Shown here: in pieces, positions 1 to 64,000 of the stretch
Numbering within the stretch: the stretch's first letter is position 1
Layout of the letters: the number at the start of each line of letters is the position of its first letter
Source of the DNA: Pseudomonas sp. PDM18
GTDB taxonomy: Bacteria; Pseudomonadota; Gammaproteobacteria; Pseudomonadales; Pseudomonadaceae
NCBI RefSeq assembly: GCF_014852585.1
Contig: NZ_JACVBX010000001.1
Location: 806,001 to 870,000 of the forward strand
DNA: 64,000 nucleotides
Direction of reading: 5' to 3'
The notes under the pieces: generated by a model
The model's input: only the letters and a program-made list of their open reading frames with translations
What the model was told of the DNA's origin: nothing
Databases searched by the model: none
Translations under genes and position numbers: made by a program

Positions 1-853
1 CCTCGGCTTCCTGCGCACGCAGGCGCGAGAGCAACTGGTGCAGCGCGTGGTAGCGGGTGGTGAGGACCATGAACTCGTTGTTCAGGCGCGACAGGCGGCC
101 GGAACGCAGGCGCATATGCGGATCTTCGAAACGGGTGACGCTGCGCAGCGCTTCCAGGCCCACCGCCTGGGAGGCGAACGCCACATTGGCGGCCTCGAAC
201 TTTGGCCGCTCGCCGCCGCCGAGGTTGTCCAGGACGAAGCCGGCGAAGGCGCCGAAACGCTGGTACAGCGCACTGCGCATGGCGGTACTGGAGGTCTGCG
301 GGAACAGCGTGGCGCTGACCACCATGGAGCAGAGGATGCCGAGGCTGATCTCCAGCACGCGCCAGATCGCCGACATGAACGCGGCTTCCGGGTGCAGGGT
401 GGCGGGCAGGCCGATCAGCGTGGCGGTGTAGCCGGCGAGGACACAGGCGTAGGAGCGGAAGTCGCGGTAGCGCGCGGCGCCGACGGTGCACAGGCCGATC
501 CACAGCGCCGAGACGAGCAGGAACAGCTCGCGCTGCTGGGCGAAAATGGCGATCAGCGCAACCATCACACTTAGTCCGACCAGGCTGCCGAGAATCCGGT
601 AGAAGCTCTTGGCGAACACCTGGCCGCTCTGCGGCTGCATGACGATGAACACGGTGATGGTCGCCGTGCTCGGCTGCGGCAGTTCCAGGCGCATCGCCAG
701 CCACAGGGTCAGCAGCGCGGCGAGCAGCACCTTGGCGATGTACACCCAGGTGACGCCGTCACTGCGACCCCACTCCAGCAGCGCACGACGCAGGGCGTCC
801 AGCGGCGCGAGCTGGCGGGTGGCGGTGCTGCCGTTGAAGGAGTCGCCGGCCAT
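1..853 (-). CDS. FUSC-family membrane protein (AaeB/YccS-like efflux pump), C-terminus outside the window
   Basis: The ATG is at 853 and the open frame runs off the left edge, leaving about 284 residues. The N-terminal part holds a run of hydrophobic segments (VYIAKVLLAALLTLWLAMRL, then a helix with AQQRELFLLVSALWIGL) followed by a charged cytoplasmic stretch, as in fusaric-acid-resistance and p-hydroxybenzoate efflux proteins. Only 1 nt separates its start from the stop of the upstream outer-membrane factor, so the two are one operon. By analogy with aaeAB-type loci, a small DUF1656 protein and a HlyD adaptor probably follow beyond the edge. The likely role is export of aromatic acids or similar toxic compounds; the substrate cannot be read from sequence. 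Confidence 0.85.
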   Translation of the reverse strand, partial: MAGDSFNGSTATRQLAPLDALRRALLEWGRSDGVTWVYIAKVLLAALLTLWLAMRLELPQPSTATITVFIVMQPQSGQVFAKSFYRILGSLVGLSVMVALIAIFAQQRELFLLVSALWIGLCTVGAARYRDFRSYACVLAGYTATLIGLPATLHPEAAFMSAIWRVLEISLGILCSMVVSATLFPQTSSTAMRSALYQRFGAFAGFVLDNLGGGERPKFEAANVAFASQAVGLEALRSVTRFEDPHMRLRSGRLSRLNNEFMVLTTRYHALHQLLSRLRAQEAE

Positions 854-854
854 C

Positions 855-2363
855 TCAGCGCTCGCTGGCCGCGCGGACGTCGACGGTCTCGGGGACCATC
901 TTCGCCTCTTTCGGGCCTTCCTGCTTGTCCATCAGGCCGCCGCCCAGGGCAACGACGAGGCCGGCATGGGTAGCCAGGCGCGCGGCACGAACCTGCTGCT
1001 CCACCAGTTGCTGCTGGAACAGACGGGTCTGTGCGTTGAGCACGTTGAGGTAGTCAGTCAGGCCGCCACGGTAGGCCTTGGTGGCGATGTCGTAGGTGCG
1101 CTGGGCCGAGGCCACGGACTTGGCGGCGAAACCTTCCTGCAGCTCCATCGAATGCATGCGGATCAGCTGGTCGGAGATGCCCTTGAGGGCGTTGACCAGG
1201 GTCTGGTTGTACTGCGCCACGGCGGCGTCGTAGCCGGCGGATTCCTGGCTCAGCTGCGAGCGGCGACGACCACCGTCGAAGATCGGCAGAGAAATGGCCG
1301 GGCCGACGCCGTAGGTGAATTTCTCGGCGTTGAGGAATTCCAGCACGCCGCCACCGACGGCGCTGTAGCCGATGCTCGCGACCAGGTCGACGTTGGGATA
1401 GAACTCAGCGCGGGCGACGTCCACGCCCTTGGCCTGGGCGGCGACCTTCCAGCGGCTGGCGACCACGTCTGGACGGTGGCCGAGCAGCTCCATCGGCAGC
1501 TTGCTGGGCAGGCCGGGGCCTGCGGCAAGCTTCAGGCTCGGACGCTGGATCGAGGCGCCGGCGCCGGGGCCTTTGCCGGCCAGGGCGGCGATCTGGTTGC
1601 GGGTCAGCTGGATTTCCTCGTCCACTGCCTCGATCTTGCGCTCGGTTTCCGGCAGCGGGACTTCCGCCTGGCTGACTTCGAAATGCGTGCCGATGCCACC
1701 GTCGAGGCGGCGCTGGGCCAGGGCCAGGATACCCTGCTGCTGCGCCAGCATGGCCTTGCCGATGTCCAGCTTGGCGTATTGCAGCGACAGCTGGATGTAG
1801 GCGCGGACGATGTTGTTCTCCAGCTCCAGCTGGGCCATGCGCGCCTCGGCGGCGGTCATCTTGGCGATGTTGACGTAGCGCTCGGTGTTGCTGCGCTCGC
1901 GGCCCCAGAGGTCCAGCGAGTAGCTGAAGCCCAGGGCGGCGTTGTTGTTGAAGGTGGTGCTGTCGGCGAGGTCGCCCGGGCCGTAGAAATAGTCGGTCGG
2001 CCAGCGGTGGCGGGTCAGCGAGGCGTCGACACCGATCTGCGGCGACTCGGCGGATTCGGCGATGCCAGCCATGGCCATGGCCATGCGCACCCGCGCCTCG
2101 GCCTGGGCCAGGGTCGGGCTGCCCTCCAGCGCGGTCTGCACCCAGGCATTCAACTGCGGATCACCATAGGCGCGCCACCACTGCTCAGCCGGCCAGCCAG
2201 CTTCCTGGTTGGCGTGCGCGATGGCGGCGTCGGTGGCCAGCTCGGTGTCGCCCAGGCGCTGTTCCTGCGGGGCGATGCCGTTGGTGCTGATACATCCGGC
2301 GATTGTTGAAAAAATGACAAAGGAGCCGACGAACGTCAGTCCTTTCACGAGGTGACGCGACAC
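855..2363 (-). CDS. NodT/OprM-type outer-membrane efflux lipoprotein
   Basis: This is a 502-residue TolC-like channel subunit. It begins with a signal peptide ending in the lipobox TIAGC, with the acylated Cys at residue 24. Two repeats of the long alpha-helical OEP domain follow, including the recognisable stretches WWRAYGDPQLNAWV, HRPDVVASRWKVAAQAKGVDVARAEFYPNVDL and LPIFDGGRRRSQL. The length is normal for the NodT family. It is the first gene of an operon with the FUSC pump and would form the outer-membrane exit duct. A LysR regulator is divergently transcribed upstream, with a palindrome between them that could be the operator. Confidence 0.93.
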   Translation of the reverse strand: MSRHLVKGLTFVGSFVIFSTIAGCISTNGIAPQEQRLGDTELATDAAIAHANQEAGWPAEQWWRAYGDPQLNAWVQTALEGSPTLAQAEARVRMAMAMAGIAESAESPQIGVDASLTRHRWPTDYFYGPGDLADSTTFNNNAALGFSYSLDLWGRERSNTERYVNIAKMTAAEARMAQLELENNIVRAYIQLSLQYAKLDIGKAMLAQQQGILALAQRRLDGGIGTHFEVSQAEVPLPETERKIEAVDEEIQLTRNQIAALAGKGPGAGASIQRPSLKLAAGPGLPSKLPMELLGHRPDVVASRWKVAAQAKGVDVARAEFYPNVDLVASIGYSAVGGGVLEFLNAEKFTYGVGPAISLPIFDGGRRRSQLSQESAGYDAAVAQYNQTLVNALKGISDQLIRMHSMELQEGFAAKSVASAQRTYDIATKAYRGGLTDYLNVLNAQTRLFQQQLVEQQVRAARLATHAGLVVALGGGLMDKQEGPKEAKMVPETVDVRAASER

Positions 2364-2491
2364 GGTGGAGGTCCTGGAAGTGGTCTAGCTTTTCAGCGTG
2401 GGGCTTTTAAGCGTGGAGATGCCGGCAAAGCCACTGGCGGCGATTGAATTCTAGGGATGGGGAAGGGAACGGATAAGCCGGCTGATTTGTG

Positions 2492-2518
2492 ATTGTTTAT
2501 TACCGATAATGAAACAAT
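2492..2518. promoter_or_regulatory. Imperfect palindrome, candidate LysR operator
   Basis: The arms ATTGTTTATTA and TAAT(g)AAACAAT form an inverted repeat around CCGA. It sits in the 295-nt divergent gap between the efflux operon (start 2363) and the LysR gene (start 2659), in a locally AT-rich patch. LysR-type regulators commonly bind an interrupted AT-rich dyad in such a position. The assignment rests on symmetry and location only. Confidence 0.5.
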
Positions 2519-2658
2519 GTGTGTCGCCATCCATGTGACAATAGGCCGCCCCCGCTCTGCTCCGCGCATTGCCACCCATCAAGGACATGCTGCCGGCGAC
2601 GACGTATCGCTTCACTGGCGTCGCCACCCGGGACAGACGCCCCACTGACGAGGCCCCA

Positions 2659-3594
2659 ATGGACACACTGCAGACCATGCGTGCGTTCGCCTGTGTCGCG
2701 GAAACCGGCAGTTTCACCGCCGCCGCGCAGCAGCTGAACACCACCACCGCCTACGTATCCCGCGCGGTCGCCAATCTGGAGTCCCACCTGCGGACCCGCC
2801 TGCTCAACCGCACCACCCGGCGGATCGCCCTCACCGAGGCTGGCCAGCGCTACCTGCTGCGCTGCGAACAGATCCTCGCCTACGTCGAGGAAGCCGAAGC
2901 CGAGGCCAGCGACGCCCATGCCCGCCCCGCCGGCCGCCTGCGCGTGCACTCGATGACCGGTATCGGCCAGCACTACGTGATCCGCGCCATCGCCAACTAT
3001 CGCCAACTGCACCCGGACGTCACCTTCGAGCTGACCATGGCCAACCGCGTGCCGGACCTGCTCGACGAAGGCTTCGACGTTGCCATCGTGGTCGCCTCGG
3101 AACTGCCCGACTCCGGCCTGGTATCCCAGCGCATCGGCGAGACCTACAGCATCCTCTGCGCCTCGCCCGACTACCTGGCCCGGCGCGGCACGCCGAAGAC
3201 CCCGACGGAGCTGATGGACCACGATTGCCTGCGCCTGATCAGCCCGGTGCTGCCGCTGGACAAGTGGCTGTTCGACGGCCCCAACGGCCAGGAAATGATC
3301 ACCCTCGGCCCCTCGCCCTTCCAGGTGAACGTCGGCGACGCCATGACCGAGGCCATCGGCTCGGGCATGGGCATCAGCGCCCTGCCCGTCTACTCGGCTA
3401 TCGACGGCCTGCGTGACGGCTCGCTGGTGCGCGTGCTGCCGCACTACAAGCTGCAGATTCTCAACGTCTACGCGCTGTATCCGTCGCGCCAGTACCTGGA
3501 CGCAAAGATCAAGACCTGGGTCGCTTACCTGCGGGAAAATCTCCCCGGTGTGCTCCAGGCCGATGGCGCCGGGCTCGCCGATGTGGGACCCTGA
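2659..3594 (+). CDS. LysR-family transcriptional regulator of the divergent efflux operon
   Basis: The protein has 311 residues. The N-terminal winged helix-turn-helix reads MRAFACVAETGSFTAAAQQL, then VSRAVANLESHLRTRLLNRTTR and LTEAG. A substrate-binding domain of the CrgA/AphB-type subgroup follows (from about residue 90). The open frame extends 30 codons upstream to 2569, but the ATG at 2659 matches the family start (MDTLQTMRAF). It is transcribed away from the NodT-FUSC operon, the usual arrangement for a regulator controlling an exporter in response to the exported compound. The inducer is unknown. Confidence 0.92.
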   Translation: MDTLQTMRAFACVAETGSFTAAAQQLNTTTAYVSRAVANLESHLRTRLLNRTTRRIALTEAGQRYLLRCEQILAYVEEAEAEASDAHARPAGRLRVHSMTGIGQHYVIRAIANYRQLHPDVTFELTMANRVPDLLDEGFDVAIVVASELPDSGLVSQRIGETYSILCASPDYLARRGTPKTPTELMDHDCLRLISPVLPLDKWLFDGPNGQEMITLGPSPFQVNVGDAMTEAIGSGMGISALPVYSAIDGLRDGSLVRVLPHYKLQILNVYALYPSRQYLDAKIKTWVAYLRENLPGVLQADGAGLADVGP

Positions 3595-3613
3595 CCACCC
3601 CTTTTCGTCGTGT

Positions 3614-3673
3614 TTCGCGGGCAAGCTCACTGTGTAACTCCCTACCCCGGTGTTCAGTGAGCTTGCCCGCGAA
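3614..3673. repeat. REP-like inverted repeat, possible terminator
   Basis: Two perfectly complementary 19-nt arms (3614-3632 and 3655-3673) flank 22 nt. The left arm begins TTCGCGGGCAAGCTCAC, a diverged form of the Pseudomonas REP palindrome found elsewhere in the window. It lies just after the LysR stop codon. It could form a long hairpin and help end transcription, though no T-run follows. Confidence 0.75.
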
Positions 3674-3800
3674 CCCATCTTCTTTTCCGCCGCACATACC
3701 CCACGTTCGATAATCGCCCGGCGCGCACGCAGGCCTTGCGCCGCTCTGGCTCGGCAATGGTAGGGTTAAGCCCCCTCCGCTTACCCGCCGTCCGAGAGCC

Positions 3801-4775
3801 ATGAAAAAGAACGTCTTCGTCTTCAGCCGCCTTGCCGCGGAACACCTCGACCGCCTGCGCAGCCAGTTCAATGTCACCGTGCTCGACCCGAAGCTGGGCG
3901 ACGTCGATGCGCAGCTGGCCGCCGCGCTGCCGACCACCCACGGCATGATCGGCGTCGGCCGCCCGCTGGGCGAGAAGCAACTGGCCCAGGCCGCCCAGCT
4001 GGAGGTCATCTCCAGCGTTTCGGTCGGATACGACAATTACGACCTGAACTACCTGAACCAGCGCGGCATCCCGCTGACCAACACCCCGGACGTGCTGACC
4101 GAAACCACCGCCGACCTGGGCTTCGCCCTGATCATGGCCGCCGCCCGGCGCACCGCCGAGCTGGACGCCTGGACCAAGGCCGGGCAGTGGAAGCGCACCG
4201 TGGACGCCCAGCACTTCGGCGTCGACGTGCACGGCAAGAAGCTCGGCATCCTCGGCCTGGGCCGCATCGGCGCGGCCATCGCCCGTCGCGGCCACTTCGG
4301 CTTCAACATGGACATCCTCTACCACGGCAACAACCGCAAGCCGGAGCTGGAACAGGCGTTCGGCGCGCGCTTCTGCGGCTTCGAGGAACTGTTGGGCGAG
4401 GCGGATTTCGTCTGTGTGGTGGTGCCGCTGTCGGACAAGACCCGCCAGCTGATCGGCAAGCGTGAGCTCGAGCTGATGAAGCCCACCGGCATCCTGGTGA
4501 ATATCGCCCGCGGCCAGGTGATCGACGAGGCCGCATTGGTGCAAGCGCTGCAGGAGAAGCGCATCCTCGCCGCCGGCCTGGACGTCTACGAGAAGGAACC
4601 GCTGGCCGAATCGCCGCTGTTCTCGCTGCCCAATGCCGTGACCCTGCCGCACATTGGCTCGGCGACCCATGAGACCCGTCAGGCCATGGCCGAGTGCGCG
4701 CTGGACAACTTCGAAGCCGCCCTGCGCGGTGAGCGGCCGAAGAACCTGGTCAACCCGCAAGCCTGGAAAGCCTGA
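3801..4775 (+). CDS. D-isomer 2-hydroxyacid dehydrogenase (glyoxylate/hydroxypyruvate or 2-ketogluconate reductase type)
   Basis: The 324-residue NAD(P)-dependent oxidoreductase has the full family architecture. The dinucleotide motif GLGRIG is at 152-157. The catalytic triad is visible as Arg237 (NIARGQ), Glu266 (YEKEP) and His284 (PHIGSA). The sequence looks most like the GhrB/TkrA group, which reduces glyoxylate, hydroxypyruvate or 2-ketogluconate in the cytoplasm. It stands alone: the upstream LysR gene is separated by a REP-like hairpin, and the downstream EamA gene is convergent across a 76-bp repeat. No kgu genes lie nearby, so the physiological substrate is open. Confidence 0.9.
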   Translation: MKKNVFVFSRLAAEHLDRLRSQFNVTVLDPKLGDVDAQLAAALPTTHGMIGVGRPLGEKQLAQAAQLEVISSVSVGYDNYDLNYLNQRGIPLTNTPDVLTETTADLGFALIMAAARRTAELDAWTKAGQWKRTVDAQHFGVDVHGKKLGILGLGRIGAAIARRGHFGFNMDILYHGNNRKPELEQAFGARFCGFEELLGEADFVCVVVPLSDKTRQLIGKRELELMKPTGILVNIARGQVIDEAALVQALQEKRILAAGLDVYEKEPLAESPLFSLPNAVTLPHIGSATHETRQAMAECALDNFEAALRGERPKNLVNPQAWKA

Positions 4776-4785
4776 TGCACTTTTC

Positions 4786-4861
4786 GTAGGGCGCATAACC
4801 TGGAACAGGTTATCCGCCGGCACCTCGGCGGCGGATAACGCTGGCGCGTTATTCGCCCTAC
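4786..4861 (+). repeat. 76-bp palindromic intergenic repeat, copy A
   Basis: The element begins GTAGGGCGCATAACC and ends GCGTTATTCGCCCTAC, so its ends are inverted repeats. It contains inner dyads (AACCTGGAACAGGTT and TTATCCGCC/GGCGGATAA). A second copy at 61325-61400 has the same length and orientation, and differs at 9 of 76 positions, 7 of them in the central loop. Both copies lie between convergent genes. I recall this family as common in Pseudomonas intergenic regions. Compensated arms with a free loop suggest selection on secondary structure, perhaps as a bidirectional terminator. Confidence 0.9.
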
Positions 4862-4877
4862 CAAGCTACGAGGAGCG

Positions 4878-5771
4878 TCAGGCCTGTGCCGGCTGCAGCA
4901 CCGGCCTGGGCTTGCGGAACACCAGCACGTTGCCGACCATCACCAGACCCAGCCCGGCCAGCGCCGGCAGGCTCCACTGGTAGCCCTCGGCGAAGGCCGA
5001 GACGTTCAGCGCCACCACCGGGAACAGCACGGTGCAGTAGGCCGCGCGCTCCGGTCCCATGCGCCCGACCAGCGTAAGGTAGGCGGTAAAGCCGATCACC
5101 GAACCGGGAATCGCCAGGTAAAGCAGCGACCAGACGTACTGCGGGCTGCTGTCGAAGGTCAGCGGCACGCCCTGCACCAGACAGATCGCCAGCAGTATCA
5201 GCGAGCCATAGAGCATGCCCCACGCGTTGGTCGACAGCGGCCGCAGACCAGCCTTCTGTTGCAGGCTCGACAACAGGTTGCCCGCCGAGAAGCACAGCGT
5301 GCCCAGCAGCGCCAGGCCCAGCCCATAGATGGTTTCCCGCGTGGCCTGGTGCCCGGACAGCTCCGGCCAGAACAGCAGCGCCAGTCCCGCCAGCCCGAAC
5401 GCGCCACCGCCCAGTACGTTGGGCGCGATGCGCTGGCCGAAGAAGATGCGCGCGTTCAGCGCATTCCACAGCGTCGCGGTGGAGAACACCACGGCCACCA
5501 GCCCGCTGGGTATCCACTGACTGGCGGTGTAGAAGCAGAGGAAGTTCACGCAGAACAGGCACAGCCCCTGAGCAAAGCAGATCGCCTGCCCGCGCCGTCC
5601 CAGCGGCTGCAACCGGCGCGAAACCAGCAGCAGGGCGAACAGCACCAGCGCCGCCAGGCTGAAGCGATAGGCAATGGACAAAGGAATCGCGACCACGCCG
5701 ACCTGCAACTTGATGGCGATCCAGGTCGTGCCCCATATGAGCACGGTGAGCAGGTAAAGCGAGAGGTTCAT
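4878..5771 (-). CDS. EamA/DMT-superfamily permease (metabolite exporter)
   Basis: This is a 297-residue integral membrane protein with about ten hydrophobic helices in two EamA halves. It begins MNLSLYLLTVLIWGTTWIAIK, the typical first helix of the RhaT/YdcZ-like DMT family. The frame is open further upstream, but the ATG at 5771 sits at the family start. The AraC-type gene at 5909 is divergently transcribed 137 nt away and is the likely regulator. Members of this family export amino acids, nucleobases or other metabolites; the substrate is not predictable here. Confidence 0.92.
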   Translation of the reverse strand: MNLSLYLLTVLIWGTTWIAIKLQVGVVAIPLSIAYRFSLAALVLFALLLVSRRLQPLGRRGQAICFAQGLCLFCVNFLCFYTASQWIPSGLVAVVFSTATLWNALNARIFFGQRIAPNVLGGGAFGLAGLALLFWPELSGHQATRETIYGLGLALLGTLCFSAGNLLSSLQQKAGLRPLSTNAWGMLYGSLILLAICLVQGVPLTFDSSPQYVWSLLYLAIPGSVIGFTAYLTLVGRMGPERAAYCTVLFPVVALNVSAFAEGYQWSLPALAGLGLVMVGNVLVFRKPRPVLQPAQA

Positions 5772-5908
5772 GGCGGTCTCCGAAAATCCTACGGAAACAG
5801 TCTCCCGCCCGCCCCCGGCGCCGGCTTGCAGATTCTTGCGCTTATTGCGACAACCGGGCTGGCAAGGCGCGCCCGCGCGGTTAGAGTGATGGCAACAGAG
5901 GAACACCC

Positions 5909-6784
5909 ATGTCAGCCATTTCGCAGCTCGAAGTTTTCCAGTCGATGAACGCCTCGCCCAACGCCCGCCTGGAGCGTTGCGCGGAGCTGGGCGACGGGCT
6001 GTCTGCGGCGATCTGGAGCAACAGCCACGACGCCCGCGACTACCACGCGCCGAGCCATCACACGCTGTCCTGCTACCTGAACGACGGCACCGGCACCTTC
6101 CGCCGTGGCGCCCCCGGCACCACCGGTGCGCCGGACAAGCTCTGCGTGATGCCAGCCGGCGCCGAATCGGCCTGGATCGTTAACGGCGACATCCGCCTAG
6201 CCCACCTCTACATCGGCCAGGAACAGTTCTCGCTCGGCTGCATCCGCCTGCTCGACCGCGAGCCGCGCGAACTGCAACTGCACGAACGCACCTTCCTCGA
6301 CGACCCGCAGCAGGCCGCGCGCTTCCGCCAACTGGTGAAGCTGGACTGGCACGAGCCGGGTGAACGCATCCGCACCAGCACGCTGGCCCACGACCTGATC
6401 GATCACCTGCTGCTGAACCAGGTCGGGATGCGCGAAGGCTTGAAACTCAAGGGCGGGCTGGCGCCGACCATGCGCCGGCGCATCGCCGACTATATCGAGC
6501 AGCGCCTGGACCAGCCGCTGTCGCTTGGGGAGTTGGCGATGCAGACGGCGCTGTCGGAATACCACTTCGCGCGGATGTTCCGCGAAAGCTTCGGGATGCC
6601 ACCGCACCAGTACGTCCTGGCCCGCCGCGTGGCCTTGGCGCAGCGCCTGCTGCGCGATACCCGCCAGCCGCTGAGCCAGGTCGCCCTGGCTTGCGGCTTC
6701 TCCAGCGCCAGCCACTTTGCCAACCGTTTCAGATCGGTGGTGGGCGGGACGCCGGGGGAATATCGGCAGGCGTTCGAGGAGTAG
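5909..6784 (+). CDS. AraC-family transcriptional regulator
   Basis: The protein has 291 residues. An N-terminal cupin-like sensing region covers about 1-180 with no obvious metal motif. The C-terminal double HTH spans about 185-285: LSLGELAMQTALSEYHFARMFRESFGMPPHQYV, then LSQVALACGFSSASHFANRFR, the classic AraC signature. It is divergent from the EamA exporter at 4878-5771 and is inferred to control it. A start GTG or ATG further upstream is not available in frame with comparable support. Confidence 0.92.
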   Translation: MSAISQLEVFQSMNASPNARLERCAELGDGLSAAIWSNSHDARDYHAPSHHTLSCYLNDGTGTFRRGAPGTTGAPDKLCVMPAGAESAWIVNGDIRLAHLYIGQEQFSLGCIRLLDREPRELQLHERTFLDDPQQAARFRQLVKLDWHEPGERIRTSTLAHDLIDHLLLNQVGMREGLKLKGGLAPTMRRRIADYIEQRLDQPLSLGELAMQTALSEYHFARMFRESFGMPPHQYVLARRVALAQRLLRDTRQPLSQVALACGFSSASHFANRFRSVVGGTPGEYRQAFEE

Positions 6785-6814
6785 ATCCTCTATCGACTAC
6801 CTGCACTTACACGG

Positions 6815-6837
6815 TTCGCGAGCAAGCTCGCTCCTAC
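6815..6837 (+). repeat. Single REP element
   Basis: A 23-nt canonical Pseudomonas REP reads TTCGCGAGCAAGCTCG and ends CTCCTAC, just after the AraC stop codon. It is unpaired: the inverted partner that makes a REPIN is not found within 200 nt. A half-site resembling its end (ctcgctcctacga) occurs near 7226-7238. Confidence 0.85.
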
Positions 6838-6868
6838 GAAGAGCACCTCCTCCCGGCTCTGGCTCTCG

Positions 6869-7137
6869 CTCTGAAGTCGTCCAGAGAAATGTCCGCACGC
6901 GCCGAACGCCCCGTTCAGGAGGCCTCGGTGAAGCGGAGTTTCAGGGGTTGAGCGACATGGATGTCGCGAGAGCCGCGATGGGCCAGGGATGGCCCTTCGT
7001 GGGGGGGACGCCTAGTTCGGGCCCCTGAAACTCCGATTCAACGAGGGAATTTTTCGCCCAAGCGAAAAACCGAATGTCCGGGGCAAGACCTTTGCCTACT
7101 TTGCGTGGGGCGGCCATCCGTCGTTTGGCAAAGTAGG
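6869..7137. other. Multi-hairpin non-coding element, candidate structured RNA or repeat
   Basis: The 496-nt gap between the AraC gene and the DUF3325 operon holds at least six self-complementary units. They are CTCTG/CAGAG (6869-6886), GAACG/CGTTC (6904-6916), an outer stem CGGAGTTTCAGGGG at 6934-6947 pairing perfectly with 7022-7035, TTTTTCGC/GCGAAAAA around CCAA (7050-7069), CCTACTTTGC/GCAAAGTAGG (7095-7137), and hairpins inside the outer stem. Those inner hairpins are GCGACAT/ATGTCGC (6952-6967) and GGGCCA-GGGA-TGGCCC (6980-6995), the latter with a GNRA-type loop. Short open frames cross it on both strands, but none looks like a protein family. I recall similar stretches recurring in Pseudomonas genomes. 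Strand and function are unknown. Confidence 0.65.
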
Positions 7138-7280
7138 TCGCCCGAGGGGGCGAAACAGGAAGCCTGCGCGTACGCCGAAGCGGCGCAGAAACATCCAACC
7201 ACAAGCAAGAACATCGCGGGCGTACCTCGCTCCTACGAGACGCAAAACTCCGTCGCTGGCCTGGTACGCGAGTAAAAGTC

Positions 7281-7604
7281 TCAACCCAGTACCGCCAGCA
7301 CGCCCCCAATCACCGGCATCGCCGCCGCCGTCGGCAACGCCCAGCGCGGCCGCCAGGCCAGCAGCAGGACCAGCGCGGCACCGGCGATCATCAGCAGGCA
7401 CGCCCAATAGACGATGCCCAGCTCAATCCCCATGCGGTGAATCGAATAGCCCAGCGCCAGCGCGCCATCCACCAGCGCGGCGATACGCAGCAGCCGCGCG
7501 CGAGCCTGCGACGGCGCGCCGCCGAACAGATCTCGATGATGGCGCGACAGCGACAGGCAGGCCGCCGCCAGCGCTAACAGGTTGAGACCGAATACCAGCA
7601 GCAT
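7281..7604 (-). CDS. DUF3325-type small membrane protein of an iron-regulated operon
   Basis: The 107-residue protein is mostly hydrophobic: one helix at the N-terminus (MLLVFGLNLLALAAACLSL), a second around VDGALALGYSI, a third around VYWACLLMIAGAALVLLLA, and a short C-terminal helix. It fits the DUF3325 family that accompanies PepSY membrane proteins in siderophore loci. Its ATG overlaps the stop of the PepSY gene by 1 nt (TGATG), so translation is coupled. It is the last gene of a three-gene operon behind a Fur box. The function is unknown; a role in ferric-siderophore reduction or release is inferred from context. Confidence 0.8.
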   Translation of the reverse strand: MLLVFGLNLLALAAACLSLSRHHRDLFGGAPSQARARLLRIAALVDGALALGYSIHRMGIELGIVYWACLLMIAGAALVLLLAWRPRWALPTAAAMPVIGGVLAVLG

Positions 7605-9127
7605 CAGGCGTACTCCTCGTCACGGACGCGGCGTGCGCGTGCGGGCTCGATGCGCTCCTGTCCCAGGCGCCAGCCGAGGAAGGCGCAAATACCTCCGATC
7701 AACAGCAGGCCGAGATCGATGCCGACCATCATCCAGTCGCCGTTGGCGAAATGCGTCGTCACCCGACCAGGTTCGGGGCCGAACAGGCTCAGCACCGGCA
7801 GCAGCAGCGCCAGCGCCGACAGCGCAACGAACTGCTCGCGGGCCATGGTGCGGCTGCCACGGCGTAGCAGCGCGTGGGCCAGCGCCAACAGCCAGATCAC
7901 CACGAAGGCGGCGGCTTCCCAGCGCGTGCGCTGGAGCAGGTCGGCCGGCAGCAGGCGCGACGCTGCCAGCAGGCCAAGGGAGGCGATCGGCAAGCCGCCG
8001 CAGACCGCGCCGTTGAGCGTGCGCACCAACGCAACGCCACGGTGGCCGCGCCCTTCACGCTTGCTGACCCAGACCTGCAGGCCGCCGAATACCATCACGC
8101 AGCCCACCAGACCAAGGACGAAATACATCACCCGCAACAGCTCGTTGCCGAACTGCGCCATGTGCAGGCCGGTCAGCCAGGCGTAGGTCTTGTAGCCCGG
8201 CTTATAGGGCTTCTGTATGTGCAGCAGCGCGCCGCTGCCCGAGTCGAAGGAGACGGTGCGCTGGTCGTTGACCATGCTCTTGTCGATCGCCTTGCGGATC
8301 TGCACCATCGCCGCGGCGTCACCCGGATTCTCGACGTTGATCCAGCCGACCTGGCTGTCATCGCCCCAGGCCTCGCGGGCCTTGAGGATCATGTTGTCGA
8401 TGGACTTGGTCGCCTTGGCCGGCTTGCCCAGCGCCTCACGGTCGAAGGCGCCCTGCACGTCATGGAAGAAGTGCTCCATGTCGTTCTTGTAGGCCACCTT
8501 GATGCCGGCGGTCATATAGAAGGTGATGAAGATCGCCAGCCCTGTGTAGGCCATCAGCAGATGGAACGGCAGGCCCAGAACGCCCAAAACATTGTGCGCA
8601 TCCAGCCAGGCGCGCTGCTTCGCTGCCTTCGGGCGCAAGGTGAAGAAGTCCTTGAAGATGCGCCGGTGGACGATCACCCCGCTGACCAGTGCCACCAGCA
8701 TGAACACACCCGCAACGCCGACTACGTAGAGACCAAGCATGCCGCCATGCAGCTCGTAGTGCAGTTCGAGGAAGAAGTTGCCGCCAACGGTCTTGGGCAG
8801 CACCTCGCCGCTCTGGGCGTCCACCAGGAAGGACTGGAACTCGCTGAAGTCGGCCGGCTCCCAGCCTGCCGTCCAGTAGGGCATGCGCTCGGTAGGCGGG
8901 TGCATCCAGTAGCCATGGGCCTTGGGTGCGCGCTGGACGATCAGCTCGCGCACCTGGTCGGCGCCTACCTTGACCTGTTCCAGCTTGTGCAGCTGCGGGG
9001 TCATCCAGCGCGTGAGTTCCTTGTCGAACACCGCGACGGTGCCGGAGAACAGCACGACGAAGAGAATCCAGCTGACCAGCAGCCCGGCCCAGGTGTGCAG
9101 GCCGGACATCGATTGACGCAGGCTCAT
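7604..9127 (-). CDS. PepSY-associated membrane protein (putative siderophore-iron reductase component)
   Basis: The 507-residue protein has the PepSY_TM plan. The first helix comes after SLRQSMSGLHTWAGLLVSW. A periplasmic domain follows (about 50-150), then helices with the family's His-containing stretches (LHYELHGGM, DAHNVLGVLGLPFHLLMAY), a second periplasmic domain, and several C-terminal helices. The ATG at 9127 lies in an ATGA overlap with the DUF3649 stop and fits the domain start; the frame extends 28 codons further without support. Related proteins such as FoxB and PiuB are implicated in inner-membrane handling of ferric siderophores. The Fur box ahead of the operon agrees. Confidence 0.88.
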   Translation of the reverse strand: MSLRQSMSGLHTWAGLLVSWILFVVLFSGTVAVFDKELTRWMTPQLHKLEQVKVGADQVRELIVQRAPKAHGYWMHPPTERMPYWTAGWEPADFSEFQSFLVDAQSGEVLPKTVGGNFFLELHYELHGGMLGLYVVGVAGVFMLVALVSGVIVHRRIFKDFFTLRPKAAKQRAWLDAHNVLGVLGLPFHLLMAYTGLAIFITFYMTAGIKVAYKNDMEHFFHDVQGAFDREALGKPAKATKSIDNMILKAREAWGDDSQVGWINVENPGDAAAMVQIRKAIDKSMVNDQRTVSFDSGSGALLHIQKPYKPGYKTYAWLTGLHMAQFGNELLRVMYFVLGLVGCVMVFGGLQVWVSKREGRGHRGVALVRTLNGAVCGGLPIASLGLLAASRLLPADLLQRTRWEAAAFVVIWLLALAHALLRRGSRTMAREQFVALSALALLLPVLSLFGPEPGRVTTHFANGDWMMVGIDLGLLLIGGICAFLGWRLGQERIEPARARRVRDEEYA

Positions 9128-9411
9128 GGGCGCATTCCGTATGTGGCCGGCACGAAGGCCGCCACGCCCAGCGCGATGCTCAGCACTACCGGCAACCAGA
9201 CTGCACGCCACGGGCTCTTGGCGCCAAAGGCGTAAATGATCGCCGCCACCCAGACGATGAAACAGGCGAGGCTCGACAGCGAGACGCGGTCCGGCCGCGA
9301 CATCGGCAGGTAGACACTGAGGAAGGCGGTAGCGGCATAGGCCAGGGCATAGCCGCCGATCACGGCGCTGAGGATGCGGGCCGCGACGGCGCCGGCTTGG
9401 GTAGCGCTCAT
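9124..9411 (-). CDS. DUF3649 small membrane protein, first gene of the Fur-controlled operon
   Basis: The 95-residue protein starts MSATQAGAVAARILSAVIGGYALAYAATAFLSVYLP and has three hydrophobic segments. It matches the DUF3649 proteins (iron uptake protein) that precede PepSY proteins in Pseudomonas. The ATG at 9411 is chosen because the 29 upstream codons are polar and unlike the family. Its stop overlaps the PepSY start by 4 nt. The operon has no TonB-dependent receptor next to it in this window. Confidence 0.8.
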   Translation of the reverse strand: MSATQAGAVAARILSAVIGGYALAYAATAFLSVYLPMSRPDRVSLSSLACFIVWVAAIIYAFGAKSPWRAVWLPVVLSIALGVAAFVPATYGMRP

Positions 9412-9516
9412 GCGGCGATTCTCGGTTGGGGCGGGCGCAAGGAAACGCACATGCAGCTCAATCCTGACGGGGCAGCCCAGGTACTTCCTGGCGCGCAATT
9501 GAAAAGCGGAATTATA

Positions 9517-9531
9517 TGATATTAATTCTCA
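9517..9531. promoter_or_regulatory. Fur box upstream of the DUF3649-PepSY-DUF3325 operon
   Basis: Read on the minus strand the site is TGAGAATTAATATCA. The 7-1-7 Fur consensus is TGATAAT-N-ATTATCA, so 12 of 14 defined positions match. It lies in a distinctly AT-rich patch about 105-120 nt upstream of the first gene of the operon. The operon would therefore be induced on iron limitation. Confidence 0.75.
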
Positions 9532-9542
9532 ATTAAAAGAGC

Positions 9543-10130
9543 TCAACAGCGTCGTTTGTGAGTATCCGTGTCGAAAATTCGCTGAACGGCATAGCTAGCG
9601 GTCACATCCATTGCGCGCACCAGCCTGCTCATCACCATGTCAGCTTCGGCCATGACACGTGGTGGCGGCGGCTCAAGGAGGATTCGGGATGCGCCAGGGG
9701 TCAGTTCGACCGCGGCCACCACCGTGCCCTTGCCGAAGAGGTATTGGTAGATCAGCAGGTAGTCCGTGCCCGGCCGGTCCTTGTACTCCGCTACACGCCT
9801 CAGCACATTGAGCGCACCGACTATCCAGTCCCGGCTATCGCGAAATTCCAGCACGCCCAGGCTCCAGGTCTGGGACCAGTCATCGTAATGATCCCAGGCC
9901 GGCGAGCGCAGGTGCCGACTCCAACCATCCACCCACCCCTCTGCCGCCGTGCCCTGCCCCAGTTCGCACAGTTCGCTCCATGTCAAACCACCACGGAACC
10001 GGGGATTGCGATCCAGCCACTGCTCCAGGTCATCAAACCCCGCAGCGGAGCCTGCCTCCTGACGCAGGAAATCTTCCAGCCTTGCGCGGCTGATGGCGAC
10101 TTTCAGGTATAGCTGGCATGGCTCGGCCAT
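9543..10130 (-). CDS. Hypothetical protein, 195 residues
   Basis: I do not recognise this protein. The ATG at 10130 is preceded by AGAGGA at a good distance; a GTG 11 codons earlier is possible but less well supported. The sequence is soluble, rich in aromatic and acidic residues (WVDGWSRHLRSPAWDHYDDWSQTWS), and lacks a signal peptide or membrane segment. It ends 12 nt before the AT-rich Fur region and reads towards the iron operon. Single-gene context, aromatic-rich composition and somewhat lower GC around it would fit an accessory gene such as an orphan immunity protein, but that is speculation. Confidence 0.6.
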   Translation of the reverse strand: MAEPCQLYLKVAISRARLEDFLRQEAGSAAGFDDLEQWLDRNPRFRGGLTWSELCELGQGTAAEGWVDGWSRHLRSPAWDHYDDWSQTWSLGVLEFRDSRDWIVGALNVLRRVAEYKDRPGTDYLLIYQYLFGKGTVVAAVELTPGASRILLEPPPPRVMAEADMVMSRLVRAMDVTASYAVQRIFDTDTHKRRC

Positions 10131-10163
10131 GAAGTTTCCTCTTTTTCTGATCCAACGATTCAC

Positions 10164-10424
10164 CTCGAATCGCTTGTCGCGAGGTAGAGGTGCTGAATCG
10201 ATGATGCTAGAGGTTTGGCCTGTTCGCGGTTCGCCGTACGTTTTCTACCGTGAGGTGGGTTTTTCAGATCGTGTTGTACAGCCGTTCAACTTTCCGCAGG
10301 CTTTTCAGTCGGCTCAGGGCTTATTGCCCCATCCTCATCCTTTTCTGCCGGTCCCACGAGAGGGAAACGCTCTGGATTCGCGTGAAGAAAAGGAATATCC
10401 GCCCGGTTCTGAGCTCGATTTCTG
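10164..10424. other. Gap with no recognised gene
   Basis: This 261-nt stretch is less GC-rich than its neighbours. A plus-strand open frame crosses it (10093-10512), but it overlaps both flanking genes in antisense, has no ribosome site and resembles nothing I know. I see no clear hairpin terminator for the MocR gene. Confidence 0.5.
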
Positions 10425-11822
10425 TCAGCGCCCGCCCACCTGCGCCATAGCCCGTTCCAATCCCTCGAAGACGCGGGGCGACAGGCACTGGGCGACGTTG
10501 AAGCGCAAGTAGCCGGTAGCGCTCTGGCTCAGGCTGAAGACGTTGCCCGGCGCCAGCACCAGGTTGTCCGCCAGGGCCGCCCGAGATACCTCGGCGGCAT
10601 CCAACCTCCCTGGCAGGCAAGCCCAGACGAACACCCCGCCGCGCGGTTCCAGCCAGGGCTGGATATCCAGCGTGCGCAGGCGCAGCAGCGTCTCGCCCAT
10701 GGCGTCGGCCAGGCGCCCGCGCAGGCTGTCCAGGTGGCGGCGGTAGCTGCCCTTGCGCAGCAATTCGTAGAGCATCTCCGCGCTGAACGGGCTGTTGCCG
10801 AAGCTGGTGGCCAGCTTCAGGTCCACCAGGCGCTCGCACCATTCAGGCTTGGTGGCGATATAACCGCAGCGCACCGAGGCCGACAGTGTCTTGGAGAAAC
10901 TGCCGACCTGGATCACCCGCTCCAGCCCGTCGAAGGCCGACAGGCGCGGCGCGCTCTCATGCTCGAAGTCGCCGAAGATGTCGTCCTCGACGATCAGCAG
11001 GTCATGGGCCTCGGCGAGCTTCAGCAGGCGATGGGCAACCAGTGGCGACAGCACCGCGCCGGTGGGGTTATGGAAGGCCGAGTTCGTGATGTACAGGCGC
11101 GGGCGGTGCTGCTCCAGCAGGGTGGCCATGACGGCGACGTCCGGTCCGCTCGGCGTGTACGGCACGCCCACTACTTGCACGCGGTGCGCACGCAGCAGCG
11201 CCTGGAAGTTAAAGTAGCCGGGGTCGTCCACCAGCACGCAGTCGCCCGGCTCCAGCAGGAAGCGGCAGACCAGGTCAATGGCCTGGGTGCCATTGTCGGT
11301 GAGCACCACCTGTTGCGGACTGACCGGCACGCCGTAGTCCGCCAGTCGGCGCGCGAGCTGCTCGCGCAGGCCGGAATGGCCGTAGGGGCGGCCGTATTCC
11401 AGCAAGCTCGATTGCGGCGCGCGGGCAATCTGCCGCAGCGCCCGGCGCAACTCCTCCTCCGGCAGCCAGGACGGCGGCAGCCAGCCGCAGCCGGGCTTGA
11501 GCGAGGTATCCGCAGCCTCCAGCGACTGTCTCGAAATCCACAGCGGATCGATGCTGCGGTCCAGCGCCGGGCCGACATCCGCCAGGGACAGCGGCGGCGC
11601 GTGGCCGGCGACATAGAAGCCGGAACCCCGGCGCGCGGCGATCACGCCGTCGGCGGCCAGCCGGTCATAGGCTTCCACGACGGTGGTCTTGGACACTTCC
11701 AGCTGTTCGGCTAACCGGCGAATCGACGGCAGCCGCTCACCGGGCACCAGCGCCCGTGCGGCCAGGCGCTCACGCACGTGGTGCATCACCGAATCGACCC
11801 GCGTGCTCTTTGGTCTGCCCAT
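10425..11822 (-). CDS. MocR-family regulator (GntR winged helix fused to aminotransferase-like domain)
   Basis: The protein has 465 residues. The N-terminal GntR winged helix (residues about 5-75) contains RLPSIRRLAEQLEVSKTTVVEAYDRLAADGVIAARRGSGFYV. The remainder is a fold-type I aminotransferase domain, with the PLP-binding Lys311 in GSFSKTLSASVRCGY. Such proteins sense PLP adducts or amino compounds and act mainly as regulators rather than enzymes. It is divergent from the EamA exporter at 11958, with a palindrome in the 135-nt gap, and so is the likely activator of that exporter. PdxR-like function is less likely because no pdx gene is adjacent. Confidence 0.92.
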   Translation of the reverse strand: MGRPKSTRVDSVMHHVRERLAARALVPGERLPSIRRLAEQLEVSKTTVVEAYDRLAADGVIAARRGSGFYVAGHAPPLSLADVGPALDRSIDPLWISRQSLEAADTSLKPGCGWLPPSWLPEEELRRALRQIARAPQSSLLEYGRPYGHSGLREQLARRLADYGVPVSPQQVVLTDNGTQAIDLVCRFLLEPGDCVLVDDPGYFNFQALLRAHRVQVVGVPYTPSGPDVAVMATLLEQHRPRLYITNSAFHNPTGAVLSPLVAHRLLKLAEAHDLLIVEDDIFGDFEHESAPRLSAFDGLERVIQVGSFSKTLSASVRCGYIATKPEWCERLVDLKLATSFGNSPFSAEMLYELLRKGSYRRHLDSLRGRLADAMGETLLRLRTLDIQPWLEPRGGVFVWACLPGRLDAAEVSRAALADNLVLAPGNVFSLSQSATGYLRFNVAQCLSPRVFEGLERAMAQVGGR

Positions 11823-11868
11823 GCTGCCCTCGCCTGCTCGAATAAGGTGTACCGATATAATTTACAGA

Positions 11869-11884
11869 CAGTTTGCGCAAATTG
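11869..11884. promoter_or_regulatory. Near-perfect 16-bp palindrome between mocR-type gene and exporter
   Basis: CAGTTTGCGCAAATTG matches its own reverse complement at 14 of 16 positions. It lies in the divergent gap, flanked by two direct copies of TGTACC (near 11849 and 11884). MocR proteins usually bind two direct half-sites, so the TGTACC pair is an equally plausible contact. This is inference from position and symmetry. Confidence 0.45.
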
Positions 11885-11957
11885 TACCTTTCTGTCACTG
11901 GCCATCCGGCGCCTCCGCGCGCAACCTGCAAGCTCGCTCTCCTGCCGGACGCCCACC

Positions 11958-12845
11958 ATGAACAACACCCACACTCTGACCACGAACAGCAACCTCGGCG
12001 GCTGGCTCAGTGGCTTCCTCGGCGTACTCATCTTCAGCGGTTCTCTGCCGGCAACGCGGGTCGCGGTGGCCGACTTCGACCCGACCTTCCTGACCCTCGC
12101 CCGCGCCAGCATCGCCGGTCTGCTGGCGGCGGCGATCCTCCTGCTGCTGCGGCAGAAGCTGCCAGCGCGCAAGGACCTGATCCCCCTGCTGGTGGTCGCT
12201 GGTGGCGTGGTGGTGGGTTTCCCGCTGCTCACCGCGCTGGCGCTCAAGCACGTCAACTCGGCCCACGCCATCGTCTTCGTCGGCCTGCTGCCGCTGGCGA
12301 CCGCGCTGTTCGGCGTGATGCGCGCCGGCGAACAGCCGCGTCCGGCGTTCTGGATCTGCTCGTTGCTGGGCAGCGCCGTCGTCGCCGGGTTCGCCCTGTC
12401 GCAGAGCGGCGCGGGCAACTTCACCGGCGATCTGCTGATGCTCGCTGCAGTGGCGGTCTGCGGCCTGGGCTACGCCGAAGGCGGACGCATCGCGCGCCAC
12501 CTGGGCAGCTGGCAGGTGATCTGCTGGGTGCTGGTGCTGTCCCTGCCGCTGATGCTGCCGCTGGCCTGGTACACCCAGCCGGAGACTTTCACCGGCGCCA
12601 GCTGGCCGGCCTGGATCAGCCTGGGCTACGTGTCGCTGTTCAGCATGCTGATCGGCTTCTTCTTCTGGTACCACGGCCTGGCCACGGGCGGCATCGCCGC
12701 GGTGGGCCAACTGCAACTGCTGCAGCCGTTCTTCGGCCTGGCGCTGGCCGGCCTGCTGCTGCACGAGCAGATCAGCCCGCTGATGGCCGGCGCCACCGTC
12801 GCTGTCGTGCTGTGCGTAGCGGGGGCGAAACGCTTCGCCCGCTGA
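11958..12845 (+). CDS. EamA/DMT-superfamily permease
   Basis: The 295-residue membrane protein has about ten helices. It starts MNNTHTLTTNSNLGGWLSGFLGVLIFSGSLPATRVAVADFDPTFLTLARA, the common N-terminus of EamA transporters with the conserved Arg-bearing second helix. The frame extends 60 codons upstream to 11778, but that part overlaps the divergent regulator. It is probably an exporter of an amino-acid-like or PLP-reactive metabolite, because its divergent partner is a MocR regulator. The closest substrate cannot be named. Confidence 0.9.
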   Translation: MNNTHTLTTNSNLGGWLSGFLGVLIFSGSLPATRVAVADFDPTFLTLARASIAGLLAAAILLLLRQKLPARKDLIPLLVVAGGVVVGFPLLTALALKHVNSAHAIVFVGLLPLATALFGVMRAGEQPRPAFWICSLLGSAVVAGFALSQSGAGNFTGDLLMLAAVAVCGLGYAEGGRIARHLGSWQVICWVLVLSLPLMLPLAWYTQPETFTGASWPAWISLGYVSLFSMLIGFFFWYHGLATGGIAAVGQLQLLQPFFGLALAGLLLHEQISPLMAGATVAVVLCVAGAKRFAR

Positions 12846-12935
12846 CCGCCGGTTTCCTTCCGCGTCCCGCCCGAGAGAAATCGCGGTATCATCGGGCGTT
12901 TGCGTACTCGGCTGGACTGCCGGAAGGAAACTCGG

Positions 12936-15317
12936 ATGAAGCCACCCGCCGAATCTCCACTGCCCGTCGTGGAGCGCGACGAGCTCGCGCCCCGGCCACG
13001 GCTGACCCTGGGCAGCCACGTGCACAGCGGCTTCGACCTGCGCAGCGGGCGCATGCAGAACATCTCCCGGCACCGCGCCGCGCTGGCATTCCTGTATGGC
13101 GACATGCCGGTCTCGGGCAGCGTCACGCCGCGCTCGGGTCGCGAGATCCGGGTATTCCGCGACGACCAGATCGTCCGCGTCAGCCGCGAACTGGAACAGG
13201 AGCACGCCTGGCGCCTGGACCTGCGTGAGCTCGGCTTCAAGCCGGCGATGCGCCGCAGCGATGCCCTGGAAGACAGTGCCGGGGAGATGTTCGAGTTGCC
13301 CGACGACAACGCCTGGCAGGAATTCATGCGCGAGGGGCTACCGCAACTGCGCGAACAGGGCTGGGAAATCGATGTCCGCCCCGAATTCGTCTTCGACCTC
13401 ACGCCAGTGGAGAACTGGTACGCCGAGATCGAGGAAACCGACGACCGCCAGTGGTTCGACCTGGAACTGGGCATCGAGGTGGAAGGCCGGCGTATCAGCC
13501 TGCTGCCGGCGCTTATCGAACTGATCCGGCGCATGCCGGCGCTGCTCGATCCGGTCGCCCTTGCCCGCCATGCCGACGATGAACAACTGGTGCTACGTCT
13601 GGATGCCGGGCGCAACCCGATCCACACCTGGCAGACCGCCTCCGACCGCCCGCTGCGAGTCTCGCTGCCGTTCGGCAAGCTCAAGCCGATGCTGGGCACG
13701 CTGTCCGAGTTCTACATCGGTGAACAGCCGCCGGTGCGCCGCCTGCGCATGGGTGCCCCGGACGCCGCGCGCCTGACCGAGCTGGAAGAGCTGCCACTGA
13801 CCTGGCAGGGCGGCGAGCAGTTGCGCGAGATTGCCCATCGCCTGCGCGACTACCGCGCCCAGCCGGCGCCGATTCCCGCCGGCCTCAACGCCGAGCTGCG
13901 CGGCTACCAGCACGAAGGCCTGAGCTGGATGCAGACTCTGCGCGAAGTCGGCGCCAGCGGCATCCTCGCCGACGACATGGGCCTGGGCAAGACGCTGCAG
14001 TCCCTCGCCCACGTGTTGCTGGAAAAGCAGGCCGGGCGCCTGACCAGCCCGGCGCTGGTGATCATGCCCACCAGCCTGATTCCCAACTGGCTGGACGAGG
14101 CCGAGCGCTTCACTCCCGACCTGCGCGTGCTCGCCCTGCACGGCGCCGGGCGGCGCAAGGCGTTCGCGAAGATCGCCGAGCATGACCTGATCCTCACCAC
14201 CTACGCCCTGCTGCCCCGCGATGCCGAGAAGCTCGGCCAGCACGAATACCACCTGCTGATCCTCGACGAGGCGCAGAACATCAAGAACGCCACCACCAAA
14301 GCCGCCCAGGCCGCGCGGCACCTGCGCGCGCGCCACCGGCTGTGCCTGACCGGCACGCCGCTGGAGAATCACCTGGGCGAGCTGTGGTCGCTGTTCCACT
14401 TCCTGCTGCCGGGCTGGCTGGGCGACGCTCGGCAGTTCGCCGTGGACTACCGCACGCCCATCGAGCGCCACGGCGACCAGGGTCGCCTGGCGCACCTGGC
14501 CGCGCGCATCCGCCCGTTCCTGCTGCGCCGCACCAAGGAACAGGTCGCCTCGGAGCTGCCGCCCAAGAGCGAGTTCATCCAGCACATCGAACTCAGCGAG
14601 GCGCAACGCGACCTCTACGAAACCGTGCGCCTGGCGCTGGACCGCAAGGTGCGCGACGAGATCGCCCGCCGAGGCCTGGCGCGCAGCCGCATCATCATCC
14701 TCGAGGCACTGCTCAAGCTGCGCCAGGTCTGCTGCGACATCCGCCTGGTGAACAAGGAAGCGCCGCCGCCCACCGGCAAATCCGCCCGCGCGGTGACCTC
14801 GGGCAAGCTGGTCTACCTGCTGGACATGCTCGAAGAGCTGCTCGCCGAAGGCCGCCGCGTACTGGTGTTCTCGCAGTTCACCTCGATGCTTGCGTTGATC
14901 GGCGAGGCGCTGGCCGAACGCAACCTGGAATACGCCCTGCTCACCGGCGACACCCGCGACCGCCGCGCGCCGGTGAAGGATTTCCAGGAAGGTCGCGTGC
15001 CGCTGTTCCTGATCAGCCTGAAGGCCGGTGGTGTAGGCCTGAACCTCACCGCCGCCGATACCGTGATCCACTACGACCCCTGGTGGAACCCGGCCGCCGA
15101 GAACCAGGCCAGCGACCGCGCGTACCGCATCGGCCAGGACAAACCGGTGTTCGTCTACAAGCTGATCGCCCGTGGCACGGTGGAGGAGAAGATCCAGCTG
15201 CTGCAGCGCGACAAGGCCGCACTGGCCGCCGGCATCCTCGACGGCTCGGGCAGCGACTGGCAGCTGGACGACGCGGACATCGACGCGCTGTTCGCGCCGC
15301 TGCCCAAGGCGGTCTGA
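12936..15317 (+). CDS. SNF2-family DEAD/DEAH-box helicase
   Basis: The protein has 793 residues. The N-terminal third (1-320) is the domain often associated with bacterial SNF2 proteins. The ATPase core follows: motif I DDMGLGKT at 346-353, motif II DEAQ at 444-447, motif III LTGTPLENHLGELWSL, and the second RecA lobe with VLVFSQFTSMLALI, SLKAGGVGLNLTAAD and the arginine-finger motif QASDRAYRIGQ. An AAGGAA ribosome site precedes the ATG at 12936. Many bacterial relatives carry an additional N-terminal SWIM zinc finger; none is seen here, so the protein is either a short form or N-terminally reduced. It is probably a DNA or nucleoprotein remodelling translocase. Confidence 0.93.
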   Translation: MKPPAESPLPVVERDELAPRPRLTLGSHVHSGFDLRSGRMQNISRHRAALAFLYGDMPVSGSVTPRSGREIRVFRDDQIVRVSRELEQEHAWRLDLRELGFKPAMRRSDALEDSAGEMFELPDDNAWQEFMREGLPQLREQGWEIDVRPEFVFDLTPVENWYAEIEETDDRQWFDLELGIEVEGRRISLLPALIELIRRMPALLDPVALARHADDEQLVLRLDAGRNPIHTWQTASDRPLRVSLPFGKLKPMLGTLSEFYIGEQPPVRRLRMGAPDAARLTELEELPLTWQGGEQLREIAHRLRDYRAQPAPIPAGLNAELRGYQHEGLSWMQTLREVGASGILADDMGLGKTLQSLAHVLLEKQAGRLTSPALVIMPTSLIPNWLDEAERFTPDLRVLALHGAGRRKAFAKIAEHDLILTTYALLPRDAEKLGQHEYHLLILDEAQNIKNATTKAAQAARHLRARHRLCLTGTPLENHLGELWSLFHFLLPGWLGDARQFAVDYRTPIERHGDQGRLAHLAARIRPFLLRRTKEQVASELPPKSEFIQHIELSEAQRDLYETVRLALDRKVRDEIARRGLARSRIIILEALLKLRQVCCDIRLVNKEAPPPTGKSARAVTSGKLVYLLDMLEELLAEGRRVLVFSQFTSMLALIGEALAERNLEYALLTGDTRDRRAPVKDFQEGRVPLFLISLKAGGVGLNLTAADTVIHYDPWWNPAAENQASDRAYRIGQDKPVFVYKLIARGTVEEKIQLLQRDKAALAAGILDGSGSDWQLDDADIDALFAPLPKAV

Positions 15318-15660
15318 TCCTGCACGAGTGCTGTAGGAGCAGGCCATGCCCGCGATCGCGCGCATGGCGCGCATGGCGCGCTCCCATAACCCGCTTCGGT
15401 CGTAGATGCCGGCCAATCCCACGATTACCGTTCCGGGAAAGCTCCTACAGTGAAGAACCTCCTGACACCACGAAGGGGAAATCCACTACATCGCCAAGCA
15501 CCGGCATGTAGGAATCTACACCTGCGCCGACGCAACGAGCCCGGACCCGGCAGAGGCAGACGCCCCGGGTGAACCAGAGCTCTTGCCGGCGCAAGCAAGT
15601 CGACCCAATGACCCCGCTCGTCCCCTTACGAGACGGGGTCATTGTCCTTGCGCCTCCAGC
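15318..15660. other. 343-nt gap with an inverted-repeat-bounded segment
   Basis: A 120-nt segment (15331-15450) starts CTGTAGGAGC and ends with its exact complement GCTCCTACAG. Its left side (gtaggagcaggccatgcccg) is a diverged REP, followed by the small tandem GCGCATGGC x2 around 15361-15378. The rest, up to the terminator at 15607, holds no gene that I can support. Confidence 0.6.
15607..15643. terminator. Terminator hairpin between convergent helicase and bdhA
   Basis: AATGACCCCGCTCGT pairs with ACGAG(a)CGGGGTCATT around a 6-nt loop, with one bulged base. It lies 17 nt beyond the bdhA stop codon and is symmetrical enough to serve both converging genes. There is no long T-run. Confidence 0.7.
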
Positions 15661-16446
15661 TCAGCGCATTCCCCAACCATGGCTGACCAGAACCGACTGT
15701 CCGGTGAGCGCCGCCGAGGGGAAACTGGCCAGGAACAGTACCGTCTGCGCCACGTCCTCCACGCTGGTGAACTCGCCATCCACCGTCCCGCCGAGCATCA
15801 CCTGTTTCACCACCGCTTCCTCGCTGATGCCCAGCTCCTTCGCCTGTTCGGGAATCTGCTTCTCCACCAGCGGTGTGCGCACGAAACCGGGGCATACCAC
15901 ATGGGAGCGCACGCCGTGTGGCCCGCCTTCCTTGGCCAGGGTACGGGCCAAGCCGAGCAAGCCGTGCTTGGCAGTGACGTAGGCGGATTTGAGCGGCGAG
16001 GCTTCGTGGGAGTGCACCGAGCCCATGTAGATCACCACACCGCCGCGCCCGGCCGGATACAGGTGGCGCAGCGCTGCGCGGGTAGTGAGGAAGGCGCCGT
16101 CGAGGTGGATGGCGAGCATCTTCTTCCAGTCGGCGAAGGCGTAGTCCTGCAACGGATTGACGATCTGGATGCCAGCGTTGGAGACGAGGATGTCGAGCCC
16201 GCCGAAGGTGGCGACTACCCGCTCGATGCCGTTGTCCACAGCCTGCTCGTCGGTCACGTCCATGGTCACCGCCAGTGCCTTGCCACCGGCGGCTTCGATC
16301 TCGGCGACCACGCGCTGGGCGGCGTCCTGCTGCAGATCGGCGATGGCCACTGCGGCACCAGCCTGCGCCAGGGTCAGGGCGATCTGTTTGCCGATGCCGC
16401 TCGCCGCGCCGGTGACCACCGCGACCTTGCCGTTCAATGCGTTCAT
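15661..16446 (-). CDS. bdhA: 3-hydroxybutyrate dehydrogenase
   Basis: The 261-residue SDR oxidises (R)-3-hydroxybutyrate to acetoacetate with NAD in the cytoplasm. The cofactor motif TGAASGIG is at 12-19, NAG at 90-92, catalytic Ser143, and YVTAK with Tyr156 and Lys160. The stretch [13 protein letters not shown] and the ending [15 protein letters not shown] are characteristic of bacterial HBDH. It is monocistronic here: the usual neighbours (atoAB-like CoA transferase, gntP-type permease, sigma-54 regulator) are absent, and an unrelated ABC-2 cluster starts 60 nt upstream. Use in ketone-body or PHB breakdown is the expected role. Confidence 0.9.
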
Positions 16447-16506
16447 CAGAGAGCTCCCGAGAAGTTGGAACTCTCACTCTAGACGGCCCGGAGCCAGCCG
16501 CCGCGG

Positions 16507-17640
16507 TCACCAGCCCTTGAGCTGGTCCCAACGCCAGTTGCGGTACTGGTAGATCAGTGTACCCAAGAGTCCATAGGCCGCCGCCATGGCGAAAAGGATG
16601 AGGATGCGGTCGGCCACGGCGGAAAGCGGCAGGTTCATCTGGTTCATTTCCACCACGGCGCGGATCGCCCAGGTAGACGGGATCGCGTCGGCCAGCAGCT
16701 GTACCCACTGCGGCATGGCCTGGGGCGGCCAGGTGAAGCCGGCCATGTAGAACAGTGGCAGGGTGATGAAGGTCATGGTCAGGTACACCGCCTCTTCCGA
16801 GGGCAGCAGTTCGGCGATGAACTCGCTCATGGCGATCACCGCCAGCAGGAAGGGCAGCACCAGGCCCATCAGCATGAAGAACGAGGCCGTCTGCCGGTAT
16901 CCCATGATCCACGGCCAGATCACATAGAAGAGCATCGCCAGCACCGTCCAGATCAGCAATTGCGCGGCGTAGCGGCCAAAGCGCGTCGAGGTCGGCTGGC
17001 GCAGCGAGCGCGGGGTGCCGCCGCGCAGGTTGAGGTTCACCCGTGTGCAGGAGAGCAGCAGGCTGTGCTGCAGGATCAGCGTCACCAGCCCCGGCAGGAC
17101 GATGGCGGCGAAGCTGGTGCCGGGGTTGAACAGATCGGTCAGCTGGCCGATGGCCGGCTGCAGCAGTACATTCGCCTGCACCTCGGAGAAGCCGCCGCGC
17201 ATCAGCCGTTCGCGGTTATAGCGCAGCGACAGCTCGGTGTAGGTGGCGCTGATGTCCTGCTGGATCTGCCCGTTGGCCATGCGGTTGGTGGCGTCGCCGA
17301 AGATCGGCACGGTCACCGCCTCGCCGCGCAGCACGCGCTTCTCGAAGTCCAGCGGGATCACCACGATGGCGAACAGCTTGCGCCAGGCCAGGTCGTGCTG
17401 GGCCTCGGGCAATTGGTCGTAGCCGACCGTGGCGATCTTCGGCGCGGCATCCAGCTGACGCACCAGTTCGCGAGACACCGCGCTGTGGTCCATGTCGATC
17501 ACGGCCACCGGCAGGTCGTCCATGGTGCGGTGGGCGTAGGGCAAGGTCGTCAGCGCCACGGACAGCACCATCAGCAGCCACAGCGGCTTGCCGAGCATGC
17601 CGCTCAGGGATTCGCGGAAGACCTTCCAGAAGTTCTCCAT
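16507..17640 (-). CDS. ABC-2-type transporter permease (YhhJ-like)
   Basis: The 377-residue permease begins with a single helix (PLWLLMVLSVALTTLPYA). A large periplasmic domain of about 150 residues follows (containing VAVIDMDHSAVSRELVRQLD), then five C-terminal helices, including the ABC-2 signature region YLTMTFITLPLFYMAGFTWPPQAMPQWVQLLADAIPSTWAI. It is the last gene of a three-gene cluster, 9 nt after the sister permease. No ATP-binding subunit is encoded in the cluster. With the HlyD protein it probably exports a drug or lipid across the envelope. Confidence 0.9.
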   Translation of the reverse strand: MENFWKVFRESLSGMLGKPLWLLMVLSVALTTLPYAHRTMDDLPVAVIDMDHSAVSRELVRQLDAAPKIATVGYDQLPEAQHDLAWRKLFAIVVIPLDFEKRVLRGEAVTVPIFGDATNRMANGQIQQDISATYTELSLRYNRERLMRGGFSEVQANVLLQPAIGQLTDLFNPGTSFAAIVLPGLVTLILQHSLLLSCTRVNLNLRGGTPRSLRQPTSTRFGRYAAQLLIWTVLAMLFYVIWPWIMGYRQTASFFMLMGLVLPFLLAVIAMSEFIAELLPSEEAVYLTMTFITLPLFYMAGFTWPPQAMPQWVQLLADAIPSTWAIRAVVEMNQMNLPLSAVADRILILFAMAAAYGLLGTLIYQYRNWRWDQLKGW

Positions 17641-17649
17641 GACAGCTCC

Positions 17650-18822
17650 TTACGCCGGGCTCAGGTCGAGGCGCCGGCGCAGGCGCATCTTGGCGATCAT
17701 GTAGGCGATCAGCGGGTAGAGCAGCAGCTTGCAGCAGGTGTAGAGCCCGGACTCGGCCGGCGCCCTGCGCAGGAACTGGTCGAACAGGCCGTGCAGGGTG
17801 TGGGTCAGCGGCTCAGCCTCGGAAATGACACGGGCGATCTGCGGCATCGCCAGTTCCGGCAGCAGCACGCCGGAATAGGTCTGCGCCACGCCGATCAGCA
17901 GGCCGATCAGGGAATACGCGCTGTAGCGGTTGGCGGTGAAGATGAACAGCATCAGCCCGACACTCTGCGCTGCCGCCACGTAGCAGACGGTGATCGCCAG
18001 CATCCACCAGGGGTTGCCGTTGATCCGCGCGCCATTGAGCTCCACCAGCAGGAACAGCTCGACCATCAGCAGCGTGCTGAACAGCAACGTGTAGGGCGCC
18101 AGCTTGCCCAGCAGCCGCGCGCCAAGGGCCTGGGCACGCAATATGTGCGGCGAGGACGCGCGCAGCTCCGGCGCTTCGCGCGCCAGCACATGCACGGTGG
18201 CGACGATCACGAACAGTTGCAGCAGGTGCACGATGGCGGCGAACTGCTGGAAGTAGATGTAGTTGCCGCTGGCATTGAACAGGCTTTCATAGGACACGCT
18301 GATGCTGGCCAGCGCCGGCACGGCGCGGTCCATGCCGGTGGCCAGGCGCGGGCGCAGCTCGGCGTTGACCGAACTCATCAGGCCGCTGAAATCCTGGGTC
18401 GAGTAGAAGCCGGCGGAATAGAACAGCGAGTTGTAGTACAGCTCGGCGACCGGCTGGCGGCCGGACAGCGCGTCCGCCTCGAAGTCGCGCGGGATGTAGA
18501 GCAACGCATAGTCATCGGCCATGCGCAGGCGGTGCAGGCCCTCCTGCAGACCGCCGCCAAGCACCTCGGCCTTGGCGTGGGAGCCAGCATCCAGCTCGCG
18601 GACGATACGCCGCGACAGGCTGCTGTGATCCGCGTCGACCACCGCCACCGGCATGTCCAGCAGCGTGCCCGCCTGGTACACGCCGCTGATTACCACGAAC
18701 AGCAGCAAAGGCCAGAGCCAGCCGAGCCAGTGGATGGTCCAGCTGCGCAGGGCGACCCGCGTTTCGCTGCCGAAGGCCTGGGCGAAACGCAGCAGGTTGC
18801 GCCTTACTGCTTCCACTGCCAC
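17650..18822 (-). CDS. ABC-2-type transporter permease, paralogue of its neighbour
   Basis: This 390-residue protein has the same plan as the downstream gene: N-terminal helix (LGWLWPLLLFVVISGVYQ), periplasmic domain with VAVVDADHSSLSRRIVRELDAG, and five or six C-terminal helices. The repeated phrase VAV(V/I)D(A/M)DHS.LSR shows that the two permeases arose by duplication and probably act as a heterodimer. Its start overlaps the end of the HlyD gene by 19 nt, which implies translational coupling. An ATPase, if required, must come from elsewhere. Confidence 0.9.
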   Translation of the reverse strand: MAVEAVRRNLLRFAQAFGSETRVALRSWTIHWLGWLWPLLLFVVISGVYQAGTLLDMPVAVVDADHSSLSRRIVRELDAGSHAKAEVLGGGLQEGLHRLRMADDYALLYIPRDFEADALSGRQPVAELYYNSLFYSAGFYSTQDFSGLMSSVNAELRPRLATGMDRAVPALASISVSYESLFNASGNYIYFQQFAAIVHLLQLFVIVATVHVLAREAPELRASSPHILRAQALGARLLGKLAPYTLLFSTLLMVELFLLVELNGARINGNPWWMLAITVCYVAAAQSVGLMLFIFTANRYSAYSLIGLLIGVAQTYSGVLLPELAMPQIARVISEAEPLTHTLHGLFDQFLRRAPAESGLYTCCKLLLYPLIAYMIAKMRLRRRLDLSPA

Positions 18823-19775
18823 AGCGCGCTCATGCCGGGGCGCAGGCCTTGCACCGGCTGGTCCGGATACAGGCGCACCTCGAAGGTCTTCAGGTCGAAA
18901 TCGCCGGTGGCGCGGGTGGCGCGCTTGGTAGCGAAGTCGCCGAGCGGCGCAATGTAGGCGACCCTGGCTTTCACCTCGGCGCCCTTGAGCGCCGGCACCT
19001 GGATCGCCACTTCATCGCCCTTCTTCACATCAGCCAGGATGTCTTCGCGCAGGTTGAACACAAAGTAGCTGTCGGACAGCCGCACCAGCGTCAGCAACGG
19101 GCTGTAGGCGTTGACCAGCTCGCCCTGCTCCGCCGGGATCGGCCCGACTTCGCCGTCAACCGGCGCAACCACGTTGAGATCATCGGTCTGCGCCTGCAGC
19201 TCGAGTATCTGGGCGTCAGCCCGGCGCACGGCGGCTTCCAGCGCGCGGCGGCGCTCCTCTCGGTCGCCCTGGGTGCCTTCATCGAGGTTGGCCTGAGCCT
19301 CGGCGACGCGGTTGCGCGCCACGTCGCGACCACGGCGGGACAGGTCCAGCTGCGCCTGGGAAACGAAGCCGCGGCCGGCCAGTTCCTCGTTGCGCTGGTA
19401 CTCCAACTCGGCGTTGCGCAGCTCCGCCTGAGCCTGGGACAGGCTGGCTTGCAGGGCGCGCAGGGTTTCCTCGCGGGTGCCATGAAGGGATTCGTCGAGG
19501 TTCGCCTGCACCTGGTTGCGCGCGGCGCGCAGCGAGTCCAGCTGGGCCTGCAGCTCCGGGCTGCTGAGGGATATGAGCACCTGGCCCTGCTTCACGTCGT
19601 CGCCGCGCCGCACATGCAGCACTTCGACCCGGCCCTTGGCCTTGGACGCGACGATGACGTTGGTGGCGTCCGCCTCGCCCTGCAGCAGCAGCGGCTGGGT
19701 GTGCAGGCGCAGGTAAAGGGTAACGGCGATGATCACCAGGATCAGCAAGGGTGCGAACAGCTTCCATCCCTTCAT
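18804..19775 (-). CDS. HlyD-family membrane fusion protein
   Basis: The 323-residue protein has an N-terminal anchor helix (LFAPLLILVIIAVTLYL). A split biotinyl-lipoyl domain (ASKAKGRVEVLHVRRGDDVKQGQVL ... DLNVVAPVDGEVGPIPAEQGELV) surrounds a long coiled-coil hairpin (about 85-190, rich in Q, A, E and R). A beta-barrel and C-terminal segment follow. It heads the operon with two ABC-2 permeases and would bridge them to an outer-membrane TolC-like channel. No such channel gene is adjacent; the NodT protein 17 kb away belongs to another operon. Confidence 0.92.
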   Translation of the reverse strand: MKGWKLFAPLLILVIIAVTLYLRLHTQPLLLQGEADATNVIVASKAKGRVEVLHVRRGDDVKQGQVLISLSSPELQAQLDSLRAARNQVQANLDESLHGTREETLRALQASLSQAQAELRNAELEYQRNEELAGRGFVSQAQLDLSRRGRDVARNRVAEAQANLDEGTQGDREERRRALEAAVRRADAQILELQAQTDDLNVVAPVDGEVGPIPAEQGELVNAYSPLLTLVRLSDSYFVFNLREDILADVKKGDEVAIQVPALKGAEVKARVAYIAPLGDFATKRATRATGDFDLKTFEVRLYPDQPVQGLRPGMSALWQWKQ

Positions 19776-19860
19776 GGAGTGGTCTTCTCAGGCAGCGGAT
19801 GCACCGATGGTAGTGCATCCGCCGGCCGAGCGGCGGCTCTGGATCAAAGCCGCCGGGCGA

Positions 19861-20340
19861 TCAGCGCTCGTCGTCGCTGATCAGGTCGTGCTCGCCACCG
19901 CGCAGCTTGCCGCTGGGCGAAGGGAAGCGCGAGGAGGCATAACGCACCACCAGGATCGCCAGCGCCAGCAGCAACAGGGCCACCGAGACCAGGATGATGC
20001 CGTCGTCGGGCACGTGGTTGTGCTGGATGTCGGCGATCATCAGGCGGGTCAGCGCGGTCATCGCCACATAGATCAGGAAGCGCACCGGCATGTGGTTGGT
20101 CTTGAAGTAGATACCGACCATGGCGCCCAGCTCGAGGTAGATGAACAGCAGCAGGATGTCGTCGATGCTTGCGTGCCCCTTGCCGACCATCTCGCCGAAG
20201 GCCACCGCCGCCGACCAGAACACCGTGCCGCCGATGGCGAACAGCGCCAGGTAGTGGAAACCCTCCACCAGCAGGTTACCCAGGGATTCGGCACAGCCGT
20301 GCATCCGCTCGCTCAGGCGCTCGGCCCAGTTCTGTTTCAT
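19861..20340 (-). CDS. PsiE-family membrane protein
   Basis: The 159-residue protein has four hydrophobic segments (LLVEGFHYLALFAIGGTVFW, IDDILLLFIYLELGAMVGIYF, FLIYVAMTALTRLM, IILVSVALLLLALAILVVRYA) and the family phrase YFKTNHMPVRFLIYVAMTALTR. That is the conserved core of phosphate-starvation-inducible PsiE. The C-terminus is charged. I see no convincing Pho box upstream, so control by phosphate is not shown by the sequence. The biochemical role of PsiE is unknown. Confidence 0.88.
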   Translation of the reverse strand: MKQNWAERLSERMHGCAESLGNLLVEGFHYLALFAIGGTVFWSAAVAFGEMVGKGHASIDDILLLFIYLELGAMVGIYFKTNHMPVRFLIYVAMTALTRLMIADIQHNHVPDDGIILVSVALLLLALAILVVRYASSRFPSPSGKLRGGEHDLISDDER

Positions 20341-20509
20341 TCGTCGGTTCTCCGCAATACAAGGCTTTGTTGGCGTGAAGCCTGCAAGTGCTACGCCATT
20401 GATCTTGCGCAGTCATGGCACAGATGGGCTGCGCGAATATGACTGCGAACTTTTTCGGCCCGCCCCGAGTCCATTCAGGGGCATGCCACAAAACAGGCAG
20501 GAACGAGTG

Positions 20510-20791
20510 ATGGAAAGTCCCTTTCAGACGCTGACCGACGCCTTCCAGGACCAGTACCGCGTCAATTTCAGCCTTGAACGGCCCGACGGCAGCATTGTCC
20601 TGACCCTCTCCACCGAGGCAGGAGTCGCCGCGCGCCGGCTGATCCGCAACACCCAGCTGCAGGACCCGGAACAGCTGCAGCGCTTCATCCAGAGCATCCG
20701 CTTCGGCATCGCCATCGAGCAAGGCGGCACGGCGCCGCAGCTGCTGGCTGCCATGACGCGCGGCGACAACGGCCTGCCGATCGCGTCCTGA
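20510..20791 (+). CDS. DUF3509 small protein
   Basis: The 93-residue soluble protein starts MESPFQTLTDAFQDQYRVNFSLERPDGSIVLTLS. It matches the DUF3509 family of Pseudomonas, whose members share the opening phrase and the RPDGS motif. AGGAACGAG ahead of the ATG at 20510 supports this start over the open frame reaching back to 20375. The function is unknown. It is divergent from psiE and is followed by a GC-rich hairpin. Confidence 0.75.
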   Translation: MESPFQTLTDAFQDQYRVNFSLERPDGSIVLTLSTEAGVAARRLIRNTQLQDPEQLQRFIQSIRFGIAIEQGGTAPQLLAAMTRGDNGLPIAS

Positions 20792-20867
20792 CGGCACCCT
20801 CTGCAAGAATTCCTTCCTACAGAGCCATCTGACTGACGATTCATTGCGCCAGTCACGTGGCTGCGTT

Positions 20868-20890
20868 GCGCGCGCCTACGGGGCGCGCGC
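20868..20890. terminator. GC-only hairpin after the DUF3509 gene
   Basis: GCGCGCGCC pairs with GGCGCGCGC around a 5-nt loop, about 75 nt past the stop codon. No T-run follows immediately, so termination is possible but not certain. It could instead insulate the SOS promoter of yebG. Confidence 0.4.
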
Positions 20891-21000
20891 ACTGCTTTGG
20901 GCCGCCGCCAATACTGGCCTTCTACAAGCACATCCCTTTCCTGCGTCTACGCTGCTGGCAACGATTCGCACAGCCGCAGTAGCATCGCGCGATCATTTTA

Positions 21001-21016
21001 CTGTATAAATAGACAG
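21001..21016. promoter_or_regulatory. LexA (SOS) box of yebG
   Basis: CTGTATAAATAGACAG keeps both CTGT and ACAG half-sites at the exact 16-bp spacing and an AT-rich centre, as in the gammaproteobacterial LexA consensus CTGTATATATATACAG. It lies 45 nt upstream of the yebG start codon, where bound LexA would block the promoter. yebG is a LexA-regulated gene in E. coli, so site and gene support one another. Confidence 0.92.
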
Positions 21017-21060
21017 TGATTTCGAACCCCCCAATCAAAGAGAAGGCACAGAGGTGATGA

Positions 21061-21327
21061 ATGGCCGTCGAAGTGGTGTACCGCAGCAGCCGCGATCCGG
21101 AGCGCCTGTTCATGGATAAGGCAGAGGCCGACCGGCACGACAAGATGCTGGAGCTGGCGGAAACGCTGGCCGACGTGCTGCAGAAGGCGGTGCCTTCGCT
21201 GAAGGAGGATCAGGTCGAGGAGATCGGTATCTTCATGGCCAGGAACCGCGACGCCTTCGCCCGCGCCTTCAAGAACCAGCCCGATGCGTTGAGCGATATC
21301 TTCAGCGAGCCTGCCGCCGAGGAATGA
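21061..21327 (+). CDS. yebG: YebG-family SOS protein
   Basis: The 88-residue protein begins MAVEVVYRSSRDPERLFMDKAEADRHDKMLELAETLADVL. This aligns by eye with E. coli YebG (MAVEVKYVVIREGEE...KKEADAYDKMLDTADLL). It lacks the longer acidic tail of the enterobacterial form. A LexA box lies 45 nt upstream, so it should be induced by DNA damage. AGAGGTGATGA serves as ribosome site directly ahead of the ATG. The molecular role is not established. Confidence 0.92.
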   Translation: MAVEVVYRSSRDPERLFMDKAEADRHDKMLELAETLADVLQKAVPSLKEDQVEEIGIFMARNRDAFARAFKNQPDALSDIFSEPAAEE

Positions 21328-21346
21328 CATCCCGCTCCTCGCAGCT

Positions 21347-22381
21347 TCAGTGCCCCGAATGCTCGCCGTAGAGAATCCGTTCGGCCAGCATATCGGCGAT
21401 GCGCGCCGGTGAACGGTGATCGGCCTGGGCGTGGGCGTATACCTCGGTCAGGCGTTCGGCGATGCGTGACAGGTGCGCGGTAATGGTCGGCAGGGACTCG
21501 CCCTGGTGTTGCAGCGCGACGTAGATCAGCCCGCCGGAGTTGATTACATAGTCCGGCGCGTAAAGGATGCCCCTTCCCTCCAACTCGTCAGCGACCTCCG
21601 GGTGCGACAGCTGGTTATTGGCCGCCCCGGCCACGGCAGCACAGCGCAGGTGGCCGACCACATGCGATGTCAGCACACCGCCCAGCCCGCACGGAGCGAG
21701 GATGTCGCACGGCGTCGTGAGCAGTGCTTCGTTGGGCACCGGCCGGGCGCCCAGTTGCTCGACGGCAAGCTGTACCTTGCCGGCGTCGATATCGCTGACC
21801 AGCAATTCAGCCCCCGCGGCCGACAGGTGTTCGGCCAGCGCGTAGCCCACATTGCCCAGGCCCTGGATCGCCACGCGCAGGCTGTCCAGGTCATCGCTAC
21901 CCAGTCGTGCCTGGGCACTGGCGCGGATGCCGGCGAATACGCCGAGGGCGGTGTGCGGTGAGGGATCGCCGCCACTGGTGGTGCTGGTGACGTGGCGGGT
22001 GAACTGGGCGATGCAGTCCATGTCGGCACTGGAAGTACCGCTGTCCACCGCCGTGATGTACGCGCCGCCCAGGAAATCGATCGCGCGGCCGAAGGCCTCG
22101 AACAGCTCGCCACGGTTGTTGACGTGCGGGGCGCGCAGGATCACTGCCTTGCCGCCGCCCTGGCGCAGGCCCGCCAGCGCCGCCTTGTAGCTCATGCCCT
22201 GGGCCAGGCGCGCGGCATCGCGCAGTGCGGCATCGTCGCTGGGGTAGGGCAGATAGCGGCAACCACCCAGCGCAGGGCCGAGGCGGGAGTTGTGGATGGC
22301 GATGATGGCCTTGAGTCCCGTGGCCGGGTCCTGGAAGAGATGCAGCGACTCGAGCCGGGTGGCTTCCATCATGTCGAACAT
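21347..22381 (-). CDS. ldh: Leucine (Leu/Phe/Val) dehydrogenase
   Basis: The 344-residue NAD-dependent oxidative deaminase converts branched-chain amino acids to 2-oxo acids. The glycine-rich substrate loop (NSRLGPALGGCRY) and the catalytic-lysine block (AQGMSYKAALAGLRQGGGKAVI, with both conserved lysines) lie in the N-terminal domain. The Rossmann domain has GLGNVGYALAEHL. The C-terminal GAANNQL and APDYVINSGGLI motifs complete the Glu/Leu/Phe/Val dehydrogenase family. It stands alone, convergent with yebG and divergent from the SirB1-like gene, and probably feeds leucine or valine catabolism. Confidence 0.93.
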   Translation of the reverse strand: MFDMMEATRLESLHLFQDPATGLKAIIAIHNSRLGPALGGCRYLPYPSDDAALRDAARLAQGMSYKAALAGLRQGGGKAVILRAPHVNNRGELFEAFGRAIDFLGGAYITAVDSGTSSADMDCIAQFTRHVTSTTSGGDPSPHTALGVFAGIRASAQARLGSDDLDSLRVAIQGLGNVGYALAEHLSAAGAELLVSDIDAGKVQLAVEQLGARPVPNEALLTTPCDILAPCGLGGVLTSHVVGHLRCAAVAGAANNQLSHPEVADELEGRGILYAPDYVINSGGLIYVALQHQGESLPTITAHLSRIAERLTEVYAHAQADHRSPARIADMLAERILYGEHSGH

Positions 22382-22536
22382 GGCGGCGCTCCCTTGCTGG
22401 GGGTGGACGGCGGTCCGAAGGCGGACCCTCTTCAGTATAGGCAGCGCCTGTCACAACACCTTCACGGGCGACGACTGCACCACTGGACGAGTGCCCGGCG
22501 CTCCGGTTACAACCGCAGGGTCAGCCGGAGAACGCC

Positions 22537-23346
22537 ATGGACCCGCGTCAAGCCTGCCTTGCCTGTCTTGCCCAGGACCCGCCCGCCCTGTTCGAAGCGG
22601 CCCTGTGGATCGCCGCCGAGCACGAACCGCACCTGCCGCCGGACCAGGCGCTGCGGTGGTTCGACTCGCTCGCGCACCAGGTCGCGGTGGCCCTGCCGCA
22701 GGGCACCGGCGATGCCGAGCGCGCGCAGTTCCTGCTGCGCCGGCTGAGCGAGCTGGGCTTCGCCGAGGACGACGAGTACCCGCTGCACCCGCGTGCCGCC
22801 CTGCTCCCCCAGGTACTGCAGCGCCGCCATGGCCAGCCACTGTCGCTGGCGCTGATCGCACTGGAGATGGCTCGGCGCAACGGCATCACGCTGGTCGGGG
22901 TGAACTTCCCCGGACGTTTCCTGCTGCGCGTGCCCGGTGCCGACCACCTGCTCGACCCCGCCACCGGCCGCCGTCTCTACACCCGCGACTGCCGTGATCT
23001 GCTGGCGCGCCAGATGGGCATCAACACCGAGCTATCCGCCGAGCACCTGCGCACAGCCAGCGCCGCCGACATGCTGCAGCGCCTGTCGCGCAATCTGCGC
23101 CAGCTGCACCTGGCCGCCGGGGAACCGCTGGGGGCACTCAAGGATGCCCAGCGCGTTTTGGAATTGGGGCCGCCCAGCGCCAGCGATCACCTCGCCCGCG
23201 CCGACCTCTACCACGTGCTGGATTGCCCGCAGGCGGAGCGCTACGACCTGGAGCGCGCCATGTTGCTCAGCGACGACGCCGCCGAGCAGATGCGCCTGGC
23301 CCAGCGTCTGGCCGAGATCAGCGTGCCGCCCAAGGCGCTGCACTGA
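22537..23346 (+). CDS. SirB1/transglutaminase-like protein
   Basis: The 269-residue soluble protein matches the SirB1-N (transglutaminase-like) family with a TPR-like C-terminus. The conserved block PLHPRAALLPQVLQRRHGQPLSLALIALEMARRNGITLVGVNFPGRFLLR corresponds to the family core RRG.P..L..iy..va.r.G....gv..PgHFl.r. The catalytic Cys of true transglutaminases is not seen, so it is probably a binding protein rather than an enzyme. It is convergent with the LuxR gene, 10 nt apart. The function is unknown. Confidence 0.8.
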   Translation: MDPRQACLACLAQDPPALFEAALWIAAEHEPHLPPDQALRWFDSLAHQVAVALPQGTGDAERAQFLLRRLSELGFAEDDEYPLHPRAALLPQVLQRRHGQPLSLALIALEMARRNGITLVGVNFPGRFLLRVPGADHLLDPATGRRLYTRDCRDLLARQMGINTELSAEHLRTASAADMLQRLSRNLRQLHLAAGEPLGALKDAQRVLELGPPSASDHLARADLYHVLDCPQAERYDLERAMLLSDDAAEQMRLAQRLAEISVPPKALH

Positions 23347-23356
23347 GACTCACGGG

Positions 23357-25900
23357 TCAGACCTTCAGCAGGCCCAGCTCTTTTGCCCGCGCGACCGCCT
23401 GGGTGCGGCGCTCCACGCCGAGCTTGCCGTTGATCCGGCGTGCGTGGGTCTTCACCGTGTGCAGGGAAATGTACAGCCGCTCGCCGATTTCCAGGTTGGA
23501 ACAGCCGCGGGCGATCAGCTCCAGCACCGAGAGTTCGCGCAGGCTCAGCAGGTTGTGCGGTGCCATCTCGCCAGCATGCGGGCGCAGGCCGAACAGGCCG
23601 GGCTGGCGGCGCTGGGTGTCGCGCAGCGTCGAGAGCAGCCCGAAGCGCTGGGCCAGGGATACCCCCTGATCCAGCGCGCTGCGCGCTTCGTCCAGGCTGC
23701 CGGCGATGAAGTGCGCTTCGGCCAGCGCCAGCCAGACGTCGCAGGCCAGGGTGTTGCGGCCCTGGCGCAGCAGGTCCGGCAGCATCGCCAGCAGGCGCTG
23801 CAGGGCGGCGTCAACGTCGCCGTCATAGAGTTCGGCCAGGGCCAGGTGATGTTCGACCCGCAGTATCTGGTCCGGCGCCGCCGCGGGCGGGCTGAGGCGG
23901 TCGGCGCGATAGCGCGAGGCCACGCGCTGCAGGACTTCCCGCGCCGGCCCCGCCCGGTTCTGGCGCAGGTTCAGCGCGCCGCTGGCGAGCAGCAGCGGGC
24001 CGCGATAGATGGGCTCGGGGACATGTTGCAGTTGCATCAGCCGCTCGACTTCCAGCAGGCGGCTGAAAGCGCCATCGGTGTCGCCGTCCAGCGCATCGAG
24101 CCAGGCCATGCCGGTAAAACCGTAGATCGAGCTCGGATCGTGGCTGCGGCGAGTTTCGTTGAGGCCGGCGATGAACAGCTCGCGGGCCTCTTCGTCACGC
24201 CCCTGGCGCAGGCATAGCCAGCCACGACGCAGCGCGACGCGGCCGGCCATGGCATTGCAGGTGATGCGCATCTCGTCGAGGTATTCCTGCACCCGCGCCA
24301 GCAGCGCATCGGCGCGCTGCAGCTCGCCGCGCTGCTCCAGCCACTGGGCGCGGTCCAGCTCCAGCAGCGCTTCGAAGGTGGTGCTGCCTTGCAGGCGAGC
24401 ACGCCGCAGCGCTTCGCGGTTGATCAGCCGGGCCTCGGCCAGGCGCCCTTCGGCCTGGGCCTGCTGGGTCAGCGCGGACAGGCAGATCAGCGTCTGCGAC
24501 CAGGCTTCCTCCGGCAGGTGCTGCAACGCCTCGCGCAGCTGCTCGCGGGAGCCGGGCAGGCCACGTGCGTGGGTGAGCATGCCGTTGAGGCCCTGCCACT
24601 GGGCGATCAGTGCGCGCTGGCGGTGTTCGCCTGGCATCGGCAGAAAGCGGTCGAAACCGGTCAATAGCGCCTCCACGTCGTCCAGGCGACCGACGAAGAG
24701 CAGGGTCCAGGCGTTGAGGATGAGCAGGCGCGGCGTGCTGCACAGCAGTTCGGCGGGTAGCGACTCGCGCAGTTGCAGCACGCGCTCGACATTGCGCCCG
24801 TGCAGCAACTGCTCCTCGGTCAGGCGTTGCAGCAGGCTGGCAGAAACGTCCGGCTGCTCGGCGTACAGGGAATGCTCGAATGCCGAGTGGATTTCCCCGC
24901 ACTGGGTGAACCACTGACAGGCACGCCGGTGCAAGGTCGCCGCCGGCCAGCGCGACAGGCTCGCCAGTGCCGCCGCGACCATGGGCGCGACCTGGAACCA
25001 GTGCTGGGTGTTGTCCACTGCCTCGATCAGCACGCCCCAGGACTGTAGGCCTTCCAGACCGAGGCCGGGCTCGTCGAACAGATAATCACAGAGTTCACGA
25101 TTGAAGCGGGCGATCTGCGCCAGGCCACAGAGGGTTTCCGCCAGCTCTGCCGGCAGGCTCGCCAGGACTTCGCGTTGCAGGTAGTCCTGCAACAGGCCGT
25201 TGCCGGTCTCGACCACCTGGGTGGCGCAGGGCGCGATGGGTTCATTGCCCAGGCTGAGCAGGCGCAGGCGCACGCCGGCGAACCAGCCATGGGTCGCATC
25301 CTGCAGGGCCTGGCGCTGGGCCTGTGGCCACTCCAAGCCGGCGGTCTGCAGGTAGGCATCCAGTTCGCACTGGGTCAGTGCCAGAGTGCTCGCCCCCAGC
25401 TCCAGCAGCTCGCCTTCGAGCAACAGGCGGGTCAGATTGCAGGCCGGACGACGGCGGCTGGCCAGCCACCAGCCGATCTGCGGCGAGGCCACGGCGAGCA
25501 GGCGGTCAAAGCAGTCGTCGAGGGCGGAATCGGGTGCACGGGGGTAGTCGTCGAGCATCAGCCAGACTGGCTCGCTGGCGTTTTCCAGCCAGGCGGCCAG
25601 GGCCGCTTCGCCTGACCAGGGTACGCCCAGCGCCTCGCCCAGACGTTCGCAGAACTGCTCAGGTTCGAGCGCCCGGCCACCCAGGCCCAACCAGACGACG
25701 CGAGTGCCAAGGGGCGCTAGGCGCGCACATTCGCTCATCAGCACCGTCTTGCCGCAACCGGGCGGCGCCACCAGCAGGCGCAGGCGGCACTCGGTGGCGC
25801 TCAGGCTGGCATGCAGCCTTTCGCGGGGCAGGTGCTGGCGGGGCAGGCGAGGCAGCGCCGCACCGTGCTCTGTAAGACTGGGCAGGGCGATTGTCGACAT
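23357..25900 (-). CDS. MalT-like LuxR-family ATP-dependent transcriptional regulator
   Basis: The 847-residue STAND-class regulator has a Walker A motif APPGCGKT at 45-52 and a Walker B-like WLMLDDYPRAPDS. A long helical-repeat sensor region follows (about 330-770), and a C-terminal LuxR HTH (LLSLRELSVLELIARGCSNLEIGERLYISLHTVKTHARRI). The ATG at 25900 is preceded by GGAAGAAG and fits the family start; 25 more open codons upstream are not supported. It sits beside the DUF1329-DUF1302 pair, an association I recall in Pseudomonas, and is inferred to activate those genes. The inducer is unknown. Confidence 0.92.
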   Translation of the reverse strand: MSTIALPSLTEHGAALPRLPRQHLPRERLHASLSATECRLRLLVAPPGCGKTVLMSECARLAPLGTRVVWLGLGGRALEPEQFCERLGEALGVPWSGEAALAAWLENASEPVWLMLDDYPRAPDSALDDCFDRLLAVASPQIGWWLASRRRPACNLTRLLLEGELLELGASTLALTQCELDAYLQTAGLEWPQAQRQALQDATHGWFAGVRLRLLSLGNEPIAPCATQVVETGNGLLQDYLQREVLASLPAELAETLCGLAQIARFNRELCDYLFDEPGLGLEGLQSWGVLIEAVDNTQHWFQVAPMVAAALASLSRWPAATLHRRACQWFTQCGEIHSAFEHSLYAEQPDVSASLLQRLTEEQLLHGRNVERVLQLRESLPAELLCSTPRLLILNAWTLLFVGRLDDVEALLTGFDRFLPMPGEHRQRALIAQWQGLNGMLTHARGLPGSREQLREALQHLPEEAWSQTLICLSALTQQAQAEGRLAEARLINREALRRARLQGSTTFEALLELDRAQWLEQRGELQRADALLARVQEYLDEMRITCNAMAGRVALRRGWLCLRQGRDEEARELFIAGLNETRRSHDPSSIYGFTGMAWLDALDGDTDGAFSRLLEVERLMQLQHVPEPIYRGPLLLASGALNLRQNRAGPAREVLQRVASRYRADRLSPPAAAPDQILRVEHHLALAELYDGDVDAALQRLLAMLPDLLRQGRNTLACDVWLALAEAHFIAGSLDEARSALDQGVSLAQRFGLLSTLRDTQRRQPGLFGLRPHAGEMAPHNLLSLRELSVLELIARGCSNLEIGERLYISLHTVKTHARRINGKLGVERRTQAVARAKELGLLKV

Positions 25901-26049
25901 GGGCTTCTTCCGGCCATTTGCAGGCCAGACTATGCCCCTGGGCGGAGCGGGCAAAGGACCATCAGCCAGACTCATGGTGCGGTATAGCGCAGGCCGCTCT
26001 CAGGCCCGAACCAGAAGCGGCGCCTTACTAACGGGCGCCCAAAAAGAAA

Positions 26050-26074
26050 CCCGGCATCCACAAGGAATGCCGGG
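26050..26074 (-). terminator. Rho-independent terminator of the DUF1302-DUF1329 operon
   Basis: On the minus strand a CCCGGCAT stem closes with ATGCCGGG around TCCTTGTGG and is followed by TTTCTTTTT. It lies 21 nt past the DUF1329 stop codon. Confidence 0.85.
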
Positions 26075-26094
26075 GCCAAGGAGCGGGGTGTTAC

Positions 26095-27465
26095 TCAGCG
26101 CACGCCGGTGTTACGCAGCGCGGCCGGGGTGAAGTCGGCCATGGAGGCCTTGTTGCCGAACACGTAGCCGCGCTTCTCCTCGTTGTTCAGGCCGAAGGTC
26201 ACGTAGCGGCCGGCGAGGATGTCGTACAGCGATTCGGCGGCATAGCCGGTGGCCAGTTCCGGGTAGAAGACCATCGAGTGGCCTTCGCCGATGCGCCACA
26301 GTTGGCCGCGACCGTCGTACAGCTCGGACACGGCGATCTGCCAGCTGTCCTCGTCGAGGTAGAAGTGGCGCTGGCCGTAGATGTTGCGCTCGCCGGACTT
26401 CAGGGTGCCCACCACTTCCCAGACGCGGTGCAGTTCGTAGCGGGTGAGGTCCTGGTTGATGTGGCCCGGCTTGACGATGTCGTCGTACTTGAGCGTCGGC
26501 GAGTTCAGGCGGTAGCTGTTGTACGGGATGTACATCTCGCGCTTGCCCACCAGTTTCCAGTCGTAACGGTCCGGGGCGCCGGAGAACATGTCGTAGTTGT
26601 CCGAGGTGCGCATGCCGTCCGAGGCGGTGCCCGGGCCGTCGTACGCAACCTGCGGGGCGCGGCGCACACGGCGCTGGCCGGCGTTGTAGATCCACGCCAG
26701 ACGCGGTTCCTTCACCTGGTCCAGGGTCTCGTGCACCAGCAGGACGTTGCCGGCCAGGCGCGCCGGGGCCGTTACCTGCTGCTTGAAGTAGGTGAGGATG
26801 TTGCTGGTCTTGCTGGCGTCCTGGTCACCCATGTTCTGCGGCACCGCAATCGATTCCTCGAAGCGGATCGGCGTGTAGCTACCGTTGGTCTGCGGCACGA
26901 CCTGCACTACCACACGGGAAATATTGCCGCCGTGGTAGCGGGTCAGGTGGTTCCACAGAGCCTGCACGCCGTTCTGGGGCAGCGGGAAGGCGTAATAGCG
27001 GCTCTTCTCGAAGTTTTCCAGACCGTTGCCGTCGTTGATCGGCTGGACGAACTCGGCGCTGCGCTTGATGGCGCCGTAGATGTCGTCAGGCAGCGCGAAG
27101 GTGCGGTGGGTCTTGTACACCGGGATTTTGTAGGTATCCGGGTAGCGCTTGAACATCGCCAGCTGGCCGGCGGAGAGCTTGTCCTTGTACTGGTCGGCGT
27201 TCTGCGCGGTGATGGTGAACAGAGGCTTCTCGTCGGCGAACGGATCAGATAGGAAGCCCTTGCCGTCGATCTTGCCGGCGGTGCGGGAAATGCCGCCGGT
27301 CCAGGCCGGAATGCTGCCATCGGCGTTGCCTTCCTTCTGCGAGCCCATGGGTGTCAGGCTCGTGCCCAGCTTGGCCACTTCATCGGCGGATACCGCCGCC
27401 ATCACGCCGCAGGACAGCAGGCTCAGGGCCAGCGCGCCGCATTGGAGGATTCTTGTCGTTCTCAT
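26095..27465 (-). CDS. DUF1329 periplasmic/outer-membrane lipid-related protein
   Basis: The 456-residue protein has a signal peptide (ILQCGALALSLLSCGVMAAVSA). The DUF1329 body is recognisable by GTSLTPMGSQKEGNADGSIPAWTGG at the mature N-terminus and by YNAGQRRVRRAPQVAYD and YIPYNSYRLNSP in the centre. The family is distantly related to LolB/LolA-like folds and is nearly always paired with a DUF1302 protein, as here (22-nt gap). Such pairs often sit in clusters for uptake or degradation of hydrophobic compounds, together with an RND/MMPL pump; no pump is adjacent here. The function is inferred only. Confidence 0.9.
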   Translation of the reverse strand: MRTTRILQCGALALSLLSCGVMAAVSADEVAKLGTSLTPMGSQKEGNADGSIPAWTGGISRTAGKIDGKGFLSDPFADEKPLFTITAQNADQYKDKLSAGQLAMFKRYPDTYKIPVYKTHRTFALPDDIYGAIKRSAEFVQPINDGNGLENFEKSRYYAFPLPQNGVQALWNHLTRYHGGNISRVVVQVVPQTNGSYTPIRFEESIAVPQNMGDQDASKTSNILTYFKQQVTAPARLAGNVLLVHETLDQVKEPRLAWIYNAGQRRVRRAPQVAYDGPGTASDGMRTSDNYDMFSGAPDRYDWKLVGKREMYIPYNSYRLNSPTLKYDDIVKPGHINQDLTRYELHRVWEVVGTLKSGERNIYGQRHFYLDEDSWQIAVSELYDGRGQLWRIGEGHSMVFYPELATGYAAESLYDILAGRYVTFGLNNEEKRGYVFGNKASMADFTPAALRNTGVR

Positions 27466-27487
27466 GTCGATTCCTTGAGCAGGCAGG

Positions 27488-29281
27488 TCAGAAGTTCACG
27501 CCGAAGCTGAGCGAAACGAAGTCACGGTCGACGATGGTGTTGTAATCGCCGCCGAAGAAGTTCGTGTAGTTCAGGCTCGCGGTGTAGGTGTTCTGGTAGT
27601 CCGCATCGACTCCGACACTGGCGGCCTTGCTGCCTTCGTTGAAGACCGGGCCGTAGCCGTGCACGTCATGGGACCATGCGACGTTCGGTTTGAGGTTCAC
27701 ACCGGCGAAGACGTTGTTGTAATCCCAGATGGCGCGGGCGCGGTAACCCCAGGAAGAAGAGGTGTAGAAGCCGCCGCTGCCGTACTCGTTGCGCGCGGTG
27801 GCGTTTTCCGGCACGCCGTAGACCGAGTCGCGCCCGTAGCGCTCGCCGACTTCATTGGTCATGCCGCCGACGTAGGTCATGCCGACTTCGCCCACCAGGG
27901 TCAGGCGATCCGCGCCCATGGTCTGGTCGAAGAAGTGGGTGAAGGTGGTCTGCGCCTGGGTGACTTCCTTGCGGATGTAGCCATGGTTGACCGCGTTGGC
28001 CTGGGCCAGCGCACCGGCGACGCCGCCACTGGCGAACCCTCCGGCCACGGTGGTGGCGAGCAGCGGGGTCATGTCAGTGGTGTTGAGCTGCAGCGGCATG
28101 TTCGGCCGGTAGCTGATCTCGCCGTTCCACGCGGTGCCGGTGGGCAGCGTGGTGGAGAAGCTCAGGCCGTACAGGCGGATGTCCTCGGGGTATTCGAGGA
28201 AGTAGCTGCCGCGTCCCAGCAGGATCGGCTGGGCCAGCGCCGACACGCGCAGTGCATTGATGATGTCGGCGCGGCCGGCGTTCTGCATGCTCACGATGGG
28301 TGTGCGACTGTGGTAGTTCATGGCGTAGGCGCCGTACTCCACGTCATCGCCCAGCCAGCGCAGGGCCAGGCCCCACTGGCCGGAATCACGCGCATCGCGG
28401 TCGGCGCCGCGGGGCACCATCAGGCCTTCCTGGTTGACGGTTACGCCCATGGAGTTGAGCAGCGAGTGGATCCCCGGTGAGTTCAGGGTATTGAGCGTGG
28501 CCGGATCGAGGATGTTGTAGTTAGTGTTGCAACCGTCGGCGGCGACGTCGGTGGTAGAGAAGAAAGTGCCGCAGTTGTCCAGCACCGTCTGGTCCCATTC
28601 CAGCTGGTAGAAGCCTTCCACGGACAGCGCGTCGGTGACGCTCTGCGACAGGTAGACCATGTTCACCGGGATCAGGCCTTCCTTGATTTCCGAACCGGGA
28701 CGGCGGAAGGCGGAGACGTCGATGGGGTTGATGGTGTTGATGCTGTTGCCGATGAAGGTGCTTTCACCCCAGCTCACCACCTGCTTGCCCACCCGCACGG
28801 TGCCCGGTAGGTCAGCGACGGAATAGTTGTAGTAGCCGAAGGCGTCCAGCAGTTGGGCGCCGGAGGATTTCGCGCCCTCCTTGCGACCGTCATCGGAAAT
28901 CTGTTTCCAGTCGGTGCTCTCGTCCTTCAGGCGGAAGTCATACCAGTACTTGCCGCGGGTGAACACGCCGAAGTCCCCGTACTTCAGCTCCAGGTCGTGG
29001 ATACCCTTGAAGATCTTCGAGAAGGTGTCCCCCTTGCGGAAGTTCAGCCGGCCATCGTCGTTGGTCTGGGTCATGCCGTGGCCGCCGTTGGCGGCGCCGA
29101 TCAGATCCTGCTTCGGACTCTGCGTGCTCCAGCTGGCCCCCACGGACAGGCTGGAATCGAACTGTCCTTCGATCTCCCCGATATTGAAATTGATTGCCTG
29201 AGCCTGGGTGGCGCATCCCAGGGCGACAGCAGTGGCGAGTAGTTGCGGTTGGAAGAATCCGCGCCTTGTTTTTGTTGTCAT
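27488..29281 (-). CDS. DUF1302 outer-membrane beta-barrel protein
   Basis: The 597-residue protein has a signal peptide (FFQPQLLATAVALGCATQAQA) and begins the mature part INFNIGEIEGQFDSSLSVGASW, typical of DUF1302. It ends FVSLSFGVNF; the terminal Phe is the usual C-terminal signature of an outer-membrane barrel. The ATG at 29281 has GGAGAG upstream and precedes the signal peptide, so the 53 earlier open codons are rejected. It is first in the operon with DUF1329. Proposed roles for the family are transport of fatty acids, aromatics or steroid-like compounds through the outer membrane. Confidence 0.92.
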   Translation of the reverse strand: MTTKTRRGFFQPQLLATAVALGCATQAQAINFNIGEIEGQFDSSLSVGASWSTQSPKQDLIGAANGGHGMTQTNDDGRLNFRKGDTFSKIFKGIHDLELKYGDFGVFTRGKYWYDFRLKDESTDWKQISDDGRKEGAKSSGAQLLDAFGYYNYSVADLPGTVRVGKQVVSWGESTFIGNSINTINPIDVSAFRRPGSEIKEGLIPVNMVYLSQSVTDALSVEGFYQLEWDQTVLDNCGTFFSTTDVAADGCNTNYNILDPATLNTLNSPGIHSLLNSMGVTVNQEGLMVPRGADRDARDSGQWGLALRWLGDDVEYGAYAMNYHSRTPIVSMQNAGRADIINALRVSALAQPILLGRGSYFLEYPEDIRLYGLSFSTTLPTGTAWNGEISYRPNMPLQLNTTDMTPLLATTVAGGFASGGVAGALAQANAVNHGYIRKEVTQAQTTFTHFFDQTMGADRLTLVGEVGMTYVGGMTNEVGERYGRDSVYGVPENATARNEYGSGGFYTSSSWGYRARAIWDYNNVFAGVNLKPNVAWSHDVHGYGPVFNEGSKAASVGVDADYQNTYTASLNYTNFFGGDYNTIVDRDFVSLSFGVNF

Positions 29282-29521
29282 GCGGCTCTCCTGACGGTGT
29301 CTAGGTGCCGCTACCCTACTGAGCGACCTGACGGGGAGTAAGCGCTCCAAGGTGGTATTTGGCGTGTCGCCCGAAAGAGTGAATCCCCTCTCTGCCATAG
29401 GCTCTGGCGGCCGATATTGGCGCAGGCGATGACGAATCATCGAGACGATGGATAGTGCCCGGCGCTTGTAAGTGCTTTGCCACTACCCGAGAAGCGCCGT
29501 CTGGGGCATGCTTAGCCCCCT
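29282..29521. promoter_or_regulatory. Divergent promoter region, DUF1302 operon and AraC gene
   Basis: The 240-nt gap between two divergent genes must hold both promoters. I see no confident operator; GGAGCGCTTACTCC around 29331-29344 (read on the minus strand) is a weak dyad. Confidence 0.4.
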
Positions 29522-30337
29522 ATGCATGCCATCGACCAACGCCCGACCGACAGCCACCTGACCGAGCAGACCCGCGAGGTGGTGCTGCGCTACCACCAGT
29601 GCTGGAAGCATCGCGACCTCGAAGCGGTGCTGGCGCTGTATCACCCGCAGGTGCAGTACAACGACTTCTTCCAGAATCGCACCCTGGGCTACGCCGACCT
29701 GCGCGACTACGTGCAGAGCACCATGCCCAGCCGCCCGGAAGAGTTCCTCGACCACATCGACCGCATCCGCGTGGATGGCGACACCGCCTTCATCCAGTAC
29801 CGCATCGCGGTCACCCTGAGCGGCCGCCTGGCGACCTTCCATTCCAGCGAAGCGATCACTGTGCGCGAAGGCCTGATCTGGCGCATCAATGAATACGCCT
29901 CGGTGGTCCGTGAAGGAGGTGAAAGCCGTCCGCAGGCCATCGATCCGCGCCCGGCCACCAGCCGCCTGGGCCTCTCGCCGCGCCAGCTCAGCCAGTTGGC
30001 CAGCGACCTGGAAGACTATTTCAGCAAGAGCCAGCCATACCTTGCGCCGGACCTGGACCTGACCCAGGTGGCCACCGCCACCGGCTACACGCGCAACCAG
30101 ATTTCCTACCTGCTCAACCAGGTGATGGGCCTGAGCTTCTACCAGTATGTCAACCAGACGCGCCTGACCCACCTGCTCAGCCAACTGCGCCCGCCGCTGC
30201 CTTCACGCATCGACGAACTGGCCTTCTCCGCCGGCTTCAACTCGCTCTCGGCCTTCTATCGCTGCTTCCGCCAGCAGACCGGCCAGTCTCCCCGCGAGTA
30301 CCTCAAGCGCCTGCGCGAGGAACAGCAGGAGGCCTGA
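29522..30337 (+). CDS. AraC-type regulator with N-terminal NTF2/SnoaL-like domain
   Basis: The 271-residue protein has an N-terminal part (about 15-125) that reads as a SnoaL/NTF2-like ligand pocket: VVLRYHQCWKHRDLEAVLALYHPQVQYNDFFQNRTLGYADLRDYVQ, then DHIDRIRVDGDTAFIQYRIAVTLSGRL. The C-terminal 100 residues are an AraC double HTH (LTQVATATGYTRNQISYLLNQVMGLSFYQYVNQTRL, then IDELAFSAGFNSLSAFYRCFRQQTGQSPREYLKRL). The usual AraC sensor is a cupin, so this pairing is uncommon. It is divergent from the DUF1302-DUF1329 operon, which is its likely target, perhaps alongside the LuxR protein. Confidence 0.88.
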   Translation: MHAIDQRPTDSHLTEQTREVVLRYHQCWKHRDLEAVLALYHPQVQYNDFFQNRTLGYADLRDYVQSTMPSRPEEFLDHIDRIRVDGDTAFIQYRIAVTLSGRLATFHSSEAITVREGLIWRINEYASVVREGGESRPQAIDPRPATSRLGLSPRQLSQLASDLEDYFSKSQPYLAPDLDLTQVATATGYTRNQISYLLNQVMGLSFYQYVNQTRLTHLLSQLRPPLPSRIDELAFSAGFNSLSAFYRCFRQQTGQSPREYLKRLREEQQEA

Positions 30338-30350
30338 TGCGCCCCTGCCG

Positions 30351-30381
30351 GCGGGTACGCGAGCAATCCTCGCGTACCCGC
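30351..30381. terminator. Strong hairpin after the AraC gene (REP-derived)
   Basis: GCGGGTACGCGAG pairs perfectly with CTCGCGTACCCGC around CAATC, giving a 13-bp stem 14 nt after the stop codon. The core (cgcgagcaa) resembles a REP. No T-run follows, so it may pause or terminate only weakly. Confidence 0.6.
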
Positions 30382-30449
30382 GCGCACGACAGAACCCCGC
30401 GCCAAATCTAGGCTTGCCGACATTCCCCCTCTTCCTTTTGGAGTCGTCT

Positions 30450-31871
30450 ATGTCGGCATGGCGTCATATCAGTCTGTGGATGAACCAACTGGACGATGAT
30501 TTCGTCCCGCGGCCGTCCCTGCAGGGCACCCTGGACGTCGATGTGGCCATCGCCGGCGCCGGTTACACCGGCCTGTGGACCGCCTATTACCTGAAACTGC
30601 GCGAGCCGCAGCTGAAGATCGCCATCGTCGAGGCCGAGACAGCCGGCTTCGGCGCTTCGGGCCGCAACGGCGGCTGGCTGATGGGCAACATGCTCGGCGA
30701 GGATCGCCTGCTCGCCGGCCTGTCGCCTGAGCAGCGCCGCGCCTCCTACGACCTGCTGCACGACATCCCCGATGAAGTGGCCCGAGTGCTCGACCGCGAA
30801 GGCATCGACTGCGACTACCGCAAGGCCGGCGTGCTCTATACCGCCGCGCGCTACCCGGAGCAGGAAACCCGCCTGCGCGAGTACCTCGCCCACCTGCACG
30901 CCGAAGGCCTGACCGAGGACGACTACCGCTGGCTGAGCAAGAGCGAACTGGACGAGCAGCTGCGCATTCCCAGCTCGCTGGGCGCCATCCACACCCCGCA
31001 CTGCGCCACCATCGACCCGGCCAAGCTGGTACGTGGCCTGGCCCGCGCGGTGGAACGCCAGGGCACGCAGATTTTCGAGAAGAGCCGCGTCACCCACTGG
31101 GCGCCCGGCCTGCTGCGCACTGACCGGGGCGAGCTGAAGGCTCACTGGGTGGTGCCGGCCATCGAAGGCTACGCCGCCGACCTGCCGCCGCTGGGCAATT
31201 ACCAACTGCCGGTACAGAGCCTGCTGGTGGCCACCGAGCCGCTACCCGAATCGGTGTGGACGGAAATCGGCCTCGACAAGGGCCAGGCTTTCAGCGAATT
31301 CAGCCGCCAGGTCACCTACGGCCAGCGCACACCGGACAACCGCCTGGCCTTCGGCGCCCGCGGCGGCTACCGCTTCGGCGGCAAGCTGCGCAACGATTTC
31401 AGTCTGACCGAGGATGAGGTCGGCCTGCGCCGCTACCTATTCAGCGAACTGTTCCCGCAACTCAAGGACGTGCGCATCACCCACACCTGGGGCGGCAACC
31501 TGGGCATGTCGCGGCGCTTCCACCCGCACATGCTGATCGACCGTCGCAACGGCATCGCCCTCGCCGGCGGTTACGGTGGCGAAGGCGTCGGCGCCACCAA
31601 CCTGGGCGGCCGCACCCTCGCCGACCTGATCCTTGGCCAGGACAGCGCCCTCACCCGCCAGCCCTGGGTCATCAATGATCGCAGCGTGCAGGACGGCCTG
31701 CGCGGCTGGGAACCCGAACCCTGCCGCTGGCTGGGCTACAACGCCATCATCCGCAGCTTCGTGCACGAGGACGATGTGCTGGCCAACCCCTACAGCGCAC
31801 CCTGGCGCCGCCGGCTGGCCGAGAAGGTCGCCGCCAGCATGGAAAACCTGATGACCTGGAGGGTCGGCTGA
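30450..31871 (+). CDS. FAD-dependent oxidoreductase, DadA/PuuB-like amine oxidase
   Basis: The 473-residue flavoprotein has the dinucleotide fold VDVAIAGAGYTGLWTAYYLKL near residue 30 and the DadA-family motif GFGASGRNGGW. The C-terminal FAD block is GIALAGGYGGEGVGATNLGGRTLADLI. TTTTGGAG precedes the ATG at 30450. It belongs to the group that oxidises secondary amines or D-amino acids, such as gamma-glutamylputrescine oxidase and glycine oxidase relatives. No puu or polyamine genes are adjacent. A small cupin gene follows 58 nt downstream and probably works with it. The substrate is unknown. Confidence 0.9.
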   Translation: MSAWRHISLWMNQLDDDFVPRPSLQGTLDVDVAIAGAGYTGLWTAYYLKLREPQLKIAIVEAETAGFGASGRNGGWLMGNMLGEDRLLAGLSPEQRRASYDLLHDIPDEVARVLDREGIDCDYRKAGVLYTAARYPEQETRLREYLAHLHAEGLTEDDYRWLSKSELDEQLRIPSSLGAIHTPHCATIDPAKLVRGLARAVERQGTQIFEKSRVTHWAPGLLRTDRGELKAHWVVPAIEGYAADLPPLGNYQLPVQSLLVATEPLPESVWTEIGLDKGQAFSEFSRQVTYGQRTPDNRLAFGARGGYRFGGKLRNDFSLTEDEVGLRRYLFSELFPQLKDVRITHTWGGNLGMSRRFHPHMLIDRRNGIALAGGYGGEGVGATNLGGRTLADLILGQDSALTRQPWVINDRSVQDGLRGWEPEPCRWLGYNAIIRSFVHEDDVLANPYSAPWRRRLAEKVAASMENLMTWRVG

Positions 31872-31929
31872 TTGCCGCCCGGCTTCCGAACAGTCAGCCC
31901 CCGAATAGAAAGCCCACTGGAGTCCCCGT

Positions 31930-32277
31930 ATGAAACTGACGCACCTGAAGAACACCCTGCACGCCGAACTTGGTGAAGCCAACCCGGTGGCCGTGCCCCT
32001 GGGCGAGCCGATCTCGGAGACTCGCGTCGAATCCATCGAACGCACCGATCGCGTGGAAACCGGCATCTGGGAATGCACCCCGGGCCGCTGGCGCCGCCAG
32101 ATCGTCGAGCAGGAATTCTGCCACTTCATCGCCGGCCGCGGCACCTTCACCCCGGACGGCGGCGAGCCGATCGCCTTCCAGGCCGGCGACGCCTTCCTGC
32201 TGCCGCAGAACAGCCTGGGCATCTGGGACATCCAGGAGACCACGCGCAAGACCTATGTGATCATCGAGCGCGATTGA
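31930..32277 (+). CDS. Small cupin-domain protein (Cupin_3, DUF861-like)
   Basis: The 115-residue single-domain cupin contains ETGIWECTPGRWRRQIVEQEFCHFIAGRGTFTPDGGEPIAFQAGDAFLLPQNSLGIWDIQETTRKTYVII. The pattern E..CHFI.G...F.PDGG....F.AGD....P....G.W matches Cupin_3 proteins. Its position behind an amine-oxidase-like flavoprotein is common for this group in Pseudomonas. It may bind or process the oxidised product, but no catalysis is demonstrated by the sequence. Confidence 0.85.
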   Translation: MKLTHLKNTLHAELGEANPVAVPLGEPISETRVESIERTDRVETGIWECTPGRWRRQIVEQEFCHFIAGRGTFTPDGGEPIAFQAGDAFLLPQNSLGIWDIQETTRKTYVIIERD

Positions 32278-32287
32278 TCTGCTCTTT

Positions 32288-32366
32288 GTAGGAGCGAGCT
32301 TGCTCGCGAAGCGGATTCACCGGCGACACCAATGCTGGGCGGGTTCGCGAGCAAGCTCGCTCCTAC
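32288..32366. repeat. REPIN: two inverted REP elements
   Basis: A canonical REP (GTAGGAGCGAGCTTG..., 32288-32310) faces its exact inverted copy (...CAAGCTCGCTCCTAC, 32344-32366) across 33 nt. The pair lies between convergent genes (cupin and crotonase). This is the standard mobile REP doublet mobilised in trans by RAYT transposases; no RAYT gene is in the window. Confidence 0.92.
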
Positions 32367-32374
32367 AGACAGAA

Positions 32375-33142
32375 TCAAAACTCCCCGTGCCGCCCTTCCC
32401 CGCCGGCGAACCGCTTGGCTCCGTCCACCGTCTCTCCGCTTTCGATCACTGCCATCCCGCCCTGGAACTCGTTGGCCAGCGCCACATCGAACGACAGCTC
32501 CCATTGCGCGAACACGCTCGCCCGGTCAGCCAGCATGCACATCTGCGGAAACTCGGCGATCTCCCGCGCCAGCTCCTCGGCTGACTCCAGCGCCTGCCCG
32601 CTGGGCACCACGCGATTGGCCAGGCCCATGGCGAAGGCTTCCTGCGCGCCTACCGGGCGACCGGTGAGGATCAGGTCCAGCGCCCGGCCTTGGCCGACAA
32701 TTCGCGGCAAGCGCACGGTGCCACCGTCGATCAGCGGCACGCCGAAGCGCCGGCAAAACACTCCGCACACCGCGTCCTCGGCCATCACCCGCAAATCCGC
32801 CAGCAGCGCCAGCTCCAGGCCACCGGCCACGGCATAGCCCTCGATGGCGGCGATCAGCGGCTTGGACAGCTGCATTCGGCTCGGTCCCATGGGCCCGTCG
32901 CCTTCGGTTTCCAAGCGGTTTCGCCGCTCGCCGCCCTCAGCCACCGCCGCCAGGTCGGCGCCCGCGCAGAAGGTTCCACCGGCGCCGGTGAGCACGGCGA
33001 CGCGGGCCTCCTCGTCCTGTTGGAAGTCGCGCAGGGCATCGGCCAGCGCCTGGGCGGTCGGCAGGTCCACGGCGTTACGCACCGCAGGGCGGGCGATGAC
33101 CAGGGTGGTCACCGGGCCGTTCTTCTGGATTATCACGCTCAT
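32375..33142 (-). CDS. Enoyl-CoA hydratase/isomerase family protein (crotonase)
   Basis: The 255-residue crotonase-fold enzyme has the oxyanion-hole segment AGGTFCAGADLAAVAEGG and the second block IAAIEGYAVAGGLELALLADLRVMAEDAVCGVFCRRFGVPLIDGG. The Glu seen in EGYAVAGGLE is conserved. One classical catalytic Glu position is replaced in the region CRRFGVPLIDGGTVRLPRIVG, so the reaction may differ from plain hydration. The ATG at 33142 starts MSVIIQKNGPV; the earlier open codons are not family-like. It follows an MFE-2-like SDR with a terminator between them. Acyl-CoA metabolism is the expected role. Confidence 0.88.
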   Translation of the reverse strand: MSVIIQKNGPVTTLVIARPAVRNAVDLPTAQALADALRDFQQDEEARVAVLTGAGGTFCAGADLAAVAEGGERRNRLETEGDGPMGPSRMQLSKPLIAAIEGYAVAGGLELALLADLRVMAEDAVCGVFCRRFGVPLIDGGTVRLPRIVGQGRALDLILTGRPVGAQEAFAMGLANRVVPSGQALESAEELAREIAEFPQMCMLADRASVFAQWELSFDVALANEFQGGMAVIESGETVDGAKRFAGGEGRHGEF

Positions 33143-33175
33143 GGCGAACTCCTCGGGCCTGGAAGCGGAAAGCAA

Positions 33176-33202
33176 AAGGGCCGGCATTGAGCCGGCCCTT
33201 TC
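33176..33202 (-). terminator. Terminator of the SDR gene
   Basis: AAAGGGCCGGC and GCCGGCCCTTT form an 11-bp stem around ATTGA (read on plus). On the minus strand TTTTGC follows. It separates the SDR from the downstream crotonase gene. Confidence 0.85.
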
Positions 33203-33266
33203 ACCTTACTGCGTTCACCACCGTGGAACAGCCCCGCTGGCCGTTCCACCGGTCAGGCTGGCCGGA

Positions 33267-34178
33267 TCAGCCGGCGTATTTCTGCAGGTTCGCCATCATC
33301 TCGCGCAGCGCTTCGACGTTGTCCTTGGGGTGCACGGCGTTGTCGAAGTTGCAGATCTGCGCGAAGTTCGCCGCCACGTCCTCGACGCTGTAGCCCTCGC
33401 GCGGGTCGAAGCCCACGCCCAGGCTGCGCTCCCAGCGCACCTTGCCGATCCAGCCGCCACCCACTTCGAACAGGCCGGAGGTTTCCTGGCAGGCTTCGCT
33501 GCCCAGGTACACCACCAGCGGACTGACCAGCTCAGGCTTGAGCGCCTCGAACACCTGCGGCGGGATCAGGCCTTCGGTCATGCGGGTGCCGCCGGTAGGG
33601 GCGATGGCGTTGACGAAGATATTGTTCTTGCGGCCTTCAATGGCCAGGTTGCGGGTCAGGCCGTAGAGGCCCAGCTTGGCCATGCCGTAGTTGCTCTGGC
33701 CGAAGTTGCCGTAGATGCCGGAGGTGGACGAGGTGAAGATCACCCGGCCGTAGCCCTGCTCGCGCATGAACGGCCAGGCGGCGCGGGTCACCTTGTAAGC
33801 GCCTTCGACGTGGACCTTGTAGACCAGATCCCAGTCGGCGTCTTCCATCTTGTGGAAGGTCTTGTCGCGCAGGATGCCGGCGTTGTTCACCACCACATCG
33901 ATGCGGCCGAATTCCTCGACGGCCTGGCGGACGATCTTCTCGCCGTCAGTCACCGAGTCATGGTTGGCGATGGCGGTGCCGCCGGCTTCACGGATTTCCG
34001 CGACCACGCGGTCGGCAGCCGAGGCGTTGGCGCCTTCGCCATGGGTGCTGCCGCCCAGGTCGTTCACCACCACCTTGGCGCCGTGCTTGGCGAACAGCAT
34101 GGCGTGGGCGCGACCGATACCGCCACCGGCTCCGGTAACGATCACGACTTTTCCGTCGAAACGCAGGGCATCACTCAT
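33267..34178 (-). CDS. MFE-2-like short-chain dehydrogenase (3-hydroxyacyl-CoA dehydrogenase type)
   Basis: The 303-residue SDR has TGAGGGIG at 15-22, NNAGILRD from residue 98, catalytic Ser around 151-153, Tyr164 and Lys168 in SSTSGIYGNFGQSNYGMAK. That last phrase and GGSTHGEG near residue 42 are hallmarks of the dehydrogenase part of peroxisomal multifunctional enzyme 2 (17-beta-HSD4). Bacterial versions act on acyl-CoA or steroid-like side chains. The ATG at 34178 is the family start. Together with the crotonase it suggests an accessory beta-oxidation step. It is transcribed alone, with its own terminator. Confidence 0.9.
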   Translation of the reverse strand: MSDALRFDGKVVIVTGAGGGIGRAHAMLFAKHGAKVVVNDLGGSTHGEGANASAADRVVAEIREAGGTAIANHDSVTDGEKIVRQAVEEFGRIDVVVNNAGILRDKTFHKMEDADWDLVYKVHVEGAYKVTRAAWPFMREQGYGRVIFTSSTSGIYGNFGQSNYGMAKLGLYGLTRNLAIEGRKNNIFVNAIAPTGGTRMTEGLIPPQVFEALKPELVSPLVVYLGSEACQETSGLFEVGGGWIGKVRWERSLGVGFDPREGYSVEDVAANFAQICNFDNAVHPKDNVEALREMMANLQKYAG

Positions 34179-34289
34179 GATTGGGACTCCAGGCAGGATG
34201 GTTTTTCCCGGAGTGTCTAGCAGTCGCGATCCGGTCACAACCAAGACGACCGAGGCGAATGGTGTCCGATAAGGCCAAGGGATGATTCG

Positions 34290-34583
34290 TCAGCGCATCG
34301 GCAAGTTCAGCTCTGAGCGTGGGCCCAGCTTGAACAGCCACCAATCGTACTCGCTCCAGAACAGAAGCAGACCGACGGCCGGGGGCAGCGCCAGCGCGCC
34401 CAGGGCCGCCGGCACCCAGTTCTGGGTGATCCAGGCGCAATAGCCACCGGCCGCGAAGACGACGGCCAGCAGCACCAGCAGGAGAATGGCGACAGCGGCG
34501 AAGTCCCGGCGCAGGTACAGCAGCGCCCGGTACAACCACGAACCCTGCGGCTGGCGAACGGGAATGACGGATCTGAGTGGCAT
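34290..34583 (-). CDS. Hypothetical small membrane protein
   Basis: The 97-residue protein has two hydrophobic segments (AAVAILLLVLLAVVFAAGGYCAWI and VPAALGALALPPAVGLLLFW) and a short charged N-terminus. I do not recognise the family. It lies between the SDR and the alpha/beta hydrolase, all on the minus strand, with gaps of about 100 nt on either side, so operon membership is uncertain. Confidence 0.65.
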   Translation of the reverse strand: MPLRSVIPVRQPQGSWLYRALLYLRRDFAAVAILLLVLLAVVFAAGGYCAWITQNWVPAALGALALPPAVGLLLFWSEYDWWLFKLGPRSELNLPMR

Positions 34584-34681
34584 GGCGACGGCCTCCGGCC
34601 AAGAAAAGCCGGGAAGCTACCGCTGCCACTCAGGGCCGATCTATCAGGCAGTTCCGAATCTGCGCGCGGATCGGTCCTTAC

Positions 34682-35560
34682 TTACGATGCGCGTTCCTGT
34701 CGGAACACCAGATAGTGCTGCAACACCTGCTCGGGCGCCTCGACCTGCGGGTAGTGGCCGATGCCGGGCAGTTCGACAGTATCCGGTTGCGGGATCAGTT
34801 CCCGGTAACGAACCACCATGTGTGCGCCAGAGATCGGGTCTTCCGGCCCGTCGATCAGCCGCAGAGGCACGGACGTGCGCTGCATCGCCCCGAGCCAGCG
34901 CTCGCGGTGCTGGCGGCGGTCGAGGATGTAGTGGATCAACCGGTGCATGACCCGTGGACCATCGTTGTGGCGGATCAGCTCCCAGAAAGCGTCCAGCTCC
35001 GCTTCGGATGGCTGGGTCTGCGGGCCGAACACTTTGGCGAAGTTCTGCGCCAGGCGCTTGCGGTCGAAGAGCCGGCCAAACAGCGAACCGAACGGGCCAA
35101 GCAACAGCTTCTGCGATAACACCGCGCGGTGGGTTTCCGGGAACAGCCCACCGTTGAGGAACACCAGCGAAGCCAAGGCGAAACCGCCCTCCTCGTGCCG
35201 TGCCAGCAGTTCCTGGCCGACGCTGTTGCCATAGTCGTGTACCAGCAAATGAACCGGCTCGCGTACGCCCAGGTGATCCAGCAGCGCCTGCTGCAGGTCG
35301 GCCTGCTCAAGGATGCGGTAGTCATGCCCCTTGGGTTTGGCGGAATCGCCGAAGCCCAGCATGTCGCAGGCGATCAACCGGTAGTGCTCGGCCAGCGGTT
35401 GCCAGAGGTAGTGCCAATCCCAGGAAGCGGTGGGGAAACCGTGGACCAGCAGCAGCGGAGCGCCGCTGCCTGCGCTCCAGTAGCGGATAGCGTGCCCACG
35501 GAAGGTGAAATCGCTGCCCTGCGCGCGCCAGTCGCGCAGGGCGATGCCGGCCAGCGCCAT
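34682..35560 (-). CDS. Alpha/beta hydrolase resembling MEST/haloalkane dehalogenase
   Basis: The 292-residue hydrolase has the oxyanion segment LLVHGFPTASWDWHYLW. The nucleophile elbow is VHDYGNSVGQ, with Asp (not Ser) as nucleophile as in epoxide hydrolases and dehalogenases, and the late His is in GIGHYPQVEAPEQVL. Several phrases (GHDYRILEQADL, FLNGGLFPETHRAVLSQKLLLGP, VFGPQTQPSEAELDAFW, IRHNDG) match what I recall of vertebrate MEST/PEG1. Its start overlaps the stop of the class II aldolase gene (TGATG), so the two are translationally coupled. The natural substrate is unknown. Confidence 0.85.
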   Translation of the reverse strand: MALAGIALRDWRAQGSDFTFRGHAIRYWSAGSGAPLLLVHGFPTASWDWHYLWQPLAEHYRLIACDMLGFGDSAKPKGHDYRILEQADLQQALLDHLGVREPVHLLVHDYGNSVGQELLARHEEGGFALASLVFLNGGLFPETHRAVLSQKLLLGPFGSLFGRLFDRKRLAQNFAKVFGPQTQPSEAELDAFWELIRHNDGPRVMHRLIHYILDRRQHRERWLGAMQRTSVPLRLIDGPEDPISGAHMVVRYRELIPQPDTVELPGIGHYPQVEAPEQVLQHYLVFRQERAS

Positions 35561-36342
35561 CAGTCGCGGTAACCGGGGTTCTGCAGGTCCAGTTTGCGCA
35601 GCAGCGCCGGCCACGCCAGCGCGCCGCCCATGCCCTGTTTGCTCTTGGTCACGGCGGCGGCCATGGCGCGGGCGCCATCGAGAATCTGCTGCGGGATCAT
35701 GATCAGTTCGGCGCCGCCGCCCTGGGCCAGTACCTGGATTTCGCAGGCGCGCTGCAGGGTGAACATCATCAGGAAGGTGTCGGCGATGGTGCCGGAGCAA
35801 GTCAGCAGGCCGTGGTTGGGCAGGATCATGAAGTTGGCTTCGCCCAGGTCCGCCTGCAGGCGCGCCTTCTCGTCATGGTTCAGCGCGACGCCCTCGTAGC
35901 CGTGGTAAGCCAGGCTGGAGAGCACGAACAGCGATTGCTGGGAAATCGGCAGCAACCCCTGCTTCTGCGCGGAGACGGCGATGCCGGCGGCAGTATGGGT
36001 GTGCAGGACACAGGCCACGTCATGGCGCACATCGTGGATCGCACTGTGGATGGTGTAGCCGGCAGGGTTGATGTCGTAGGGGCTGTCCATCAGCTTCTTG
36101 CCCGCGGCATCCACTTTCACCAGGCTCGAGGCGGTGATCTCGTGGAACATCATGCCGTACGGGTTGATCAGGAAGTCCTCGGTGCCGGGGACCTTGGCGG
36201 AGATGTGGGTGAAGATCAGGTCGTCCCAGCCCTGCAGGGCAATCAGCCGGTAACAGGCGGCAAGATCGACGCGGGTCTGCCATTCGGCAGCGGAGACCTG
36301 GTCCTTGACGTTCACGGTGGGCAGCGGGTGAGCGGCGTGCAT
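35560..36342 (-). CDS. Class II aldolase/adducin family protein
   Basis: The 260-residue protein has the fold's signature: LAACYRLIALQGWDDLIFTHISAKVPGTEDFLINPYGMMFHEITASSLVKVD. The metal-binding histidines are in VLHTHTAAGIAVSAQ. PNHGLLTCSGTIADTFLMMFTLQRACEIQ follows, typical of the adducin-like subgroup without a dedicated aldolase function. It is first in a two-gene operon with the MEST-like hydrolase. Members act on sugar phosphates or as decarboxylases; no sugar gene is nearby, so the reaction is open. Confidence 0.9.
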   Translation of the reverse strand: MHAAHPLPTVNVKDQVSAAEWQTRVDLAACYRLIALQGWDDLIFTHISAKVPGTEDFLINPYGMMFHEITASSLVKVDAAGKKLMDSPYDINPAGYTIHSAIHDVRHDVACVLHTHTAAGIAVSAQKQGLLPISQQSLFVLSSLAYHGYEGVALNHDEKARLQADLGEANFMILPNHGLLTCSGTIADTFLMMFTLQRACEIQVLAQGGGAELIMIPQQILDGARAMAAAVTKSKQGMGGALAWPALLRKLDLQNPGYRD

Positions 36343-36763
36343 GGTCGGTAGCCTCTTCGTTGTTGTTGTTCGATGGCGCAGTCTAGTCAGCGCGGCGGCG
36401 TAACGACTGTCACTGAACTGACAATTTCCTCTGGCAGCGCCTGGCGAATGTTCCCCTATAAGCGCAGGCCGACAACTCGGCTTGCGTCAGCAATTTCCCC
36501 ACCTATAGTGGCGGTAGTCGCTCCCAGCGGTGTTCGATTTCCCCGGCGCCCGGCGGCTCCCTCCAAAAGCGCTATCCAGACAGTGCGGCAGCCAGTTCGC
36601 ACGTCAGGGCTGGCGGAAGCGTGCCCGATCTCCACCCCTGCCCCGGCGCCCTTTCCGGCGTCTCCCAGCCATCTGGAAACATTTCGCAATATCTTTCGCA
36701 ACATTCCTCAGTAGTACCCGGGAGTCGGGAGGAGACTCCAGTTCGGCCAACGAGGCAGCCGAC
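36343..36763. other. 421-nt divergent gap without a recognised gene
   Basis: It separates the class II aldolase operon (minus) from the WbqC gene (plus) and must carry both promoters. Open frames cross it on both strands (for example 36456-36704 minus), but none looks real. I see no strong hairpin or known operator. The stretch 36675-36715 (repeated ttcgcaa/tttcgcaa, then acattcc) is AT-richer than the surroundings. Confidence 0.5.
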
Positions 36764-37477
36764 GTGAAACGAACCGCCATCATGCAGCCCTACTTCTTTC
36801 CGTACCTGGGCTACTTCAGCCTGATCAAGCACACCGACCTGTTCGTCCTGTTCGACACCGTGCAGTACATCCACCACGGCTGGATCGAGCGCAACCGCAT
36901 CCTCAATCACCAGGCGGGCTGGTCGTACATCCGCGTGCCGCGGATCAAGCACCACCGCCAGACGCTGATCAAGGACGTGCGCCTGGACAACCGCCAGGAC
37001 TGGCGGCGCAGCCTGTTCTCCCAGCTGGACGTGTACCGCAAGGTCGCGCCTTATTACCGCGACGTGAGGGAGATGATCGCCGCGTCGCTGGATCACCCCT
37101 TCGACGACATCGTCTCGGTGAACAAGACCACCCTGGAGGCCACCTGCGCCTACCTGGGCTTCCCACGGACGATGCCGGTGCTGTCGCGCATGGAGCTGCC
37201 GATGGAGCGACCGACCGCACCGGACGAATGGGCGCTGAACATCTGCAAGGCGCTGGGGGGCGTGGAGGAGTACTGGAACCCGCCGGGCGGGCAGAGCTTC
37301 TTTGACCGCGGCAAGTACGAGGCCGCCGGGCTGACGCTGCGCTTCCAGGAGCCGAAGCTCACGCCCTACGAACAAAAGCGCCCGACCTTCGAGGCGGGTT
37401 TGTCGATCATCGACGTGATGATGTTCAACTCCCCCGCCGCAACCTCACAGATGCTCGATGCCTACGAGCTGAGCTGA
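36764..37477 (+). CDS. WbqC-family protein
   Basis: The 237-residue protein starts at GTG 36764 (VKRTAIMQPYFFPYLGYFSLIKHTDLFVLFDTVQYIHHGWIERNRI), exactly the usual WbqC opening. An ATG six codons later would remove part of the first strand, and the longer open frame to 36530 is not family-like. The pattern FD.VQY...GW..RN.I and the QKRPTFEAGLSIIDVMMFNSP ending are conserved. WbqC proteins occur in O-antigen and other glycan clusters and are thought to act on nucleotide-sugar intermediates. Here the gene stands alone, so its pathway is not evident. Confidence 0.88.
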   Translation: MKRTAIMQPYFFPYLGYFSLIKHTDLFVLFDTVQYIHHGWIERNRILNHQAGWSYIRVPRIKHHRQTLIKDVRLDNRQDWRRSLFSQLDVYRKVAPYYRDVREMIAASLDHPFDDIVSVNKTTLEATCAYLGFPRTMPVLSRMELPMERPTAPDEWALNICKALGGVEEYWNPPGGQSFFDRGKYEAAGLTLRFQEPKLTPYEQKRPTFEAGLSIIDVMMFNSPAATSQMLDAYELS

Positions 37478-37484
37478 ATGCCCT

Positions 37485-38171
37485 TTACAGGCACCAGACC
37501 AGGACGGGCGCCAGCAGCAGGTTGAACAGCCCGGTCAGGACCATCAGCAGCCCGGCCGCCGATCCCTCTTCCCCACCGAACTCGTAGGCCCGGCTGGTAC
37601 CCGCGCCATGGGCGCCAACGCCCAGCAGCGCACCACGGGCCAGGGCGGAACGCAGCGGCAGCAGCTTCATCAGCACGCCGCCGATCATGGCGCCGAATAC
37701 CCCCGTGATCATTACGAAGGCCGCGGTCAGCGCCGGCACGCCGCCCAGGTCGTGGGACATTTCCATGGCGAAGGGCGTAGTGATCGAGCGCGGGATCAGC
37801 GACAGGGTCACCTGGCCGTCCAGCGCCAGCGCGTGGGCCAGCGCCCAGGAACTGCCGATGGCCATGGTCGAGCCAGCCAGCATGCCGGTCAGCAGCGCCG
37901 GCCAGTGGCGGGCAAGCAAGGCGCGCTGTTGCCAGATCGGGATAGCGAAGGCCACGGTGGCCGGGCCGAGAAGCGCCACCAGCCAACTGGTGTCTCGGGC
38001 GTAGTCTGCGTAACGAACCTGCAGCGGGATAGCCAGGGCGAACAGCAGCACCGGCACGAAGACGATGGGCGACAGCCAGTACTGCTGGAAACGGCGGTAG
38101 AGGGTACGGCTGAGCAGGTAACCGCCCAGGGTCACGGCCAACCAGAACAGGGCTTGCTTATCGAGGCTCAT
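37485..38171 (-). CDS. LrgB/CidB-family membrane protein
   Basis: The 228-residue membrane protein has about seven helices. It contains the LrgB core LLGPATVAFAIPIWQQ, LIPRSITTPFAMEMSHDLGGVPALTAAFVMITGVFGAMIG and GVGAHGAGTSRAYEFG, all family hallmarks. Its start overlaps the upstream CidA/LrgA-like gene by 14 nt. The pair is implicated in murein hydrolase control, overflow metabolism and, in plants and some bacteria, glycolate or pyruvate transport. A LysR gene is divergent from the pair and probably regulates it. Confidence 0.93.
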   Translation of the reverse strand: MSLDKQALFWLAVTLGGYLLSRTLYRRFQQYWLSPIVFVPVLLFALAIPLQVRYADYARDTSWLVALLGPATVAFAIPIWQQRALLARHWPALLTGMLAGSTMAIGSSWALAHALALDGQVTLSLIPRSITTPFAMEMSHDLGGVPALTAAFVMITGVFGAMIGGVLMKLLPLRSALARGALLGVGAHGAGTSRAYEFGGEEGSAAGLLMVLTGLFNLLLAPVLVWCL

Positions 38172-38535
38172 GGCGCGATCTCCAGCGGCACATCCACTCC
38201 ACCGCCAGGGCGGTGGAGAGCATCACCATCACGGTGCTGGCGGTGATCACCAGCAGAATCTTCCAGCCCTCGCTACGCAGCAGCGGGCCGTAGTCGAGCA
38301 GGCTCATCAGGGCGGGGATGAAGAACAGCAGCATCTCCGCCAGCAGCAGGCCGGCGCCACCCTGCAGCAGGGCCGGGCGTATCGCCCCGCAGGCGAAAAG
38401 CACCAGCAGCAACGCCAACCCGATGACGCTGCCCGGTACCGGCAGTCCGGTGAGGGTGGCGATCCAGCCGCCGAACCACCAGAAGGCGGCGAGCACGGCG
38501 AGTTCAAACATCAGGCGGGCGGCACGGCGGAACAT
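38158..38535 (-). CDS. CidA/LrgA-family holin-like protein
   Basis: The 125-residue protein has four helices. Its phrases LTGLPVPGSVIGLALLLVLFACG and LLLAEMLLFFIPALMSLLDYGPLL correspond to the LrgA/CidA motif (PGS..G..lLf.Ll...v....ve.ga.lLl..m.llFiP...g). The start is taken at 38535 (MFRRAARLMFELAVL); an ATG six codons later is also plausible. It is first in the pair with the LrgB gene, to which it is translationally coupled by a 14-nt overlap. Confidence 0.88.
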   Translation of the reverse strand: MFRRAARLMFELAVLAAFWWFGGWIATLTGLPVPGSVIGLALLLVLFACGAIRPALLQGGAGLLLAEMLLFFIPALMSLLDYGPLLRSEGWKILLVITASTVMVMLSTALAVEWMCRWRSRHEPR

Positions 38536-38648
38536 GGCGGCGATCTCGGTGCGTGGGGCGGATGAAGAAAATCGGTTGGTGTGGTGCAAAGCCTACTCCC
38601 GCACCTATCATCCCCAAAGCGAATAGATCGAATCGGAGCCATTCCAGA

Positions 38649-39545
38649 ATGGAATTCAAGCAGCTGCGCACCTTCGCCGAGGTCGTGCGCCACGGTAGTT
38701 TCACCCAGGCGGCGGTGTATCTGAACGCCAGCCAGTCGGCGGTGAGCAAGCAGGTCGCGCAACTGGAACAGAGCCTGCGCGTGCAACTACTGGAGCGCAG
38801 TGGCCCGCATATTCGCCTGACTGCCGCAGGCGAAGTGGTGTTGCGCCGCGCCGAGGACATGCTGCGCCTGCGCCGCGAGCTGCATACCGAACTGGACGAT
38901 CTCACCCAACTGCACCGCGGTGAGCTGCGCCTGGGCCTGCCGCTGCTGGGCGCAGACGCACTGTTCGCCGGACGATTCGCCGAGTACCGACGGCGCTACC
39001 CGAACATCGATGTGCACCTGATCGAGGGCGGCAGCAAGACCATGGAAGAAATGGTCTACAGCGGCGAGCTGGAGCTGGGCGGCGGCCTGACACCGGATGA
39101 CTCCGGCTTCGAATGGCAGCCCTTCTGCAACGAGCCGCTGGACGTGCTGCTGCCCGACGCGCATCCACTGGCCGGGCGCGACAGCCTGGAACTGGCGGAA
39201 CTCTCCGACACGCCCTTCTTGCTCTATCAACAAAGCTTCACCCTCAACGACCGCCTGCTGCGCGCCTGCCGCGAGGCCGGTTTCGAGCCGAAGGAAGGCG
39301 GCCGCAGCGGCCAGGCGGACTTCCTCGGCGCTCTGGTCGCCGCCGGGCAAGGCGCGGTGCTGCTACCGCGCGTGGTGGCAAAGGACTTGGAGCGACCGGG
39401 GCTGGTGCGCGTGCTGCTGAGCCGGCCGGACCTGCGCTGGGACATCAGTTTCATCTGGCGTCGCGACGCGTACCTGTCGAATGCCGCGAAGGCCTGGCTG
39501 GGGCTGATGGTCGAGATGCCACTGCATCCGCCGGGATCGGAGTGA
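38649..39545 (+). CDS. LysR-family regulator of the cidA-lrgB pair (CidR-like)
   Basis: The 298-residue LysR protein has the N-terminal HTH MEFKQLRTFAEVVRHGSFTQAAVYLNASQSAVSKQVAQLEQSLRVQLLERS and a substrate-binding domain from about residue 90 (GELRLGLPLLGADALFAGRFAEYRRRYPNIDVHLIEGG), of the CidR/CynR-like type. The ATG at 38649 is the family start. A 14-bp palindrome, CCATTCcaGAATGG (38639-38652), overlaps that start codon and could be an autoregulatory site. Divergence from the holin-like pair matches the known cidR-cidAB layout. Confidence 0.9.
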   Translation: MEFKQLRTFAEVVRHGSFTQAAVYLNASQSAVSKQVAQLEQSLRVQLLERSGPHIRLTAAGEVVLRRAEDMLRLRRELHTELDDLTQLHRGELRLGLPLLGADALFAGRFAEYRRRYPNIDVHLIEGGSKTMEEMVYSGELELGGGLTPDDSGFEWQPFCNEPLDVLLPDAHPLAGRDSLELAELSDTPFLLYQQSFTLNDRLLRACREAGFEPKEGGRSGQADFLGALVAAGQGAVLLPRVVAKDLERPGLVRVLLSRPDLRWDISFIWRRDAYLSNAAKAWLGLMVEMPLHPPGSE

Positions 39546-39551
39546 GGCGAG

Positions 39552-39588
39552 TTCGCGAGCAAGGGCTGGGCGCCCCATCGGTCCTACG
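39552..39588 (+). repeat. Degenerate REP element
   Basis: The left half TTCGCGAGCAAG is intact and the right end TCCTACGAA is intact. The middle is replaced by ggctgggcgccccatcgg, so the palindrome is broken. It looks like a decayed REP in the tail-to-tail gap of two genes. Confidence 0.6.
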
Positions 39589-39676
39589 AAGAGCGGATCG
39601 GCGCCAAGGCCTTTACCCCGATAGAACGGAGAAGATGCGCTCTCGCAGGATGCTTCTCGCTCAGACGCTGCCCAGC

Positions 39677-40741
39677 CTACGAACCCGAATCCTCAGGTGA
39701 GAAGTCGAAGGTGTCGAAGACGATCACGCCGGCCTGATCGTTGGGCAACTCGCCCTCGATGCGTCCGTCCGGTTGCTGGACCACGGTCATGCCTTCGGCA
39801 ATCGTCCCGCCGTCCGCGCGCCTGGCCACCTTGCCGGCCACGGGCGTGAACAGCCACGCGCCTGGAGCGCGATCGCGCAGGGTGCGGTTGACGGATTGGA
39901 GCTGCGTCCCGGCCGGATAGCTTATCTCACCCAGGGTGAAGTCTCGCGCCAGGTTGGCACTTTCGAAGCCGTACAGCTTGCGCTCGCTGTCCAGCAGCAG
40001 CGTGACGCCCGACAGCGGTAGCTGCGCCAGTTGCAGCGGCGCGTGCACGTCTATGCGCCAGACGTTCGGGTCGCGCAGGCCATCGCCGTAGGAGGTGGTG
40101 TAACGCATCAGTTCGCTGCCCGGCGGGATGTCCAGGTCGGCAGCACGATTGTCCTCCGCAACCTGGCAACCCATCAGCAGGATCTCCGATTCCGCCCGCA
40201 CCGCCAGGCGCAGGGGCGCCTGCGGGCTGCAGTGCCAGCCGTCGATCGTGGCCAACGCGACGATGCGCAATTCGTGGACGGGAATTTCCACCGAACTGCC
40301 CGGCGGCGCCTGATCGTCCCAGGTCGAGCTGAAGCGCACCGCGAGCGCGGACACTCCATGGACCCGCGTCGGCACCGGGAATACGACCTCTTCGGCTGCC
40401 TGCCAGTCATGGGAGCCGGGCAACGACAGACGCGTGCCAGCCGGCACGTCGAGACCACGGATGCGCGCGGGCTCGGTGAGCGTCGGATGACGGGCAGCTT
40501 CTTCCTGCCGCATCTCCTCGCCTACCACATGCCAGATGTAAGCCATGTAGGCCTGCGGAACACAGAGCACCAGCAGTAAGACCAGCAGGCTCCAGCAGGC
40601 AAGGCGATGACGCCCCCACCACTGTCGCGCGGAGCGGAACAGCACCAGCATCAGCAGCCACAGCAGCAGCACCAGCACAGCCAGCGAGGAAACTCCGAGC
40701 ACGACCAGGAAGGTCGTGGAAAACAGCGGTACCGGGATCAT
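39677..40741 (-). CDS. Hypothetical membrane-anchored protein
   Basis: The 354-residue protein has two N-terminal helices (TTFLVVLGVSSLAVLVLLLWLLMLVLF and LACWSLLVLLLVLCVPQAYMAYI). A long soluble, beta-rich region of about 270 residues follows, probably periplasmic. It contains repeated phrases of the type PAGTRLSLPGSH, PPGSSVEIPVHEL, PPGSELMRYTTSYG and YPAGTQLQSVNRTL. These regularly spaced (P/S)PG(S/T)xL units look like an internal repeat. I do not know the family. It is the last gene of a cluster with DUF985 and the flavodoxin (10-nt gap). Confidence 0.75.
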   Translation of the reverse strand: MIPVPLFSTTFLVVLGVSSLAVLVLLLWLLMLVLFRSARQWWGRHRLACWSLLVLLLVLCVPQAYMAYIWHVVGEEMRQEEAARHPTLTEPARIRGLDVPAGTRLSLPGSHDWQAAEEVVFPVPTRVHGVSALAVRFSSTWDDQAPPGSSVEIPVHELRIVALATIDGWHCSPQAPLRLAVRAESEILLMGCQVAEDNRAADLDIPPGSELMRYTTSYGDGLRDPNVWRIDVHAPLQLAQLPLSGVTLLLDSERKLYGFESANLARDFTLGEISYPAGTQLQSVNRTLRDRAPGAWLFTPVAGKVARRADGGTIAEGMTVVQQPDGRIEGELPNDQAGVIVFDTFDFSPEDSGS

Positions 40742-40751
40742 CCTTGGCCCC

Positions 40752-41225
40752 TCAGATCAGATCGTTGAACTCATATTCCATCAGGCGCGGCCACTGCCGC
40801 TGCGCCTCGACATCATCGGCCAGCAGCCCGAAGCCGGCGAACTCAAAGGCCGGCGAGACGGTGCATCCCACCAGCACGTAATCGCCCAGACAGCGTGCGG
40901 CCTGCCAGGCATGCGCGGGCACGGCCCGTTGCGGCAGGCTGCCCTCGCTCACCGGGCCGAGGATTTCGCGGTGCACGTCGGCATCGGGTCGATCGGCGGT
41001 CAGCAGCTCCAGCGGACTGCCTTCGTGAAAATGCCAGAGCTCATCGGCGTCCACGCGGTGCCAGCGGCTGACAGTGCCGGCGGGCAGCAGAAACAGAATG
41101 GCCGACGACTGCGGCCGGCCATCGGCGCCCACCAGGTCCGATTCGAACACTCGCCGGTAGAAGCCGCCCTCGGGATGCGGGGCGAGCTGCAGGATGTCGA
41201 TCAGATGGCGGGCGCGGGGATGCAT
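40752..41225 (-). CDS. DUF985 cupin protein (YML079w-like)
   Basis: The 157-residue cupin shows the DUF985 hallmarks: LAPHPEGGFYRRVFES, SAILFLLPAGTVSRWHRVDADELWHFHEGSPLELL and VLVGCTVSPAFEFAGFGL. The family includes yeast YML079w, whose ligand is unknown. Its start and the stop of the flavodoxin gene share a nucleotide (TGATG), so translation is coupled. Confidence 0.9.
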   Translation of the reverse strand: MHPRARHLIDILQLAPHPEGGFYRRVFESDLVGADGRPQSSAILFLLPAGTVSRWHRVDADELWHFHEGSPLELLTADRPDADVHREILGPVSEGSLPQRAVPAHAWQAARCLGDYVLVGCTVSPAFEFAGFGLLADDVEAQRQWPRLMEYEFNDLI

Positions 41226-41680
41226 CAGGCCTTCAGCGCGGCGATGAAATCGGCCAGCCAGGGTTCGGAGTCGGTCTCCTGATCCACCGTCTCGCTGCCG
41301 TCCAGGCGCAGCATTGGCACCACTTCCTGCACGCCCAGTTCAGCGTACAGCTCGCGCACCTGCTCACCGCCGCCGCAGTAGGTATCGCCGTAGCTGGAAT
41401 CGCCCAGCGCCAGCACGGCGCCCGGACGACCGCGCCACTCGCCCGGCAGGCGGTCGCGGATGGCATGGAACAGCGGCTGGAAGCTGTCCGGCAGGTCACC
41501 CATGCCGGTGGTGGCGGTCACCACCAGGAAGGCCTCGGGAGCGAACTCAAGCATGGCGTCCAGGGTGGCGCGCGGGTCGTACCAGGCTTCGAAGCCGGCG
41601 GCTTCGAGCAAGCGCTTGGCGTGGCGCGCGACTTCTTCGGCGGTGCCGTAGACCGAACCGGACACGATGGCGACTTTCAT
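41225..41680 (-). CDS. Flavodoxin (MioC-like)
   Basis: The 151-residue flavodoxin has the FMN phosphate loop SGSVYGTAEEVA near residue 7 and the second loop TATTGMGDLPDSFQPLF. ALGDSSYGDTYCGGG supplies the third FMN contact. The ATG at 41680 gives the standard MKVAIVSGS start. It is the first gene of a coupled operon with DUF985 and the membrane protein. It may donate electrons to an enzyme elsewhere; the redox partner is not encoded here. The folM gene diverges 146 nt away. Confidence 0.92.
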   Translation of the reverse strand: MKVAIVSGSVYGTAEEVARHAKRLLEAAGFEAWYDPRATLDAMLEFAPEAFLVVTATTGMGDLPDSFQPLFHAIRDRLPGEWRGRPGAVLALGDSSYGDTYCGGGEQVRELYAELGVQEVVPMLRLDGSETVDQETDSEPWLADFIAALKA

Positions 41681-41825
41681 GTTCACTCCCACAAGGCAAG
41701 ACAAGGCCGCCCATTATGCCCCATCCGTGCCGCACCGCGCCGGGGCTGGTATAGTTTTGCCCTACCCGGCCGCTAGGACATTGTCCGCCGCGGCGCTCCC
41801 TGAAGTGGATTTTCGCGAGGCGCGC

Positions 41826-42551
41826 ATGGGCCAGACCCCAGCCCCCATCCTGATCACCGGCGCCAGCCAGCGTATCGGCCTGCATTGCGCAAAACGCCTG
41901 CTGCTCCAAGGCCAGCCGGTCATCGTGACCTATCGCCAGGACAAGCCCGGCATCGCCGAACTACGCGAACTGGGCGCCACCTGCCTGCACGCCGAACTGG
42001 CCGATGAAGCCGGCATCCTCGCCTTCATCGACGAGCTGAAGTCCTGCACCGACCGGCTGCGCGCGATCATCCACAACGCCTCGGCGTGGATCGGCGACAA
42101 GCCCGGCGAGGAGGCCCAGGCCTTCGAGTCGCTGTTCCGCCTGCACATGCTCGCGCCCTACCTGATCAACTTGCGCTGCGCGCCGCTGCTCGAACGCGAC
42201 GCCGCCGAGCGCGGCGCCCCAGCGGATATCATCCACCTCTCCGACGACGTCGCCCGCAAGGGCAGCGCCAACCGCATCGCCTACTGCGCCAGCAAGGCCG
42301 GCCTGGACAACCTCACCCTGTCCTTCGCCGCGAGCCTTGCGCCACGCATCAAGGTCAACGGCATCGCGCCGGCACTGATCCTGTTCAACGAAGGCGACGA
42401 CGACGCCTACCGCGCCCGCACCCTGGCGAAATCCGTCATGGGCATCGAGCCGGGCCCGGACGTGATCTACCAGAGCGTGCGCTACCTGCTCGACAGCCCC
42501 TACGTGACCGGCACTACCCTCACCGTCAACGGCGGCCGGCACCTCAAATGA
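41826..42551 (+). CDS. folM: Dihydromonapterin reductase
   Basis: The 241-residue SDR has the variant cofactor motif [18 protein letters not shown], the NASAW loop, and the active-site block [35 protein letters not shown]. The ending [18 protein letters not shown] is typical of FolM. It makes tetrahydromonapterin, the cofactor of phenylalanine hydroxylase in Pseudomonas. It is followed by folE and folX, which supply the pterin precursor, so the three form one monapterin operon. Confidence 0.93.
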
Positions 42552-42583
42552 CCCGCCCGGCGCGGGCGCGAGGAACTCCCACC

Positions 42584-43144
42584 ATGATTGAAGACCTGTC
42601 TCACCACTACCGTGAGATTCTCCAGGGGCTCGGCGAAGACCCGACCCGCGAAGGCCTGCTGGACACGCCCAAGCGCGCGGCCAAGGCCATGCAGTACCTC
42701 TGCCACGGCTACGGGCAGACGCTGGACGAGATCGTCAACGGCGCGCTGTTCGCCTCGGACAATGATGAAATGGTGATCGTGAAGGACATCGAGCTCTACT
42801 CGCTGTGCGAACATCACCTGCTGCCCTTCATCGGCAAGGCACATGTGGCATACATTCCCACCGGCAAGGTGCTGGGCCTGTCGAAAGTCGCGCGCATCGT
42901 CGACATGTTTGCCCGCCGCCTGCAGATCCAGGAAAGCCTGACCCGGCAGATCGCCGAGGCAGTCCAGCAGGTCACCAGCGCCGCCGGCGTGGCGGTGGTG
43001 ATCGAGGCGCAGCACATGTGCATGATGATGCGCGGGGTAGAGAAGCAGAACTCGGTAATGAACACCTCGGTGATGCTCGGCGCCTTCCGCGCCTCCACCA
43101 ATACCCGCCAGGAATTCCTGCAACTGATCGGACGGAGCAAGTGA
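42584..43144 (+). CDS. folE: GTP cyclohydrolase I
   Basis: The 186-residue homodecameric enzyme converts GTP to 7,8-dihydroneopterin triphosphate. It carries the zinc ligands in [19 protein letters not shown] and [20 protein letters not shown], with the catalytic His in the first block. [20 protein letters not shown] is the standard N-terminal signature. It lies between folM and folX (32-nt and 1-nt gaps). Pseudomonas genomes usually carry additional folE copies for folate, so this one is probably dedicated to monapterin. Confidence 0.96.
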
Positions 43145-43145
43145 A

Positions 43146-43517
43146 ATGACGCAATTGCAGCCGGGCATGGCGCGAATCCGGGTCAAGGACCTGCGCGTGC
43201 GCACCTACATCGGCATCAAGGAAGAAGAAATCCTCAACAAGCAGGATGTGCTGATCAATCTCACCATCCTCTACCCCGCCGGCGATGCGGTGCAGGTCAA
43301 CGACATCGACCACGCGCTGAACTACCGCACCATCACCAAGGCGATCATCGCCCACGTGGAGGAAAACCGCTTCGCCCTGCTCGAGCGCCTGACTCAGGAA
43401 CTGCTCGACCTGGTGATGGCCAATCCGGCCGTGCACTACGCCGAGGTGGAAGTGGACAAGCCCCACGCGCTGCGCTTCGCCGAGTCGGTATCGATCGCCC
43501 TGGCCGCCCAGCGCTGA
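43146..43517 (+). CDS. folX: Dihydroneopterin triphosphate 2'-epimerase
   Basis: The 123-residue member of the FolB/FolX family contains [67 protein letters not shown] and [17 protein letters not shown]. The context between monapterin genes and the NKQDV phrase favour FolX over FolB. It epimerises dihydroneopterin triphosphate to dihydromonapterin triphosphate in the cytoplasm. It starts 1 nt after the folE stop codon. Confidence 0.93.
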
Positions 43518-43641
43518 GCCGCGCCTTCGCTTGCACGCCCGTACCAGTCGGCCAACGGGCGTTGCTGGCAGATCGCCCGCCTCTTAGAATCTCGCCAGCC
43601 CCGCCATGCGCCTCCGATGCGCCCTTGTTGAGAGACCTGCC

Positions 43642-43953
43642 ATGACCGAGCCGATGAACCTGACCGACGAGCAGCGCACCGAACTCGAAGCCGCCGCCTT
43701 CCGTACCCTGGTGCAGCACCTGCGTACCCGCAAGGACGTGCAGAACATCGATCTGATGAATCTTGCCGGGTTCTGCCGCAACTGCCTGTCCAAGTGGTAC
43801 AAGGCCGCAGCGGACGACATGGGCCTGCCAGTCAGCCCGGATCAGGCCCGCGAAGAGATCTACGGCATGCCTTACGCCGAATGGAAGGCCAAGTACCAGA
43901 CGGAAGCCTCGCCCGAGCAACAGGCGGCCTTCGACCACGCGAAGAAACACTAA
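43642..43953 (+). CDS. DUF1244 family protein
   Basis: The 103-residue soluble protein has the conserved DUF1244 core TLVQHLRTRKDVQNIDLMNLAGFCRNCLSKWYKAAADDMGLPVSPDQAREEIYGMPYAEWKAKYQ. Two conserved Cys in CRNC suggest metal or redox chemistry. The ATG at 43642 is chosen over the open frame from 43606. It is 12 nt upstream of the HopJ-like gene, with which it is commonly paired. The function is unknown. Confidence 0.92.
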   Translation: MTEPMNLTDEQRTELEAAAFRTLVQHLRTRKDVQNIDLMNLAGFCRNCLSKWYKAAADDMGLPVSPDQAREEIYGMPYAEWKAKYQTEASPEQQAAFDHAKKH

Positions 43954-43965
43954 GAGTTTGCCTTG

Positions 43966-44304
43966 ATGACCCTCAACGATTTTCGCTCGCGCCTGCGCAG
44001 CGAGCAGCACCTGTTCACCGACACCCTGGCGTACATCGCCGAGCACTACAGCTACACCCCCAGCGCCTTCACCAACGGCAGCGTGGAAAACCCCGCCGGG
44101 CAGAACGAAGGTTCCTGCAAGACCCTCGGTTTCGCGATCCTCGAAGGCCTGAGCCAGGAAGAGTCGCTGCTGGCGTTCGGCGAGCACTACCGCGCCGTGC
44201 GCGAGAACCCCGAGGGCACCGACCACGCCAATATCCGCGCCCTGATGGTCACGGGCCTGGCCGGCGTCAACTTCGAGCGCCAGCCGCTGTCGCGCCGCGG
44301 CTGA
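43966..44304 (+). CDS. HopJ family protein
   Basis: The 112-residue protein matches the HopJ family: FRSRLRSEQHLFTDTLAYIAEHYSYTPSAFTNGSVENPAGQNEGSCKTLGFAILEGLSQEESLLAFGEHYRAV. An in-frame TTG directly before the ATG is ignored. The name comes from a P. syringae candidate type III effector, but the family is widespread in free-living bacteria without such secretion and no secretion genes are near. A housekeeping role beside DUF1244 is more likely. Confidence 0.9.
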   Translation: MTLNDFRSRLRSEQHLFTDTLAYIAEHYSYTPSAFTNGSVENPAGQNEGSCKTLGFAILEGLSQEESLLAFGEHYRAVRENPEGTDHANIRALMVTGLAGVNFERQPLSRRG

Positions 44305-44320
44305 GGTTAGCCCGCTCCAT

Positions 44321-44350
44321 GAAAAAGCCCCGCATCAGCGGGGCTTTTTC
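44321..44350 (+). terminator. Rho-independent terminator after the hopJ-like gene
   Basis: GAAAAAGCCCCGC and GCGGGGCTTTTTC form a perfect 13-bp stem around ATCA, 16 nt past the stop codon, ending in a T-run. Confidence 0.95.
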
Positions 44351-44377
44351 TTAGGGCTGTGCGCCGGACTCACCCTA

Positions 44378-44582
44378 TAGGAGCGAGCTTGCTCGCGAAC
44401 CGCACTCTGCCGCCATCGCCGGCAAATTTTTTTCGCAGGTGGGTGGAGCTTGCGATAGCCATGCTGCCCCACACGTCGCCAGCGATGGGTTTCGCTGCGC
44501 TCCACGCCATCCTACGTTCGAACTCCGCCGTAATATCGGAGGGATGAGCGTCCGGGAGGTTCGCGAGCAAGCTCGCTCCTAC
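44378..44582. repeat. Inverted REP pair spaced by about 160 nt
   Basis: A REP (TAGGAGCGAGCTTGC..., 44378-44399) and its inverted copy (...GCAAGCTCGCTCCTAC, 44560-44582) enclose 160 nt. That insert includes gcgatagccatgctgcc and atgggtttcgctgcgctccacgcc. I know such text as frequent Pseudomonas intergenic sequence rather than a gene. This accounts for most of the 375-nt gap between the hopJ-like gene and trxB. Confidence 0.8.
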
Positions 44583-44628
44583 GAAAAGCCCCACCTGCGA
44601 AAAGCACCCGCCTCGCTGAGCGGGAAAG

Positions 44629-44657
44629 AAAAAGGCCCCGCAAGCGGGGCCCCTTCC
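44629..44657 (-). terminator. Terminator of trxB
   Basis: On plus, AAGGCCCCGC and GCGGGGCCCCTT-like arms form a GC-rich hairpin around the AA loop. On the minus strand CTTTTTCTTTCC follows. It lies about 25 nt past the trxB stop codon. Confidence 0.85.
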
Positions 44658-44679
44658 TGCACGCCGGCACTTCGGGCCG

Positions 44680-45782
<1,103 letters not shown>

Positions 45783-45815
45783 ATTCGCATTGTCCTGCAG
45801 AACGCCGGGAATCCC

Positions 45816-45872
45816 TTGAGATAAGTCAGGGATTTCCGCAGTCGCCCCGGACTCTTTGAGATAAGTCAGGGA
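45816..45872 (+). repeat. 17-bp direct repeat at 40-bp spacing
   Basis: TTGAGATAAGTCAGGGA occurs at 45816-45832 and again, identically, at 45856-45872. The 40-bp period is close to four helical turns, so the copies would face the same side of DNA. They lie in the divergent trxB/cyclase promoter region, 34 bp from the CRP-like palindrome. They may be paired binding sites for an unidentified regulator. Confidence 0.7.
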
Positions 45873-46043
45873 GCTGCGGATCGACCCTCGAACTTGTTCG
45901 ATAGCAGATGGCGCGCAGCTTACCGCCGCCGCTGCGTCCTGCTGAAATGTCCAATCTCAATTCCCTTCATAGACTGCCCCTATGCAGCGGGCACCCACTG
46001 CCTGGATGGCTAGACTCAAGAACAAAAGGTCACCCGTATCACC

Positions 46044-47975
46044 ATGAACCTTCGCACCCGCCTGCTATGGCTGTGTCTGCCCCTGTTCATCGCGAGCCTT
46101 GTCGGGGTCTGGCTGCTGTCGGACATGATCCTGCTCGACCGCTTCGATCGCGGGGACCGCCAGCACCTGGCCGACGAGGTGCGCATCGTCCACAACCGCG
46201 TTGCCTACGAGAAACAGCGCAACCTCGACATCGTCCACAGCTACGCGTGGTGGGACGCCAGCTACCAGTTCATGCACCTGCCGCAGGCACGCTTCGTGGA
46301 GGACAACCTGGACCAGGACCTGCTGGGCATCCTCGGCTTCGACTACGTGCTGTATGTCGACCGTGACGGGCACATCCTCGCCCAGCAATGGAAGCTCGAT
46401 GGACTGTCCAAGCGCTTCCCCCGCCAGCAAGTCCCGGACGCCGAGCAACTGCGTCGGAGCATCCTGGCCACCGCGCTGCAACTGGGCGCGCTGGATATCG
46501 ACGGCGACCCGCGGCACAGCCTCGACCAATTGCTGCAGATCGAAGGCATCCCCCAGTTGCTGCTCAGCTACCCCATCAGCAATAGCGCCGGAACCGCCGA
46601 GCCGGCTGGCGTGGTCATCGCCGGCGTGCTGCTCGACGGCGCGCGCATGTACAGCCTGCAGACCCAGATGGGCGCGAGCCTGCGCCTAGTCCAGGACGAG
46701 GTGAAAGGCACTGACTGGCGCACCCTGAACATTCCCACCGGGCGCGGCGCCACCCTGCTCAGCCCACGACGCCTGCTGGACGAGAATAGCCAGCAGATGT
46801 CCCTGCTCTACCTCGACTCCCGTGGCCGTCCGCAACTGCGCCTGGAACTGACCAGCCCGCGGCCGCTGTACCAGCAAGGCCAGCAATCAGTGCGCCTGTT
46901 CCTCTACCTGACCCTGGCGCTGCTCGGCGGCGCCACCCTGCTCGCCTACGTGGCCCTGGAATTCCGCATCATCCGCAGGGTTTCCACGATGAACCGCGAA
47001 GTCGCGGGCATCGGCCAGGACGACACCCCCTCGCGCCTGAGCCCGCAGGGGCAGGACGAACTGGGCCTGCTGGCCAGCGAGATGAACCATATGCTTGACC
47101 GCCTGGAACAGAGCGAGGCGCGCGACCGGGCTATCCTCGACGCGATCCGCGACGGCTATTTCGAGATGGACACCCGCGGCATCATCCGCACGCTCAATCC
47201 GGCGCTGTGCCGGATGCTCGGCTACAGCGCCGAGCAGCTCGACGGCCAGCACTTCGGCATATTACTGCAGGAAGCGGACCTGCTACGCGCTCGCAGCCTC
47301 TACGAGCAAGCCCGCGACGACGAACAGGAAACCACCTTCTCCGCGCCCTTCAAGCGCCGCGACGGCAGGCTGGTGAGCTGCGAGACGCGGCTCTCGGCGA
47401 TCCGCGACGGCCAGGGCGAGTTCCAGGGATTCCGCGGCATCCTGCGCGACATCAGCGACCAGGTGGCCTACCAGAAGCAGCTCATCGACCTGGCCTACCG
47501 CGACACCCTCACTCAACTGGGCAACCGCAAGGCGTTCAACGAACAACTGCACCGCGCCGTCGTGCACAGCAACCGGGTGGCCCTGCTGTACATCGACCTC
47601 GACCGCTTCAAGCAGGTCAACGACCGCTTTGGCCACGCCCTCGGCGATGCCCTGCTCAGCACGGTCGGCGAGCGCATGCGCAGCAGCCTGCGCCAGCCCG
47701 ACCAGGCCTTCCGGCTGGGCGGCGACGAGTTCGCCGTGCTGCTGGAGAATGCCGAGCCGGATCAGGCCGAAGCCCTGGGCATGCGCCTGCTGGCCGTGCT
47801 CGGCGCCGAATACCACCTGGGCGGCCAAGTGATCGACTTCGTCACTCCCAGCATCGGCATCGCCTTCTACCCTCAGGATGCCGACGACGCCGACGCCCTC
47901 ACCCGCGCCGCCGACATCGCCATGTACCAAGCCAAGCAGGAACGCAACCGCTGCTATCGCTACACGGCCGCCTGA
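46044..47975 (+). CDS. CHASE4-HAMP-PAS-GGDEF diguanylate cyclase
   Basis: The 643-residue membrane sensor has an N-terminal helix ([19 protein letters not shown]) and a periplasmic CHASE4 domain (about 35-270; [11 protein letters not shown] is the family hallmark). A second helix near 285-310 is followed by HAMP (to about 355), PAS (about 360-485; [32 protein letters not shown]) and GGDEF. The catalytic GGDEF is intact at 559-563. An RQPD inhibitory I-site lies five residues before it, so it should make cyclic di-GMP under product control. It is divergent from trxB and upstream of cysZ. Confidence 0.95.
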
Positions 47976-48072
47976 ACGCCGGTCCGCGAACACATACCCG
48001 GCAAAACAGACAGCTCGCCGGCCGTTCGCCGGGTCTGCTAAGGTCGCCTACGGTTCAACCCTGGAGAGTCCG

Positions 48073-48813
48073 ATGTCCACCCTGAACGGCCCGCAATACC
48101 TCAGCGAAGGCCTGAAACTGATGATGCGCCCCGGCCTGCGACTGTTCGTCCTGCTGCCCCTGAGCATCAACATCCTGCTGTTCGTCGGCCTGATCGGCTT
48201 CGCCATCAACCAGTTCAGCCATTGGGTCGACTGGTTGATGCCCAGCCTGCCGGACTGGCTCAGCTTCCTGCAGTTCATCCTCTGGCCGCTTTTCGTGGCG
48301 CTGGTGCTGCTGATCGTGTTTTTCACCTTCACCATGATCGCCAACATCATTGCCGCGCCCTTCAACGGCTTCCTGGCGGAGAAGGTCGAAGTGGTAGTGC
48401 GCGGCACCGACGATTTCCCCGAATTCAGCTGGGGCGAGCTGATGGCAATGGTGCCCCGGACCATCGGTCGCGAGCTGCGCAAGCTCGGCTACTTCCTGCC
48501 GCGCGCCATCGGCCTGTTCATCCTCAGCCTGATACCCGGCCTGAACCTGATCGCCGCGCCGCTGTGGCTGCTCTTTGGCGTGTGGATGATGGCCGTGCAG
48601 TACATCGACTACCCGGCGGACAACCACAAGCTGGGCTGGAACGAGATGCTCGCCTGGCTGCGCAGCAAGCGCTGGGCGTGCATGGGCTTTGGCGGCATCA
48701 CCTACCTGGCGCTGCTGATCCCGGTGGTCAACCTGGTCGCCATGCCCGCCGCCGTGGCCGGCGCCGTGCTGTTCTGGGTGCGCGAAGGCGGGGACAAGGC
48801 GCTGGTGAAGTAA
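48073..48813 (+). CDS. cysZ: CysZ-type sulfate transporter
   Basis: The 246-residue protein is an EI24/CysZ-family membrane protein. It has four long hydrophobic regions, the family phrase [19 protein letters not shown] after the second, and the C-terminal block [32 protein letters not shown] (usually YlDyP..N....f..mr..l...r...l.FG). CysZ imports sulfate in enterobacteria. No other cys gene is adjacent, so sulfate uptake is inferred from family. Confidence 0.92.
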
Positions 48814-48896
48814 ACAACGGCACTGCCCGAGCGCCTGTCACCTATCGATCATCGCTCTGTCATCGGCGCGCCACCGCGCGCCGGGACACTGCGAGC

Positions 48897-50093
48897 ATGA
48901 CTACGACTCCTCTGCGCATCGCGCTGATCAGCGAAACCTTTCCGCCGGAAATCAACGGCGTTGCCAACACCCTGGGTCGACTGGCCTCTGGGCTGTTACG
49001 CCTTGGCCACCAGATTCAGGTCGTGCGCCCGCGCCAGCAGGGCGATGAAGGCCGTCACAGCGATGGCGAGCTGGTGCTCACCCGTGGCTGGCCGCTGCCG
49101 GGCTATCCCGGCCTGCAATGGGGCCAGTCCTGCCTGCACAAGCTGCTGCGCCACTGGAACAGCACCCGCCCGGACGTGCTCTACATCGCCACCGAAGGCC
49201 CGCTCGGCCTCGCCGCCCTGCGAGCCGCGCGGCGCCTTCGGATCCCGGTGATCAGCGGCTTCCACACCAACTTCCAGCAGTACAGCGCGCACTACGGCTT
49301 CGGCCCGCTGATGCGCCTGGTGACGCTGTACCTGCGCTGGTTCCACAACCGCACCCAGCAGACCCTGGTGCCCAGCGCCAGCCAGTCCATGGAACTGCAA
49401 CGGCGCGGTTTCGAACGTCTTGCGCAACTCTCGCGCGGCGTCGACAGCAAACTGTTCAACCCCGCCCGGCGCGATGAAGCGCTGCGCCGCGAATGGGGCC
49501 TGGGCGAGCGCGACATCGCCGTGCTGCATGTAGGTCGGCTGGCGGCGGAGAAGAACCTGTCGCTTCTGGGCAACAGCTTCCGCGCGCTGTGCGCGGCGCA
49601 CCCGCAGCTCAAGCTGCGTCTGGTGATAGTCGGCGACGGCCCGCAGCGCGCGCATTTGCAGAAGGAACTTCCCGAAGCGATCTTCTGTGGCCTGCAGCGG
49701 GGCGAGGAACTGGCCCGGCACTACGCCAGCGGCGACCTATTCCTGTTTCCCAGCCTGTCGGAAACCTTCGGCAACGTGGTCCTGGAAGCCTTGGCATCAG
49801 GGCTGGGCGTGGTGGCTTTCGACCAGGCAGCCGCCGGCCAGCACATTCGCCACGGGCACAACGGCGTGCTCGGCGTGCCGGGGGAAGAGCAGAGCTTCTT
49901 CGAAGCGGCGAGCTGGTTGCTGAGCGACCCGGAGCGCCTGCGCCGGGTGCGCCTCAACGCGCGCCACCACGCCATCCATCAGGCGTGGGACACGGTGGTC
50001 GAGCGTTTCGAGGGCTATCTGCAGGCAGCCTGCCGCACAGCCTTGCCGGGGAAGAACCCCGGCGGCCTGGGGCACCCTGAAATCCACAAATAG
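48897..50093 (+). CDS. Glycosyltransferase family 4 protein
   Basis: The 398-residue GT-B enzyme has an N-terminal lobe starting LRIALISETFPPEINGVANTLGRLASGLLRLGHQIQVVRP. The donor lobe carries VGRLAAEKNLSLL and SLSETFGNVVLEALASG, the EX7E-like retaining-transferase motif. It resembles mannosyltransferases such as MgtA/PimB and the glycosyltransferases acting on diacylglycerol in phosphate-stressed bacteria. The ATG at 48897 is the family start. It ends tail to tail with the DegV gene, 2 nt apart. Acceptor and sugar are unknown. Confidence 0.92.
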   Translation: MTTTPLRIALISETFPPEINGVANTLGRLASGLLRLGHQIQVVRPRQQGDEGRHSDGELVLTRGWPLPGYPGLQWGQSCLHKLLRHWNSTRPDVLYIATEGPLGLAALRAARRLRIPVISGFHTNFQQYSAHYGFGPLMRLVTLYLRWFHNRTQQTLVPSASQSMELQRRGFERLAQLSRGVDSKLFNPARRDEALRREWGLGERDIAVLHVGRLAAEKNLSLLGNSFRALCAAHPQLKLRLVIVGDGPQRAHLQKELPEAIFCGLQRGEELARHYASGDLFLFPSLSETFGNVVLEALASGLGVVAFDQAAAGQHIRHGHNGVLGVPGEEQSFFEAASWLLSDPERLRRVRLNARHHAIHQAWDTVVERFEGYLQAACRTALPGKNPGGLGHPEIHK

Positions 50094-50095
50094 GA

Positions 50096-51055
50096 TCAGG
50101 TGAAGGGCTTGGGCTCGGCGGCGAAGGACAGGCTCATGGCACCCGCGCCGAGGTTGATGCCCCCCGTGGGGCTGAGCATCGCCAGGTGTACCTGGATGCC
50201 TTTTGCCTCGCAGGCATCCTCCAGCGCCGCAAAACCGGGCAGATCGCGCAGGGCGGAAGGATCGCCGGCGTAGCTCAGGCACATCTGCGGCGCCAGCAGC
50301 TCGCCCGCCTCGACCCGCGCACGGGCGAAGTTGAGCAGCCGCTCGGCGGACTTCTCGTAGTTCGGCGACACCGATACCGGCTTGTCCTCGCCCTGTACCA
50401 GACTCAGCACCGGTTTCATGTCGAGCATCGAGCCCAGGCCGAGGAAGGCACCGCGCAGGCGGTCGCCGATGCTGCTGCGGTCGCCCTTCTGGAAGCCCCG
50501 GCGGCGGATGTGCCCCAGGTCGCTGGCGACCAGGAAGGTGTTCATCTGCTGGCTGAGCTGTTCCAGGCGGGTACGCACGGCGTTGGGATGCTGGTCTTCG
50601 CCGAGCAGGCGCACGCCTTCGGCGGCCAGCACGGCAAGGCCGGCGAATACGGTCTGGCTGTCGATCACCCGCAATGCGAACGGCCCGGCGATGCCCGCGG
50701 CGGCGCGGCGCTCCTTGTAGCTCTGCAGCAGGCTGAACGAGGCCTGGGTGGCGTGCTCGAAGATCGGGCTGCGCTGGCTGGTCACGGTCAGGCAGATCAC
50801 GTAGTCGAAGTCGGTGACCAACTGCTCCAGGAACCAGTCGTGGGTCTGCGCCGGCGTCAGCGGTTCGCTGCCGTCCTCCGGGCCGACCTTGGGCAGGTCC
50901 TGGGAATAGAATTTGAGGGTGGTGTCGGGATCGCGGTCATCGACGATGCGCCGCTCGCCCACGCGGATACCGATGGGCAGCACGCGAATGTTGTGGGCAG
51001 CAAGGAACTCGGGGGGAAGGTCGCAGGTTGCATCGACTGCCAAGCCGATCCGCAT
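50096..51055 (-). CDS. DegV family (fatty-acid-binding) protein
   Basis: The 319-residue protein begins MRIGLAVDATCDLPPEFLAAHNIRVLPIGIRVGERRIVDDRDPD, the usual DegV opening with the D-T/A-D-L-P motif. The central lipid-binding block is VICLTVTSQRSPIFEHATQASF and RVIDSQTVFAGLAVLAAEGVRLL. The family binds a fatty acid and in Firmicutes delivers it to fatty acid kinase. No kinase (FakA) gene is next to it, so its partner here is unclear. Confidence 0.92.
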   Translation of the reverse strand: MRIGLAVDATCDLPPEFLAAHNIRVLPIGIRVGERRIVDDRDPDTTLKFYSQDLPKVGPEDGSEPLTPAQTHDWFLEQLVTDFDYVICLTVTSQRSPIFEHATQASFSLLQSYKERRAAAGIAGPFALRVIDSQTVFAGLAVLAAEGVRLLGEDQHPNAVRTRLEQLSQQMNTFLVASDLGHIRRRGFQKGDRSSIGDRLRGAFLGLGSMLDMKPVLSLVQGEDKPVSVSPNYEKSAERLLNFARARVEAGELLAPQMCLSYAGDPSALRDLPGFAALEDACEAKGIQVHLAMLSPTGGINLGAGAMSLSFAAEPKPFT

Positions 51056-51236
51056 GACTTACTCCTATGGCCGTCTCCCGGCCTATTGTTGTGTGAACGC
51101 GTTCATACTCTGCCCGTTTCGGACTGGGAAGTCAGCATGCGGAAAGGTGGGTCTCGGAAAAGTTTTGTAAACGCCTAGGACGGTGCTTTCAGACCATTCA
51201 GACAATCAATACTCCGCCATCATCGAGACGCATCTC

Positions 51237-51302
51237 TAGGAACGAGATTGCTCGCGAACATCGCCCCCAGCGGGGTCCGTTCGCGAGCAGCCGCGCTCTA
51301 AC
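51237..51302. repeat. Diverged REPIN
   Basis: Two inverted REPs with several substitutions (TAGGAACGAGATTGC... at 51237-51258 and TTCGCGAGCAGCCGC... at 51280-51302) flank 21 nt. They lie in the 306-nt gap between the DegV and OYE genes, both on the minus strand. Apart from this pair and the terminator next to it I see nothing in that gap. Confidence 0.8.
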
Positions 51303-51309
51303 GAAGAGC

Positions 51310-51345
51310 AAAAAGCCCCTGGCACCATCGGCGCCAGGGGCTTTT
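51310..51345 (-). terminator. Terminator of the Old Yellow Enzyme gene
   Basis: AAAAGCCCCTGGC pairs with GCCAGGGGCTTTT around ACCATCGGC, 17 nt past the stop codon. A T-run exists on both strands. Confidence 0.93.
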
Positions 51346-51361
51346 CACATCCGCTCGCGGA

Positions 51362-52474
51362 TCAGGCCAGCGACATCAGCGCATCGCGGCTGAAGGGCTT
51401 GATGTCCGCCAGGCGGCCATCGCGTACCTTCACTGCCCAGTCCGGGTCAACCAGCAGGGCGCGGCCAACAGCCACCAGGTCGAACTCTTCCTTGTTCAGG
51501 CGCTCCAGCAGACCGTCGATACCCGACGGCTGGGCGACTTCCTCAGTGTTGCCGAAGAAGGCGAGGAACTCGCTGCCATCCAGGCCGACGTTACCGACGG
51601 TGATGGTCGGCTTGCCGATGAGTTGGCGGGTCCACCCGGCCAGGTTGAGGTCGGAGCCTTCGAATTCCGGAATCCAGAAGCGGCGGGTAGAGCAGTGGAA
51701 GATGTCCACGCCGGCATCCGACAGCGGCTTGAGGAAGGCTTCCAGCTCTTCGGCGGTCTGTACCAGGCGGGCGCTGTAGTCCTGCTGCTTCCACTGGGAG
51801 AAGCGGAAGATGATCGGGTAGTCGGGGCCGACGGCCGCGCGCACGGCCTGGATCAGCTCGATGGCGAAGCGCGAACGGTTGGCCAGGCTGCCACCGTATT
51901 CGTCGGTGCGCTTGTTGCTGCCGTCCCAGAAGAACTGGTCGATCAGGTAGCCGTGGGCGCCGTGGATTTCCACGCCGTCCATGCCGATGGCCTTCGCGTC
52001 GACGGCGGCCTGGGCGAAGGCGGCGATGACATCCTGGATGTCCTGCCTGGTCATCTCATGGACCAGCACGGTGCCGTCCTTTTCCTTGCCGCTGGGACCG
52101 TAACCCGGAACGCTGGCGTCCGGCTCGGTACCCAGGCGGCGCACGGCGCCGACGTGCCACAGTTGCGGGACGATCTTGCCGCCTTCGGCATGCACGGCGT
52201 CGACCACCTGCTTCCAGCCGGCCAGGGCGTCTTCACCGTAGAAGCGCGGTACGTTCGGGTAACCGTTGGCGGCCTTGTGGTTGACCGTGGTGCCTTCGGT
52301 GACGATCAGGCCGACGCCGGCAGCCGCGCGGCGACGGTAGTACTCGACCACCTGGGCATGGGGTACGCCGCCCGGGGTGAAGTTGCGGGTCATCGGCGCC
52401 ATCACGATGCGCGTGGGCAGTTCCAGGCCGCCCAGGCGGAAGGGCGAGAACAGGGTGTCTACGGATGCGGTCAT
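51362..52474 (-). CDS. NADH:flavin oxidoreductase, Old Yellow Enzyme family
   Basis: The 370-residue FMN enzyme has the OYE barrel start LFSPFRLGGLELPTRIVMAPMTRN and the active-site block MDGVEIHGAHGYLIDQFFWDGSNKRTDEYGGSLANRSRF. The C-terminal phosphate site ends FDLVAVGRALLVDPDWAVKVRDG. GGAG six nt upstream favours the ATG at 52474 over that at 52486. Such enzymes reduce electrophilic alkenes, nitro compounds and nitrate esters. A TetR gene lies upstream and the two share a 14-bp operator-like site, which resembles the nemRA layout. Confidence 0.93.
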   Translation of the reverse strand: MTASVDTLFSPFRLGGLELPTRIVMAPMTRNFTPGGVPHAQVVEYYRRRAAAGVGLIVTEGTTVNHKAANGYPNVPRFYGEDALAGWKQVVDAVHAEGGKIVPQLWHVGAVRRLGTEPDASVPGYGPSGKEKDGTVLVHEMTRQDIQDVIAAFAQAAVDAKAIGMDGVEIHGAHGYLIDQFFWDGSNKRTDEYGGSLANRSRFAIELIQAVRAAVGPDYPIIFRFSQWKQQDYSARLVQTAEELEAFLKPLSDAGVDIFHCSTRRFWIPEFEGSDLNLAGWTRQLIGKPTITVGNVGLDGSEFLAFFGNTEEVAQPSGIDGLLERLNKEEFDLVAVGRALLVDPDWAVKVRDGRLADIKPFSRDALMSLA

Positions 52475-52497
52475 TGAGGTCTCCATGACGACCAGGC

Positions 52498-52511
52498 GAC
52501 CGGTCGTCTCG
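52498..52511. promoter_or_regulatory. TetR operator copy in front of the OYE gene
   Basis: GACCGGTCGTCTCG, with the 8-bp palindromic core GACCGGTC, recurs identically at 53149-53162 before the TetR gene. It is followed by T-runs in both places. Its position 24-37 nt before the OYE start fits repression by the neighbouring TetR protein. Confidence 0.8.
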
Positions 52512-52543
52512 TTTTTGGAAAGGAAAATGATGACTCAGGCAGA

Positions 52544-53134
52544 TCAGGCCTGAAGCAGGTGCTCCAGGCGTTCGATAAAGCGCTCCACCGGTTTGAGCGA
52601 GGCACTGACTTTCATCCGTGCCAGCACGCCCTGCCAGGCGTTGCCGATGAACTCGGCGAGGGATTCGGCGTTTTCCGCTGCCGGCAGCTCACCAGCGCGC
52701 TGGGCGTCGATCAGGCAGCCACGCAAGGTGTCGATGGACTGCTGGAGGATGCCGTCGACCCGCTCGGCGATGGCCGGCGACAGTTCGGCCATCTCGAAGC
52801 TCAGGCTGCCGATGAAGCAGTGGTATTCGAGCTTCTCCTGGCGGGCGAAATGCGCCAGCAGTTCGCGGTAATAGGTGAGGATGCGCGCACGCGGGCCCAG
52901 TGCCGGGTTGCCCAGCGCCTCGGCGTAGCGCGCCAGGCGCGGTGCGTACAGGTGCTCCAGGGCCTGCAGGGCAAAGTCTTCCTTGCTCTCGAAGTAGTGA
53001 TAGAAGGAGCCCTTGGGGATGCCGGCGGCCTGGACGATGTCCAGTACGCCGGTGCCGTGGTAGCCGCTGCGGGTCATCGCCAGGGAGCCCTTGGCGAGGA
53101 TCAGGTCGCGTTTGTCGAGTCGGATGCTGTTCAT
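52544..53134 (-). CDS. TetR-family repressor of the Old Yellow Enzyme gene (NemR-like)
   Basis: The 196-residue regulator has the N-terminal HTH KRDLILAKGSLAMTRSGYHGTGVLDIVQAAGIPKGSFYHYFESKEDFALQAL. The C-terminal ligand domain contains a Cys in YHCFIGSLSFEMAE, the position used for sensing electrophiles in NemR-like repressors. The ATG at 53134 is the family start. The identical operator-like sites before this gene and before the downstream OYE gene indicate autoregulation together with control of the reductase. Confidence 0.92.
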   Translation of the reverse strand: MNSIRLDKRDLILAKGSLAMTRSGYHGTGVLDIVQAAGIPKGSFYHYFESKEDFALQALEHLYAPRLARYAEALGNPALGPRARILTYYRELLAHFARQEKLEYHCFIGSLSFEMAELSPAIAERVDGILQQSIDTLRGCLIDAQRAGELPAAENAESLAEFIGNAWQGVLARMKVSASLKPVERFIERLEHLLQA

Positions 53135-53148
53135 GGGCGCAAGAATAT

Positions 53149-53162
53149 GACCGGTCGTCTCG
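53149..53162. promoter_or_regulatory. TetR operator copy in front of the tetR gene
   Basis: The identical 14-bp GACCGGTCGTCTCG is 15 nt upstream of the TetR start codon, in the same orientation as the copy at 52498. It implies negative autoregulation. Confidence 0.8.
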
Positions 53163-53208
53163 CTTTTTCCAGCACCATTGATCGCAGTGATTTTCCTCCA
53201 GAAACGAA

Positions 53209-54099
53209 TCAGCGAATCGCCGGGCTTTCCAGCAGCTCTGCCAAGCCTTCCTGCAACAGTTCGCGCAGGCGCTCCACCACTGCTTCCGGCTCGGCTTCGC
53301 TGCGATGCAGGCACAGGCCCAGCGGCGCCATCAACGGCAGGCCGGCGCGCTCGGCGTCCAGCCGTTCGACGCTGGCCGGCAGACCGATCGGTGTGCGCAG
53401 GCCGACGCCCAGCCCGGCGCCGACTCCCGCCCAGATGCCGGACAACCCGGCACTGGTGAACGCCACGCGCCAGGGGATACCGGCGCGATCCAGCGCCGCC
53501 GTTGCCGCGCTGCGCAGCAGGCACGGCGCCTCCAGCATCACCAGTGGCAAGGGTTCCGCGCCGGGAGATGGGAGTGCGTCCGGCGCACCGATCCAGCATT
53601 GCGTCACGGCGCCGACGCGCTCCATGTGCGGCGTGCGTTCGCCGGTTTCCCAGGCCAGCGCCAGGTCCAATTCACCGTTGCGCACACCTTCGATGAGTTG
53701 CTGATTGCGTGCCGTGCGTACCTCGATGCGCACCTTGGGGTGGGCGCGGGCGAAGCGTGCCAGCACGGCGGGCAGCAGGGTTTCACCGAAGTCTTCCTGC
53801 AGACCAAGGCGCACCCGGCCTTCCAGCGAGCCACCGCGCAAGGCGCCGGCGGCTTCGTCGTTCAACTCCAGCAGCCGGCGGGCATAGGCCAGCAGCGTCT
53901 CGCCCGCCTCGGTCAGCGCCATGCCACGCCCCTCACGGCGCAGCACCGGAGTGCCGGCCTGCTCTTCCAGCTTCTTCAGCTGCGCGCTGACGGCGGAAGT
54001 GGAACGCCCCAGGCGATCCGCCGCGCGGGCGAAGCTGCCCAGCTCGATGCCGGTGACGAAGGTGCGCAGCACGTCGAGGTCGAAGTTGATGCGGGCCAT
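53209..54099 (-). CDS. LysR-family regulator divergent from a tautomerase gene
   Basis: The 296-residue protein has the N-terminal HTH FDLDVLRTFVTGIELGSFARAADRLGRSTSAVSAQLKKLEEQAGTPVLRREGRGMALTEAGE. The effector domain starts with GRVRLGLQEDFGETLLPAVLARFARAHPKVRIEV. AGGA seven nt ahead favours the ATG at 54099; another ATG at 54108 is possible. It is divergent from the tautomerase gene across a 107-nt AT-rich gap and probably controls it. Confidence 0.9.
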   Translation of the reverse strand: MARINFDLDVLRTFVTGIELGSFARAADRLGRSTSAVSAQLKKLEEQAGTPVLRREGRGMALTEAGETLLAYARRLLELNDEAAGALRGGSLEGRVRLGLQEDFGETLLPAVLARFARAHPKVRIEVRTARNQQLIEGVRNGELDLALAWETGERTPHMERVGAVTQCWIGAPDALPSPGAEPLPLVMLEAPCLLRSAATAALDRAGIPWRVAFTSAGLSGIWAGVGAGLGVGLRTPIGLPASVERLDAERAGLPLMAPLGLCLHRSEAEPEAVVERLRELLQEGLAELLESPAIR

Positions 54100-54206
54100 G
54101 GCAACCATCCTGATTATTCGAACTATCGGTCAAATATTTCCCGATTTTCCGAATCAAATTGCCGGGCTAGCCTGAACTCGTCAATCACTCACCGAGGAAC
54201 GGCGCC

Positions 54207-54614
54207 ATGCCTACCGTCCGCATCTCCCTGCTCAAGGGCAAGCAGCCCGACTACCTCCGCGAACTCGCCGACACCGTCTACGACGCCATGCACGAGGCCT
54301 TCAACGTGCCGGAGGGCGATCAGTTCGTGATGATCCACCAGCACGAGGCAGAAGAGTTCGTGTTCAACCGTCACTACCTGGGAGGGCCGCGGAGCAACGA
54401 CTTCGTGCTGATCGCCATCACCATTGGCCGCCCACGGGACTCGCAGATCAAGCAGGCACTCTACCGCCGGCTCAACGCGCTGCTGGGCGAGCGACTGGGA
54501 TTGGCCAGCGAGGACGTGATGGTGCAGATCACCACCAGCGAGGCGGACGACTGGTCCTTCGGCGGCGGACGCATGGGCGTGCTGACGCGCCCCGATGCGG
54601 TCAGTGCCAGCTGA
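54207..54614 (+). CDS. Tautomerase (MIF/4-oxalocrotonate superfamily)
   Basis: The 135-residue protein begins MPTVRISLLKG. After Met removal, Pro1 would be the catalytic base of this superfamily. The rest (ELADTVYDAMHEAFNVPEGDQFVMIHQHEAEEFVF, then RSNDFVLIAITIGRPRDSQIKQALYRRLNALLGERLGL) is a double beta-alpha-beta unit as in Tautomerase_2 proteins. Its C-terminus overlaps the convergent nitroreductase gene by 14 nt. The substrate is unknown; the neighbours suggest detoxification. Confidence 0.9.
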   Translation: MPTVRISLLKGKQPDYLRELADTVYDAMHEAFNVPEGDQFVMIHQHEAEEFVFNRHYLGGPRSNDFVLIAITIGRPRDSQIKQALYRRLNALLGERLGLASEDVMVQITTSEADDWSFGGGRMGVLTRPDAVSAS

Positions 54615-55341
54615 CGCGCTGCTCCAGCGGGAAGCGCAGGCGCGGGTTGTAGACGCCGTTGTCGGCAGCCCGCCCGACGGCCAGCAGCATGATCGGCACT
54701 GCGCGCCGGGGAATCTGCAGCACCTTGCGCAGCCGCACCTCGTCGAAGCCCTCCATGGGGCAGGTGGCAAAGCCGTGGCTCTGCAAGGCGAGCATCAGGT
54801 TCTGCGCCGCCAGCGAGGTGGACTTCACCGCCCACAGCCGCATCTCGGCGTGGCTGTTGGGTTGGCGCATCAGCGCGCGGCGCAGGCCGACCACCGAGTA
54901 GAGCGCACGCTTGAACAGCCCGAGAAGGCCGAACGCGCCCTGGTTGTACTGGAAGGGCGCGGTGCGCTGGTAGAAGTCGCGCACCTTGTCCGGAACGTTA
55001 GCTTCGGGCCACTGATCGAGGATCGCCGCGCAGGACTCGCGCCAGGTATCCGGGCGCGCCAGCACGGCGATCAGCACCGGAGCCGTGCGCGCCGCATTCT
55101 GCCCTAGGCACACTGGCGCCAGCCGGCGGCGCAGCTCGGCATCGCGTATCACCTGGAAGCTCCAGGGCTGCAGGTTGCAGGCATTGGGCGCCAGCACCGC
55201 CTGTTCCAGGCAGTCGCGCAGCACGACATCCGGCACCGGCTCGTCGAGGAAACGGCGCACCGCGCGGCGCTGTTCGATCAGGGCGCGCAAGGCATCGGGC
55301 GTGGCGGGCAGGCAGGCGGACTCGACGGCAAAACGGCTCAT
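54601..55341 (-). CDS. Nitroreductase family protein
   Basis: The 246-residue FMN-dependent enzyme has the family start ALIEQRRAVRRFLDEPVPDVVLRDCLEQAVLAPNACNLQPWSFQVI. The region SLAAQNLMLALQSHGFATCPMEGFDEVRLRKVLQIPRRAVPIMLLAVG closes the FMN and NAD(P)H site. An insertion of about 30 residues in the middle (about 120-150) is longer than in NfsB. It reduces nitroaromatics, quinones or similar electrophiles. It converges with the tautomerase gene. Confidence 0.9.
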   Translation of the reverse strand: MSRFAVESACLPATPDALRALIEQRRAVRRFLDEPVPDVVLRDCLEQAVLAPNACNLQPWSFQVIRDAELRRRLAPVCLGQNAARTAPVLIAVLARPDTWRESCAAILDQWPEANVPDKVRDFYQRTAPFQYNQGAFGLLGLFKRALYSVVGLRRALMRQPNSHAEMRLWAVKSTSLAAQNLMLALQSHGFATCPMEGFDEVRLRKVLQIPRRAVPIMLLAVGRAADNGVYNPRLRFPLEQRVSWH

Positions 55342-55454
55342 GGCGGGCTCCGGAAGCAGGTCGCCCGATTAAGCCGCCACCATCGGCGTGGAACAAGACG
55401 AAAGGGAGAAATGCCGGCGGGATTGGCGCATGCGCCCTCTCCCGCCGGGAAAGA

Positions 55455-55940
55455 TCAGGCGCCCAGCGCCTTCTCGATAGCGTGGATCAGCGCCGGATCA
55501 TCCGGCGTGGTGCGCGGGCTGAAGCGGGCCAGCACACGGCCATCCGGGCCGAGGAGGAACTTCTCGAAATTCCAGGTGATGTCGCCGGGGAACTCGGCGC
55601 CCTCGCCCGCGAGCAGACGGTACAGCGGGTGGCGCTCGGAGCCGTTCACCTCGAGCTTGCCCGACATGGGGAAGCTGACCCCGTAGTTCAGCGAGCAGAA
55701 CGACTGGATCTCGGATTCGCTGCCCGGCTCCTGCCCGGCGAACTGGTTGCATGGCAGGCCCAGCACCACGAACCCCTGATCCTTGTATTGCTGGTAGAGC
55801 TGCTCCAGACCGGTGTACTGCGGAGTCAGGCCGCATTTCGAGGCGACGTTGACCACCAGCACGACCTTGCCCTTGAGCGGGGCCAGCGGCAGATCCTGGC
55901 CGTCGAGACCATGCAGCGTCAGATCGTGAAAAGCGCTCAT
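55455..55940 (-). CDS. Glutathione peroxidase (thiol peroxidase type)
   Basis: The 161-residue enzyme has the peroxidatic Cys36 in VNVASKCGLTPQYTGLE, the block GLPCNQFAGQEPGSESEIQSFC with the conserved Gln and a second Cys, and DITWNFEKFLLGPDG with the conserved Trp and Asn. Such Cys-type GPx proteins usually use thioredoxin. The ATG at 55940 is the family start. It removes hydrogen peroxide and organic hydroperoxides in the cytoplasm. It sits between the nitroreductase and slyD. Confidence 0.95.
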   Translation of the reverse strand: MSAFHDLTLHGLDGQDLPLAPLKGKVVLVVNVASKCGLTPQYTGLEQLYQQYKDQGFVVLGLPCNQFAGQEPGSESEIQSFCSLNYGVSFPMSGKLEVNGSERHPLYRLLAGEGAEFPGDITWNFEKFLLGPDGRVLARFSPRTTPDDPALIHAIEKALGA

Positions 55941-56158
55941 TGCTTGCTCCTTGAAGAGGTAGGCACAAAGTGCCCGCGCAGGGAGCGGACAACGCGTCCG
56001 TCGTGCTGCGCAATCCCAGTCGATACGGGAAAAATGCCCTGGCATTCTTTGCAGTTACAGCGACTTGCATGAGAAAGGCGCCCGAAGGCGCCTTTCACGA
56101 TTGAGCGTAGCAGCTCAATGATGGCTGCACCCGGTCGAAGGCGACCGAGTGACGGCAA

Positions 56159-56644
56159 TCAGTGGTGGTGACCACCTTCGCCATGCACGTGGCCATGGGC
56201 GACTTCTTCGGCGGAAGCGTCGCGGATGTCGACCACTTTCACCTTGAAGTTCAGGCGCTGGCCGGCCAGCGGGTGGTTGCCGTCGACGATCACGTCATCG
56301 CCTTCGATGTCGCGGATGGTGACGATCTGCATGCCGCCGTCCGGCGCGGAAGCGTGGAACTGCATGCCGACTTCCAGCTCGTCCACGCCTTCGAACATTT
56401 CGCGGGTCAGGGTGGCAACCAGCTCGGCGCTGTATTCGCCGTAGGCATCGGCCGGCTCGACGGTCACGTCCAGCTCGTCACCGACCTGCTTGCCTTCCAG
56501 GGCCTTTTCCAGGCCGCCGATGATGTTGCTGGCGCCGTGCAGGTAAACCAGCGGAGCGCCACCGGCGGAGCTGTCGATGACCTCACCCGCGTCGTTGGTC
56601 AGGGTATAGTCGATGGAAACCGCCTTGTTGGCCGCGATCTGCAT
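56159..56644 (-). CDS. slyD: FKBP-type peptidyl-prolyl isomerase SlyD
   Basis: The 161-residue SlyD has a split FKBP domain ([60 protein letters not shown]) interrupted by the IF chaperone domain (about 66-130). The short His-rich tail HGHVHGEGGHHH can bind nickel; it is much shorter than in E. coli. It folds proteins and handles Ni. Its start codon overlaps the apparent start of the divergent DUF3565 gene at a CATG. Confidence 0.94.
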   Translation of the reverse strand: MQIAANKAVSIDYTLTNDAGEVIDSSAGGAPLVYLHGASNIIGGLEKALEGKQVGDELDVTVEPADAYGEYSAELVATLTREMFEGVDELEVGMQFHASAPDGGMQIVTIRDIEGDDVIVDGNHPLAGQRLNFKVKVVDIRDASAEEVAHGHVHGEGGHHH

Positions 56645-56945
56645 GGTTCGAAACCTATCTGATATAGAAGTTGAGCGCGTAAGTTTACGCGGCGACGCCC
56701 CCGAATGCGACCCGAAGACGGACGGACGGGATCACGCGGCCCCGCCGCGCCTGCTTGACTTTCATCAGGACGAAGACGGCCACTGGGTGGCAGTCTTGTC
56801 CTGCGGCCATACCCAGCATCTGCGCCACCAGCCGCCCTGGCAGTCTCGGCCCTGGGTGCTGGACCCGCAGCAGCGCATGGCGCAGATCGGCCGCGACTTC
56901 CCCTGCGGCTGGTGCGCCAAAGATTCCGACAGCAACAAGGAGTAG
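56643..56945 (+). CDS. DUF3565 zinc-ribbon-like small protein; start uncertain
   Basis: The protein has up to 100 residues. From about residue 37 it is a good DUF3565 match: [55 protein letters not shown], with CGH and CxxC as likely zinc ligands. The only in-frame ATG (56643) overlaps the slyD start in divergent orientation, which would put both initiation sites on the same bases. The first 36 residues look unlike the family. Initiation at a non-ATG codon nearer to the domain is possible. The stop is 2 nt before ackA. Confidence 0.75.
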
Positions 56946-56947
56946 GC

Positions 56948-58138
<1,191 letters not shown>

Positions 58139-58199
58139 AGATTCATCGGTCGCGCCCCACAAGGGCACAGACCACTCCCGCACGGCTTAAGGAGCCCGG

Positions 58200-60326
58200 A
58201 TGCACACCTTCTTCCTCGCGCCGACCGGTTTCGGTGTCGGCCTGACGTCCACCAGCCTGGGCTTGATCCGCGCCCTGCAACGCGCCGGCCTGAAAGTCGG
58301 CTTCTTCAAGCCCATCGCCCAGCCCCACGCCGGGGACGACGGCCCGGAGCGTTCCAGCGAACTGGTCGCGCGCACCCACGGCCTCAACGCACCCACCCCG
58401 CTATCGCTATCCAAGGTCGAGCGCATGCTCGGCGACGGCCTGCTCGACGAGCTGCTCGAGGACATCGTCGGCATGTACAACAGCGCCGCCGTCGACAAGG
58501 ACGTGATGATCGTCGAGGGCATGGTGCCGACCAAGCACGCCAGCTACGCCGCGCGTATCAACGCGCACCTGGCGCGCAGCGTGGACGCCGAGGTGATCCT
58601 CGTCTCCGCGCCGGACAACGAGACGGTGAGCGAGCTGTCCGACCGCATCGAGATCCTCGCCCAGCTGTTCGGCGGCCCGCGCGACCCGCACCTGGCCGGC
58701 CTGATCGTGAACAAGGTGCGCGGCGGCGAGCGCGAGGACATGCCCCGCGACGCCGAGGAAGCCGCGCGGTTGTTCGGCGAGCGCCTGAAGGAACACTCGC
58801 CGCTGCTGCGCGACGGCGACGTGCGCCTGCTCGGCTGCATTCCCTGGCAGGACGAGATGAACGCGCCGCGCACCCGCGACGTGGCCGACCTGCTGGACGC
58901 CAGCGTGCTCAACGCCGGCGACTACGAGCAACGCCGCGTGCAGAAGATCATCCTCTGCGCGCCCTCCGCGCCCAACACCGTGCACCTGCTCAAGCCCGGC
59001 GTGCTGGTGGTGGTGCCGGGCGACCGCGATGACATCATCCTCGCCGCCTGCCTGGCTGCCATGAACGGCGTGCCGCTGGCCGGCCTGCTGCTGTGCTCGG
59101 GACTGGCGCCGGACGCGCGGATCATGGAGCTTTGCCGCAGTGCGCTGCAGAGCGGCCTGCCGGTGCTGACGGTGAAGACCGGCTCCTTCGACACCGCCGG
59201 CGACCTGTCGCGGATGAACAAGGAAATCCCGGTGGACGACCGCGAGCGCGCCGAGCGCGTCACCGAGTTCGTCGCCGAACACATCGACTTCGAGTGGCTC
59301 AAGGACCGCTGCGGCGCGCCCCACGAACTGCGCCTGTCGCCGCCGGTGTTCCGCTACCAGCTGACCCAACGCGCCAACCGTGCCGGCAAGCGCATCGTCC
59401 TGCCAGAAGGCAGCGAGCCGCGCACCGTACAGGCCGCCGCCATCTGCCACGCCCGCGGCATCGCCCGTTGCGTGCTGTTGGCCAAGCCCGTCGACGTGCA
59501 GGCCGTCGCGCAGATGCTCGGCATCGTGCTGCCCGAGGACCTGGAGGTGGTCGACCCGGACCTGGTGCGCAGCCGCTACGTCGAGCCCATGGTCGAGCTG
59601 CGCAAGGGCAAGAGCCTGAACGCGCCGATGGCCGAGCAGCAACTGGAGGACAACGTGGTGCTGGGCACCATGATGCTCGCCCTGGACGAAGTGGACGGCC
59701 TGGTCTCCGGCGCCATCCACACCACCGCCAACACCATTCGCCCGGCCTTGCAACTGATCAAGACGGCGCCCGGCTACAACCTGGTGTCCTCGGTGTTCTT
59801 CATGTTGCTGCCCGACCAGGTGGTGGTCTACGGCGACTGCGCCGTGAATCCCGATCCTTCGGCCAGTGACCTGGCGGAGATCGCCCTGCAGAGTGCCGCC
59901 TCGGCGCAGGCGTTCGGCCTCACCCCGCGGGTGGCGATGATCAGCTACTCCACCGGCGATTCCGGAACTGGCGCAGATGTCGAGAAAGTCCGCGAAGCTA
60001 CGCGCATCGCGCGGGAAAAACGCCCCGATCTGTTGATCGACGGCCCCTTGCAGTATGATGCCGCCGCCATCGCCAGCGTGGGCCGCCAGAAGGCGCCCGA
60101 CAGCCCGGTGGCCGGACGCGCCAACGTGTATGTGTTCCCCGACCTGAACACCGGGAACACCACCTACAAGGCGGTCCAGCGCAGTGCCGACTGCGTCAGC
60201 ATCGGGCCGATGCTGCAGGGCTTGCGCAAACCGGTGAACGACCTGTCGCGCGGGGCGCTGGTGGACGACATCGTCTATACCATCGCGCTGACGGCGATCC
60301 AGGCGGACAGCGGCAAGGACGGCTGA
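58200..60326 (+). CDS. pta: Phosphate acetyltransferase (long form)
   Basis: The 708-residue enzyme transfers acetyl between CoA and phosphate. The N-terminal part (1-220) is the P-loop/BioD-like domain (FFLAPTGFGVGLTSTSLGLIRALQRAGLKVGFFKPI). The DRTGG domain follows (about 225-360). The catalytic domain (about 385-705) contains RIVLPEGSEPRTVQAA, VSGAIHTTANTIRPALQLI and RGALVDDIVYTIALTAIQ. This long three-domain form is usually allosterically regulated. It lies directly downstream of ackA. Confidence 0.97.
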   Translation: MHTFFLAPTGFGVGLTSTSLGLIRALQRAGLKVGFFKPIAQPHAGDDGPERSSELVARTHGLNAPTPLSLSKVERMLGDGLLDELLEDIVGMYNSAAVDKDVMIVEGMVPTKHASYAARINAHLARSVDAEVILVSAPDNETVSELSDRIEILAQLFGGPRDPHLAGLIVNKVRGGEREDMPRDAEEAARLFGERLKEHSPLLRDGDVRLLGCIPWQDEMNAPRTRDVADLLDASVLNAGDYEQRRVQKIILCAPSAPNTVHLLKPGVLVVVPGDRDDIILAACLAAMNGVPLAGLLLCSGLAPDARIMELCRSALQSGLPVLTVKTGSFDTAGDLSRMNKEIPVDDRERAERVTEFVAEHIDFEWLKDRCGAPHELRLSPPVFRYQLTQRANRAGKRIVLPEGSEPRTVQAAAICHARGIARCVLLAKPVDVQAVAQMLGIVLPEDLEVVDPDLVRSRYVEPMVELRKGKSLNAPMAEQQLEDNVVLGTMMLALDEVDGLVSGAIHTTANTIRPALQLIKTAPGYNLVSSVFFMLLPDQVVVYGDCAVNPDPSASDLAEIALQSAASAQAFGLTPRVAMISYSTGDSGTGADVEKVREATRIAREKRPDLLIDGPLQYDAAAIASVGRQKAPDSPVAGRANVYVFPDLNTGNTTYKAVQRSADCVSIGPMLQGLRKPVNDLSRGALVDDIVYTIALTAIQADSGKDG

Positions 60327-60407
60327 AACCCAAGGCACGAGGGATGTGCCCAAGAACGCATCACGCGCCCGGCCGACCGGGTGCCTACGTACAAGGACCA
60401 TTCCTCG

Positions 60408-61316
60408 ATGTTGAGTTTCCTCCCGCACACCCTGCGCGGCATCCTCGCCACCCTGATCCTGGTGACGAGCACGCTGTGCTGGTGCATTCCGCTGCTGGGC
60501 ATGTCGATCATCAAGCTGCTGCTGCCCTTCAACGCCGCCCAGCTGGCGCTCAGCAAGATCATGAGCGTGATCGCCGAAAGCTGGATCACCTGCAACAAGG
60601 GCTGGATGAACCTGGTCCGCAACACCGGCTGGAACGTGCAGGGCCTGCAGGGGCTGCACTACGACCATTCCTACCTGGTCACGAGCAACCACCAGAGCTG
60701 GGTGGACATCCTCGTCCTGCAGTACCAGCTCAACCGCCGCATTCCGCTGCTGCGCTTCTTCCTCAAGCAGGAACTGATCTGGGTCCCGGTGATCGGCCTG
60801 TGCTGGTGGGCGCTCGATTTCCCCTTCATGAAGCGCTATACAAAGGCCTACCTCGCCAAGCACCCGGAAAAAAAAGGCAAGGACCTGGAAACCACCCGCA
60901 AGGCGTGCGCCAAGTTCAGCCGCATCCCGGTGGCGATCTTCAACTTCCTTGAAGGCACCCGCTTCACCCCGGCCAAGCATGACGAGCAGAACTCGCCGTT
61001 CCAGCACCTGCTCAAGCCCAAGGCCGGCGGCATTGCCTTCGTCCTCGATGCCATGGGCGAGCAGCTGCGTACCCTGGTGAACGTGACCATCCACTACCCC
61101 GACGGCCGCCCGACCTTCTGGTGCCTGCTGTCCGGCCGCCTGCGCTCGGTGGTGGTGCGCTTCGAGGAGCTGGAAATCCCCCGCCAGTTCATCGGCAAGA
61201 GCTATGACCAGGACGAGGGCTATCGCGCCGAATTCCAGCTGTGGGTGAACCAGCTGTGGGAGCGCAAGGACCAGTTGCTGAGCCAGCTGCACCGCGAGTT
61301 CCCCGCCAAGGCCTGA
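60408..61316 (+). CDS. 1-acyl-sn-glycerol-3-phosphate acyltransferase-like (PlsC/YihG)
   Basis: The 302-residue membrane acyltransferase has an N-terminal anchor region and catalytic motif I NHQSWVDIL (HX4D). FPFMKRYTKAYLAKHPEKKGKDLETTRKAC follows, then motif III FLEGTRFTPAKHDEQ. The phrase and length match the YihG/acyltransferase group annotated in many Pseudomonas. AAGGA precedes the ATG at 60408; a GTG nine codons earlier is less likely. It may acylate lysophosphatidic acid in phospholipid synthesis. A 76-bp repeat follows immediately. Confidence 0.9.
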   Translation: MLSFLPHTLRGILATLILVTSTLCWCIPLLGMSIIKLLLPFNAAQLALSKIMSVIAESWITCNKGWMNLVRNTGWNVQGLQGLHYDHSYLVTSNHQSWVDILVLQYQLNRRIPLLRFFLKQELIWVPVIGLCWWALDFPFMKRYTKAYLAKHPEKKGKDLETTRKACAKFSRIPVAIFNFLEGTRFTPAKHDEQNSPFQHLLKPKAGGIAFVLDAMGEQLRTLVNVTIHYPDGRPTFWCLLSGRLRSVVVRFEELEIPRQFIGKSYDQDEGYRAEFQLWVNQLWERKDQLLSQLHREFPAKA

Positions 61317-61324
61317 CTCGATCC

Positions 61325-61400
61325 GTAGGGCGCATTACCTGGAACAGGTTATCCGCCGAAGTCCTGTCGGCGGATAACGCTGGCGCGTTATCCGCCCTAC
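61325..61400 (+). repeat. 76-bp palindromic intergenic repeat, copy B
   Basis: Second copy of the element at 4786-4861, in the same orientation and of the same length, with differences mostly in the central loop. It starts 8 nt after the acyltransferase stop codon, again between convergent genes. A half-REP (TCGCGGACGGAGCCC... CTCCTAC, 61443-61466) follows. Confidence 0.9.
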
Positions 61401-61483
61401 GAAAGCGACGCCAACGATGGATCACAGCGCGCAGGGAAATCATCGCGGACGGAGCCCGCTCCTACGACCCTTCCCCCTGGCAC

Positions 61484-61512
61484 AAAAAAGCCCGCCAATC
61501 GGCGGGCTTTTT
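61484..61512 (-). terminator. Terminator of the OmpA-like gene
   Basis: AAAAAAGCCCGCC pairs with GGCGGGCTTTTT around AATC. It lies 12 nt past the OmpA stop codon and carries T-runs on both strands, so it can also stop readthrough from the acyltransferase side. Confidence 0.95.
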
Positions 61513-61524
61513 CATGGGAGAGGC

Positions 61525-62238
61525 TTACTGCTGGTACTGCTGGGTCTGCGCGTTCGGCAGGGCCTTCAGGTTCACTTCCACACGGCGGTTCTGCGCGCGG
61601 CCGTTGGCGTCGGCGTTGGAGGCAACCGGCTGGTCCGGGCCCATGCCACGGGTGCTGACGCGAGTGCCGTCGACGCCCTGGGAGGTCAGGTAGGAGGCAA
61701 CAGACTGCGCACGACGCTGGGACAAGTCCATGTTGTGCTGGCGGCTGCCGGTGCTGTCGGTGTAACCGACGATCTCGATGCTGTTCTGGTTGAACTCCTT
61801 GAAGGAGTTGGCCAGGTTGTTCAGCGGGGTATAGAAGGACGGTGCGATGTTCGCCGAGTCGGTGGCGAAGGTGATGTTGCCCGGCATGATCAGCTTGATG
61901 TCGTCACCTTGGCGCTCGACCTGCACACCGGTGCCCTGCATCTGCTGGCGCAGCTTGGCTTCCTGCTTGTCGGCGTAGTAGCCGTAGCCAGCGGCGGCAG
62001 CACCGATGGCGGCGGCGCCGATCATTGCGCCCTTGCCACGGTTGTCATGGTTGATCGCGGCACCGGCGACGGCGCCAGCCAGCGCACCCAGCGCACCGTA
62101 CTTGGCGGTCTTGCTCATGCCGCCCTCGGCTGGCGGGGCCTGGGTGTTGGGGTCATAGGGGTTCTGGGAGGCGCAACCGGCCATGAGGGCAAGGGCGGTG
62201 GCAGCCGCAACCATGGACAGACTACGTGCGGTGAACAT
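61525..62238 (-). CDS. OmpA-family peptidoglycan-binding lipoprotein
   Basis: The 237-residue protein has a signal peptide with the lipobox LMAGC (lipidated Cys22). A glycine-zipper segment (YGALGALAGAVAGAAI, and a second alanine-glycine run AMIGAAAIGAAAAGYGYY) follows at about 47-85. The C-terminal OmpA domain has NITFATDSANI, VGYTDSTGSRQHNMDLSQRRAQSVASYL and NGRAQNRRVEV. It is of the YiaD/YfiB type and would tether the outer membrane to peptidoglycan. The ATG at 62238 precedes the signal peptide. The gene has its own terminator. Confidence 0.93.
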   Translation of the reverse strand: MFTARSLSMVAAATALALMAGCASQNPYDPNTQAPPAEGGMSKTAKYGALGALAGAVAGAAINHDNRGKGAMIGAAAIGAAAAGYGYYADKQEAKLRQQMQGTGVQVERQGDDIKLIMPGNITFATDSANIAPSFYTPLNNLANSFKEFNQNSIEIVGYTDSTGSRQHNMDLSQRRAQSVASYLTSQGVDGTRVSTRGMGPDQPVASNADANGRAQNRRVEVNLKALPNAQTQQYQQ

Positions 62239-62323
62239 GTCGGATGACTCCTCGAAATAGCGAAACACCCATTAGCGGGCGGCAGGTTAGAGCTTAGGTC
62301 GTGCAAATAATTCCGTAGCAACC

Positions 62324-62965
62324 TTAAGCACGGATGAAGGGATTTTCCCGCATCTCGTCGCCCAGGGTGGTATCCGGGCCATGCCCCGTGACCACGGTCG
62401 CGTCTTCGTCCAGCGAGTACAGGCGGTCGCGGATCGAGCGCTCGATAGTGGCGTAGTCGCCGCCCCACAGGTCGGTGCGGCCGATGCTGCGACGGAACAG
62501 CGTGTCGCCAGCGATCAGTAGCTTGTCCTGAGGAAACCAGAAGCTCATCGAGCCCGGTGTATGCCCAGGGGTGTGCAGTGCCACGCCGCAGCCGCAGGCC
62601 AGTTCTTCGTCATCGGCCAGCCATTGGTCCGGCGAAGGCACCGGCGTATAGGGGACGCCGAACATACGGCACTGCATCTCCAGGTTGTCCCAGAGGAACT
62701 GGTCATCTTTGTGCAGGTGCAGGGTCGCGCCGGTCTTCTCCTTCATCTGCCCGGAAGCGAGGAAGTGGTCCAGGTGCGCGTGGGTATGGATGATGCTGAC
62801 CACCTTCAGCCCCAGCGCGTCTAGGCGCTGCAGGATGAGTTCGTGGTCGCCACCCGGATCGACGACGATGGCCTTCTTCGTCAGCGGGTCGCCGATGATG
62901 GTGCAGTTGCACTGCAAGGGGCCGACGGGGAAGGTTTCGCGGATCAGGGCAGGCTGTTCGCTCAT
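62324..62965 (-). CDS. MBL-fold metallo-hydrolase (glyoxalase II-like)
   Basis: The 213-residue enzyme has the metal motif THAHLDH (HxHxDH) after VDPGGDHELILQRLDALGLKVVSII. Further ligands are in HTPGHTPGSM, GDTLFRRSIGR and VVTGHGPDTT. The overall pattern (CNCTIIGDP at the start) corresponds to the YcbL-type group of glyoxalase II-like hydrolases, some of which hydrolyse S-lactoylglutathione. The ATG at 62965 is the family start. It lies between the OmpA and AraC genes on the same strand. Confidence 0.92.
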   Translation of the reverse strand: MSEQPALIRETFPVGPLQCNCTIIGDPLTKKAIVVDPGGDHELILQRLDALGLKVVSIIHTHAHLDHFLASGQMKEKTGATLHLHKDDQFLWDNLEMQCRMFGVPYTPVPSPDQWLADDEELACGCGVALHTPGHTPGSMSFWFPQDKLLIAGDTLFRRSIGRTDLWGGDYATIERSIRDRLYSLDEDATVVTGHGPDTTLGDEMRENPFIRA

Positions 62966-63048
62966 CGAAGACTCGCTCGGTTGCGGAAGAACACGGCGGG
63001 TATTTTCGCCGATTCCGCCCCGCCCTGGCGAGTCGATGGATCGAGTGT

Positions 63049-64000
63049 TCAGTCGCCCTGGCGGTAGTCCGTGGGCAGCTTGCCCGTCCACTTGCGGAAC
63101 GCCCGGCGGAAGTTCGACGGGTCGTTGAAGCCTAGCAGCAGCGCGATCTCGTAGAGCGGCAAGTGGGTCGTGGTGAGGTATTGCAGGGCCAGGCGCTTGC
63201 GCACGTCGTCGAGCACTTCCTGGTAGGTGGTGCCCAGGTTCGAAAGATGTCGACGCAGGCTGCGGCCGCTGGTGTGCAGGTCGGCAGCGACCGCTTCCAG
63301 GTCGGGGAACTCACCGGGGCGCGCCAGCAGCAGGCGACGGATGCGGGTCAACAAGCCTTCCTGGACGTCCAGCGTGGCCAGCAGCGCCTCGCACTGCTGC
63401 TCGCACATCTGCACCGTGGCCGGGTTGGCCAGCGCCATGGGCCGCGCCAGGTATTCGCTGGGCAGGCCAATGAAGTGGAATGGCTGGTCGAACAGCACCT
63501 CGCAGCCGAACACCTCGGCGTACCGTTCGGCGTAGGCCGGCTCGGCATGGGCAAAGCCGACGCTGACACCCTGCAACGGTTCGCCGACCAGGAAGCGGGC
63601 GATGGTGTGCAGGCTGGTCATCAGGCCTTCGGCGGCGAAGCGGCTGGTGGGGCCGAGAGGAATCGACTCGCTGGCGCGCAGGTAGGACACGCCGCCGTCC
63701 TCCACCATCTCCAGGTCGTAGGCCAGGCCGAGCACGCGGTAGTACTTCAGGGCGAAACCGATGGCACGGCCGAGGTTGGCACTGGACAACACCGCATAGC
63801 CGAGGATGCCGTGGGTGGAAACGTTCAAGCGCTGCCCCAGCAACAGGCCGAAGGCTGGCTCGTTGCAGTGCACCAGCGCGGTACTGGAGAGCTGATGGAA
63901 GTCGATGAAAGACAGGCGTCCGTTGGGGCTCTGCAGTACCTCGGGGCGCACACGGGCCAGCTCGAACAGGCGCACACGCGGCACGCCCAGCTCTTCGGCG
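63049..64000 (-). CDS. oruR: AraC-family regulator (OruR-like), N-terminus outside the window
   Basis: At least 317 residues are seen; the frame is still open at the right edge (GTG codons there are probably internal). The N-terminal AraC_arabinose-binding-2 (cupin-free) type domain spans the first 200 residues (LSFIDFHQLSSTALVHCNEPAFGLLLGQRL...HGILGYAVLSSANLGRAIGFALKYYRV). The C-terminal HTH follows: RSLRRHLSNLGTTYQEVLDDVRKRLALQYLTTTHLPLYEIALLLGFNDPSNFRRAFRKWTGKLPTDYRQGD. The P. aeruginosa gene order I recall places the ornithine-utilisation regulator OruR here. The symbol rests on that recollection. Confidence 0.8.
   Translation of the reverse strand, partial: AEELGVPRVRLFELARVRPEVLQSPNGRLSFIDFHQLSSTALVHCNEPAFGLLLGQRLNVSTHGILGYAVLSSANLGRAIGFALKYYRVLGLAYDLEMVEDGGVSYLRASESIPLGPTSRFAAEGLMTSLHTIARFLVGEPLQGVSVGFAHAEPAYAERYAEVFGCEVLFDQPFHFIGLPSEYLARPMALANPATVQMCEQQCEALLATLDVQEGLLTRIRRLLLARPGEFPDLEAVAADLHTSGRSLRRHLSNLGTTYQEVLDDVRKRLALQYLTTTHLPLYEIALLLGFNDPSNFRRAFRKWTGKLPTDYRQGD

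Follow-up and report, generated by a model that had tools for sequence, protein, structure and literature searches.

A dispersed, insertion-polymorphic, REP-associated TwoAYGGAY repeat in Pseudomonas as a candidate Rsm decoy

In Pseudomonas sp. PDM18, an intergenic repeat in the window (the whole stretch of 64,000 nucleotides analysed here) is one of many genomic copies built around a TwoAYGGAY RNA core. The repeat is best explained, with a probability of about 0.53, as a mobile, dispersed, REP-associated TwoAYGGAY element whose RNA, read from the + strand, would serve as an Rsm decoy. The window copy occupies about 6855-7205 (~350 bp), extending on both sides beyond 6869-7137, and every hairpin arm that a preliminary description had placed in the latter interval is present in its position (Table 1). 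With REP-like sequences at both edges, the repeat takes up the intergenic space from an araC-type ORF (5909-6784, + strand) to a reverse-strand ORF (7281-7604).

Table 1. Features of the repeat copy in the PDM18 window (positions of the window)
Feature	Position	Strand	Remarks
REP-like sequence, 5' edge, GGTTCGCGAGCAAGCTCGCTCCTACGA	6813..6839	+	tail GCTCCTAC
5' hexanucleotide tract (GGCTCT/GGCTTT)n	6855..6872	+	repeat number differs between copies
Conserved body of dispersed repeat, profile positions 2-279	6880..7187	+	nhmmer 296.6 bits, E 3.8e-90, the window copy itself being among the sequences used to build the profile; 25-copy alignment
Conserved 5' GGA segment, TTCAGGAGG	6914..6922	+	copy alignments
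TwoAYGGAY (RF01731) core RNA, full-length model match	6915..7054	+	cmscan 35.7 bits, model 1-168
Outer stem, 5' arm (14 bp perfect at 6934-6947)	6923..6947	+	
Hairpin 1, loop AUGGAU (ANGGAN)	6952..6967	+	GGA 6959-6961
Hairpin 2, loop AGGGAU (ANGGAN)	6973..7002	+	GGA 6987-6989
15-nt insertion	7003..7017	+	carried by 6/25 aligned PDM18 copies
Outer stem, 3' arm	7022..7046	+	
TTTTTCGC/GCGAAAAA hairpin	7050..7069	+	4-nt loop
3' hairpin CCTACTTTGC/GCAAAGTAGG	7095..7137 (arms 7095-7104/7128-7137)	+	helix 11
Small hairpin TCGCCCGAGGGGGCGA	7138..7153	+	helix 12
REP-like sequence, 3' edge	7213..7238	+	same orientation as the 5' one

The perfect 14-bp stem (6934-6947/7022-7035) is the inner section of a 25-nt inverted repeat, the two arms of which are 92% complementary. 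Hairpin 1 is formed by GCGACAT/ATGTCGC. Hairpin 2 contains GGGCC-AGGGAT-GGCCC at 6980-6995, and its 4-nt core, GGGA, is the loop previously termed GNRA-type. The GGAs of both hairpins are separated by 25 nt. The + strand of 6850-7150 folds to -148 kcal/mol, compared with a mean of -125.8 kcal/mol for 100 shuffles (z -4.5, 0/100 as low), and the antisense strand behaves similarly (z -4.1, 0/100 shuffles as low). Because both strands fold, folding alone does not set the sense strand. Upstream of the outer stem, the TTCAGGAGG segment at 6914-6922 is a possible extra RsmA contact. At 7070-7081, the window copy reads CCGAATG where most copies conserve CCGGATG, so the GGA of that segment has been lost here. 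Furthermore, the 3' hairpin alternates between copies among the paired sequences CCTACTTTG, CCTTCTTTG, TTCCTTTTG, and TTACTTCTT, with compensation and with optional loop inserts of ~15 nt. The hexanucleotide tract is greatly expanded in one copy (L134, 1570-1964), and may be useful as a variable-number marker.

The core of the window copy matches RF01731 end to end, and it carries the two adjacent AYGGAY-type loop hairpins within an outer stem that characterize this family; its second loop, AGGGAU, is strictly ANGGAY, not AYGGAY. The covarying stems characteristic of RF01731 are likewise found in the copies of the repeat. The score of the window copy (35.7 bits) does not reach the gathering score of 43 bits; the PDM18 genome contains at least 21 RF01731 matches, with scores up to 62.3 bits, above the cut-off. 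The 15-nt insert accompanies the shortfall, with three other insert-bearing PDM18 copies scoring 37.0-40.0 bits and copies without the insert up to 62.3 bits. Since the window copy falls short while its sister copies exceed the cut-off, it is regarded as divergent, belonging to a repeat of which the sister copies count as RF01731 members. The class is thus already described, and the proposal of a new repeat family, for which the preliminary description itself named a match to a known element class as the counter-argument, has to be withdrawn at the family level. Compared with the RF01731 model, the repeat adds a second, 3' hairpin module and the REP edges, and the window copy also the 15-nt insert. 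Gardner and Eldai are reportedly the authors of the proposal that RF01731 binds CsrA. TwoAYGGAY RNA was reported by Weinberg et al. (2010, PMC2864571) with no function assigned to it, and was proposed in 2015 as a CsrA-binding sRNA, an idea presented there as untested (PMC4333381).

The expectation that the element is dispersed in Pseudomonas was borne out by counting copies in PDM18 and in other genomes of the genus. A search of the PDM18 genome with the window repeat gave 85 matches, of which many are short alignments of one arm with another. Of the 29 copies that a profile search resolved in the best 29 PDM18 loci (of which L027 duplicates L007), 25 are nearly full-length, L023 is truncated, and L022, L026, and L029 are without the TwoAYGGAY core. 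In the coreless copies, the deletion extends between short TTCA repeats flanking the big palindrome, junctions that would be expected of replication slippage. The 25 aligned copies share a common sequence from the GGCTCT/GGCTTT tract to about GCAGCA, corresponding to 6855-7205 in the window. An exact-pattern scan of named genomes found at least 110 stretches; among the matches listed, 80/80 are from Pseudomonas, with P. nitroreducens, P. pseudonitroreducens, P. nicosulfuronedens, and other Pseudomonas strains as carriers. With 73 candidates scored per genome, so that the counts are lower bounds, at least 20 of 25 same-genus genomes have RF01731 matches, at least 16 have matches above the cut-off, at least 10 have 20 or more matches, and the highest count is at least 60. 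In another genus of the same family, two genomes, presumably of the P. putida/fluorescens group, have 69 and 74 matches. Across a phylum sample of 398 genomes, 35 contain an RF01731 match (28 above the cut-off), 34 of these in the same class, and none of 14 control genomes does. TwoAYGGAY is dispensable, because three of the 29 PDM18 copies are without the core and five of the 25 same-genus genomes gave no match among the candidates scored.

Carriage by plasmids or phages was rejected. The window copy has no match in either the plasmid or the phage collection, and a related repeat of G315, searched with its flanks, matches three plasmid records, one (138 nt) overlapping the core and the other two matching a flanking gene, and, partially, three phage records. 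The exact 29-base core pattern occurs in three contigs of the viral collection. One such contig of 30 kb (L340, IMGVR_UViG_3300002854_000009; core pattern at position 8688 of the contig segment retrieved) is possibly a prophage with host flanks.

In Pseudomonas, the loop of hairpin 1 reads A.GGA in 91/91 copies that have the hairpin (it is missing from one of 92), and that of hairpin 2 in 90/92. Outside the genus, one hit was taken from each of the 26 genomes, among 31 positive ones, for which the locus was returned. Two GGA hexa- or pentaloop hairpins with at least four Watson-Crick pairs are present in 22 of these 26 hits, and the stem sequences differ. The loops comprise AUGGAU (26), AGGGAU (8), AUGGAC (5), ACGGAU (3), AGGAC (3), AGGAU (2), and AAGGAU (1), so that the second position of the loop may be occupied by any of the four nucleotides or be lacking. 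The gap between the GGAs is 21-27 nt, and exactly 25 nt in 14/22. No two such hairpins occurred in 5200 mononucleotide shuffles or in the 26 antisense strands. The presence of GGA loops among RF01731 hits is partly circular, because the loop consensus is itself built into the model of the family; the informative evidence is the variable or missing second loop position together with the constant spacing. The published CsrA/RsmE target is an ANGGAN hairpin loop with the SELEX consensus RUACARGGAUGU, and a single dimer can connect two sites separated by 10-63 nt, spacings above 18 nt being the most favourable (PMC7652899). The paired ANGGAN hairpins of the window copy, 25 nt apart, lie within this bridgeable range, as in Csr/Rsm decoy sRNAs.

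The element had been put forward as a candidate multi-branch structured RNA distinct from a simple REP or terminator, and the covariation of its stems supports this view. In an alignment of 57 copies, drawn from the profile-resolved copies, the compensatory double changes sought in the stems are found in 15/56 predicted pairs. The covariation score is 0.225 versus 0.098 in shuffles (0/500 as high), and drops to 0.029-0.060 if the pairing partners are slid; the number of further pair types (48 versus 48.2 in shuffles) is the one of five covariation measures not above the control. The helix richest in compensated pairs is helix 11, the 3' hairpin, with 6/9 pairs.

The sense strand was addressed by wobble pairs in 92 distinct copies, on the premise that pairing in DNA alone would make G-T and A-C mismatches equally frequent. 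Where the folds of the two strands predict the same pair (39 pairs), there are 30 G-U against 13 A-C cells (13 against 5 sites). In the 40 interior pairs, the sites number 19 G-U against 5 A-C and the cells 142 against 105, the latter being nearer parity because as many as 92 of the A-C cells come from one minus-strand pair. If each strand is evaluated with the fold predicted for it, the + strand has 371 G-U against 19 A-C cells, and the minus strand 512 A-C against 52 G-U cells (21 against 17 sites). This bias merely follows the fold used and carries no weight for the choice of strand. The consensus energy is -89.8 on the + strand versus -69.1 on the minus strand. Taken together, the G-U excess in the shared pairs and the more stable + consensus favour an RNA read from the + strand with moderate strength, the strand test being mixed and not decisive.

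In the genomes of relatives, the repeat is present at some orthologous sites and absent from others. Matching flanks of the window site exist in 15 genomes of the genus. The element is in the + orientation in four (PDM18, G009, G023, and G010, the last split across two contig ends), in the minus orientation in two (G022 and G024), absent from six (G006, G007, G015, G003, G001, and G005), where only 84-231 bp of REP-like or other palindromic sequence is found, and not resolvable in three (G012, G014, and G018). Ten genomes were searched for a second site, where G010, G023, G009, and G008 carry the element, G006, G007, G013, and G022 are without it, and two are not resolvable; a third site shows mixed presence, with one inverted copy in G015. 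Visual inspection of three sites revealed no target-site duplication.

The copies are linked to REP sequences. A REP tail, GCTCCTAC, lies within 130 nt upstream in the same orientation in 61/98 copies and in the opposite one in 12/98; within 160 nt downstream, the corresponding counts are 55/98 and 6/98, and both sides carry a tail in 37/98. In random 130-nt flank windows, which are mostly coding, the tail was found in 0 and 5 of 381. In G315, a REP end is situated 174-191 nt past the core in 17/17 single copies examined (of 69 matches, with three paired loci left out), and an upstream REP in 10/17. The PDM18 genome encodes a single Y1 transposase (26.5 bits against a cut-off of 23), which on reading appears RAYT-like. 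A spread of the repeat driven by REP/RAYT would fit this linkage, and is offered only as a hypothesis because no duplication was seen. The repeat is not itself a REP or REPIN, which is a 20-40 bp palindrome or inverted pair as a whole unit; it is far longer (~350 bp), its REPs are confined to the edges, and there is an RNA core inside it. Families R0-R200 of Silby et al. 2009 (PMC2718517) resemble the repeat in being dispersed, palindromic, and intergenic with a tail-tail bias, and R200 (320 bp) and R26 (352 bp), compared by description only, are similar in length; either may be the same as this repeat.

Loci with two separate copies, some of them partial, were also noted (L007, L070, L119, L123, L134, L136, L157, L160, L162, L164, L165, and L166). 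The two copies, approximately 80-415 nt apart, are inverted in 12/12 of these loci, and head to head (minus then +) in 10/12. Minus-then-+ pairs also occur in other genera (e.g., G401, G219, and G207) and in G373, and direct pairs in G305, G266, and G191. In addition, L023 (1715-1835) and L029 (1607-1727) are cut at the same point past the 3' hairpin by the same sequence, which is identical as far as the contig ends (121 nt), as if one insertion sequence targets the repeat; the situation is reminiscent of the palindromes that flank ISPpu8 in P. putida (PMC7937890).

The apparent mobility of the repeat also suits a purely selfish DNA element of the MITE- or REPIN-like kind, with ssDNA palindromes, GGA loops recognised by a transposase, and RNA as an incidental product, which is the strongest rival and is considered unlikely. 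Dispersal, insertion polymorphism with both orientations at one site, the REPs at the edges, the single RAYT-like gene, and an even strand relation to genes are all compatible with it, as is the strong folding on both strands, where the predicted pairs of each strand favour that strand. Nevertheless, the excess of G-U over A-C cells in the shared-fold pairs on the + strand speaks against such an element, as do a loop consensus and spacing kept across genera despite different stems, and no terminal duplication was seen.

The decoy reading is further constrained by the genomic context. Among 99 copies from seven genomes, which for the genomes other than PDM18 are a subset of the copies, 96 have both neighbours called (by simple GC periodicity, with paired copies counted separately): 58 lie between convergent genes, 19 are co-directional with the RNA, 18 are against it, and 1 is between divergent genes. 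With only 1/96 between divergent genes, the copies are not leaders, and the cis-regulatory reading was rejected, although the Rfam type of RF01731 is Cis-reg. A cargo or partner gene was also rejected, as the flanking ORFs of copies in four genomes include no protein common to more than three loci. The even strand relation to co-directional neighbours (19 versus 18) implies that read-through would yield antisense as often as sense RNA. In 6700-7350, no sigma-70-like promoter and no + strand terminator-like site were found; the minus strand has one terminator-like site, at chance level (0.7 in shuffles), and a terminator or promoter reading was therefore rejected.

The convergent bias (58/96, against 1/96 divergent) would also be expected of a 3'-end boundary element, namely a terminator, an RNase-resistant end, or a transcription roadblock kept between convergent genes, and a tail-repeat-tail bias is known for other P. 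fluorescens repeats (PMC2718517). However, any inserted repeat would show the same bias, the orientation is even in co-directional contexts, and the + strand provides no terminator-like site, so this function is rated as quite improbable.

Like the decoy sRNAs CsrB/CsrC and RsmX/Y/Z, the repeat has more than one GGA hairpin of the ANGGAN type, an arrangement fit for holding CsrA/RsmA dimers, but it has only two strong sites and occurs as tens of dispersed copies rather than a few genes, and it lacks a GacA box and a + strand terminator-like site. The PDM18 genome separately encodes RsmZ (98 bits), with a perfect GacA box (0 mismatches), and has one csrA hit. In 100 scanned entries (98 distinct copies), no GacA box was found within 2/12 mismatches of the consensus, the best having 3/12. 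Because the GacA box is missing, a Gac-controlled Rsm sRNA gene was rejected; RsmV and RsmW are likewise independent of GacA (PMC7366521). Meanwhile, a search for a TwoAYGGAY-positive genome without csrA, intended as a falsification test, found csrA in 35/35 positive genomes versus 220/398 in the whole sample, evidence that is weakened by confounding with shared descent. That the RNA binds a different protein instead of RsmA/CsrA, or works in trans as a base-pairing sRNA, is a low-probability option: conserved loops and structure would suit any loop-binding protein, but the tolerated variation is CsrA-like (any nucleotide or none separating A from GGA, a closing C-G, and paired sites), and csrA accompanies every positive genome of the sample. 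In P. putida KT2440, pull-downs with RsmA, RsmE, and RsmI recovered intergenic sequences related to the flanks of ISPpu8, including one 'long palindromic' region (PMC7937890); ISPpu8 is listed as an IS4-family element of 1419 bp (PMC3056050). A possible link between these palindromes and TwoAYGGAY copies is suggestive.

For the Rsm decoy, the proposed mechanism is as follows. A branched stem would present two short hairpins with A(N)GGA(U/C) loops at a distance of ~25 nt, which would allow a single RsmA/CsrA dimer to bind the two together. Low-level transcription of the copies, most of which lie at 3' gene ends, would come from read-through or weak local promoters. The copies would then act as distributed Rsm-binding sites, either as decoys drawing off RsmA or as cis-acting 3' sites, and the unit would have spread with REP sequences as a non-autonomous mobile repeat, presumably by transposition. 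Such a decoy-like working of the repeat is plausible. A further-reaching and tentative idea is that, in Pseudomonas genomes in which the repeat has working Rsm-binding RNA, 20-70 copies would form a distributed, evolvable RsmA sink, the size of which differs between species, tuning or parasitising the Gac/Rsm switch.

What is new here is that Pseudomonas TwoAYGGAY is a high-copy, REP-associated, insertion-polymorphic repeat, located mostly between convergent genes without strand bias and lacking the GacA box that RsmZ has; to this are added strand evidence of moderate strength that points to an RNA, and a conserved distance between the two CsrA-type loops. In the literature searched, which included few subscription papers, no description of this REP-associated high-copy Pseudomonas form as TwoAYGGAY was found, and the searchable literature yielded no test of the proposed CsrA-binding function of RF01731. 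Its occurrence as tens of insertion-polymorphic copies in pseudomonads amenable to genetics makes the question of TwoAYGGAY function testable. Should RsmA bind the copies, their number alone would determine how much of this global regulator stays free, and a selfish repeat would have become part of the Gac/Rsm switch.
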